35,482 nucleotides of DNA, taken from a virus. Position 1 is the first letter of the stretch; every line of letters begins with the position of its first letter. The notes under the pieces were generated by a model. That model was given only the letters and a program-made list of their open reading frames with translations. It did not search any database and was not told the DNA's origin. The position numbers and the translations under genes are program-made. Below are positions 1-35,482 of this stretch, piece after piece. The stretch covers positions 1-35,482 of IMG/VR virus record IMGVR_UViG_3300032069_000031. The stretch is one strand, 5' to 3'.

Positions 1-148
1 AAAAGGCGGCTTAACTTTAGCCTTCTTTGTAAAGTTCACCGAGGACAACTACCTAAACCGTAGCCTCATAGTTTCTTTTAGCAGGCCCGAAGGCGGGGCA
101 ACCTGTTAGCACGCAAGGTACAAACAGAGCTAAAAACGGAGATAAACT
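1..148 (+). promoter_or_regulatory. Structured 5' leader of the capsid gene (distal part)
   Basis: No gene is seen here. Two well-formed hairpins are visible. At 41-67, GAGG/CCTC and CTAC/GTAG stack with a 4-nt bulge (acaa) on the 5' side. At 82-105, CAGG/CCTG and CCCG/CGGG stack with a 4-nt bulge (gcaa) on the 3' side. A ribosome-binding site, CGGAGA, lies 6 nt before the capsid ATG at 149. The leader starts at a promoter near 35129-35157 on the circular molecule. I do not recognise the fold as a known riboswitch. Confidence 0.5.
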
Positions 149-254
149 ATGTCGTTTACTGCGGAAACCGCACTACGGTCAGTCCAGTTTTCAACCAATA
201 TCGCGTTACTTTCCCAGCAATTAGAGTCGGTCTTTTCCCCTTATGCCATGGAAG
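1..254. repeat. Terminal overlap, left copy
   Basis: This stretch recurs at 35229-35482 with a single difference, G at 127 versus A at 35355. It carries the end of the structured capsid leader and the first 35 codons of the major capsid gene. Because it cuts through the capsid gene, the simplest reading is an assembly overlap of a circular or circularly permuted genome with a unit of 35,228 bp. A physical T7-type terminal repeat would be expected near early genes. Confidence 0.9.
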
Positions 255-1075
255 ATCGTATGTTTGTAGGCGAGCGCAAGACGTATAACCAAGTCGCTGC
301 TGTAAAGCCGACGACTTATACTTCCGGCGACTCGACACTCACCGAGAGCTTAACGTACACTATCCGAAACGTGTTCCCTATCTACAAACACGACGGTCGT
401 ATGTTCGATTGGTCGGACGGTTTGCAAATGGTTGCGGATCCTAAGGCGCCCGGCTATCAGGCAATCATGGCCGGTTTTGCCCGCGCTTACGACGATATTT
501 TTATCGGCGCATTGGGCGGCACGGCTTACACGGGTAAGCTTGGCACGACTTCGGTACCTCTTCCGGCTGGCCAAAAATTGGCCCTGGCTGATGTAAACGG
601 CGCAAAAACGATGTCGAAGGCTAAAATCATAGCTGCCAAGCAGTTATTGAACAAAGCCCAAGTTCCTTCGCAAGATCGCTATATCGGTTTAAGTTCGGAA
701 GAAGAAGATCAGATGTTACTTATGACGGATTTAACCAGCCAAGACTTTAACATCGTAAAGCCGTTGGTTGACGGTACTATGCAAAAGCGCACTTGGCTTG
801 GCTTCGAGTATTTACGCTGCGAGCGTTTCCTTGCGCAAAACTCAAGCGGTACTGCCGAAGAACAGGCAACCCGGCTTTGCTACGCATGGCAGAAAACCGG
901 CGTCCAGATCGCAATCCAGCTTTCTCCCGAGGCCCGCTTAGAGCAGTTTCAAACCAAGGCCTATAACTGGCACTGGTTTGTTAAAATGGCAATGGGCGGT
1001 ACGCGTATGGAAGAAGTCAAGGTCGTTGAAATTCCTTGCTTAGAGTCCGTGGTGGTTCCTGCATTGGCTGACTAA
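149..1075 (+). CDS. Major capsid protein (Phage_capsid_2 type)
   Basis: 308-residue coat protein that builds the icosahedral head. The C-terminal signature GTRMEEVKVVEI, followed by a Cys and acidic residues, together with the overall length fit the podoviral capsid family Pfam Phage_capsid_2 (PF19821), from memory. It follows the scaffold gene (34162-35121 on the circle), the usual head-gene order. The start at 149 has CGGAGA upstream and is preceded by a leader of about 210 nt rich in hairpins. A leaky terminator follows the stop, which would favour capsid transcripts over those of downstream genes. Confidence 0.88.
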   Translation: MSFTAETALRSVQFSTNIALLSQQLESVFSPYAMEDRMFVGERKTYNQVAAVKPTTYTSGDSTLTESLTYTIRNVFPIYKHDGRMFDWSDGLQMVADPKAPGYQAIMAGFARAYDDIFIGALGGTAYTGKLGTTSVPLPAGQKLALADVNGAKTMSKAKIIAAKQLLNKAQVPSQDRYIGLSSEEEDQMLLMTDLTSQDFNIVKPLVDGTMQKRTWLGFEYLRCERFLAQNSSGTAEEQATRLCYAWQKTGVQIAIQLSPEARLEQFQTKAYNWHWFVKMAMGGTRMEEVKVVEIPCLESVVVPALAD

Positions 1076-1081
1076 ATAGGC

Positions 1082-1113
1082 GGGGGTGGGCGGTAATTCG
1101 CCTGCCCCCAATT
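1082..1113 (+). terminator. Terminator-like hairpin after the capsid gene
   Basis: An 11-bp stem (1082-1092 with 1099-1109, two G-T wobble pairs) with loop gtaatt is followed by AATTTT. The weak T tract suggests partial termination, giving excess capsid transcript while still feeding the next gene. Confidence 0.6.
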
Positions 1114-1131
1114 TTAAAAAGAGGTTAAAAC

Positions 1132-1641
1132 ATGAAAAGAATTGTAGCGTTTCTCACAATAACCCTTTGCCTATTTTCAGCCGTTTCCTTCGCAAATGTT
1201 GGCTGGAAAGACAAAGGTAACAACGTCGGCGCGATTACGGACATCAACACCAGCGGCGCTTTGATACCACAGTACGACGGATCTACCCTTACCGTTGCAC
1301 GTTTAGGTTTCGCTAAAGGCGACTCGGCCGCGAGCGCGTATGCGACGATTGCTTCAGGCGCAACGGCGATTACATCAACGCAACTTGCTTATGCTATTAT
1401 TAAAAAAGATGTAGGCGACGGTGCAGAGGTCGGCGCATTGGCTAACGGTACGCCGGGCCAGATGTTGACGATTATTTGTACTAGCCTTAACGGTTCCGGC
1501 ACTTACACGGTTACGCCAGTAACAAAAACAGGGTTTACGTCGTTTCAGTTAAATACGGCGTTAGACTCGATTACGTTACTTTACTTTAACGACTCTATCG
1601 GCTGGATCGTATTTGGCAATAACGGTTGCACTTTAGCGTAA
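1132..1641 (+). CDS. Secreted-type decoration/minor structural protein
   Basis: 169 residues. The first 21 residues look like a Sec signal peptide: MKR, a hydrophobic run, then VSFA before NVGWKD. The rest resembles the small beta-rich decoration-like proteins often placed after podoviral capsid genes, with the pattern NGTPGQMLTI, then TVTPVTKTGF, then GWIVFGNNG near the C-terminus. AGAGG lies 7 nt before the ATG. It sits between two hairpin terminators. A signal peptide on a head-associated protein is odd: virion parts assemble in the cytoplasm. The protein may instead be exported, or the segment may be a structural helix. Decoration role is inferred. Confidence 0.6.
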   Translation: MKRIVAFLTITLCLFSAVSFANVGWKDKGNNVGAITDINTSGALIPQYDGSTLTVARLGFAKGDSAASAYATIASGATAITSTQLAYAIIKKDVGDGAEVGALANGTPGQMLTIICTSLNGSGTYTVTPVTKTGFTSFQLNTALDSITLLYFNDSIGWIVFGNNGCTLA

Positions 1642-1646
1642 ATTAT

Positions 1647-1677
1647 GGGCGGGGCTTAAAAACCCCGCCTACTTTTT
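1647..1677 (+). terminator. Strong intrinsic terminator
   Basis: A perfect 7-bp stem GGCGGGG (1648-1654) with CCCCGCC (1663-1669) and an 8-nt loop is followed by TACTTTTT. It lies directly before the O-antigen-ligase-like gene and should cut it off from much of the capsid transcript. Confidence 0.85.
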
Positions 1678-1680
1678 CAC

Positions 1681-2727
1681 ATGAAAATATTGTCTTACAT
1701 CGTAGCGTTTGCAATCGGGGCCATTGCCTTAATCCCCCCAGTCGATGTTAATTATCCGCTTGCCTTAATGCCATGGGAATATGTTTGCGTTGTTTTATTT
1801 GCCGCACTATTCGGCGGCTATTATTTGTTTACATCAGCGCCAGGAGCTTTTAAAGCCCTTTGTCTTTTACTTTTCGTAGGTTGTTTTTTTAGCAAGGCGC
1901 CGGCAATATCTTTTATCGCTTACGTTTCGTTGGTTGCGGCTGCATACTTTTTTCTTTACTTACGCGATAAGTTTGACTTTAATATTTTAATCAGAGTTTT
2001 AGAGGTTGTCTTTTGGTTGCAGATGATCTTGGCCGTTTTGCAATTCTTCGGTAAAGATACCTTGCTTAATTTTAATAAACCCGAAACCAAATTATACGGC
2101 ACTGTTTTTAATTCTATGCGTTTAGCAACGGTTGTCGCGTGTATCGCTCCTTTCTTAATACTTAAAAATATCCGCTATTTCATTGCACTTTTTGCATTTG
2201 CAATATTTTCTCAATCCATGGGTTTAGTCTTAGCCTTGGCTTGCGGTTTAAGCGTTTATGCTAGTTGTACTTGGCGCAAACAAGCGTGGTGGTTTACCGC
2301 AGTATTATTTATTACCGTTGCGGCATTTTATTTTACAAGCTTACATTGTTTACATAGAGATTGGTTGCACGGACGCAGCATGATATGGTTTCAAACTTTT
2401 AAAGAAGTTTTTGCTTATCCATATACTGGCTGGGGTATGGGTACCTATAAAGTTTTTTCCCCCGTCTTACATAATAGCGAGGTATTTTTGCAGGCGCATA
2501 ACGATTGGCTTCAAATGGCATGGGAGATAGGCTTACCGTCTTTTGTTATCTTATTATTTTGTCTTGCCGATACCGTGCGGTTAATAATCTGGCAAGAGAA
2601 AACCATTGCGCTATGCGGTATTACGATCATCGCCGCGTGTATGTTTTTTCATTTCCCAATGCGTATGTATCAAACCCCACTTATAATGTTAGCTTTCTTG
2701 GCATACTGTAAAAATTTTGGAGGGTAA
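1681..2727 (+). CDS. O-antigen ligase/polymerase-like membrane protein
   Basis: 348 residues with about ten hydrophobic segments. It matches the layout of the WaaL/Wzy family (Wzy_C, PF04932): a long periplasmic loop around residues 225-280 contains GRSMIWFQTFKEV, then YPYTGWGMGTY, then QAHNDWLQMAWEIGLPS, the loop and AHND-x-LQ motif typical of these enzymes. Such proteins polymerise O-antigen or join it to lipid A-core in the inner membrane. In a phage this suggests surface change of the infected cell, blocking superinfection or readsorption of progeny. It lies between decoration and tail-adaptor genes, right after a strong terminator, with no clear ribosome-binding site, so expression is probably low. 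Family call fairly sure; exact reaction unknown. Confidence 0.75.
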   Translation: MKILSYIVAFAIGAIALIPPVDVNYPLALMPWEYVCVVLFAALFGGYYLFTSAPGAFKALCLLLFVGCFFSKAPAISFIAYVSLVAAAYFFLYLRDKFDFNILIRVLEVVFWLQMILAVLQFFGKDTLLNFNKPETKLYGTVFNSMRLATVVACIAPFLILKNIRYFIALFAFAIFSQSMGLVLALACGLSVYASCTWRKQAWWFTAVLFITVAAFYFTSLHCLHRDWLHGRSMIWFQTFKEVFAYPYTGWGMGTYKVFSPVLHNSEVFLQAHNDWLQMAWEIGLPSFVILLFCLADTVRLIIWQEKTIALCGITIIAACMFFHFPMRMYQTPLIMLAFLAYCKNFGG

Positions 2728-2729
2728 CA

Positions 2730-3341
2730 ATGGCGGCAGATAAATTAGGCGTTGCTAACATGGCGCTGACAATGATAAAGGCGAAACGTATTACCGCTTT
2801 CCCTACGGTAGCGGATCCGCTTGATGAAGAAGCGACTTTAATTTTTGACTTTTACGCCGACACTTTGAAGGAAGTCTTAAGTGAGTTTGCCTGGTCATTT
2901 GCGCAGAAAAGAAAAAACCCTTTAACCCTTGCGGTAATACAGCCTACCGACACCATAGGCGATTTTACTGTTTTATATCAGGTGCCTACGGATATGATAA
3001 AGCCTACGGCTAAAAGCAAATCGGCGGCTTTGGTGATGTTTGAGTCCGACGGGATATACTCGGATAGCAGCAATCTAGGGTTGCGCTATACATATTTAAA
3101 CGATACGCCCTCGACTTATCCTGGGGCGTTTACTTTTGCTTTGGCCCAAAGATTAGCGGCGGCAATCGGCTTTAACCGCACGGAAAGCGTGTCGGAAGCT
3201 AAAGAGTTGCTGGTGCAATATCGCACGTTATCTTTACCGGCGGCGATCTCGGCAGATTTTCAAAAGGACGCGCAAGCACAGGTCAAACAGGACGAATGGG
3301 AAAATGCAAGAATAGCCGCCAATATTTGGTGGCCACTTTAA
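2730..3341 (+). CDS. Tail adaptor (T7 gp11/tail tubular protein A-like)
   Basis: 203 residues. The start, MAADKLGVANMALTMIKAKRI, and the later DFYADTLKEVLSEFAWSFAQKR are typical of podoviral head-tail adaptors that bind below the portal and carry the nozzle. GGAGGG stands 5 nt before the ATG, and the gene begins 2 nt after the previous stop. The following nozzle gene confirms the setting. Length is close to the usual 190-210 residues. Confidence 0.8.
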   Translation: MAADKLGVANMALTMIKAKRITAFPTVADPLDEEATLIFDFYADTLKEVLSEFAWSFAQKRKNPLTLAVIQPTDTIGDFTVLYQVPTDMIKPTAKSKSAALVMFESDGIYSDSSNLGLRYTYLNDTPSTYPGAFTFALAQRLAAAIGFNRTESVSEAKELLVQYRTLSLPAAISADFQKDAQAQVKQDEWENARIAANIWWPL

Positions 3342-3344
3342 TAA

Positions 3345-6300
3345 ATGCCAAAATCAACTTACGCGCAGAATAGCTTTGTCGGTGGTGAAATATCCCCTTT
3401 GGGCGAAGGCCGTTTTGATTACCAAAAATATTACAGTTGCTGCAAATCTTTAGAAAATTATTTGATCTATCCTCTCGGCGGTGCGCAATTCAGGCCCGGC
3501 ACTATTTTTACTGCTGAAACAAAAGACTCGACAAAAGCCTCCCGGATTATTCCCTTCCAGTATTCTAACGATCAGCCTTATATTATTGAAGTCGGCGATT
3601 ACTATATGCGTTTTTATTTTGGAGGCGGTCAAGTAGTGCATACCGTAAGCGACGTTTCCGCTTGGGGTACTGGCACTGGTTACGTTGTAGGGGATTTTGT
3701 TAAAGTCGGCACAACCATATATTACTGTATAGTTGCGCATACGTCCGGCACCTTTGCGACCGACTTATCAGCGGGCAAGTGGCTAGAGCAATCAATCCTT
3801 GAAATACCTACGCCCTACCCCGTAGCGGATATTTTCGATCTTCATTTCGTGCAAAGCGCCGACACTATGTATATAGTGCATAATAACTATGCTCCGCGAA
3901 AATTGCAACGCACAACGGCAACAAGTTTTGTTTTGACTACGGTTTCTTTTGTGCGCGGCCCATTCATGGACAGCAATATAACTACGACAACTATAACCCC
4001 TTCAGCCGCAACAGGCACGGGAATAACATTGACTGCCTCAACCGCTATCTTTGCAGCCGGGCATATAGGTTCATTGTGGCGAGTAAAAGACGCTGTTGTT
4101 AAAATAACCGCCTTTACTACCGATAAGATTTTAGTCGGTGATGTTCAAGCCGAGCCTACTGGTACAGCAGGAAATATCGGAGGCACTAGTGCTTATACGG
4201 ATTGGTCGGAAGGGGCTTTTAGCACTTACCGGGGTTTTCCGGCAGCGGTAGCCTTTCATAAGCAACGTCTTGTTTACGCTAATACAGTAACCGAACCACA
4301 AAGATATTGGGCCTCAACTCTTGGTGCTTACGATAATTTTCAAATTCATACAACGGTTGTTGACGACGACTCCATTGTTTATACTCTTGCGGCTGATGAG
4401 CGGAACGCTATTATATGGCTTAAGACTAGCCCAACGGATTTATTGGCTGGAACGACTGGCGGTACGTGGTCAATCAATATTGATACGCCAACAACCCCCA
4501 AGGCTTCCCAAGATACCGTATACGGATCAGCGTCTAAAATGCCCAAACGGGTTTCAACTAATCTATTTTACTTAAGCAAGTCGGGTATGCAGGGCCGGGA
4601 GCTTGTTTTCGATTTATATTATAATAGCCAAAAAAGCGAGAATGTTACAAAGATTGCAGATCATATTTTGCGCGACGGCACAGGGGCCGTGGATATGGCT
4701 TATCAACAAAGCCCTACAGATCGAATTTGGGTAGTACGCGCCGACGGTCAAATAGCTGTTATGACGCGCAATGTCGAGGAGCAGATCATCGGCTGGTCAA
4801 GAGTTGTTGCCGGTGTTGACTCATCGGGAGCCAATGGGTTTTTTGAAAGCATTGCGTCCATTCAACACGTAGATACCGACGACGATGTTTACGTCGTTGT
4901 TAAGCGTAAAATAAACGGTATTGAAAAAAGGTTTATCGAGTATTTTTCTGGTGAATATTTTGACGAGCCTTACGACGCCTTGCGCTTAGATTGCGGCTTG
5001 TCTTACAACACACCAAAATATATAACTAATATTTCGGGTGATTACTTTTCCATTGCTTGGGCCAAGCGCCACGAAGCAACGCTTGACTATTCTTTGATCG
5101 ACGACAACCTTACATATTTTACCGTGCCGTTATTGCTTTCCGCCACAAGCGGTATTAACGCTACTGATTTAACCGACATCTTTACTACCCTGGGTAATAA
5201 CTATAAAAAAATATCGGTGCGCACGGCGGCCGGCGTCGAGCTTTACGTCCAGGTCAAGGAATGGAATAGCGGTACGCAGAAGGCGGTCTTATACGTTAGC
5301 GGCCCAAGCTTTGTAATTTCCAAGACAGCCGATACAGTTTTATATTTATACTACGACGCGACACAACCCGACAACTCAACTATGGTAAGCCTTTATACCG
5401 ACGGTGTAGCTTCCCCCGGAGTAAAGGCTTGGGATCCTTCAAGGTTTTATGCCGTCTATCCTTTAGGCGAAAATGGCGTTACAGCCTACGACGCCTTGGG
5501 CGTGCATAACGGAATTATTGCCAATGCTGGCCGCTCAATAGCGGGCTTATTGGGTAAAGCCCATGCGGTATGGAAATACCCTGCCGAGAACGCCCCGGTA
5601 GGCATTATTGACTTAGGCACGGCCTTTTGGCCCGGTGGCACGCCTTTTATCGAAGCTTTATTTTATGTTAACCATGCCGACGGCCCGACTTGGAGAGATA
5701 GGATCGCGGGCCGGTGGGACGGCGGTAACCCTGGCTTTTTATTTTCTTGCTATCTTAATGCAGGCGTAAACGCCGCCCATGGTTCGTGGTTTGAAATGAC
5801 ACAGCCTACCGCGAAATCTAAAACAACTACCAACCCGACCGTGTTTGAATGGAATTATGGTTGCGGTGGTTATAGCGGTACGCAGGTAACATCAAAATTT
5901 ATAGGCACAACTTCCGACAGCGCGGCCGCAGCGATTACAGGCACGTTAAACCAATACGCTGGCTTGCATACCGTTATCGGCGCCACAGATCTACTTGGCT
6001 TTGAAGCTCTTAACGGGTATATTCAAGACGTCCGTTTTTACAAAGCGCCTCCTTCGGCAGCGTGGCAAAAAGCTAATGGATATGCAATGCGCGATAAACT
6101 TATCCGCTGGGTAGCCTTACAGGATAGGACGATAAAAATTACTTCACCTTCTCATGGAATATCCGAAGGCGCGGAAATATACATTAACAAGATTGTTGGT
6201 ATGACTGAATTAAATAATCAGAAATATCTCGCCTATGCTGTAAATGCAAATTATTTTAACCTTAAGACTTTAGCCGGGGATATTGTTTACAATACAAATT

Positions 6301-6812
6301 TCCATTCGTATATTTCAGGCGGCCAGATCCGCGCTACGCTTGCCGTTGTAACCGGGCTAGATCATCTTGAGAATGAAACAGTCCAGGTTACGGTTGACGG
6401 TTTCGAACCGGCGGGAGTTACCAACGCTTTTGTTGTAAGGGGTGGTCAAGTAACTTTGCCTGTATCGGCCGCAGTCGTGCAAGCCGGATTACCTTATCAT
6501 GCCAATAGCTTAATACGTTTATTAAAGCAAAACGACGGCGACCCTTCCGGCGTAGGTCAACCTAAGACTCGTGCTATTTCACGCATGACATTAAGGGTTT
6601 ATAGAAGTTTAGGCGGTACAATAGGTCAAGACGTTGACAACATGATACCGCTATATTATAAAGGTATAAATAACGCGCTTACAACCGACGACTTAGAGCA
6701 ACACCCTCAAACTTGGTGGGCTAAAGGCCCCGAGGTTTGCATAAAACAAAATGCGCCTTTGCCTTTATTTATTTTAGCGGTTATAATAAAATCAACAGTA
6801 GGAGATATGTAA
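3345..6812 (+). CDS. Tail nozzle (gp12/tail tubular B-like) with inserted domains
   Basis: 1155 residues, much longer than T7 gp12 (about 800). The N-terminus (SFVGGEISPLGEGRFDYQKY, then LENYLIYPLGGAQFRPGT) is that of podoviral nozzle/stabilisation proteins. Residues about 106-148 (AWGTGTGYVVGDFVKVGTT, then AHTSGTFATDLSAGKW) resemble a CBM5/12-type carbohydrate-binding module. Residues about 565-700 resemble DUF2341, and about 700-900 a LamG/concanavalin-like jelly roll (YAVYPLGENG to GYIQDVRFYKAP). Nozzle-type sequence resumes near 927 (ITSPSHGISEGAEIYI, then VGMTELNNQKY). The inserts probably protrude from the tail and bind cell-surface glycans. The ribosome-binding site is weak, so translation may be coupled to the adaptor gene. 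Confidence 0.78.
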   Translation: MPKSTYAQNSFVGGEISPLGEGRFDYQKYYSCCKSLENYLIYPLGGAQFRPGTIFTAETKDSTKASRIIPFQYSNDQPYIIEVGDYYMRFYFGGGQVVHTVSDVSAWGTGTGYVVGDFVKVGTTIYYCIVAHTSGTFATDLSAGKWLEQSILEIPTPYPVADIFDLHFVQSADTMYIVHNNYAPRKLQRTTATSFVLTTVSFVRGPFMDSNITTTTITPSAATGTGITLTASTAIFAAGHIGSLWRVKDAVVKITAFTTDKILVGDVQAEPTGTAGNIGGTSAYTDWSEGAFSTYRGFPAAVAFHKQRLVYANTVTEPQRYWASTLGAYDNFQIHTTVVDDDSIVYTLAADERNAIIWLKTSPTDLLAGTTGGTWSINIDTPTTPKASQDTVYGSASKMPKRVSTNLFYLSKSGMQGRELVFDLYYNSQKSENVTKIADHILRDGTGAVDMAYQQSPTDRIWVVRADGQIAVMTRNVEEQIIGWSRVVAGVDSSGANGFFESIASIQHVDTDDDVYVVVKRKINGIEKRFIEYFSGEYFDEPYDALRLDCGLSYNTPKYITNISGDYFSIAWAKRHEATLDYSLIDDNLTYFTVPLLLSATSGINATDLTDIFTTLGNNYKKISVRTAAGVELYVQVKEWNSGTQKAVLYVSGPSFVISKTADTVLYLYYDATQPDNSTMVSLYTDGVASPGVKAWDPSRFYAVYPLGENGVTAYDALGVHNGIIANAGRSIAGLLGKAHAVWKYPAENAPVGIIDLGTAFWPGGTPFIEALFYVNHADGPTWRDRIAGRWDGGNPGFLFSCYLNAGVNAAHGSWFEMTQPTAKSKTTTNPTVFEWNYGCGGYSGTQVTSKFIGTTSDSAAAAITGTLNQYAGLHTVIGATDLLGFEALNGYIQDVRFYKAPPSAAWQKANGYAMRDKLIRWVALQDRTIKITSPSHGISEGAEIYINKIVGMTELNNQKYLAYAVNANYFNLKTLAGDIVYNTNFHSYISGGQIRATLAVVTGLDHLENETVQVTVDGFEPAGVTNAFVVRGGQVTLPVSAAVVQAGLPYHANSLIRLLKQNDGDPSGVGQPKTRAISRMTLRVYRSLGGTIGQDVDNMIPLYYKGINNALTTDDLEQHPQTWWAKGPEVCIKQNAPLPLFILAVIIKSTVGDM

Positions 6813-6813
6813 T

Positions 6814-7467
6814 ATGGGTATGGCAATAGCCGGAGCAGCGACGAGTCTTTTTGGCGGCGTGATGAGCGCCGTTGGTAGCTTAAAGGCTGGTAAGCAAGAG
6901 CAGGCCGTTGACGATTACAACGCAAAGGTTTTCGAGGAACAATCAAAAGAGGCCCAAGCCTCCGGCGATAAAGAGGCCGCCGATATAGAAAAGTATGGCG
7001 TTAGTCTTGTTGCTTCGCAAAGAGCCTCCGCAGCTAGGGCAGGAGTGTCGGCCGGTGGCGGTAGCGCTTTAGATATAATGCTAGACAGTGCGACTAATAT
7101 CGAGTCGGATATAAACACATCAAAATACAATACAAAAATTAACGTGCAGCGGCTTAATTCCGAAGCCTATATGCAACACATCGCAGGACAGCAGGCCCGG
7201 ACGCAAAGCGAATTTAACGCCGGCATGACTTTAATACAAACAGGATCACAGATTATGAGTAATTTTGGTGGTGGTTCGGCAAGTAGTTTTCAGCCTGTTA
7301 ACATGAAAAGCAATACCAGCATTACTTTACCTTCCCAGGCGGGATTGGGTAATTCAGCCGGTGGGTATATGTCAAGTGGCGGCAATAACTACGCAACGGG
7401 TAGTTTAGGTTATGCCGCAGCGTCTAGTTATGGATCGGGTAAATACGCTTTTGGAGCAGGGCAATAA
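6814..7467 (+). CDS. Internal virion protein (gp14-like ejection protein)
   Basis: 217 residues. It starts with a hydrophobic, small-residue segment (MGMAIAGAATSLFGGVMSAVGS), continues with a helical stretch to about residue 150 and ends in a Gly/Ser-rich tail. This is the pattern of small podoviral ejection proteins that leave the head with the DNA and help build a channel across the envelope. AGGAG lies just upstream, and the gene begins 1 nt after the nozzle stop. Position, first of three consecutive core genes, supports the call. Confidence 0.7.
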   Translation: MGMAIAGAATSLFGGVMSAVGSLKAGKQEQAVDDYNAKVFEEQSKEAQASGDKEAADIEKYGVSLVASQRASAARAGVSAGGGSALDIMLDSATNIESDINTSKYNTKINVQRLNSEAYMQHIAGQQARTQSEFNAGMTLIQTGSQIMSNFGGGSASSFQPVNMKSNTSITLPSQAGLGNSAGGYMSSGGNNYATGSLGYAAASSYGSGKYAFGAGQ

Positions 7468-7469
7468 TT

Positions 7470-9002
7470 ATGGCAGAAAATAAAATACCAACTTATACGA
7501 GCCAAGGCAAATTATCTACCGAGCAACCGGGCGCGATGATGTCAACCGAAGGCGCGAAGCAAGCCGGGGAAAATGCAAGAAAGCTTGGCAACGTCATCAT
7601 GGAAATTGGCCAAAAGATTACAGATATGCGCGACGAGCAGGAATATACCAAAGCGACTACTACCTTTAGAAGTCGCATTAACGATATTCACGTTAAAGCT
7701 TTAGCCGATAGCAAAAGGGCTAAAACAGTTTCCGAGATAAACGCTATCCAAAATCAGGCCGTCGAGGATATGAACAAAGCGGGAGCCGATAGCGAGAAGA
7801 TGATATTTTCGCCTAGAGTAAGATCGAAATTTGGCGCTGCAGCCCAAGAAGTTTATTTTGAAAAGAATTTGCATATATCGCAATCCTTGTTGCGCGATCA
7901 GATACAGTTGGGAAAAGATACGACGCTTGAGGCAGTAGACCAGTATATGAATGAAAGTATAAAAAACCCCAGCAATAGGGATTATTTAATTGGCAAGGCA
8001 AGAGAAACAGCGCAAGGTGCGGTTGACGCGGGGTATATTAATCCTCACGAAATAAAAAAATACTTGGACGCGCACGAAGAAAAAGCGGGGGTAGAAACCG
8101 TTAAGCTTGGCATGGAAACTAACCTACAAGGCACAATCGAAGAATTAAAAAAGGGTGAAAAGGGTTCATTCGGATATATGGACGCTAGTAAAAGAGTGCC
8201 TCTATTGCGAGAGGCTGAAAGTAAACAACATAACGATAAGATTATCACTAAAGGAGTTACCGAGGTAATGCGCCAAGCTACAACGCATAGTCTTATGACT
8301 ATGGCGATGACACACACCTTAAAATCTGAAACTCTCGAAGAAAGTTTTTTAAATCAAACTATTAGCGATAGCACTTTTAAAAGTTTGCAAGATAAAATTG
8401 ACGGTGTTATCGGCCCAGATAAATCAAATTCTCAATCTTATTCTGATTTAGTTAATCTTCTGTTAGATGACAAGACAAAGGTTTCTGACGCGCAAGACGC
8501 TCTTTTAAAAGCTAATAAAGATAAAAAAATTTCTGATAAAGATATGACTAAACTATATAATTTCCACATTAGACCTTCAGAGGAAGGCTTTAAAAGTTTA
8601 CACGATCAAGTGCTATCTGAAAAATTACCTAAGACTCAAGAAAATTTAAAAGTGTTAGACTCACGCAAAGAAGCGGATAAACAATTTGAAAAGAACAAGG
8701 AGGCTTTGGGCGCAGTGAAGCAACAGATTGGTGACTATACTCAAGACACGAATAAACAGGCTAAACTTTTTAGCGATACTTTAGATTATGCTGAACAAAA
8801 TAATATGGAATTAGATAAAATTCACCAAGCGGCACAACAAATAATTATTGATAATACTAAAAAAACATTGCAAGGTAAGTTAAAAATTAACACTGTACCT
8901 AAAGGTGGAATGAATATTGTTGACCCAACTACCGGTGCAGAGCGTTGGCTTAACGAAGATTGGACGATAACCCCCACACCTTCAACAAATAATAATGGAT
9001 AA
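7470..9002 (+). CDS. Internal virion protein (gp15-like)
   Basis: 510 residues, almost wholly polar and helical, rich in Lys, Glu, Gln and Ala, with predicted coiled-coil stretches (residues about 30-100 and 130-230) and no membrane segment or enzymatic motif that I can see. Size, order and the DMRDEQEYTKATTTFRSRI-type N-terminus match the middle ejection protein of podoviral cores. The upstream AGGG is modest. The last 8 nt overlap the start of the next gene. Confidence 0.68.
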   Translation: MAENKIPTYTSQGKLSTEQPGAMMSTEGAKQAGENARKLGNVIMEIGQKITDMRDEQEYTKATTTFRSRINDIHVKALADSKRAKTVSEINAIQNQAVEDMNKAGADSEKMIFSPRVRSKFGAAAQEVYFEKNLHISQSLLRDQIQLGKDTTLEAVDQYMNESIKNPSNRDYLIGKARETAQGAVDAGYINPHEIKKYLDAHEEKAGVETVKLGMETNLQGTIEELKKGEKGSFGYMDASKRVPLLREAESKQHNDKIITKGVTEVMRQATTHSLMTMAMTHTLKSETLEESFLNQTISDSTFKSLQDKIDGVIGPDKSNSQSYSDLVNLLLDDKTKVSDAQDALLKANKDKKISDKDMTKLYNFHIRPSEEGFKSLHDQVLSEKLPKTQENLKVLDSRKEADKQFEKNKEALGAVKQQIGDYTQDTNKQAKLFSDTLDYAEQNNMELDKIHQAAQQIIIDNTKKTLQGKLKINTVPKGGMNIVDPTTGAERWLNEDWTITPTPSTNNNG

Positions 9003-12000
9003 TTTTAATGTTGAAACCGCAGTTGCAACTGAAGAAAAAGACGGTAAGCCTCTTATCATGGCCGAAGCGTCTTTTAATGTGGATAATGCTATTGTCACCC
9101 CTCCACGTCCTACAGGAATTTATGACCCTAAAGGTGGTTCATCTTTAGGCGAAGCACCTCCCCGATTATCATTAAGAGCGCCTAGGCCTACCACGATAAG
9201 GGGCGAAGGCGTGTCTACGACTATACCGTCTTTTGTCCAAGGTGAACGCCCAGGCTTTGCTATGGCCGAAGGGCATATAAAAACCCCTGATACTTTGCGT
9301 ATAGGGCAAATGGAGCAACCATCTAATGCGCAGTTTATATCTGGTCTAGTTGATATTGGCATGACAGCGGCTATTGCATATAGCGGGGTAGGTGCTGTTA
9401 TGGGTCTTGCTGGCGGTGGCGCTACGGCTCTCGCGGCCGGTAAAACTCTTGCAGGAATGGGCGCTGGTATAGGTGCATTTAGTTACGCCGATCAAGTGGC
9501 TCGTCCTCATCTAACGGAATTTATAGGAAAGTATCTTGGTAATGATACCGCGCCGGCAAGAGATACCGCTGACCTAATGGCTACACTGGTAGAGCTGGGT
9601 GTTGGTGGTGCGGCTTTTGGTGCAGTGGGTAAGATGATAACGCCTTTTAAGACTGCTGATTTTGCAAGGGCGCATGAGGCTTTACAGAAAATGGGCGCAC
9701 CTCGTCAAGTGACTTTTCACCCTAATGAGGTCAAAGCGATATTGGGAGAGGTTGAGAAACCTCCGTTACCGTCCGTTACTTTACATCCTGACATGGTTAA
9801 GCAAGCCAATGAAGGCACTATCACCCCAGAGATTAAAAAGTCGGTTGATGATATTATCTTGCAGGGCGGTGGTGAGCTGATGAAAACAAGAAGCGTTATC
9901 GCAGGGTCAAAAGAGTTTGATACTAAAGCAATGGTATATTGGAATGACCCTAAGAGCGGTTCAACACTTGCTACTACTATTGACAATCTAACACCCGAAT
10001 ACGTAAGACAAAAGATTGAAGGAAAACAAGGGGAGTTTAAAGAGCCTCCGATTATAACCAGAGAGCAAACGCAAAAGATGTTCGGCTTTAGTCATTCCGA
10101 AGAAATGACCCCAGAGTTTACGGCAGTAGTTAAAACCCCAGAGGGTAAGGTCGCTACAGGTGCAAGCCATGAGGAAGCCTTAAACAAGTTAGGAATGACT
10201 AAGGGGGAAACTGATCCCCTCATCGAAGAAGCGAAGAAGTATAAAAGCGCGGAGGAGTTTGTAAAAAATATTTCTCCTAAGTCTAAATACTCTAATGAAG
10301 GTTTTTATCAACACATTCTTTTAAGAGCAGATAGCGACATCCAAGGGTTGCTCGATAAAGGGTTTAAAAAAGGCATTGGGCCAAATGCTGTTGCCTCTTG
10401 GAGGGGAGAACCTTCTGACGCGGTACAAAGAAAGTATCAGCCTAAAAAAGGACAGACCGTAATACTTATCCCAGAAGAATATATTAAAGATACTGCTAAC
10501 GGCCCGCAAGTGAAGGAAGGATATATCCCCTCTAAAGAGGATGTTGTTACCATTCAAAAAGATGGTGAATCGCCCCTTGAGGCTAGACAAAGGCAACTCA
10601 CCGACATTTGGAATAAGGCGCATGAAGGAGAAATTTTAAAACCCGCCGTTGAAGGTAAAGACTTCCAAGCCGGTTTCTGGCGTAAGGCACAATTAACTTT
10701 GCCTGGCATGGGTGAAAAACCTTCCGTGTTAACCCCAGAAGAACGCGAGGACTTTATCAAGACATTGAATATATCTACCGATAAAAGAAAAGCTTTATCT
10801 TTAGGCAAGCATCATCTTGGTGCTACCAATCAACAACTTGCGGAGTTGATGAAGAAACCTTATTGGAATAAGATCAGCGATGTTCTTAAAAACCCTCCAC
10901 CGCCACCAGAGATTGACCCAGCAACAGGATTACCTAAAGAGCCTAATAAATATGTGCTGGACAGGCCTGTAGAGTTTTCCTTTGGCAAGAATGATAAGGC
11001 TACAAGCGAAGGCATGAGAAAAGAGTTTAGCGGCCTTATTAACGAGCAAACTGTTAGAGGTAACTTATTGCGTGAGGATATGCAGAAAAAGTTATCTGAT
11101 AAGTTTAAGGTTAAAGAAAAAGCACACCTCCAAGATTTAGGGTCAAGACTATATATTGATCTTGGCGGCAACATGGAAAGGCTTAACGAGTTATTGCTTG
11201 AGGCTAACGATAAGGCTAATTTTCCTACCGTAGCCGCGCATAAAGCCGAGATTAAAGAAGCCTTTAAGCTATCGCCAAAGGCCTTAGACAATGTTAAGGA
11301 AGCGGGTATCTATTATAAAGAAGCCGGAGAGGTTGCTAAAAAGAATGGGGTTATAAAAGAAGTATTAGAAAACTACGCCAATCGTATCTATAAGCCAGAG
11401 CCGCCTCAAGATTTTGTAAAAACCGAGGCCGTTAAACAAGGCGGGATTAAGAGGTCAACGGGTCATGCTAAACATAGGGTATTTAAGGACGTTGGCGAAG
11501 CATGGGAAAATGGTAAAGATACCGTTGACGCTGGTCTATCTGATCTCGTAGCAATCCATAATGAAGAATTAGCACGGGTCAATGTATCTCGTAAGTTTTT
11601 AGAAACCATGTCAGAAAAGGGTTTAGGCGCATGGCACAAGAAAAACAATATCCCTGACGGCTGGGCGCAAGTCGGTCAAATGGAAAAAGAGTTTCCTGTC
11701 AAAGACAAAGACGGTAATCCAGTATTGGGCGAGGACGGTAATCAGTTAACTGCCCGAAGTATATTCACAGCCCCTAAAGGAATAGCGGAAGGTTTACGAG
11801 CAATTACCGAGCCTAACTTTGTTAAGATGATGACCGAGTTAAGTAAATTTCAAAAGTATCAAGGTGCTGTCAAAATGGGTAAGCTCTCATTGTCTTTTTT
11901 TCATCATCTTTCTTTAACGGCTCAAATGATTTATGAAGGGGGAGTTAGGACTTTAACGACTGATACTTTACGCATGAATAAAATTTTAGGCAGCGCGGCA

Positions 12001-13359
12001 TTTAAAGAATTAGAGTTAGACGCAACTCGCAATTTAATGATGACGGCTAAGATTGAAGAAAACCAAGACGTATTGCGTAAACTGGTGCAAACAGACGATC
12101 AAGACTTTTTCTCTAAGTTATCGCGTTTGCCCGTATTAAAAGAGATTGGCGGCGTAGCGGAAAAAAATACCCGTTTCCTTTTTGGTAAATTACAGCGTTT
12201 TTATAAAGTATCTGATTATGGCCATACTTTAACTGGTTGGTATGCTAAACACCCCGAAGCGTCCTTAGATGAAATTAAGTTAGCCAAGCAAGCTATCGCA
12301 ACCCATATAAATAATGTCTATGGTGGCCTTAATTGGCAGGCAATGGGGATGACGCGGACAAACCTTTCTTTACTTAGGAATGTTATCCTTGCGCCAGATT
12401 GGACGATTGCCAACTACGAGCTTTTAAAATCGGCTTTTGCCGCAGATACTAAAGGCGCGTTATCTCGTAAGCATATCATTACGGCCATTGTGGGTGGAAT
12501 GATTGCCACAGAGTTAATCAACAAACAATTGACTGGACATTTCACCGATGAGAATAAGCCCGGTCATCAATTAGAAATACAGATAGCCCCAGATGTTTAT
12601 ATCTCGTTGTTACGCGGTGGCGTTGGGGATATTTCCAAGCTGGGATCAATGTTGGTTGAAAGCGGTGTGCCAGGGTTAGCAAGGTTCGCACAAGGGAAAC
12701 TTTCACCTGTAGCCGCCACAGCTTCTGGCGTTCTATCTCAAACTAAATATTCTGGTGTTCCAATATCAAAGCGCGGTTCTGGTATGGGTCAAACCACCCT
12801 AGATAATCTTTTGTATATAGCTGGCGGTTTATCCCCTATACCTATTGGCGGCACAGGATTAACTAATTATTTAACTAATGAAAAAGATAAAAGCTTTGTA
12901 GCCGGTGCGGCTGTTGCTGTTGGTCTTGGCCGATATTCTAAAAGTGATGACAAAAGACTTTTACAAGCGGCTAAATCAGAGGCACAGAAAAAGATTTACT
13001 CTTTATATTCTCAAGGCAAAACGGTTGACGCCGAGAAAGAGGCTACTAAATTTAATGAAAAGCAAATTAAAACAATACAGAATATTTCTAAAGAGCATGG
13101 ATTAGATGAAGCGCCAAGCCTTGAAGTAATTGAAAAATATTTTATTACTAATATTGTGCCAAAAGACGTCACGCCTAAAGATACTGACGTTTTCGCACCG
13201 ACTAAAAAATCTACTCGAAAGCAAGACAAGCTTTCTGGTATACATACCTATGTTCCTTATGGATCTAAAGTAGGTAGAAAGAAAATAAGAATATCTGAAA
13301 ACATAAGCCTTGCTAAAGATTTGGAAGAAGCATATCAAAAGGAATTTGAAAACCAATGA
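8995..13359 (+). CDS. Giant internal virion/ejection protein (gp16-like)
   Basis: 1454 residues, the largest product of the window. Residues about 113-165 are Gly/Ala-rich and hydrophobic, and a second hydrophobic stretch lies near 1158 (ITAIVGGMIATELI), consistent with membrane insertion during DNA ejection. Residues about 442-520 (ILLRADSDIQGLLDKGF to KEGYIPSKEDVVTI) look like a separate folded domain of the kind found in large polyvalent phage proteins. I cannot name it. No clear lytic transglycosylase motif is seen, unlike T7 gp16. The start at 8995 overlaps the preceding gene and lacks a ribosome-binding site, so translation is probably coupled. The stop overlaps an ATG at 13356 (ATGA). 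Confidence 0.65.
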   Translation: MDNFNVETAVATEEKDGKPLIMAEASFNVDNAIVTPPRPTGIYDPKGGSSLGEAPPRLSLRAPRPTTIRGEGVSTTIPSFVQGERPGFAMAEGHIKTPDTLRIGQMEQPSNAQFISGLVDIGMTAAIAYSGVGAVMGLAGGGATALAAGKTLAGMGAGIGAFSYADQVARPHLTEFIGKYLGNDTAPARDTADLMATLVELGVGGAAFGAVGKMITPFKTADFARAHEALQKMGAPRQVTFHPNEVKAILGEVEKPPLPSVTLHPDMVKQANEGTITPEIKKSVDDIILQGGGELMKTRSVIAGSKEFDTKAMVYWNDPKSGSTLATTIDNLTPEYVRQKIEGKQGEFKEPPIITREQTQKMFGFSHSEEMTPEFTAVVKTPEGKVATGASHEEALNKLGMTKGETDPLIEEAKKYKSAEEFVKNISPKSKYSNEGFYQHILLRADSDIQGLLDKGFKKGIGPNAVASWRGEPSDAVQRKYQPKKGQTVILIPEEYIKDTANGPQVKEGYIPSKEDVVTIQKDGESPLEARQRQLTDIWNKAHEGEILKPAVEGKDFQAGFWRKAQLTLPGMGEKPSVLTPEEREDFIKTLNISTDKRKALSLGKHHLGATNQQLAELMKKPYWNKISDVLKNPPPPPEIDPATGLPKEPNKYVLDRPVEFSFGKNDKATSEGMRKEFSGLINEQTVRGNLLREDMQKKLSDKFKVKEKAHLQDLGSRLYIDLGGNMERLNELLLEANDKANFPTVAAHKAEIKEAFKLSPKALDNVKEAGIYYKEAGEVAKKNGVIKEVLENYANRIYKPEPPQDFVKTEAVKQGGIKRSTGHAKHRVFKDVGEAWENGKDTVDAGLSDLVAIHNEELARVNVSRKFLETMSEKGLGAWHKKNNIPDGWAQVGQMEKEFPVKDKDGNPVLGEDGNQLTARSIFTAPKGIAEGLRAITEPNFVKMMTELSKFQKYQGAVKMGKLSLSFFHHLSLTAQMIYEGGVRTLTTDTLRMNKILGSAAFKELELDATRNLMMTAKIEENQDVLRKLVQTDDQDFFSKLSRLPVLKEIGGVAEKNTRFLFGKLQRFYKVSDYGHTLTGWYAKHPEASLDEIKLAKQAIATHINNVYGGLNWQAMGMTRTNLSLLRNVILAPDWTIANYELLKSAFAADTKGALSRKHIITAIVGGMIATELINKQLTGHFTDENKPGHQLEIQIAPDVYISLLRGGVGDISKLGSMLVESGVPGLARFAQGKLSPVAATASGVLSQTKYSGVPISKRGSGMGQTTLDNLLYIAGGLSPIPIGGTGLTNYLTNEKDKSFVAGAAVAVGLGRYSKSDDKRLLQAAKSEAQKKIYSLYSQGKTVDAEKEATKFNEKQIKTIQNISKEHGLDEAPSLEVIEKYFITNIVPKDVTPKDTDVFAPTKKSTRKQDKLSGIHTYVPYGSKVGRKKIRISENISLAKDLEEAYQKEFENQ

Positions 13360-13370
13360 CGTATTTAGTT
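13356..13370 (+). repeat. Relic start of the ATP-grasp gene (left copy)
   Basis: ATGACGTAT followed by codons giving M-T-Y-L-V, overlapping the preceding stop as ATGA. The same five codons, differing only at synonymous bases in codons 4 and 5, recur at 13829-13843 as the start of the ATP-grasp gene. This marks the left edge of a 473-bp insertion carrying the HNH gene. Confidence 0.6.
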
Positions 13371-13793
13371 TTTCCTGCCGGCGTATATTTTTTTATAATG
13401 ATATTTTGTATGTTCGCTTCTTGTCATTATTTTAAGATTTTCTATTCGGTTATCAATTTTATTACCGTTGACATGGTGTACTATTTCAAAAGATTTTATC
13501 TTTCGGCCGATATGTTTTTCCATTATTTGTTTATGCAAATAAATCTTTTTTTTGCCAAAGCATATATACCCGTTTTGAAGCCAGCCTCCTTTCCAACGAG
13601 GGTGTTTATTCCCTTGAAAATCTGGCCTTGTTTTGCCGTCCCATGGACGATGTTTAGGGGGAATATGGTTAGTAAGGTTTTTAATTCTTATTTCAGTATA
13701 ATATTTCAAAGAACAATGGAGGCAACAAAATTTTTGGGGTTTTTTATTTTTAGTAAATTTCTTTTTACAATTCAAACAAAATGGTTTGTTCAT
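13365..13793 (-). CDS. Free-standing HNH homing endonuclease
   Basis: 142 residues, the only leftward gene among the rightward late genes. An N-terminal zinc finger (CLNC at 6-9 and CCLHC at 23-27) is followed by the HNH core near residues 104-130: EIVHHVNGNKIDNRIENL, then MTRSEHTKYH. These enzymes cut DNA and spread their own gene. It is visibly more AT-rich than its neighbours, a sign of recent transfer. It sits in a 473-bp insert at the start of the ATP-grasp gene. There is no clear ribosome-binding site. A 7-bp inverted repeat, agtatat/atatact at 13800-13816, lies just upstream of its start. Confidence 0.85.
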   Translation of the reverse strand: MNKPFCLNCKKKFTKNKKPQKFCCLHCSLKYYTEIRIKNLTNHIPPKHRPWDGKTRPDFQGNKHPRWKGGWLQNGYICFGKKKIYLHKQIMEKHIGRKIKSFEIVHHVNGNKIDNRIENLKIMTRSEHTKYHYKKIYAGRKN

Positions 13794-13828
13794 AGAATAA
13801 GTATATCAAATATACTGGTGGTGTCAGT

Positions 13829-15061
13829 ATGACGTATCTTGTAATGTGCTGCGGGTTATACACATCTTTGGCCTCGGCTTTATCCGACAACGGTAAAAAC
13901 CGCGTCTTGTATTACACGCCCTACGGATCCAAATATCCCAAGTATGAGGAGTTTGCTCCGGGCGACCACTTCGAGTTTTTAGAGAAAGTTAAATACCCTT
14001 TTGATTTTATAGATCAAGCCGATGTCATTGTCAACTTCGATTGCAGTAACCAGGATATGATTAACTACCTGCGCAAGAAATACCCGGAGAAAAGTATTTT
14101 CGGCAGCGGTCTTGGGGCCAGGATCGAGGACGATAGGATCGCTTTTAAGAAGTGGCTTAACCTTTTAGATTTACCCGTCGTGCCGTATAAGATCGTTAAG
14201 GGCATGACTGCCTTGCGCGAATATCTTAAAAGCAACCCTAAGAAAATTGTTAAGGTTAATATTTTCAGGGGAGATTTTGAAACCCTTAAAGCGGATAGCT
14301 TGGAGGCGGTCGAGCAGGTCTTAAAAGATAGGGAGCCTAAACTTGGCATGATCTCGGAAAGTATAGAGTTTATTGTCGAGGATCAAATAGATAGTAAAGC
14401 GGAAATAGGCTTTGACGGGTTTTTCAATGGCAAAGAGTATATCCCTTTTTCTTGGGGTTTTGAGTGCGCCAAGAATTTATATATCGGTAAAGTGGGCGAG
14501 GCCCCCGATATGCTTATGGAAACGCTTGACGCCTTCCAGCCGTTATATACCAAGATGAATTATCGCGGGTCGCTATCAACCGAGGAATTGGTTACTGCCA
14601 AGGGCAAGCATTTTTTCATAGATCCGTGCAACCGGGTGGCTTTACCACTTGGGGTTTTGTATTCTAAATACATAAATAATTGGGCGCAAGTGGTTTCTGA
14701 AATAGGTTTAGGTAAAGATGTCGAGATAGATTGCGAGCAAAAATATGTCGGCGCCTTCGCGTTATCTTCCCGTAATGCTAGGGAATATTTTACTCGAGTT
14801 GATTTTGAGAAGGGCAAGCGCGACGACTTTCGTTTTATGTTCGGGTGCCAAGATATTAAAGGTAATTATTACGCCGTTAAAGGTGTCGAGGAAATAGTTG
14901 TTGTTACCGCCGGCGGTGAAACCGTGGAAGAGGTTGTCGCACAGCTTAAAGAAAGGGCGCAAAACGTAAGCGCCTTTGGCCTTGAAACCGAAGAAATAAA
15001 TAGTATTGATGATGTCAAAGAAAGGATTGCCCAAGGTAAAGAGGTGGGAATTGAATTTTAA
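13829..15061 (+). CDS. ATP-grasp ligase-like protein (GARS-like fold)
   Basis: 410 residues. Features fit an ATP-grasp enzyme distantly like phosphoribosylamine-glycine ligase: a Rossmann-like N-terminal part (ADVIVNFDCSNQDMINYL), GLGARIEDDRIAFKKWL near residue 90, DLPVVPYKIVKG with a KIVKVNIFRGDFETL strand, then EDQIDSKAEIGFDGFFNG and a late FFIDPCNRVALP that could supply metal-binding residues. Such enzymes join a carboxylate to an amine using ATP. Its position between ejection and fibre genes suggests a peptide-like modification of virion or host molecules; substrate unknown. The start duplicates the first five codons at 13356, and an HNH insert separates the two copies. Confidence 0.68.
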   Translation: MTYLVMCCGLYTSLASALSDNGKNRVLYYTPYGSKYPKYEEFAPGDHFEFLEKVKYPFDFIDQADVIVNFDCSNQDMINYLRKKYPEKSIFGSGLGARIEDDRIAFKKWLNLLDLPVVPYKIVKGMTALREYLKSNPKKIVKVNIFRGDFETLKADSLEAVEQVLKDREPKLGMISESIEFIVEDQIDSKAEIGFDGFFNGKEYIPFSWGFECAKNLYIGKVGEAPDMLMETLDAFQPLYTKMNYRGSLSTEELVTAKGKHFFIDPCNRVALPLGVLYSKYINNWAQVVSEIGLGKDVEIDCEQKYVGAFALSSRNAREYFTRVDFEKGKRDDFRFMFGCQDIKGNYYAVKGVEEIVVVTAGGETVEEVVAQLKERAQNVSAFGLETEEINSIDDVKERIAQGKEVGIEF

Positions 15062-15065
15062 TTGT

Positions 15066-15092
15066 TTGACTTTTGTAATTTCGTTATATAAT
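15066..15092 (+). promoter_or_regulatory. Likely sigma-70 promoter before the fibre genes
   Basis: TTGACT (15066-15071) and TATAAT (15087-15092) are separated by 15 nt; using TAATAA two bases later gives 17 nt. Downstream, GTGCTT/AAGCAC at 15116-15128 forms a tight hairpin enclosed by AAACC/GGTTT, which partly buries the AGGAGG ribosome-binding site of the next gene. Confidence 0.55.
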
Positions 15093-15142
15093 AAAAATAT
15101 AGGTCGTTTAAAACCGTGCTTTAAGCACAGGAGGTTTACCGT

Positions 15143-15937
15143 ATGAAAAAGTATTTCAACAAAATCAATGTAACCCTGATCTTCTCCCTTTTGGCAATAT
15201 GCTTTTACGCTACGGCGGCGACCATAACCCGCACATCTTATACCAACGCGCCACCGACTTTAATATACGGTAATAACGCAGGCACTCTTACGGAGGTGCA
15301 AGTTGACGCTAACGGCGTTGTCGCTACTGGCGCGACTTTATCCGGCAATGTTACGGCTAACGTAACCTTCCCTACAACCCAGAATGTAAACGGCACAGTA
15401 GCAATAAGTAATTTTCCTGCGACACAACCCGTTAACGGTACGGTAGCGGTCAGTAACTTTCCAGCAACTCAACCCGTTAACGGTACGGTAGCGGTCAGTA
15501 ACTTTCCAGCAACTCAACCCGTTAACGGTACGGTAGCGGTCAGTAACTTTCCAGCAACTCAACCCGTTAACGGTACGGTAGCGGTTTCCTCTTTATCAGG
15601 CCGCATACTTTTAAGTTATTCCAATACCGCTAACATGGCAGCCGCGATCAGCGATACCACAAATTTTTCTAACGCCGTGGATATTTCTTTTATTACGGTT
15701 CACACAACGAAAGCCCTTAACTCAACCGGCGCGGTCAATGTTTACTTGGTGCCGGATAATGCAAACTACACAACGCTATTAGTAACAGGCAACATGAACG
15801 CGGCCAGCGATTTTTACTTTGCTCCACTTGGTGGGGCAAAGCTCGTTTCTGGCAGTCAAATGCGGGTAACATTATCAAATCAAGCCGATAGCGGTAATAC
15901 CGCGTGGTGGACGGTAGGAGGCGAGCAAATACAATAA
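15143..15937 (+). CDS. Repeat-containing fibre-like protein with signal peptide
   Basis: 264 residues. Residues 1-26 look like a signal peptide (KK..., hydrophobic run, then ATA). Residues about 70-150 are near-perfect 15-residue repeats around VNGTVAVSNFPATQP, a motif common in phage tail and fibre proteins. The C-terminal 110 residues look beta-rich and end in TAWWTVGGEQIQ. It has a strong AGGAGG and its own promoter. It is probably a surface-exposed virion fibre or a secreted adhesin-like protein; the signal peptide makes the first reading less simple. Confidence 0.6.
   Translation: MKKYFNKINVTLIFSLLAICFYATAATITRTSYTNAPPTLIYGNNAGTLTEVQVDANGVVATGATLSGNVTANVTFPTTQNVNGTVAISNFPATQPVNGTVAVSNFPATQPVNGTVAVSNFPATQPVNGTVAVSNFPATQPVNGTVAVSSLSGRILLSYSNTANMAAAISDTTNFSNAVDISFITVHTTKALNSTGAVNVYLVPDNANYTTLLVTGNMNAASDFYFAPLGGAKLVSGSQMRVTLSNQADSGNTAWWTVGGEQIQ
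15428..15587 (+). repeat. 45-bp tandem repeats in the fibre gene
   Basis: Three identical 45-bp units at 15428-15472, 15473-15517 and 15518-15562, plus a partial unit to about 15587, each coding for 15 residues. A diverged unit precedes them from about 15383. Identity down to synonymous sites points to recent expansion, and copy number may vary in the population. Confidence 0.95.
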
Positions 15938-16012
15938 GGGATCTTATGAAAAAGCTTATCGGTGGTACAAGTAGGATCGGGCGCCGATACAACTTTAATT
16001 TATGAGTAAACT

Positions 16013-17032
16013 ATGAAAGAAAAAATAATTTCCATTATTACCCTTTTATTTTTTAGCTTTGCGGCTATCGCTGCTAACACTTATTATGTAGCACCGACTG
16101 GAAACGATACAACTGGCAACGGTACTACCGCCAACAGATATGCAACGGTAAGCAAAGGGGTATCGGTTTTAGGCAATGGTGATACCTTAATCGTAGGCGA
16201 CGGTACCTACACGAATGAATATTATGTAACCAATGCTTTAGGTAGCGGCCAAGGATATACTATCCAAGGTGAAAGTGCCGATTATTCTAAGGTCTTGATT
16301 ACTGCTAATTGTGGAAGTTCAAATATCAATTGGCTTGTCTTGCCCGTTATAACAATGAAAGATCTGACTTTAAATTTTGACGGTACTGCGTCAAACCCAA
16401 AGGCCGGGGTTGAAAATTCTATGTTGAAATGGGGTAACGGTTCTGGTACAAGTACATTTGTTAGGGTATTTTTCAATGCTACAAATTGGGAAGGATTTGG
16501 TTATAAAGCAAATGGTTTAGTTAGGGGGAGCTCGGGAGGATCTGCCGCTAATTTTTATAAATGCACTTTTCGTGGTTTTGCTTCCGGTGCATCAGATACT
16601 CAAGCCATTAGATCGTTGGCCGAAACAATAACTATTAACGATAGCATTTTTAAAAATAATACTTATTGCTGGACGCCTTCATCTACACCCACAATTGATT
16701 ATAACGATTACTATAATAACACCAATCAGCCGGCGCCTTCCGCGCACGACATTACAACGGATCCAAATTTTTCAGCGGCTAATTCAGCCGTTCTTAATGC
16801 TGGTAGCCCTTGTATAGATACAGGTGTTACGGTTGCCAATTGGGTTACTACATACACCGGCACGGCTCCCGATATGGGCGCTTACGAGGTGCCGGCAGCA
16901 AGTAGCGGCACAACCCCGCCGGTTAAGACAGGCCCGGTTTCAGTCGGAGGCGTAATAAATTCTATCGCTTCACTTTATATTGGAGGATCCCCGAAAGGAG
17001 CTATAAAACCAGCGAGGACGGGAGGACAATGA
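16013..17032 (+). CDS. Beta-helix tailspike/glycan-degrading candidate with signal peptide
   Basis: 339 residues. A signal peptide-like start (residues 1-21, ending AAIAA) is followed by TYYVAPTGNDTTGNG, ATVSKGVSVLGNGDTLIVGDGTY, the entry strand of DUF1565/pectate-lyase-like right-handed beta-helices, and by DPNFSAANSAVLNAGSPCIDTGV and DMGAYEV, the usual closing segment. The last 40 residues are low-complexity. It is probably a receptor-binding or depolymerising spike; catalytic residues cannot be assigned by eye. No strong ribosome-binding site. The stop overlaps the next ATG (ATGA at 17029). Confidence 0.62.
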   Translation: MKEKIISIITLLFFSFAAIAANTYYVAPTGNDTTGNGTTANRYATVSKGVSVLGNGDTLIVGDGTYTNEYYVTNALGSGQGYTIQGESADYSKVLITANCGSSNINWLVLPVITMKDLTLNFDGTASNPKAGVENSMLKWGNGSGTSTFVRVFFNATNWEGFGYKANGLVRGSSGGSAANFYKCTFRGFASGASDTQAIRSLAETITINDSIFKNNTYCWTPSSTPTIDYNDYYNNTNQPAPSAHDITTDPNFSAANSAVLNAGSPCIDTGVTVANWVTTYTGTAPDMGAYEVPAASSGTTPPVKTGPVSVGGVINSIASLYIGGSPKGAIKPARTGGQ

Positions 17033-17193
17033 GTAATAAAATAGTTACTGTTATTTTTTTATTAGCGTTTATTTCCCTCGGTCTTTGTATTGGTAAACAC
17101 GCAATCAACATTGTTCACAACGAAAAATACAAAATTCATATGCACCCCGACGGGTCAATGACTGTAGAAGATAAAACCAATGCTAAAAGATGA
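17029..17193 (+). CDS. 54-residue single-span membrane protein of the lysis cassette
   Basis: It starts in an ATGA overlap with the spike gene and has a strong GGGAGGACA before the ATG. Residues 4-22 form one membrane span (KIVTVIFLLAFISLGLCIG), followed by a charged tail with YKIHMHPDGSMTVEDK. It overlaps the next gene by 14 nt. It opens a run of membrane genes that ends in a cell-wall hydrolase, so a spanin-like or holin-regulating role is possible. I recognise no family. Confidence 0.6.
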   Translation: MSNKIVTVIFLLAFISLGLCIGKHAINIVHNEKYKIHMHPDGSMTVEDKTNAKR

Positions 17194-17575
17194 GGACGAA
17201 AAAGATATCCTAGTCAGGCTGGCCCGGCTGGAAACTAAAAGCGAAACCCGCTGGGAAAATCATAATCACGACGCCGAACGTCGGCACGGTGAATTGGAGC
17301 AAGCCTTAACACGCATAAATAATATCTTAGCTGGTCTTAATTGCGAATATCATAAATTAAAAATAGAGAGTCTTGAAAAAAATATTGAAGAGGTTAAAAA
17401 GCATTTTGGCGTGATCTGGGGGGCTTTCGGTAGCGTGGTAGTTATGGGTATAATCCTCGGCGTATGGTTTAAAATGGTTATCGCGGCGCCACTGCAAGAG
17501 GCGGCTCAAGATGTTATAAAGGCTTCCAGCTTATCGCGAGTGTTTAGCAATAAGATAGAAGTTGCACATGAATAA
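17180..17575 (+). CDS. Coiled-coil plus membrane-anchor protein (XhlA-like)
   Basis: 131 residues. Residues 1-80 are charged and probably coiled-coil (RLARLETKSETRWENH, then KLKIESLEKNIEEVKKH). One membrane span follows at about 82-106 (WGAFGSVVVMGIILGVWF), then an amphipathic tail. The layout recalls haemolysin XhlA-type lysis accessories. Translation is probably coupled to the overlapping gene before it, and its stop overlaps the holin candidate by 8 nt. Confidence 0.58.
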   Translation: MLKDEDEKDILVRLARLETKSETRWENHNHDAERRHGELEQALTRINNILAGLNCEYHKLKIESLEKNIEEVKKHFGVIWGAFGSVVVMGIILGVWFKMVIAAPLQEAAQDVIKASSLSRVFSNKIEVAHE

Positions 17576-17735
17576 ACTTTTAGGCGGCAGGTATCTCTTA
17601 ACCGTTTGTTGCGGCCTGGTCTTTGTCTATTGTTCACTTAATGGGTTTTTACCGAAAGAGTTTGTTTCGGATATTATTAAATTAGTTTTTATGTTATATT
17701 TTCTTCGCCCTGATCGCAACCAACCTAAGCCATGA
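17568..17735 (+). CDS. Holin candidate
   Basis: 55 residues with two hydrophobic segments, GGRYLLTVCCGLVFVYC and FVSDIIKLVFMLYFL, joined by a short loop and ending in a charged PDRNQPKP tail. Size, two-span layout and the GGRYLLT opening are those of small phage holins, which permeabilise the inner membrane to time lysis. It overlaps its upstream neighbour by 8 nt and shares ATGA with the hydrolase gene downstream. Confidence 0.65.
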   Translation: MNKLLGGRYLLTVCCGLVFVYCSLNGFLPKEFVSDIIKLVFMLYFLRPDRNQPKP

Positions 17736-18277
17736 TAACAACCGACGAAACATACTCTATTATAAACCCTTTGGCTTTGACTGCCGACGATCTGCCGGTC
17801 ATAGCCTTAGAGGATAACCGTAATTCTTTCCTCGGCTGGCTTATTAAAAGCCACACAAAGGGTGATTATAACCACGCCTTTATTATTCATCGCCCCGGGT
17901 ATTGCGTAAGCCAAGACTTTAATGGTTTTAAAGAGCGCCCTATTTCCGACTTTATGAAAGACGATATACTGCTAAAGCTTTGGGGGTACCGGGGCGTAAC
18001 CAATACCCAACGGCAAAGCATATTAACCAACATCAATACCGAGCTAATCAAGGCGCGATCTTGGCTATCTTACGATTACTTAGGTCTTATCGGCCAATGG
18101 TTCGGCTTTAAGGGTTTGAATAACCCTTGGCAAAAATACTGCAGCGAAAGGGTAGAAGAAATAATCAAGCCCTTAAGCCTCGGCTTACCTTTGCACCCCA
18201 GCCCAACGGATCTCAATATCTTTTTTAATAACCACCAACCCCCTATGTTTGTCAAAGGGTATTGGTTATCAGAATAA
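17732..18277 (+). CDS. Permuted NlpC/P60-like cysteine hydrolase
   Basis: 181 residues. YNHAFIIH (His48) comes before YCSERVEE (Cys137), the reversed His-then-Cys order of the permuted papain-like (YiiX/YebB-type) branch of NlpC/P60. These enzymes cleave amide or thioester bonds, including cell-wall peptides. Directly after the holin candidate (ATGA overlap) it is probably an endolysin or a lysis helper. A second, unrelated cell-wall hydrolase lies at 28818-29189, so the exact role is open. Confidence 0.58.
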   Translation: MITTDETYSIINPLALTADDLPVIALEDNRNSFLGWLIKSHTKGDYNHAFIIHRPGYCVSQDFNGFKERPISDFMKDDILLKLWGYRGVTNTQRQSILTNINTELIKARSWLSYDYLGLIGQWFGFKGLNNPWQKYCSERVEEIIKPLSLGLPLHPSPTDLNIFFNNHQPPMFVKGYWLSE

Positions 18278-18286
18278 GGAGGCTAT

Positions 18287-18469
18287 ATGGTAGGAATGAT
18301 TAAATCTTTGTTTAACTGGCTTAACCTCAAAGACAAGGCCGGAGTATTAAACGCCCTTTTGGTAGCTTACATTAGCGCTAAATATGGGCCGCTGGCTGGA
18401 TCTACCGCTAAAGACGTTCTCCCAAAGGTCGAGCAACTTGTTATAGATCAAGTAAAGAAATCTAAATAA
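18287..18469 (+). CDS. Small helical protein
   Basis: 60 residues with a very strong AAGGAGG before the ATG. The middle (AGVLNALLVAYISAKYGPLAG) is mildly hydrophobic, and the C-terminus is charged (VEQLVIDQVKKSK). It is the last rightward gene before the convergent leftward genes and may be part of the lysis cassette. No family recognised. Confidence 0.6.
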   Translation: MVGMIKSLFNWLNLKDKAGVLNALLVAYISAKYGPLAGSTAKDVLPKVEQLVIDQVKKSK

Positions 18470-18482
18470 ACCAGCGGTCGTG

Positions 18483-18647
18483 CTATTTGATCGGGTGCGC
18501 GTTATGTAATGCTTTTGTGATGTACGTTTTTCTTTTATTCTGTTTTCTCTTGGTCGCTGCATTAGGTTTAATTTGGCACGGATCCGCATAAACGTAAGTA
18601 CGTTTACACGACTTTATACACTTCTTGCAAATATCTATTATTGGCAT
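18483..18647 (-). CDS. Cys-rich basic 54-residue protein
   Basis: It begins inside the last codons of the glycosyltransferase gene (10-nt overlap) without a ribosome-binding site, so it would depend on coupling. Four Cys residues (C7, C10, C14, C24) with C-x2-C spacing, followed by a Lys/Arg-rich tail, suggest a small zinc-binding protein. It is the last gene of the leftward arm. An 8-bp inverted repeat lies within it at 18589-18606. No family recognised. Confidence 0.45.
   Translation of the reverse strand: MPIIDICKKCIKSCKRTYVYADPCQIKPNAATKRKQNKRKTYITKALHNAHPIK
18589..18606. repeat. Perfect inverted repeat
   Basis: TAAACGTA and TACGTTTA are separated by AG. It lies in the zone where rightward and leftward genes converge and could act as a binding site or weak bidirectional terminator. 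It has no T tract. Confidence 0.5.
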
Positions 18648-19723
18648 AGTTTTAATAAAAACTTTAAATTGAATACATCGGCGTTATAAAAAATATATAT
18701 ATTTGTTATCCCTAAAAAAACACCGTAGCCACACATCACTACCGCCGGGATCCAAAACTTTTTTTTCTGTTCTAAAAACTTTGCCGATAATAGCGCTAAC
18801 CCCGGCAGGCAAGGCAAAAGGTATCGCATTATAAAACCAAAATAAGGCGTTAATAATTTCTGCAACATAAACATTGCGATAAAGCAAACAACCCATATAA
18901 TACAAATCCAATTTCTTCTTTTACCCATTTCGATAAATCCAAACATATACACGGGGGCAACTACCAGTAAATTAGATACATAAAATATAGCGGGTCTTGC
19001 CATTGTTTCGTTGGCAAACCAACCGCCCGGGCCGGGGTTATTGTGTAGCCATGTAGGTACAAAACTATTGCAGGAAAAATAATATACAACGTACCACGGC
19101 GCCGCGATCATAACGGCCGGCACGATAAAACGCCAAGACCTTTTTAAATCCTTTGCTAATAAGAATAAGACAACCGGGGCAATGCCTATTGCTGGGAGCT
19201 TTGTTAATAATGCTAAACCATAGGCAGCCCCGGCCCACCCGTAGCGCTTCGTTGTCAATAGGTAGATTGTTGCCGTGCAAAACATTGTAAGCGGCGCGTC
19301 AATCCATATCTTAGTCGAGGCGTGAAGGGCTATCGGGCATAGGGCAAGGATCCCCGCGGCAATCAAGGCAACCCTTTCACTATATAATATCCGGCCTATC
19401 AAGAAGGTTAGCCAAATTGAAAAAAGCATTGCCAGTATTGGAAAAAATAAAATAAGCTTTAAGCCGGTTAATTTTATTAGAAGGGCCAAGCTATAAACAA
19501 AAAGCGGCGGGTGAAAAAATAACGGTGTATCGTAGCACGCTCTTTGTAATCCGAGAAGATCAATTATCGGATCGCTTTTTAAAGAATAGTTTAGCGGTTG
19601 CATGATAACCTTTTGGGCCAAATAGCGGTAGATCTGCTCATCGTTTTCGTAATGCTTCGTAAAGAAAGCCGGGAGCCTTAAAAACAACGCCGTTAATAAA
19701 ATTATATATATTGTATTACGCAT
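18638..19723 (-). CDS. GT-C glycosyltransferase, ArnT/PMT-like membrane protein
   Basis: About 361 residues with roughly ten membrane spans. Shortly after the first span comes NDEQIYRYLAQKV; an acidic pair at this place, in the first periplasmic loop, is the catalytic signature of GT-C enzymes such as ArnT and PMT (PMT_2 families). FFHPPLFVYSLALL and KIWIDAPLTMFCTATIYLL also fit. These enzymes move a sugar from a polyprenyl phosphate to a glycolipid or protein in the periplasm. The ATG at 19723 is preferred over an upstream TTG at 19762. A GC-rich hairpin (19734-19759) lies just before it. With the gene at 1681 it forms a possible surface-conversion pair. Confidence 0.75.
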   Translation of the reverse strand: MRNTIYIILLTALFLRLPAFFTKHYENDEQIYRYLAQKVIMQPLNYSLKSDPIIDLLGLQRACYDTPLFFHPPLFVYSLALLIKLTGLKLILFFPILAMLFSIWLTFLIGRILYSERVALIAAGILALCPIALHASTKIWIDAPLTMFCTATIYLLTTKRYGWAGAAYGLALLTKLPAIGIAPVVLFLLAKDLKRSWRFIVPAVMIAAPWYVVYYFSCNSFVPTWLHNNPGPGGWFANETMARPAIFYVSNLLVVAPVYMFGFIEMGKRRNWICIIWVVCFIAMFMLQKLLTPYFGFIMRYLLPCLPGLALLSAKFLEQKKKFWIPAVVMCGYGVFLGITNIYIFYNADVFNLKFLLKLCQ

Positions 19724-19733
19724 AATGAATACA

Positions 19734-19794
19734 CCCCGGAAAGCCCCTGCCTTCCGGGGCAAGTACTAACAGAAGGGGAAATGTGAAACCCCTT
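19734..19794 (-). promoter_or_regulatory. Two adjacent hairpins between stop and glycosyltransferase start
   Basis: Directly after the upstream stop, AAGGGG and CCCCTT (19773-19794) flank a 10-nt loop. Then a perfect 8-bp GC-rich stem, CCCCGGAA with TTCCGGGG (19734-19759), flanks another 10-nt loop and ends 10 nt before the ATG at 19723. No long T tract follows either. They may act as an attenuator or reduce translation of the glycosyltransferase. Confidence 0.5.
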
Positions 19795-19999
19795 ACAAAT
19801 ATTTAATGTTATATTGATTATTTAAAAAATCATTCATTATTGACCGCATACCAAACATGGCCCGCATATCAGTACCCAAGATTTTTAATGCCCCGCTGGG
19901 TTGATCGTAGTCAACTTTGATCTTGGTGAAACTTGCCTTAACTACCCCGTTAAAAATAGATATTTGCGCGGGCTTATTGGTTTCGATCTCAAACCACAC
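19793..19999 (-). CDS. Hypothetical 68-residue protein
   Basis: GTG start 15 nt after the VRR-NUC stop, with a weak GGGTG before it. The sequence has alternating beta-like segments (QISIFNGVVKASFTKIKVDY) and a helical end (SIMNDFLNNQYNIKYL). No family recognised. It lies in the distal early operon between a nuclease and a glycosyltransferase. Confidence 0.55.
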   Translation of the reverse strand: MWFEIETNKPAQISIFNGVVKASFTKIKVDYDQPSGALKILGTDMRAMFGMRSIMNDFLNNQYNIKYL

Positions 20000-20014
20000 A
20001 CCCGATAAAGAAAT

Positions 20015-20485
20015 TTAGCATACACCCCCCTTGTCGTTATTAAGACCCGCACTTGACGCACACTTGTCGTTACCGATTGGAGGCGGCGTTGCGTCAAATG
20101 GGGCCAGATGATTTAATTCTAAATAGTTTTTTATCGTGCTTATGGCCCACTGAAAGCAATCATTTTCATCTTTAATTTTGGGGCATATAACGGCTAAATA
20201 GCCACGATCTAAAGCCTCGTTGCGCCACTCAATTTGCTCTGGGCTTGGTACGCCCCCGGGCATCTTGAGTTCAAGGGTTAAGCCGTGATAAATCCCACGG
20301 GGTTCAAAAATCAAGATATCCGCAGTACCAGCGCGATACCCCATTGCCTTAAACCGCCGGGCAACTTGCATGGGTAATTTCATTCCCGCAGGTGAAATGG
20401 TTAACAATATTTTTGGATATTGCAACCGGCACCAATTGATAATTGATATTTGGAGATCACTTTCGCGGCGTTTTCTTAAGATCAT
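20015..20485 (-). CDS. VRR-NUC domain nuclease
   Basis: 156 residues. Residues about 30-110 carry the VRR-NUC (PD-(D/E)XK) signature: MGYRAGTADILIFEPRG, then LTLELKMPGG (catalytic D and E-x-K) and SPEQIEWRNEALDRGYLAVIC. These phage nucleases act on branched or structured DNA during replication, recombination or packaging. Its ATG overlaps the stop of a tiny upstream reading frame (ATGA). The C-terminal 30 residues, ending NNDKGGVC, are outside the domain. Confidence 0.82.
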   Translation of the reverse strand: MILRKRRESDLQISIINWCRLQYPKILLTISPAGMKLPMQVARRFKAMGYRAGTADILIFEPRGIYHGLTLELKMPGGVPSPEQIEWRNEALDRGYLAVICPKIKDENDCFQWAISTIKNYLELNHLAPFDATPPPIGNDKCASSAGLNNDKGGVC

Positions 20486-20610
20486 TTTTTGATCTCCCGC
20501 CCCTGTTTATCGCACTCAAATAAAACCTTACCCTTACGGAAAGCGATCTTGTGCGGATAATCGGGTTTGGGCCAAACGTAGGTGTCTTTTAATTCAATCT
20601 CGATCGCAAT
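20482..20610 (-). CDS. 42-residue protein with apparent ATT start
   Basis: A protein-like reading frame (KDTYVWPKPDYPHKIAFRKG, then VLFECDKQGREIKK) that ends in an ATGA overlap with the VRR-NUC gene. No ATG, GTG or TTG is available in frame. ATT at 20610 stands 8 nt after AAGGGG, an ideal distance. The frame is the same as that of the upstream repeat gene, whose TAA lies just before, so stop-codon readthrough is the alternative. No family recognised. Confidence 0.5.
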   Translation of the reverse strand: MAIEIELKDTYVWPKPDYPHKIAFRKGKVLFECDKQGREIKK

Positions 20611-20622
20611 ATATTTATCCCC

Positions 20623-21357
20623 TTACTCATTGCTTTTTGGTTCCCATTTTGGGTGCTCTACGATGCCGCCGATCGGCCAATTAGTTTCGTAAGACATACC
20701 TTCTTGGGTTTTAAAATCTTTCGACACCTTCTTGAAAAGGATAATTTTTTTCTTCTTTTCTATGGCGTTATTTTCAAACCAATCGAGAGGCTTAAAAATT
20801 TGAATGTGCGCGTGTTTTGATTTTACGGTAATATTAAATTTTGTTTTTGCTTCACAAAATAAAACCGAAAATCCGTAAAGGATTACTTTGGCGGCAGTAG
20901 AAAATAAGCGAGTAATGGCGTTCTCCCATGCCTCAACGCTGGCGTTCTCCCGTGCCTCAACGCTGGCGTTCCCCCGTGCCACAACGCTGGCGTTCCCCCG
21001 TGCCACAACGCTGGCGTTCTCCCATGCCTCAACGCTGGCGTTCTCCCGTGCCACAACGCTGGCGTTCTCCCATGCCTCAACGCTGGCGTTCCCCCGTGCC
21101 TCAACGCTGGCGTTCTCCCATGCCACAACGCTGGCGTTCCCCCATGCCACAACGCTGGCGTTCTCCCGTGCCACAAAATATTTACCGCCCCATGAACAAG
21201 CAACTTGCGCATGGATCCTTAACTTACCAAAAACACTAATACAGCAGTTTAAAACCAGTTGGCTTTCAATTTGGCTTTCAATAATAACTTCTTCATCTTT
21301 TTCGATGCGCGTGATTTTATCCAGTTCCTCTTGCGTCTTAACGATAATTTGTTTCAT
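20623..21357 (-). CDS. 8-residue tandem-repeat protein
   Basis: 244 residues. A non-repeat N-terminus (residues 1-60) and C-terminus (150-244) enclose eleven copies of an octad of the type (E/G)NASV(E/V)A(W/R). Similar NASVEAY/W repeats are known in phage and bacterial proteins and probably form a regular beta-solenoid; their function is unknown to me. AGGAGGG stands just before the ATG. The repeat DNA is open in several frames on both strands, but only this frame has flanking coding sequence and a ribosome-binding site. Confidence 0.75.
   Translation of the reverse strand: MKQIIVKTQEELDKITRIEKDEEVIIESQIESQLVLNCCISVFGKLRIHAQVACSWGGKYFVARENASVVAWGNASVVAWENASVEARGNASVEAWENASVVARENASVEAWENASVVARGNASVVARGNASVEARENASVEAWENAITRLFSTAAKVILYGFSVLFCEAKTKFNITVKSKHAHIQIFKPLDWFENNAIEKKKKIILFKKVSKDFKTQEGMSYETNWPIGGIVEHPKWEPKSNE
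20917..21180 (-). repeat. Eleven 24-bp tandem repeats
   Basis: Units start every 24 bp from 20917 to 21157; the last one diverges at its end. In the first ten units 21 positions are invariant and only three vary, each between two bases: unit positions 8 (T/C), 12 (A/G) and 17 (T/A), coding Glu/Gly, Trp/Arg and Glu/Val. Seven of the eight possible combinations occur. Confidence 0.95.
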
Positions 21358-21364
21358 AGCCCTC

Positions 21365-21565
21365 CTAAAACCTCTGCCTGTTTACATAATCCCCGGCCCC
21401 AACTGATCTTTCGTATATTTTTGTCAAAACGGTAGATTGTTTTTCGGTCAAAACATTCCACCGCGCGATTGATTTTAAAAAAGCGTGTTCATATGGTTTT
21501 AATTTGTAACCCGTTTTTTCGATCTCGTAAATTATTTGGTTGGCTTCGAGTTTTGTGTATTTCAT
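21365..21565 (-). CDS. Hypothetical early protein
   Basis: 66 residues from ATG 21565; an in-frame TTG at 21589 is also possible. Helical and charged, with YEHAFLKSIARWNVLTEKQ and LTKIYERSVGAGD, a pattern seen in small phage proteins near replication genes. I cannot assign a function. It lies 7 nt upstream of the repeat-protein gene in the same operon. Confidence 0.6.
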   Translation of the reverse strand: MKYTKLEANQIIYEIEKTGYKLKPYEHAFLKSIARWNVLTEKQSTVLTKIYERSVGAGDYVNRQRF

Positions 21566-21614
21566 AAATTTTTTAATCTTTTTATACAACCGCCGCCAAG
21601 TCCTTGCTTGACGA

Positions 21615-21770
21615 TTAAAACAACGTCAGTTGTTTCTCTACCGTAGTTTTGAAATAATCAGCGCACCCGCTCGTATCTTCGTTTAATCCCACCATAGTTT
21701 TCTTCTTCATGCACCAGTAACAAGCAAGGTGTTTAACGGGAGCGTGAAAACAATCTATGCAATTATTCAC
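21615..21770 (-). CDS. 51-residue Cys-rich (zinc-binding type) protein
   Basis: GTG start with a good AGGGGGGAGAA before it. Cys residues occur as C4-x2-C7 and C17-x2-C20, with His9 and His14 between and Cys36 later, fitting a small zinc finger. Too short to be noticed by length filters, but the ribosome-binding site and paired Cys support it. No family recognised. Confidence 0.6.
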   Translation of the reverse strand: MNNCIDCFHAPVKHLACYWCMKKKTMVGLNEDTSGCADYFKTTVEKQLTLF

Positions 21771-21801
21771 TTCTCCCCCCTCAAACTTAAAAAGTGTACG
21801 C

Positions 21802-22041
21802 TCACACCTTCACTATTTTTTTATCCATAGAGTTAATCTCTGCTAATATTTTTACCTCTTGTATGTAGTAAATTTTATATTTTCGATCTTCACTCCAACG
21901 ATCAGCGATAAGATAATCTTCTCTTAGGCGCGAGATCACCCGCCTAAGTTCCGTGGTTTTAAACAACTCAAGGCTTTTTAAAACGGTAAGTTCACCGCCG
22001 TTTTTCAAGTACTCTAAAATTTGGCGTTGGCAGTCTTTCAC
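21802..22041 (-). CDS. Winged-helix/HTH regulator
   Basis: 79 residues from GTG 22041 (AAAGGG 5 nt upstream). ILEYLKNGGELTVLKSLELF, TTELRRVISRLREDYLIAD and YKIYYI fit the phage helix-turn-helix domain family (PF14090 type), in which a recognition helix is followed by a basic wing. It is probably a transcription regulator of this arm. The start overlaps the stop of a 29-residue frame (GTGA), suggesting coupling. Confidence 0.65.
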   Translation of the reverse strand: MKDCQRQILEYLKNGGELTVLKSLELFKTTELRRVISRLREDYLIADRWSEDRKYKIYYIQEVKILAEINSMDKKIVKV

Positions 22042-22127
22042 TTGCACCCTTTGCGTTTATTACCCGCCTTTATTCGCCACCAAAAACATTCGTGCCACAA
22101 TTTGCAAGGCCTTTTACGTTTTTTCAT
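22038..22127 (-). CDS. 29-residue basic Cys-containing leader-like protein
   Basis: ATG at 22127, shortly after the intrinsic terminator. Peptide with C8, C14, C28 and many Lys/Arg; its TGA overlaps the GTG of the HTH gene. The overlap suggests translational coupling. The ribosome-binding site is weak and no family is recognised. Confidence 0.4.
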   Translation of the reverse strand: MKKRKRPCKLWHECFWWRIKAGNKRKGCK

Positions 22128-22155
22128 TTGTAACCGCTTTCAATCACTCCCATTA

Positions 22156-22203
22156 AAAAGGGGAGGTGTGGCCGGGCAGAAAGTTGAAACCCAGCCCACC
22201 CCA
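22156..22203 (-). terminator. Intrinsic terminator in the leftward operon
   Basis: Read leftward, GGGGTGGGCTGGG pairs with CCCGGCC and ACACCTCCCC (two 1-nt bulges) around a 13-nt loop and is followed by TTTTT. It separates the recombination genes from the distal part of the operon and would lower expression of the genes from 22127 leftward. Confidence 0.75.
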
Positions 22204-22204
22204 A

Positions 22205-22546
22205 CTAAGTTTTTTCCTTAACGTATTTCATAATCGATTGACAAAGGCTGATCTTCGCTCCTAATGCCTCTATAATGCGTTCTAACGACTTATATTTAGC
22301 TGTGTTTTCAATCATTTCGCGGTACAATCCTTGCGCGGTTGTGTTACCTTCCATAAGCATAACAAGCGCGGCCTCATACCCGACATTGCTTTTAGCCGCA
22401 CGGATCGTAGAAAACTTAGCCGCCAACAAAATATCAAGATCGCTTTTAGCTTTGCCGGCTAAAGTGCGGCACTTTTCATAATCCCGTGAGCGTTTGATCT
22501 GCTCATCAGCTAAAGTTTTTAAAGCAATGGCCTCGTTATAATCCAC
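22205..22546 (-). CDS. Helical accessory protein of the recombination cluster
   Basis: 113 residues, all alpha-helical in appearance, with coiled-coil-like heptads (TLADEQIKRSRDYEKCRTLAG, then LERIIEALGAKI). GTG start 1 nt after the upstream stop, with AGAGGA 7 nt before it. It lies last in the cluster annealase, exonuclease, coiled-coil, this gene, ending at a terminator. I know of no assigned function. Confidence 0.6.
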   Translation of the reverse strand: MDYNEAIALKTLADEQIKRSRDYEKCRTLAGKAKSDLDILLAAKFSTIRAAKSNVGYEAALVMLMEGNTTAQGLYREMIENTAKYKSLERIIEALGAKISLCQSIMKYVKEKT

Positions 22547-22547
22547 G

Positions 22548-23216
22548 TCAAATCCTCTGGCTCAAAACTTTAGTTACTTTGGCAGTAGCACCCGGCACGT
22601 TAAAACTTTCTTTTAAGGCCCGGGCAACCATATCAAGTTTTTTCTGATCTACAATTTTGTATTCATCGGGTAAAAGTGAAAAATCTAAAACCTCGGCAGT
22701 CCAGCGGGTAACAAAAGCGGCTCCGGCTGGCGTTTCGGCCCGAGGGGCCAAAACCGGCGCGACCACGTTGGCGGCCTTTTCTTCAAGACTTGCGGCTTTA
22801 GCCTCATTGCCCTTGGCTCTGGCCTCGTCAGCCTTCTTTAAGGCGGCTTGGCGGTCTTTTTCGGCCTTTTCCTGCAACTTTCGTTCTTCTTCTCTGCGTA
22901 TGCACTCTTGCTCATCGGCAAAAGCGATCATGGCGTTTTTAATGGTACGCTCTGCAACGTCTAATTTGTCTTGCTGTGGTACAAATAGGGATTGCACGGC
23001 TTTCTTAGCGGCGTCTAAGGGCGATGTTATTTTTTTGCGTTCTTCTTCCAACCGCTTGGCAAGGCCCTTGATGCTTTTTAAAACTTCGCTGGCAAGGTTG
23101 TAATCAGTTTGGTTTTTTACCACAACCGTTTTGGCGGTCAAAGTCGTTACTTCTTTGGAAAGTTCATCAACAGTTTTCGTACTGATCGGCTTTACATCAA
23201 TCATGGTTTCTGTCAT
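22548..23216 (-). CDS. Coiled-coil recombination-associated protein
   Basis: 222 residues from ATG 23216, which overlaps the exonuclease stop (ATGA) and has GTGGGG upstream. A long charged coiled coil spans about 40-150 (LAKRLEEERKKITSPLDAAKK, then EEERKLQEKAEKDRQAAL), followed by a Pro/Ala linker and a small C-terminal domain (WTAEVLDFSLLPDEYKIVD). Proteins of this shape commonly sit with RecT-type annealases in phages; a role as partner of the annealase or exonuclease is inferred. Confidence 0.6.
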   Translation of the reverse strand: MTETMIDVKPISTKTVDELSKEVTTLTAKTVVVKNQTDYNLASEVLKSIKGLAKRLEEERKKITSPLDAAKKAVQSLFVPQQDKLDVAERTIKNAMIAFADEQECIRREEERKLQEKAEKDRQAALKKADEARAKGNEAKAASLEEKAANVVAPVLAPRAETPAGAAFVTRWTAEVLDFSLLPDEYKIVDQKKLDMVARALKESFNVPGATAKVTKVLSQRI

Positions 23217-23803
23217 AAAATACCCCACTTTTTCTTTGTGTTGGCAATCGTCAGCGCGGCCAGAAACACGCTAAAATCGCTTGCGTCTTTGTATCGGATT
23301 ATCTCTGGCAACCCCGTATCAGTAAGCAACACTGCCCAACGTTCAATGCTTTGGTTTATTTTCCCGCAATGCAAAATAACTTGACCGGCAGTCTGTGCCG
23401 CCGTTGACTTACTTAACGCGAATGTAGTTTTGATCTCGACCACTGCCTCTTTGCCGTGCCTTTTTCCTATACGATCAGGGATCCCCGCAAACATGTAGGT
23501 TTCAGATCCCATGGGTTTTTCGATAATATCTGGTACAAAGCCGTGATAATCGCGGAATTTAACCCAACAATCGAGATAAGGCCGCAAGGCGGGATCAAGG
23601 GTTACATAATCAAGATTGCCTTGATCGTATAATTGAGTAGCCATGTGCGCCGCCGTGCCAAAATTTTGTGATGCCACCAAAATGGTTTGCGGTACTTTTG
23701 AGTAATCCGTCAACCCGGCGGCCTTTAGCACTTGCGTAATACTTGGCACGATCACGCCATTAAGCGTGAAAATGTGCTTTTCTTTATCGAAAGTTAATTG
23801 CAT
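23213..23803 (-). CDS. PD-(D/E)XK exonuclease (RecE/RecB-like)
   Basis: 196 residues from ATG 23803, preceded by GAGGTGG. Motifs in order: GTAAHM (His), AGIPDRIG (catalytic Asp), AVVEIKTT (E-x-K) and AAQTAGQVIL (Gln), the PD-(D/E)XK pattern of the RecB/Cas4-like exonuclease group. It would resect double-stranded ends to make single strands for the annealase encoded just upstream, whose last 10 nt overlap this start. A 14-residue-longer form from 23845 is less likely. Confidence 0.82.
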   Translation of the reverse strand: MQLTFDKEKHIFTLNGVIVPSITQVLKAAGLTDYSKVPQTILVASQNFGTAAHMATQLYDQGNLDYVTLDPALRPYLDCWVKFRDYHGFVPDIIEKPMGSETYMFAGIPDRIGKRHGKEAVVEIKTTFALSKSTAAQTAGQVILHCGKINQSIERWAVLLTDTGLPEIIRYKDASDFSVFLAALTIANTKKKWGIL

Positions 23804-24813
23804 GGCGTTACCACCTCTGCCATAAATTGCGGTTGCCCATTCCACATGGAAACTTTAACCATACTGAAAAAGCACTCTTTGCTCCTTAGCTCTTTATCGC
23901 CAAGGCCCCACATATTGATATAAATTTTTATATCGCCTTCTTGCACAAGATAAGAGGCCCGATCACTTTTTACAGCACCGACTTTTTTATCGTAAACGCC
24001 AACCACTTTGGCCTTAATACCTATAGTGTCGCCTTCTTTGGAAGTTATGGCCTGCTTAACGGTAAGGTATTCTGGTTCTACCGCGCCGCCGCCCAATTCA
24101 TTCACAATATCGTTAACCGTTTCCTCTGTGCTTGGTGCTGGTTCTTGTGCCGGCGGCTGTAGTTCTTTCTTGGCTTGCGGCATTGACACCGCAGGCTTGC
24201 CCGTAGGTTGATCAGCATATTCAGCCTCAATGATCCGCTGGGCCTCATCTTCATCGTAAACGCCAGTTAAGAAACCGGCTACGCGCCCGGCTTGGATTAT
24301 GGTTTTATGCCTCAACATGCGCTTAGTGTGCGTCTGCCAAGGCCCTGTGTAGGCTGAAATGGCTGTCCGGTAGACCTCATCAATATACTCACGGATAACC
24401 ACTGGCCGTGTGATACCCTTGCGGTAAAGTTTTACTTCACACCATACAGGGCATTCTTTACCACCTTCGGGGACGGTGTTTTCTTCGGAAAAACTAAACT
24501 CCATTCCGTCAAATTCTTGGTGATTGCAAATTTTACTTACATAGCCGTCAACACCGATAACAGGAATAATGCCGCCCTTTTTAGCTGGATATCCATAAAT
24601 TTCGTTGGTAAAAGGGTCGAGGTTGTATTTATTGGCCACCATTAAAAAGGCCATAAATTCTTCATCAGTAGCAACTCTGCCGTCTTTCCCGGGTCGCAAA
24701 ACAGTTGCTTTAATCGTTTGCTTAAACTTTTCGGGGTCAAGGTGATACTTGGCCGCCATTAAATTTAAGATATTTGCCGACTGCCGTGTCGTTACCTCTT
24801 TTTTGTTATCCAT
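23794..24813 (-). CDS. RecT/Bet single-strand annealing protein fused to a likely OB fold
   Basis: 339 residues. Residues 1-200 are Bet/RecT-like: TDEEFMAFLMVANKYNLDPFT, NEIYGYPAKKGGIIPVIGVDGY, PWQTHTKRMLRHKTIIQAGR. A Pro/Gln-rich linker (about 200-246) leads to a C-terminal domain (247-339) that reads like a nucleic-acid-binding OB fold: DTIGIKAKVVGVYDKK, ASYLVQEGDIKIYINMWG, FFSMVKVSMWNGQPQFMAEV. The core anneals complementary strands; the OB domain may bind single-stranded DNA. No separate SSB gene is seen. GGAGG lies 6 nt before the ATG. Annealase call firm, OB call inferred from pattern. Confidence 0.82.
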   Translation of the reverse strand: MDNKKEVTTRQSANILNLMAAKYHLDPEKFKQTIKATVLRPGKDGRVATDEEFMAFLMVANKYNLDPFTNEIYGYPAKKGGIIPVIGVDGYVSKICNHQEFDGMEFSFSEENTVPEGGKECPVWCEVKLYRKGITRPVVIREYIDEVYRTAISAYTGPWQTHTKRMLRHKTIIQAGRVAGFLTGVYDEDEAQRIIEAEYADQPTGKPAVSMPQAKKELQPPAQEPAPSTEETVNDIVNELGGGAVEPEYLTVKQAITSKEGDTIGIKAKVVGVYDKKVGAVKSDRASYLVQEGDIKIYINMWGLGDKELRSKECFFSMVKVSMWNGQPQFMAEVVTPCN

Positions 24814-24843
24814 AAATCGCCTCCATTTTTTTAAACAAACCTG

Positions 24844-25017
24844 TTAATCCTTGTCTACAAGTCTATTCCCGCGCCAATCCACCGGGTAGCTTATGGCATA
24901 GCCCCAAAATTGTTTGGGTATAATCTCTCCGGCGCTGGCATGGCTCACTATAAAAATTATGCCCGTTAAGACTAATCCCGCAACAATAAATAGAATATTC
25001 CAATCTGTATGCTTCAT
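24844..25017 (-). CDS. 57-residue membrane or exported protein
   Basis: ATG at 25017 with AAGGGGGG before it. One long hydrophobic stretch (NILFIVAGLVLTGIIFIVSHASA) could be a membrane anchor or a signal peptide cut after ASA. The remaining 25 residues are polar with aromatic residues. The start overlaps the stop of the next upstream frame (ATGA). No family recognised. Confidence 0.6.
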   Translation of the reverse strand: MKHTDWNILFIVAGLVLTGIIFIVSHASAGEIIPKQFWGYAISYPVDWRGNRLVDKD

Positions 25018-25121
25018 TTTGCCCCCCTTAGCTGTGAATGATACCAAGCGATAGCCAACTCTTGCTGTCTTAAGCGGCGCTGTAGCAGTCGGATCATCTT
25101 TCTAACCCTCTTAAATACCAT
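25014..25121 (-). CDS. 35-residue very basic helical protein
   Basis: Excellent AAGGGGG 5 nt before the ATG and an ATGA junction with the next gene support this tiny gene. It is Arg/Lys-rich (RVRKMIRLLQRRLRQQELAI) and would form an amphipathic helix; it could bind nucleic acid or membranes. No family recognised. Confidence 0.55.
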   Translation of the reverse strand: MVFKRVRKMIRLLQRRLRQQELAIAWYHSQLRGAK

Positions 25122-25168
25122 TTAAACCCCCTTTTTAGCGTAGTTATTATTATAACCACCCAAACCAC
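25094..25168 (-). CDS. Possible 24-residue membrane peptide
   Basis: A GTG-started frame, VVWVVIIITTLKRGFKWYLR and four more residues: one short hydrophobic span with a basic tail, as in small toxic or holin-like peptides. The only ribosome-binding signal is a run of nine G (read leftward) ending 3 nt before the GTG. It overlaps the better-supported 25014-25121 gene in another frame, so this call is weak. Confidence 0.25.
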   Translation of the reverse strand: MVWVVIIITTLKRGFKWYLRGLER

Positions 25169-25171
25169 GCA

Positions 25172-25180
25172 CCCCCCCCC
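25172..25180. repeat. Nine-C (nine-G leftward) homopolymer
   Basis: The longest C/G run in the window, in a 115-bp stretch between the regulator gene and the small membrane-protein genes that otherwise holds only the possible 24-residue frame. It could vary in length by slippage. Confidence 0.9.
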
Positions 25181-25236
25181 ACTTCTAAGCCCAAACCTAA
25201 AGCCTGCTCGCTTGGCTATGCCTTTAAATGGCGCTC

Positions 25237-25431
25237 TTAACGGTAAACCTTGTCTTTTAGGTACCGACGCCCTGCCCCGGCCTCTGGCCTATGCTTTTTA
25301 TATCGGGTATAAAACTCAATGGCAAGGCGTATTACGCTGCTAATTGGCCGGGTTTCCTCGATACTTTCCCGCATGACAAGGGCATAGGTAAGATCATCAA
25401 CTCTTACCGATTTCGATGTTTTTCTTTTCAT
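25237..25431 (-). CDS. Ribbon-helix-helix regulator
   Basis: 64 residues from ATG 25431. TSKSVRVDDLTYALVMRESI, then ISSVIRLAIEFYTRYKK, is a CopG/Arc-type ribbon-helix-helix: a DNA-contacting strand followed by two helices, acting as a dimer. It is preceded by a near-consensus promoter whose start point falls at about the ATG, so the message may be leaderless; no ribosome-binding site is present. It probably represses early genes or itself. Being near the solitary CRISPR repeat, an anti-CRISPR-associated (Aca-like) role is imaginable but unsupported. Confidence 0.75.
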   Translation of the reverse strand: MKRKTSKSVRVDDLTYALVMRESIEETRPISSVIRLAIEFYTRYKKHRPEAGAGRRYLKDKVYR

Positions 25432-25437
25432 GGTGAA

Positions 25438-25466
25438 AATATAGCATACTTTTGTGGTAACGTCAA
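25438..25466 (-). promoter_or_regulatory. Sigma-70 promoter of the RHH regulator
   Basis: Read leftward: TTGACG (25466-25461), a 17-nt spacer, TATATT (25443-25438). The predicted start point is at or within 1-2 nt of the ATG at 25431, implying a leaderless transcript. Confidence 0.75.
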
Positions 25467-25487
25467 GGCAAATTATAAAAAAATATT

Positions 25488-25643
25488 CTAGCACCCTTTG
25501 AAAAAACTACCCAAAAACTTCGCGATTGCTCTATCCTGCACCCCGGCGTTTTTATCAAACAGGCAGGCAAGTACCGCCCAAAGCCACAAAGCAATCGGGG
25601 TTAATACGCACACTAACAAAATAACGTTTTTAAGGTTGTCCAT
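25488..25643 (-). CDS. 51-residue single-span membrane protein
   Basis: ATG at 25643 with AAGGGGG 5 nt upstream, overlapping the end of the HNH-zinc-ribbon gene by 14 nt. One membrane span at residues 6-29 (NVILLVCVLTPIALWLWAVLACLF), then a basic C-terminal helix. It could be a superinfection-exclusion or lysis-related peptide; no family recognised. Confidence 0.6.
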   Translation of the reverse strand: MDNLKNVILLVCVLTPIALWLWAVLACLFDKNAGVQDRAIAKFLGSFFKGC

Positions 25644-26181
25644 GTTCGCCCCCTTCTTTATCTTTGGCCTCGTCTTTCTTAACATCGGCCGACCGCGCCC
25701 CACACGCCCGGCATACAAATACGCCGGATTTAATAAAATAGCCAGTCGATGAACCGCAATAAGCGCACCCTTTTATTTTTAGATCAGCTTTACCTTGCCC
25801 TGTTCTTGCGCCGCACTTGCGGCAAACATGGACACCCGATGTTAACGTATAGCCATTATAAGAATGACACTCCAAACATTGTTTTAGGTTTTTATTATAT
25901 TCTTCAAGGGTAATCCCGCGCTTGTCGCTTGCTGCTTTGCGTGTATTGTCTATTAGCTCAACAAATCTACAATTATTTATATCATAGTTTCCGTTATTGT
26001 TTATCCTGTCCACACTGGCGCATTTTAGTAATGCCGCGCTATCACGTTTCCATAAAAACTTTAATTCTTTAAGGGTTAGTAAAGCTTTAATCCCCCGGCC
26101 GCCATAACGTTTATAAGAAGTGTTTTTAGGGTTGTTACATCTTTGGCGTATCTGGTAAAGGCGCTTTGATAATTTTTCCAT
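25630..26181 (-). CDS. HNH endonuclease fused to two zinc ribbons
   Basis: 183 residues from ATG 26181. The N-terminal half has RLYQIRQRCNNPKNTSYKRY, GGRGI, and SVDRINNNGNYDINNCRFVE, the layout of phage HNH homing-type nucleases. The C-terminal half contains two similar Cys4 ribbons: CLECHSYNGYTLTSGVHVC followed by RKCGAR, and CAYCGSSTGYFIKSGVFVC followed by RACGAR, evidently an internal duplication. The highly charged tail ends GGEHGQP. It may be a homing endonuclease or a DNA-binding protein that has adopted an HNH core. The ribosome-binding site is weak. Confidence 0.72.
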   Translation of the reverse strand: MEKLSKRLYQIRQRCNNPKNTSYKRYGGRGIKALLTLKELKFLWKRDSAALLKCASVDRINNNGNYDINNCRFVELIDNTRKAASDKRGITLEEYNKNLKQCLECHSYNGYTLTSGVHVCRKCGARTGQGKADLKIKGCAYCGSSTGYFIKSGVFVCRACGARSADVKKDEAKDKEGGEHGQP

Positions 26182-26183
26182 TA

Positions 26184-26339
26184 TTAAAACCCCATAATTA
26201 TTAAAATGATCCCGGCCGCTACAAATAGCCCCAGCGCCCACAACCGCGCCACGTTTACATTGTGCTCGTTGCAAGCCCGGTTATAGGCCTTCTCGTCGAG
26301 GTAAGCGCCGTAAAGATAGTCTATGATTTTGGGCTTCAT
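26184..26339 (-). CDS. 51-residue membrane-anchored protein
   Basis: ATG at 26339 with AGGGGGG 4 nt upstream. A polar N-terminal half (KPKIIDYLYGAYLDEKAYN) is followed by one span (LWALGLFVAAGIILIIMGF) that ends the protein. Its stop lies 2 nt before the next ATG. It lies just downstream, in the leftward sense, of the gene that contains the solitary CRISPR repeat. No family recognised. Confidence 0.6.
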   Translation of the reverse strand: MKPKIIDYLYGAYLDEKAYNRACNEHNVNVARLWALGLFVAAGIILIIMGF

Positions 26340-26369
26340 ACAACCCCCCTTTGTTAAACCTTCGCCTCT

Positions 26370-26990
26370 TTACCGCTGCAATAAGGTCGCGCCCCGTGTG
26401 GGCGCGTGGATTGAAACATCGTTAGCCAACAACGATAAACCATATTCTAAAATTTTGATTTGCTTTTGTTTTTTTGCGTCTGCGGTTGCTGCTGCGAATG
26501 CTGCGTCTGCTGCGAATGCTGCGTCTGCTGCTGCGTGTGCTGCGGTTGCTGCTGCGTGTGCTGCTGCGAATGCTGCGTGTGCTGCTGCGTCTGCGGTTGC
26601 TGCTGCGAATGCTGCGTTTGCTGCTGCGAATGCTGCGTCTGCTGCTGCGTGTGCTGCTGCTTTATTTTCTGCCGTAGGGTTTTTTAGATATGCTTTCGCG
26701 GCCCCTATTGCCTTACGAGGCCTATCGTCTTTAGGATATTGCTTTTCGTAAATATCTATTACCTGCTCTGCGGCATAGATAGCGTAAGTAAGATATTGTT
26801 TGCGTTCCATAACGCGAACGATAAGCCAATTTGACCAATCGTATTTTTTATCGGTCATAAGGTTTCTGATAAGCGGTACAGCCTCAAGGCTAAGCCAGCC
26901 TTTATCAGCGACATAACGATAGCCGTCCGTACATGCTGAATGCTTTTTTAATAATTCTGCTGTTACTTTGCTATATTTGGCTTTGCTCAT
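26370..26990 (-). CDS. Ala-rich Imm-5-like ("putative immunity") protein
   Basis: 206 residues. LSLEAVPLIRNLMTDKKYDW, SNWLIVRVMERKQYLTYAIY, AAEQVIDIYEKQYPKDDRPRK and AIGAAKAYLKNPT match a widespread phage/bacterial family annotated as putative immunity (Imm-5-like). Residues about 110-175 are Ala-rich repeats (AADAAFAAANAAF type). The final residues, VSIHAPTRGAT, are not family sequence: they are the antisense translation of the CRISPR repeat at 26386-26417. A promoter at 27046-27074 and GGGGG before the ATG drive it. Function in phage unknown; the natural end probably lay near KILEYGLSLL. Confidence 0.7.
   Translation of the reverse strand: MSKAKYSKVTAELLKKHSACTDGYRYVADKGWLSLEAVPLIRNLMTDKKYDWSNWLIVRVMERKQYLTYAIYAAEQVIDIYEKQYPKDDRPRKAIGAAKAYLKNPTAENKAAAHAAADAAFAAANAAFAAATADAAAHAAFAAAHAAATAAHAAADAAFAADAAFAAATADAKKQKQIKILEYGLSLLANDVSIHAPTRGATLLQR
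26386..26417 (+). CRISPR. Solitary type I-C-like CRISPR repeat (possible RNA anti-CRISPR)
   Basis: A single 32-nt unit with all marks of subtype I-C repeats: it starts GTCGC, has a 7-bp stem CGCGCCC/GGGCGCG (26388-26394 with 26400-26406) around loop CGTGT, and ends GTGGATTGAAAC. There is no second repeat within one spacer length on either side and no cas gene in the window, so it is not an array. Phage-borne solitary repeats are known to act as RNA anti-CRISPRs by decoying Cas proteins. The functional sense is rightward, against the surrounding leftward genes; I see no strong rightward promoter. A 6-bp hairpin (26418-26436) follows directly. Confidence 0.85.
26476..26670 (-). repeat. GC-rich Ala-codon repeat tract
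   Basis: About 195 bp of short imperfect repeats built from GCTGCG and related hexamers, coding the Ala-rich segment of the Imm-5-like protein. Long open frames on the other strand here (Cys-rich or Leu/Arg-rich) are by-products of the repeats. Confidence 0.85.
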
Positions 26991-27045
26991 ATTCCCCCGG
27001 GGCTTTTAACCGCATTGCGCACGGTGGTTTCCCCGCCTCGAGGCA

Positions 27046-27074
27046 GATATACCATGCCACCGCACAATATGCAA
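27046..27074 (-). promoter_or_regulatory. Promoter of the Imm-5-like gene with palindromic operator
   Basis: Read leftward: TTGCAT (27074-27069), 17-nt spacer, TATATC (27051-27046). Directly after the -10 box, at the likely start point, lies the palindrome GCCTCGAGGC (27035-27044), itself enclosed by CGGTGG/CCACCG (27022-27027 and 27056-27061). This is a plausible repressor site. The 153-bp gap 26991-27143 holds no other gene that I can support. Confidence 0.55.
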
Positions 27075-27143
27075 GACAATTTTTAAAAATAGTTTGCCCG
27101 GTTCGCGGATAACGTAAGCGGGTATTGTACTGTAAGCGGTTTC

Positions 27144-27755
27144 CTAGTGGTGCAATAAATCGTCGTTAGCCTTCTTGATCGCGGCCAACTCGTCCGGGGT
27201 AGGCTCCAAGATCGCTTGGCCCTTGTGATCTATGCCCCTAACGCCCGGCGGAAGGCTGCTATCTATACTTATACTATTATTGATTATATTAGTCTTAATC
27301 TTACTTTTAGGAATATAGTTATTTGATTGTTCGGATCTCTCAATATCTTTATTACCTATACCTGTACCCTTACGTAACCCCATGGTAGGGGTTAGCATAC
27401 CCTTAAACTCTTTAGGGTAAAACTCCCCGAAAGCTGCCTCATGCGTTAGCAACTCCCGGATAATGGCACGGTGGCAGCCAATTTTAGGGTTTAGAGGCAA
27501 ATTCTTTTGGTGTTTTACGAAGTTTTTAACCCAGGCCCAGCCGTTTTTAAAGACAATACTATGGTTTAACTCTAAAATATGCGTTTCCGGCAGGATCCCG
27601 GGAAGGTATAAATTCAAAATCTTTGGGTTGATCTCGTAAAACCCCGCAATCGTGCAATGATCGCAAAGGTAAAAAAACAGCAATTTTCCGTTGTTGCTTA
27701 CGTTACAAAACCACGGATCCGACCATTTTTCGCTTAAAGTCAAACGGTATGCCAT
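27144..27755 (-). CDS. Replication-initiator-like protein
   Basis: 203 residues. LSEKWSDPWFCNVSNNGKLL, FFYLCDHCTIAGFYEINPKI and GWAWVKNFVKHQ match the N-terminal winged-helix domain common in phage replisome-organiser/DnaD-like initiators; the C-terminal 80 residues are polar and poorly ordered. It is the first gene of the leftward arm, behind the strongest promoter in the window, with GAGG 6 nt before the ATG. It probably opens the phage origin and recruits host replication proteins, since no phage polymerase, helicase or primase is seen. Confidence 0.62.
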   Translation of the reverse strand: MAYRLTLSEKWSDPWFCNVSNNGKLLFFYLCDHCTIAGFYEINPKILNLYLPGILPETHILELNHSIVFKNGWAWVKNFVKHQKNLPLNPKIGCHRAIIRELLTHEAAFGEFYPKEFKGMLTPTMGLRKGTGIGNKDIERSEQSNNYIPKSKIKTNIINNSISIDSSLPPGVRGIDHKGQAILEPTPDELAAIKKANDDLLHH

Positions 27756-27881
27756 TTTTCGCCTCGTTTAAAAACTGGACACGGCAGGTTGTGGCCTCGG
27801 GCCAATAGCAAGCTACCGCCCTGTGGAGCCCTACCGCGCCAGCTTTTTATTTTTTGTTGTTATTTTTTTGACCACGAGAAA

Positions 27882-27909
27882 ATAATACTGTAAAAATAAA
27901 ACTTGTCAA
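27882..27909 (-). promoter_or_regulatory. Leftward early promoter
   Basis: Read leftward: TTGACA (27909-27904), 16-nt spacer, TATTAT (27887-27882); near-consensus. It drives the replication arm after a leader of about 120 nt that contains a hairpin (GGGC/GCCC enclosing TAGC/GCTA, 27799-27821). Confidence 0.8.
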
Positions 27910-27931
27910 GATAAAAGATTAGGGTTAAGAT
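27903..27931 (+). promoter_or_regulatory. Rightward promoter for the terminase/late arm
   Basis: TTGTCA (27903-27908), 17-nt spacer, TAAGAT (27926-27931). Its -35 box occupies the same bases as the leftward -35, read on the other strand. The start point would fall near 27938, at the first of two duplicated start codons. A second possible rightward promoter, TTGACC at 27868 with TAAAAA at 27891, overlaps the leftward -10. Confidence 0.55.
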
Positions 27932-27937
27932 TAAGGA

Positions 27938-27971
27938 ATGAAAGTATTAGAAAAATGAAAGTATTAGAAAA
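27938..27971 (+). repeat. 17-bp tandem duplication of the small-terminase start
   Basis: Two perfect copies (27938-27954, 27955-27971) begin with ATGAAAGTATTAG. The first ATG encodes only M-K-V-L-E-K before TGA, which overlaps the second ATG; the second opens the real gene with the same six residues. AAGGA abuts the first ATG only. Confidence 0.95.
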
Positions 27972-28407
27972 AGGTAGCAAGAAAAAAGTAAATATCCGTT
28001 GGCAAATTTACAAAAAAGAGAGGCTATCGGGTAAAACTCAATACGACTCTGCAATCGCTGCGGGCTATTCAAGATCTGTTGCGTTAACAGCTTGCCAAAA
28101 ACTCGAGAATAAAGTTAATTTTTCTGATTTTATGCGTAAGGCTGGGATCACTGACGAAAAGCTTGCTAATAAAATAAATGAAGGATTAGAGGCTACTAAA
28201 AGAATTCCCGCTACTAAATATCAAGATAGCGAAGAAGTGCCGGATTATACCGCGCAACATAACTTTACTGAAACTGCCTTAAAACTCAAAGGCCATTTGC
28301 GCGACGCCGACAATGCCCAGCCGCAAATAAATATATTTTTAGGTAACATTGTGGATCGTGCCGAGGGCTTCGACAAAGTAATTGACACAACCGCAAAGGA
28401 GATCTAA
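27955..28407 (+). CDS. Terminase small subunit-like protein
   Basis: 150 residues. An N-terminal helix-turn-helix (YDSAIAAGYSRSVALTACQK) and the later HNFTETALKLKGHLRDAD fit small terminases that bind the packaging site and regulate the large subunit. Position, five genes before the large terminase in the same direction, agrees. The start lies in a 17-bp duplication; no ribosome-binding site precedes the second ATG, so reinitiation after the hexapeptide is plausible. Confidence 0.72.
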   Translation: MKVLEKGSKKKVNIRWQIYKKERLSGKTQYDSAIAAGYSRSVALTACQKLENKVNFSDFMRKAGITDEKLANKINEGLEATKRIPATKYQDSEEVPDYTAQHNFTETALKLKGHLRDADNAQPQINIFLGNIVDRAEGFDKVIDTTAKEI

Positions 28408-28409
28408 AA

Positions 28410-28562
28410 ATGACTACAAGTTATCAAAGACGCGCCGAGGGTGGATCCAACAAAATGCCGCAGAAAAAACATACCGGGATTATGAATGATAAAAAAGCTA
28501 TGCTGGGCGGTATGAATGAACACGGCAAAAAAGTTATGTCAAAACATATGAAAGCAAAATGA
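28410..28562 (+). CDS. 50-residue basic Met-rich protein
   Basis: Strong AAAGGAG before the ATG at 28410, and an ATGA overlap with the following frame. Rich in Lys, Met, Gly and His (KMPQKKHTGIMNDKKAMLGG), so probably a nucleic-acid-binding or structural peptide. No family recognised. First of three overlapping microproteins between small terminase and hydrolase. Confidence 0.6.
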   Translation: MTTSYQRRAEGGSNKMPQKKHTGIMNDKKAMLGGMNEHGKKVMSKHMKAK

Positions 28563-28696
28563 ATGGCGAAAAAGACGATGATTATCTTGAGGATTTTGAC
28601 CAACGCTTTTTTGTATATTCTCTTGTGGTTTTTGTCGTGCTTGCAGTTATTGGCCTTTTGTTTACTATCTTTAACGGGGTTGTGTGGAAAGTTTAA
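28559..28696 (+). CDS. 45-residue single-span membrane protein (holin-like candidate)
   Basis: ATG in an ATGA overlap with the previous gene. An acidic N-terminus (MNGEKDDDYLEDFDQ) is followed by one long hydrophobic span (FVYSLVVFVVLAVIGLLFTI) and a short tail. As it lies upstream of the SleB-type hydrolase, a pinholin or signal-anchor lysis role is possible. Its end overlaps the next frame by 13 nt. Confidence 0.55.
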   Translation: MNGEKDDDYLEDFDQRFFVYSLVVFVVLAVIGLLFTIFNGVVWKV

Positions 28697-28812
28697 GCGC
28701 CGGGCTTAAGACAACGGCTTGTTATATTTGCGAGCATGAGATCGAATTGCCAAAAGATTATGACGGCACCAAGGATTTAACTTGTCAACATTGCGGCGCA
28801 ACAAAATATTAA
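28684..28812 (+). CDS. 42-residue zinc-ribbon microprotein
   Basis: GTG start inside the end of the membrane-protein gene. Two C-x2-C pairs (CYIC at 13-16 and CQHC at 34-37) spaced for a zinc ribbon, joined by an acidic loop. The stop lies 5 nt before the hydrolase ATG. Such ribbons often bind DNA or RNA polymerase. No named family. Confidence 0.55.
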   Translation: MESLSAGLKTTACYICEHEIELPKDYDGTKDLTCQHCGATKY

Positions 28813-28817
28813 AACTT

Positions 28818-29189
28818 ATGGATAATCAACTTGTTGCAAAGGTGATCGCCGGAGAAGCTGCCAACCAAGGCGAGTTAGGTATGCGTGCCGTGGCGTGCGT
28901 GATCGCCAACAGGTGCCGGGCGCAAGATAAAGAACCAATTGACATCGTAACCCAGCCACATCAATTCTCTTGCATAACTGATTACAAACTTCTCGAACGT
29001 AATTACGCCGACGTTAAAGAGATCGTAGACGCGCTTGCGGCCGAAATATACAGCCTCTACGACATCACCGGGGGCGCTTTAAATTATCTAACGATCAATT
29101 TATTTAACTTACCGGCGCGGCCCGCATGGGTTGACGACATGCGCGTAACCAAGATCATCGGCGATCATGTATTCATGCGGCCGGTATAA
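28818..29189 (+). CDS. SleB-like cell-wall hydrolase (Hydrolase_2)
   Basis: 123 residues from ATG 28818; a TTG 36 nt upstream is less likely. VIAGEAANQGELGMRAVACV, IANRCRA and IVTQPHQFSC are the SleB/CwlJ (PF07486) signature with catalytic Glu13 of the GEA motif; these act as peptidoglycan lytic transglycosylases or amidases. It is probably an endolysin, or a virion muramidase made with the packaging genes. No strong ribosome-binding site, so coupling to the preceding microproteins is likely. A second cell-wall hydrolase candidate lies at 17732. Confidence 0.78.
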   Translation: MDNQLVAKVIAGEAANQGELGMRAVACVIANRCRAQDKEPIDIVTQPHQFSCITDYKLLERNYADVKEIVDALAAEIYSLYDITGGALNYLTINLFNLPARPAWVDDMRVTKIIGDHVFMRPV

Positions 29190-29191
29190 GC

Positions 29192-30712
29192 ATGGCAAAA
29201 ATAAAAGTAGATGAAAACAAATTAACCGTTGCCTTTAGTAAAGCCCGGTCATCGCTCATCGCCTTTCGCTACATAATCCTTTTAAACGATCCTAAGAATG
29301 AAGTTAAATCGGCGCCCTTTCATTATCTTTGGAGCGAGGATGTTCTCAACGGTAAGGGCAATAGTGCCTGGCTTGCCTTCCGTGAGTCGGCTAAGACTCA
29401 ATATATCTTGCGCTCATTCCTTCTCTACTCGATTATGTTTCCTTCGGTCGAACGTGATTATATCGTTTTAATCAAGGCTAACGCGACGCTTGCCGGATCC
29501 AAGTTATCCGAGATCATCAGCGAGGCCATGTCTAACCCGGCTATCCGGGCCAATATCGTTAAAGTAAACAAGCAATCAAGCGACTGCTTCGATATAGACG
29601 TCAAGAGCAACGGTGCAATTTATAACGTAAGGATTGAAGCCTACGGCAAAGGCGCTTCAATCCGTGGCTTATCCAACAAAGATAGGCGCCCTAAAATCGT
29701 TATAGTTGATGATCCGCAAGACTCGACCGACGCACGCAGCGACTCTATTACCGCGAGCGATTGGCAATGGTTTCTGTCGGACGTGATGTTTTTAGGGCAA
29801 AACACACGGATATTTTTAATCGGTAACAACCTGGGCGACCGCTGTATCGTGCCGCAAGCCTTCGCCAATGCCGACAAGCTAAGCTTTAAAACTTCGGTCG
29901 TACCTATCTTAACCGTTAAAGACGGACAAGAGGTATCGGCTTGGCCCGAGAAAGTAACCGTCGAAAGCATACACAAAGAGCGCGAGAATTACCGGGCTAT
30001 GGGCCAACTCGATGTATGGACTCGGGAAAAGCTTTGTATAAGCGTAAGCGAGGAAACCCGGGTATTTAAGGCCGAGGATATGCAGTATTACCAACCGTCG
30101 ACTGCCTTGCGTATTGCCTCCGGGTGCAATGTAACCGCTTGCCTGGATCCAGCGTCATCTATGGACAAAGGATCCTGTTACCGTGCCATAACCGTTTTGG
30201 GCGTAACCGAAGATAACCAATGGTTTTGGCTGGATTGTAAATACGGCCGGTGGTCGCCGCCGGAAACTATTGATATGATTTTCTTAACAATTAAGCAATG
30301 GCGGCCTCGTAAGTTTGGCATAGAGAAAGGACACTTTAAACAAATCCTTGAGCATTTTATCCGGCAAGAAATGAACAAACGCAACGTGTTTTTTAATATT
30401 ACCGAGATCGAACATGCCAAGGCCGGGAGTAAACTCGAGCGCGTTAAGATGTTAGCGCCAAGGCATAAGGCTAAGACGATGTATTTCCCGCAAGAGGCTG
30501 ACTGGCTAAGCGAGTTTCAAACGGAATTATACGGCGTAACGAAAGACGGCTTTAAAAGTAATTACCAAGATCTTATCGACTCGGCGGCAATGCACGAGCA
30601 GATCGCGGAGGCCCCGATAACCGTTGGCGCCGGCGTCGGCCAAGAGCAATCTTATCAAACCCAAAGCTTTCATCAAAACATGGTTAAGCGTTCGGCAAGG
30701 CTTTTAAGATAA
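29192..30712 (+). CDS. Terminase large subunit
   Basis: 506 residues. ATPase part: a deviant Walker A, FRESAKTQ (63-70), and Walker B, IVIVDD (169-174), preceded by the family's YGKGASIRGL. Nuclease part: CLDPASS (Asp319), FGIEKGHF (Glu378) and LIDSAAMHEQ (Asp463) supply the acidic triad of the RNase H-like fold. It is the packaging motor that cuts and pumps DNA into the prohead through the portal. It starts 2 nt after the hydrolase stop. The interval that follows has no gene but strong RNA structure. Confidence 0.9.
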   Translation: MAKIKVDENKLTVAFSKARSSLIAFRYIILLNDPKNEVKSAPFHYLWSEDVLNGKGNSAWLAFRESAKTQYILRSFLLYSIMFPSVERDYIVLIKANATLAGSKLSEIISEAMSNPAIRANIVKVNKQSSDCFDIDVKSNGAIYNVRIEAYGKGASIRGLSNKDRRPKIVIVDDPQDSTDARSDSITASDWQWFLSDVMFLGQNTRIFLIGNNLGDRCIVPQAFANADKLSFKTSVVPILTVKDGQEVSAWPEKVTVESIHKERENYRAMGQLDVWTREKLCISVSEETRVFKAEDMQYYQPSTALRIASGCNVTACLDPASSMDKGSCYRAITVLGVTEDNQWFWLDCKYGRWSPPETIDMIFLTIKQWRPRKFGIEKGHFKQILEHFIRQEMNKRNVFFNITEIEHAKAGSKLERVKMLAPRHKAKTMYFPQEADWLSEFQTELYGVTKDGFKSNYQDLIDSAAMHEQIAEAPITVGAGVGQEQSYQTQSFHQNMVKRSARLLR

Positions 30713-30770
30713 TAAAATAATCCTTTACAAAAAATTAAATCGAGTTTAAAATTAAATCAAGTGCGGGCCA

Positions 30771-30925
30771 CGTCCTTTTTTCCCCTTTTATGCTGACGAC
30801 CTGCGACCCCGACGGAGGATAGTAATCCGGTTAAAGCTTGGGAAAGACCCAAGCACCAATCGCCCTGTATATCCATACTCTGGAAACCTCCAGAGGGGGG
30901 ATATAAAGAAAAAAGGGGTTTGGGT
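30771..30925 (+). ncRNA. Candidate structured RNA between terminase and GNAT genes
   Basis: The 303-nt interval 30713-31015 has no gene. Within it, CCCCTTTT (30782-30789) can pair with AAAAGGGG (30911-30918), enclosing three hairpins: GGAT/ATCC with loop AGTA (30817-30828); a perfect 7-bp stem GCTTGGG/CCCAAGC with loop AAAGA (30836-30854); and a long hairpin TATATCC/GGATATA enclosing CTCTGGA/TCCAGAG with loop AACC (30868-30905). Many perfect stems in a short space suggest a selected multibranched RNA. Upstream lies a 15-bp near-repeat (30731-30745, 30748-30762). No Rfam family is recognised by eye. Confidence 0.5.
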
Positions 30926-30978
30926 ACGGATTAAAATATAAATAGTTAACAACATGATAAATATGTTCGAAAAGGGTA

Positions 30979-31010
30979 AAGGGTATTCTCGAAAGGGAGT
31001 ACCCTTATTT
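30979..31010 (+). terminator. Terminator/attenuator hairpin before the GNAT-like gene
   Basis: AAGGGTA (30979-30985) pairs with TACCCTT (31000-31006), with an inner CTC/GAG, followed by ATTTTATTT. It ends about 10 nt before the ATG at 31016 and ties up the only GGGAG upstream of that gene, so it may regulate readthrough or translation. Confidence 0.6.
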
Positions 31011-31015
31011 TATTT

Positions 31016-31522
31016 ATGACAACCGCAGCCGAGATAATTAAAGTCAGTGAAGCGATAACAATATCGCCATGGGATAATCCCGACCTCGGATATATTTACG
31101 GTTTGATTATGCAAGACAAGCTTGTTAGGCTCCCGCCGGTTTTAAAAGAAAATAGTTTTTATTGGTTGATACAAGAAAAGATAGACGATACTTTGATCCG
31201 CCTGGGTTGCGCGTATTTTGAAAAGACTGCAAGCCTTCGCCCTTTCGGTAGGCATTACGGCTATCTACTGCATTATTACCGCGACGAGAAAGCTTTTGCC
31301 CGGCGTAAATATTCTAGCATGACGGCATTAGTCGCAGCCGCCAAGCTAGTAGATTTCTTTTTTGACGAGTTTCAAGAGCCGGCTTTATACATCACGCAAG
31401 ACACGCGCAACAAAGGCAGTATTTTACTTTGTAAAAAATTAGGCTTTGCAAGGATTGGCGAGGGTAAAGATATTTTAGATAATAATTTAACACTCAATGT
31501 TTGGGTGAAGGAAAGGTTATAA
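31016..31522 (+). CDS. GNAT-like virion-operon protein
   Basis: 168 residues. The C-terminal half reads like a GNAT acetyltransferase fold (ALYITQDTRNKGSILLCKKL followed by GFARIGEG), while the acetyl-CoA loop signature is weak. GNAT-fold proteins occur in the structural operons of T7-like phages. It could be a modifying enzyme or a fold reused as a structural factor. The attenuator hairpin sits just upstream. Confidence 0.58.
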   Translation: MTTAAEIIKVSEAITISPWDNPDLGYIYGLIMQDKLVRLPPVLKENSFYWLIQEKIDDTLIRLGCAYFEKTASLRPFGRHYGYLLHYYRDEKAFARRKYSSMTALVAAAKLVDFFFDEFQEPALYITQDTRNKGSILLCKKLGFARIGEGKDILDNNLTLNVWVKERL

Positions 31523-31523
31523 C

Positions 31524-31796
31524 ATGGGAAATACTATCGCCTCAATTTTTTTTCCTTTCGGTGCGATGGCGTCCAGTATGCACAAGCAAAAAGAAACTAC
31601 CGAGAATGTTAAAAAGCAAACCGAAGCGATGAAGGCGCCCAAAGTGCCGACGCAGGCGCAAGCTGAAGAAACCGCCAAGGCAAAACAAGTCGCCAAGCGG
31701 CGCACGATATTAGCGACCGGCGGCGCAGTTGACGCAGGTTTAGGTTCCTTGGGCCAGGTAGGATCGCAAAACTTACTGAAAAAAACATTAGGTTAA
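31524..31796 (+). CDS. Small protein preceding the portal gene
   Basis: 90 residues. A short hydrophobic N-terminus (MGNTIASIFFPFGAMASSM), a Lys/Glu/Ala-rich helix (TENVKKQTEAMKAP, then QAEETAKAKQVAKRRT) and a Gly-rich end. Proteins of this form are usual just before podoviral portal genes. AAGG lies 9 nt before the ATG. Probably a minor virion protein. Confidence 0.6.
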   Translation: MGNTIASIFFPFGAMASSMHKQKETTENVKKQTEAMKAPKVPTQAQAEETAKAKQVAKRRTILATGGAVDAGLGSLGQVGSQNLLKKTLG

Positions 31797-31798
31797 TT

Positions 31799-33466
31799 AT
31801 GATAGAAGTAGAAAAAATCCTCAAAGACGCAGAAAATCTCATCGGTAAAAATGGCACTTGGCGCGGGTATCAAGAAGAGGTAGCAAGGTTTGCATTACCG
31901 CGTAAACGCTGGGTAGTTGCGACAAAGACATCGGGCGAGCCTTTAGATCTCGTCGAGTTATACGACGAAACCGCCGAAACTTCTTTACGGCGCATGGCCG
32001 GCGGCATAGACTACAATTTAACCAACTCCGCGATGAAATGGTTTGGCTTGCAAACAATAGATCAAAAGTTTATGAATGAAAAGAGCGTTGACTCTTGGTT
32101 TTATCGTTTCGTCGAGTATTTGCGCTATGTTTTAAGCACGAGTAATTTTGATAGTGTGAAGCAAGAATATTATATTGACAAGGGTTGCTTCGGTACCGGC
32201 ACAATATTTATCCAGGAAAATCCCGACGGCGGTATCAGTTTTAAGAATGTCCCTATCGAGCAAATAAACCCGGTCGAAGATATTAACGAGGAATTGTCGC
32301 ATATGTACCGGGTGTTTAAATTATCGGCGGCCGCCGCTTACGAACAATGGGGCGCGAAGGCTGGGCAAGAGATCGGCGAGAAAATGAAGGATAAGCCCTA
32401 CGATGAATTTGAATTTATACATTACGTCGGGCGTAGAGTCAAGCGCGATATTTCCTCCCGCGACCGTTTCAATATGCCTTACGAAGAAGGTATCATCAAC
32501 AGAAAAGAGCGCAGGCTTGTCTTTGAAAGCGGCCGCGAAGAAATGCCTTTCGTTATCGGTAGATTTTATAAACACGCCAGCGATGTATTCGGTTATTCCC
32601 CGGCTATGGTGGCGAAAGCTAAAACTCTTTTAATCAACAAGCAAGAGCAAACGGCATTACTTCGAGCGATGAAGGAAGCTACGCCGCCCATGGAAGCACC
32701 GATGAAAGGCTATTCAAGCCCCTACGACTTTAACCCGCACGGTATGAATTTTTACGATAAATTAAATGCTAACGCCGGCGACTTGCGCCCGATACCTTTT
32801 AACAGTAATTTTTCAATTACAGTCGAGGTAATGGAAAAAACACGCGAGGCTATCAAGGCTTGCTTTTTCTTACAGGAATTACAGGCGATCACTTCCGCGC
32901 CAAGGCAAAAGACCGCTTACGAAACGCAGCAACTTATCGCCGAGAGTATGGCAACGCTGGGGCCGTTGGCTTCAAGAGATTTAAGCGAAACCTGGCGCCC
33001 TTTGATCGTGCGCTTAGCCAAAATAATTATCCGGCAAAACGAGCCGTATTGGGCCGTCGGTCAAGCCGGCAGCCTTCCGCCGCCTCCGCAAGTATTACAA
33101 GGCAAGGCTTGGGGGCCGGTATTCTCATCGCCATTGGCGAGAGCATTACAGGCCAGCGAAGTCAACGACCTTGTAGGTTTCTTGCAGATCGCTAACGAGA
33201 TCGTAGCCGGGCAAATCAACTCGGCTAACTCCCCCGCCGCAGATTTGCTTAACTTCGACAAGACTATTCAAAAAGCACGGGAATTAAAAGGCGTGGATCC
33301 TGAATTGCTAAACGACGAGCGCATGGTCGAGGCAATCCGGCAGGCACGGCAGAAAGCAATCGCCGCGCAGCAACAGCAAATGCAAATGGCGGAAATGGCA
33401 AAAGCCGCCAACCAAGGGGCAAGCGCCTATAAAAATGTTAAGCAGGCGGATCAGGTGCAAGCGTGA
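31799..33466 (+). CDS. Portal (head-to-tail connecting) protein
   Basis: 555 residues. YQEEVARFALPRKRW, LYDETAETSLRRMAGGI, KGCFGTGTIFIQENPDG and VIGRFYKHASDVFGYSPAMV are typical of the podoviral portal family (PF12236). A dodecamer at one head vertex forms the DNA channel and the seat for the terminase. The C-terminal 60 residues are Gln/Ala-rich, as usual. It starts 2 nt after the preceding stop and ends in a GTGA overlap with the next gene. Confidence 0.9.
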   Translation: MIEVEKILKDAENLIGKNGTWRGYQEEVARFALPRKRWVVATKTSGEPLDLVELYDETAETSLRRMAGGIDYNLTNSAMKWFGLQTIDQKFMNEKSVDSWFYRFVEYLRYVLSTSNFDSVKQEYYIDKGCFGTGTIFIQENPDGGISFKNVPIEQINPVEDINEELSHMYRVFKLSAAAAYEQWGAKAGQEIGEKMKDKPYDEFEFIHYVGRRVKRDISSRDRFNMPYEEGIINRKERRLVFESGREEMPFVIGRFYKHASDVFGYSPAMVAKAKTLLINKQEQTALLRAMKEATPPMEAPMKGYSSPYDFNPHGMNFYDKLNANAGDLRPIPFNSNFSITVEVMEKTREAIKACFFLQELQAITSAPRQKTAYETQQLIAESMATLGPLASRDLSETWRPLIVRLAKIIIRQNEPYWAVGQAGSLPPPPQVLQGKAWGPVFSSPLARALQASEVNDLVGFLQIANEIVAGQINSANSPAADLLNFDKTIQKARELKGVDPELLNDERMVEAIRQARQKAIAAQQQQMQMAEMAKAANQGASAYKNVKQADQVQA

Positions 33467-33921
33467 ACAAACGCATGGCGAGCGAAACTTTAGCCGAGTA
33501 TAAGGCCCGGCGCAAAGCAGATAACAACAAAGTCAATGCTATTGTAAAAGGGCAATCTCTTTTTTTAATCAATAAAAAGTGGGTGCTTAATTTACGCTCA
33601 ATAATGTTACGCGCCCTACAATCTTTTTACGAACAGGAAACTTTTACCAAAGAGCAAGAGAAGCAACTCACCGACTCAATCTCGGCTTGGATCAACAACC
33701 CAGATAACGGGCCTTTCGAGCGTAACTTCTTAAGGCAAACTGTTCATTTCTTAAAGACATCGCAATCCGGCGCGTGGGATTGGCGGCGTAAGCTTTACAA
33801 AGAAAAAGGTATATCGTGGCAGAAGAAGCATAGAATACCACAATTTTATACCGACAAAGATTTTGCTTTAGCGGGTAGGATGATCGACGACTTTTATCAA
33901 GAGTACCCAGAGTTTATATGA
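33463..33921 (+). CDS. Head-region hypothetical protein
   Basis: 152 residues, GTG start in a GTGA overlap with the portal stop; an ATG at 33475 is the alternative. Helical and rich in charged and aromatic residues (KWVLNLRSIMLRALQSFYEQ, GAWDWRRKLYKEKGISW). Found between portal and scaffold, so it is probably involved in head assembly. No family recognised. Its stop overlaps the next ATG. Confidence 0.62.
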   Translation: MNKRMASETLAEYKARRKADNNKVNAIVKGQSLFLINKKWVLNLRSIMLRALQSFYEQETFTKEQEKQLTDSISAWINNPDNGPFERNFLRQTVHFLKTSQSGAWDWRRKLYKEKGISWQKKHRIPQFYTDKDFALAGRMIDDFYQEYPEFI

Positions 33922-34169
33922 GTAAATTGCAAGCTAAGTTAAAAACTTTATCCGCAGAGCAGATCGCCGACTTATACCGGCAAGTGTTTTGTACCGAGGC
34001 TGGGGCTTTAATCCTCGAGGATATGAAACTATCTAGTTTTTTTTACGACATTACTTGCCCGGCCGGTGTTACAGATCGGCAAGGCTGGATAAATGAGGGT
34101 TTGCGTTTTAGTGTTATGCGTATTGAAAATGCCGTGAAATTCGGCAAAAAGGAGATTGCAGATGTTTAA
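33918..34169 (+). CDS. Small head-region protein
   Basis: 83 residues, ATGA overlap with the previous gene. LSAEQIADLYRQVFCTEAGA, LILEDM and RQGWINEGLRFSVMRIENAV recall small proteins encoded between portal and scaffold genes in podoviruses, of unknown role. Its last 8 nt overlap the scaffold start. Confidence 0.62.
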   Translation: MSKLQAKLKTLSAEQIADLYRQVFCTEAGALILEDMKLSSFFYDITCPAGVTDRQGWINEGLRFSVMRIENAVKFGKKEIADV

Positions 34170-35121
34170 TTTTCTAAGCTGGTTTATGCCGGACAACTTA
34201 GGGCGACCGATGTTTAATGTAGATGATCCTAGCGCTGGTGCGGCGGTCGAAATACCCCCTGCTGGTACCCCACCGGCAGAAAATACACCTCCCCCCGCTG
34301 CACCGGCTGCTGAAATAGAAGTGCCAGAATTTATTAAGGCTTTGCCCGAGGATATGCAAAAGGATAATCGGATCACGCGTTTTAAGTCGGTCGAGGATAT
34401 GGCAAAAAGTTATATCGAGGCGCAAACGGTAATATCGAAAAAAGGTATTGTCTTGCCAAACCTTAAGGATCCAAAAGACGTCGAGCGCTTTCAAGGTGAA
34501 ATGGCGAAGGCGGGATTGGGCCGCCCGGCAAAGCCCGAGGATTACAAGTTTGACGAGCCTAAAGATTTACACCCAGGGTTGCAAGGTAAAACTGAAATGG
34601 ACGCACAGTTTCGTACATGGGCGTATAAGTTTAATTTAGATCCTGCGACTGCTAATGCTTTACGCCAAGAGTACCGCGTTATGGAAAGTAAAGCCATGGC
34701 ACAATTCGAGGCACAAAAAGCCCAAGAGCAAGACGCCGCGATCAAAGCCTTACAGGATAAGTGGGGCGATAAGCTGGGCCAAAATAACGAGCTGGGTAAA
34801 AAGTTTGTTTTAAAAGCCGGCGGTCAAGAAATGTTAGATCAGTTAGGAAAATTAGGTTTAGGCGATAATCCCGTGGTGCTGGATCTCTTTTACCGTTGCG
34901 GGAAAATGTTTTCGGAAGAAGCAATCGCTAACTTTGGTTTCTCGACGTTGGAAGGCGGCGCCGCCGAAGCCCAGCAGAAATACGCCGAATATAAAAAGGC
35001 TATTTCTACACGCGATAAGTCGCACCCTATCAACAGCGAAAATGCACAGATACGCGGCGAAGCGGTTAAGCACATGGAAGCCGTGCAGAGAATGATTTTA
35101 GAAAATGGCGGATCATTATAA
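34162..35121 (+). CDS. Capsid scaffolding protein
   Basis: 319 residues from ATG 34162 (AAGGAG 8 nt upstream); a TTG 6 nt earlier is less likely. A Pro/Ala-rich N-terminus (to about 50) is followed by PEFIKALPEDMQKDNRITRF, MAKSYIEAQTVISKKG, AGLGRPAKPEDYKF and a charged helical region ending with KHMEAVQRMILEN. This is the standard podoviral scaffold layout; the protein shapes the prohead and then leaves it. It immediately precedes the capsid leader. Confidence 0.8.
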   Translation: MFNFLSWFMPDNLGRPMFNVDDPSAGAAVEIPPAGTPPAENTPPPAAPAAEIEVPEFIKALPEDMQKDNRITRFKSVEDMAKSYIEAQTVISKKGIVLPNLKDPKDVERFQGEMAKAGLGRPAKPEDYKFDEPKDLHPGLQGKTEMDAQFRTWAYKFNLDPATANALRQEYRVMESKAMAQFEAQKAQEQDAAIKALQDKWGDKLGQNNELGKKFVLKAGGQEMLDQLGKLGLGDNPVVLDLFYRCGKMFSEEAIANFGFSTLEGGAAEAQQKYAEYKKAISTRDKSHPINSENAQIRGEAVKHMEAVQRMILENGGSL

Positions 35122-35140
35122 AAAGTAATTTACTTTTTTT
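35120..35140 (+). terminator. AT-rich hairpin with T tail after the scaffold gene
   Basis: AAAAAGTAA pairs with TTACTTTTT, followed by more T and by AAA, so it could end transcription in either direction. It overlaps the -35 region of the capsid promoter, so the same bases both stop one transcript and start the next. Confidence 0.55.
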
Positions 35141-35157
35141 AAATTGCGCCATATAAT
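35129..35157 (+). promoter_or_regulatory. Promoter of the capsid gene
   Basis: TTTACT (35129-35134), 17-nt spacer, perfect TATAAT (35152-35157). The start point is expected near 35164, giving a leader of about 213 nt before the capsid ATG. Confidence 0.6.
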
Positions 35158-35163
35158 TAAATT

Positions 35164-35376
35164 GAATAGGCAACTGGTTAGGACAACCGCTAAATACCTA
35201 CGGGGATAATTTCAAAACCCCATAGGGAAAAAGGCGGCTTAACTTTAGCCTTCTTTGTAAAGTTCACCGAGGACAACTACCTAAACCGTAGCCTCATAGT
35301 TTCTTTTAGCAGGCCCGAAGGCGGGGCAACCTGTTAGCACGCAAGGTACAAACAAAGCTAAAAACGGAGATAAACT
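35164..35376 (+). promoter_or_regulatory. Structured 5' leader of the capsid gene (complete)
   Basis: Complete copy of the leader, including its start, which is missing at the left end of the window. Hairpins in order: GGTT/AACC (35176-35188); CCTA-C-GGGG with CCCC-A-TAGG (35197-35226); then the two bulged hairpins at 35269-35295 and 35310-35333 that correspond to 41-67 and 82-105. The last ends about 40 nt before the ATG. It could stabilise the abundant capsid message or sense a ligand or protein. Confidence 0.5.
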
Positions 35377-35482
35377 ATGTCGTTTACTGCGGAAACCGCA
35401 CTACGGTCAGTCCAGTTTTCAACCAATATCGCGTTACTTTCCCAGCAATTAGAGTCGGTCTTTTCCCCTTATGCCATGGAAG
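35229..35482. repeat. Terminal overlap, right copy
   Basis: Right-hand copy of bases 1-254, 253 of 254 identical. It ends within codon 36 of the duplicated capsid gene. The one mismatch lies between the last leader hairpin and the capsid ribosome-binding site, so it may be a real population variant or a sequencing error. Confidence 0.9.
35377..35482 (+). CDS. Major capsid protein, duplicated 5' fragment
   Basis: First 35 codons of the capsid gene at 149-1075, identical, cut by the end of the window. It is a product of the terminal overlap and not a second gene. Confidence 0.9.
   Translation, partial: MSFTAETALRSVQFSTNIALLSQQLESVFSPYAME

Follow-up and report, generated by a model that had tools for sequence, protein, structure and literature searches.

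A solitary type I-C CRISPR repeat antisense to a phage early operon, a candidate RNA anti-CRISPR

The repeat unit and its surroundings

The whole stretch of DNA analysed here (the window), a 35,482-base viral record, encodes a major head protein, a tail protein, a head-tail adaptor and a terminase. The portal protein has its best matches in Pelagibacter podoviruses at ~29% identity, and in the explanation we favour the phage is proposed to be short-tailed and podovirus-like. A leftward region of the genome carries RecT, two exonucleases, a VRR-type nuclease and an HNH endonuclease, and inside this region lies a single 32-nt unit with the sequence of a CRISPR repeat (Table 1). The unit reads on the plus strand and all neighbouring genes lie on the minus strand, which places it antisense to the leftward early operon. 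In the leftward mRNA the gene of the 51-aa protein starts 46 nt past the anti-repeat; no family match was obtained for this protein, and no anti-CRISPR family was matched among the neighbours. Elsewhere in this short phage genome, a Wzy_C-like (O-antigen ligase) gene just below the Pfam cut-off (window 1681-2727) and a PMT_2-like membrane glycosyltransferase gene (window 18638-19762) point to a possible surface modification.

Table 1. Features at and around the repeat unit, with window coordinates.
Feature	Position	Strand	Basis
Sigma70-like promoter TTGACA-16-TATTAT, reading into the operon with the anti-repeat	27882..27909	-	11/12 consensus count
First gene of the leftward early operon, function without assignment	27144..27755	-	
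P0001, Imm5-like Ala-rich phage protein, 206 aa; last residues encoded by repeat and flank	26370..26990	-	PF21805, E 6.6e-9
Solitary type I-C CRISPR repeat (SRU), GTCGCGCCCCGTGTGGGCGCGTGGATTGAAAC	26386..26417	+	Sequence; exact array matches
7-bp stem CGCGCCC/GGGCGCG with 5-nt loop	26388..26406	+	RNA fold; compensatory changes keep pairing across phage I-C SRUs
Anti-repeat, predicted to be part of the leftward early mRNA; codes for VSIHAPTRGAT, the tail of ORF 26370-26990	26386..26417	-	
Small hairpin ATCGTT-AGCCAAC-AACGAT, directly 3' of the repeat	26418..26436	+	Sequence
Putative membrane protein, 51 aa, with Shine-Dalgarno-like AAAGGGGGG	26184..26339	-	Gene call
HNH endonuclease	25630..26274	-	phrog_3377, E 5.9e-17

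An initial annotation of the window had described a 32-nt unit with this stem and a type I-C 3' end, present once and unaccompanied by a cas gene. All of these points were confirmed here, the solitary state by copy searches over the record and by protein scans on a subset of the ORFs. The repeat RNA folds with -14 kcal/mol, and both its hairpin and its 3' handle are intact as judged by the fold and by identity to array repeats. The 3' end of the unit, GTGGATTGAAAC, occurs once in the window and has a chance expectation of 0.19 matches at one mismatch or fewer; as the full 32-mer is found exactly in the arrays of other organisms, chance cannot account for the unit. Allowing up to 3 mismatches, no second copy turned up in the 35,482-base record, allowing up to 10 gave none either, and the 160-nt flanks held no partial repeat (local scores 8/7). 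Scans with Pfam, PHROGs, NCBIfam and PADLOC, covering the proteins of a subset of the ORFs, detected neither a cas gene nor an integrase. An Rfam search gave no match, nor did a comparison of the 32-mer with known phages, and no target-site duplication or duplicated flanks were seen at the unit (p = 0.92). The small hairpin directly 3' of the repeat was considered as a terminator and rejected, as it has no T-run. An assembly join at the repeat is unlikely: at ~30-50 nt on one side stands the conserved end of P0001 and at 46 nt on the other the start of a co-directional gene, and usual assembly k-mers are longer than 32 nt.

With a single copy, the phage does not carry a CRISPR array or mini-array, which has at least two repeats separated by spacers. 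The unit could still be what is left of a mini-array targeting other phages from which one repeat was lost, given that viral mini-arrays with host-type repeats exist (PMC11656645). This reading is largely refuted by the lack of a partial second repeat, by flanks that, taken as spacers, have no exact match in IMG/VR and by the adjoining downstream sequence, which is a conserved gene end and no spacer; we consider it the least probable of all.

The unit lies inside the 3' end of the P0001 ORF, whose frame reads through it and goes on as ANDVSIHAPTRGATLLQR, where VSIHAPTRGAT is the repeat read backwards. The homologue in MetMV (Methanosarcina virus) stops 7 residues past a KILxYGLxLL-type motif, and 20 of 21 complete homologues from viral contigs end 0-8 residues past it; the remaining one (L127) ends 16 residues past the motif with an unrelated tail. 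None of the 21 has a repeat at this locus. As the homologues have no such tail and the frame reads through the repeat, the repeat has come to lie at the very end of the gene, with the conserved portion of P0001 intact and the tail non-conserved. Neither this opposite-strand ORF (26370-26990, -) nor the antisense placement appeared in the initial annotation. The unit is therefore not intergenic, a position demanded by the published SRUFinder search and not by the Racr mechanism. Since SRUFinder masks ORFs called at ≥80% confidence before searching for repeats (PMC10651486) and the unit lies within an ORF, that search probably missed it.

Type I-C identity and solitary repeats in other viruses

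When one genome of each bacterial and archaeal species was scanned for exact matches, the 32 nt were recovered unchanged in ten stretches belonging to eight cellular genomes, the 32/32 matches being array repeats of Bacteroidales, Verrucomicrobia, Achromobacter, Prevotellaceae, Syntrophaceae, Paracidovorax and UBA3734. Copy numbers were 81 and 59 on two Bacteroidales contigs, 12 on a Verrucomicrobia contig and 10 in Achromobacter, several of these being long arrays. Cas5d, the type I-C processing enzyme, is present in all eight genomes with the identical repeat, and an array on a plasmid of Nitratidesulfovibrio vulgaris DP4 matches at 90.6%. A 32-nt repeat that ends in GTGGATTGAAAC and occurs in arrays of Cas5d genomes is what characterizes the type I-C family, and the unit has these properties. 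On the exact array matches, the presence of Cas5d in all eight genomes and the likeness to the DP4 array, the phage unit is at the sequence level a true type I-C repeat and no look-alike, so that the identity claimed initially has held in the comparison with array repeats.

IMG/VR was searched with a pattern of the I-C stem and handle in which pairs 6-18 and 9-15 and the loop were left free. This gave 132 matches including the window, 70 of them array-like, 57 solitary and 5 at contig edges; by distinct flanks there are 53 solitary units, spread over many unrelated phage contigs. Classifiable units were those with neighbours agreeing in strand according to a home-made, rough gene caller (n = 46), and 36 of these are sense to the genes and 10 antisense, the window unit included (binomial p = 0.00016). 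Most units sit in tight operon gaps, often just 3' of a stop codon or just 5' of a ribosome-binding site, a placement compatible with the kind of shared transcript demonstrated for AcrIC5-RacrIC1. Among the antisense units, several directly adjoin the stop codon of a gene in a leftward operon (gaps of -1 to 11 nt); few antisense neighbours have database support, namely terminase genes (L030) and a TnpB-like gene (L039). The free pair 6-18 is Watson-Crick in 50/53 units and pair 9-15 in 48/53, with several pair types; such conservation is as expected of RNA stems and may also be inherited from host repeats. No clear excess of sigma70-like promoters was found directly upstream of sense or antisense units.

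Several of the other contigs show further arrangements. In L035 (IMGVR_UViG_3300032053_000217, 8764-8795) a solitary I-C repeat stands between the copies of a perfect 34-bp direct duplication of spacer length, as if Cas1-Cas2 had integrated a repeat-length fragment with a target-site duplication, and L056 has an imperfect 26-bp duplication in a similar register. The phage contig L003 (IMGVR_UViG_3300020195_000003, 1026-1635) carries two full I-C repeats 578 bp apart with a stem-only copy, GGTCGCGCCCCGTGCGGGCGCGAC, between them (~1093), and the 300-kb phage contig L002 (IMGVR_UViG_3300036766_000194, 12191-12476) has one full I-C repeat with a shortened copy, TCGCGCCCCGGCGGGCGCGTGGATTGAAA, ~250 bp upstream. 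In L039 (1076-2438) the solitary repeat is 122 nt from the 3' end of the antisense TnpB-like (IS605 OrfB) gene, and in L042 (9907-9938) an I-C-type repeat lies in sense direction within an 868-aa ORF. Many sense solitary repeats (L020-L097) stand directly 5' of a Shine-Dalgarno sequence and start codon, where cutting by Cas5d could affect the mRNA of the downstream gene too.

Predicted transcribed strand, relatives and possible functions

The best promoter-like site by consensus count within 16-35.5 kb is the leftward one (27909-27882). On the plus strand upstream of the unit no promoter-like site scored above shuffled sequence (p = 0.78), in scans with the sigma70 consensus, which applies to some hosts and not to others; a rightward promoter may therefore exist. 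Given the leftward neighbours, the predicted leftward promoter and the lack of a recognised rightward site, the anti-repeat is on this evidence the strand to be expected in phage RNA, and the rightward transcription that the initial annotation had put forward is unsupported.

The unit is absent from the nearest phage relative as well as from the complete P0001 homologues, so that its acquisition looks recent; conservation among related phages, a check proposed at the outset, was not borne out. Related pairs of phages with solitary repeats are near-identical, which makes them uninformative on conservation. Spacers of the arrays with the identical repeat gave merely chance-level matches of 12-22 nt to the phage. 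Searches for spacers against the phage in 155 genomes (the class of the Syntrophaceae genome), 344 genomes (the order of the Bacteroidales genome) and 338 genomes (the phylum of the Verrucomicrobia genome) returned nothing spacer-like, most of their matches falling on the repeat or in the Ala-rich coding region, and the first 16 kb of the phage had no match in the 155-genome group.

We tentatively place first the reading that the unit is a captured host I-C repeat acting as an anti-I-C RNA, most likely in a Racr-like manner. The phage would have captured one intact repeat from a type I-C array of its host and kept it where an early gene ends; Cas5d would bind and cut the hairpin and 3' handle of a rightward RNA, and the repeat RNA would then tie up Cas5/Cas7 in unproductive complexes. 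A type I-C system in the host of this phage, the existence of the rightward RNA and inhibition by it are points that we infer. The reading is favoured by the exact array identity, the sense majority among phage units (36:10), the Watson-Crick free pairs, the published inhibition tests of RacrIC1 (PMC10651486) and the location in a region with RecT, exonucleases and HNH, and an unaltered repeat within a compact genome points to either recent capture or selection. Against it stand the unit's orientation, opposite to that of the early operon, the failure of the scans to recognise a rightward promoter, the position within an ORF, unlike the published intergenic units, the lack of an anti-CRISPR family match nearby, relatives that do not carry the unit and the lack of a spacer against the phage in the genomes searched. 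The Racr interpretation given initially thus keeps its type I-C identity, phage origin, solitary state and published mechanism and lacks support on rightward transcription and conservation in relatives. Antisense placement and ORF overlap weaken a simple Racr reading and open a less likely one, set out below.

Second in rank, and rather unlikely, is that a host repeat was recently copied into the tight 3' end of the gene and is harmless and functionless. The ORF reads through and merely adds a non-conserved tail to an intact conserved protein, and both the relatives without the unit and the lack of a recognised rightward promoter would agree with a neutral capture. It is less easily reconciled with a letter-perfect repeat in a compact phage genome and with the many independent phages that carry such units in a strong orientation bias, which neutral units would not show, although this bias is uninformative on the antisense minority.

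Third, and unlikely, is an action of the leftward early mRNA itself, which includes a 32-nt exact complement and could pair with host repeat RNA, either in the repeats of the pre-crRNA, hiding the Cas5d hairpin, or in mature crRNA at its handle and 3' hairpin; on this view the orientation would be purposeful. The predicted 11/12 leftward promoter, the leftward neighbours and the 10/46 classifiable I-C units in antisense orientation, frequently located right next to a stop codon of a leftward operon, would suit such pairing. Cofolding with the repeat gives -81.4 kcal/mol compared with -14.0 for the repeat and -26.8 for the anti-repeat alone, a gain of ~40 kcal/mol over the separate folds, thermodynamics alone being no proof of function. 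We found no precedent in the literature searched, the predominance of sense units speaks for the sense RNA as the form that is usually active, stable hairpins on both strands slow pairing, and antisense units may be tolerated insertions. More doubtful again is the wider proposal that the anti-repeat mRNA, in the 3' end of a coding gene, is itself the inhibitor and that the ~1/5 of phage I-C units in antisense form a second class of RNA anti-CRISPR.

Two further readings are improbable. The unit might act as DNA, as a decoy or docking site where, for example, Cas1-Cas2 might integrate spacers off the array or the host array might recombine. Such a role would be independent of orientation and promoter, but docking of Cas1-Cas2 usually needs an array leader and none is recognisable beside the unit, no integrase was found in the protein scans and the flanks are not duplicated. 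In its favour, PMC10651486 mentions the integration of viruses into arrays by way of repeats. Slightly less probable still is Cas5d-dependent control of the phage's own mRNA through a processing site in the transcript: many sense units elsewhere stand just 5' of a ribosome-binding site, but the mRNA expected here is the complement, in which the Cas5d handle is not in the right sense.

Comparison with known RNA anti-CRISPRs and viral repeats

If active in the usual way, the unit would add one more phage to those with a known strategy and show that ORF-masking searches miss some units. Should its orientation prove functional, phages would possess a second RNA-based means of countering CRISPR, working as antisense to the repeat instead of mimicking it, and the orientation bias from the census offers a direct handle for testing it.

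Solitary phage repeats acting as RNA anti-CRISPRs are an established mechanism, as had been stated initially: nine candidates were tested, with I-C among the subtypes, and RacrIC1 and other Racrs showed inhibition (PMC10651486). The unit agrees with the definition of a Racr as a solitary unit on a mobile element that closely matches a known CRISPR repeat. Compared with type I-C (Dvulg) array repeats it has the identical 32 nt (e.g. L004, L005, L008, L009) but is present as one copy, without spacers, leader or cas genes. Mini-CRISPR arrays carried by viruses (PMC6858448; review in PMC11656645) likewise place a host-type repeat in a virus, whereas the window unit has neither a second repeat nor a spacer. 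RacrIF1 from a Thiocystis violascens prophage (PMC10651486) is also a solitary repeat with hairpin and handle, but it is of type I-F and intergenic, and RNA-seq and RACE have shown that it is expressed from a promoter of its own. A further likeness is to RacrIC1 from a Bifidobacterium pseudocatenulatum prophage (Camara-Wilpert et al. 2023, PMC10651486), a solitary I-C repeat mimic in a phage genome that lies 11 nt downstream of AcrIC5 and was shown to be on the same transcript; the window unit differs from RacrIC1 in being antisense to its operon, in overlapping an ORF and in lacking a known Acr neighbour. The Racr-type kind is thus already known (PMC10651486; reviewed in PMC11656645), and the antisense placement and ORF overlap are the unusual parts of this case.
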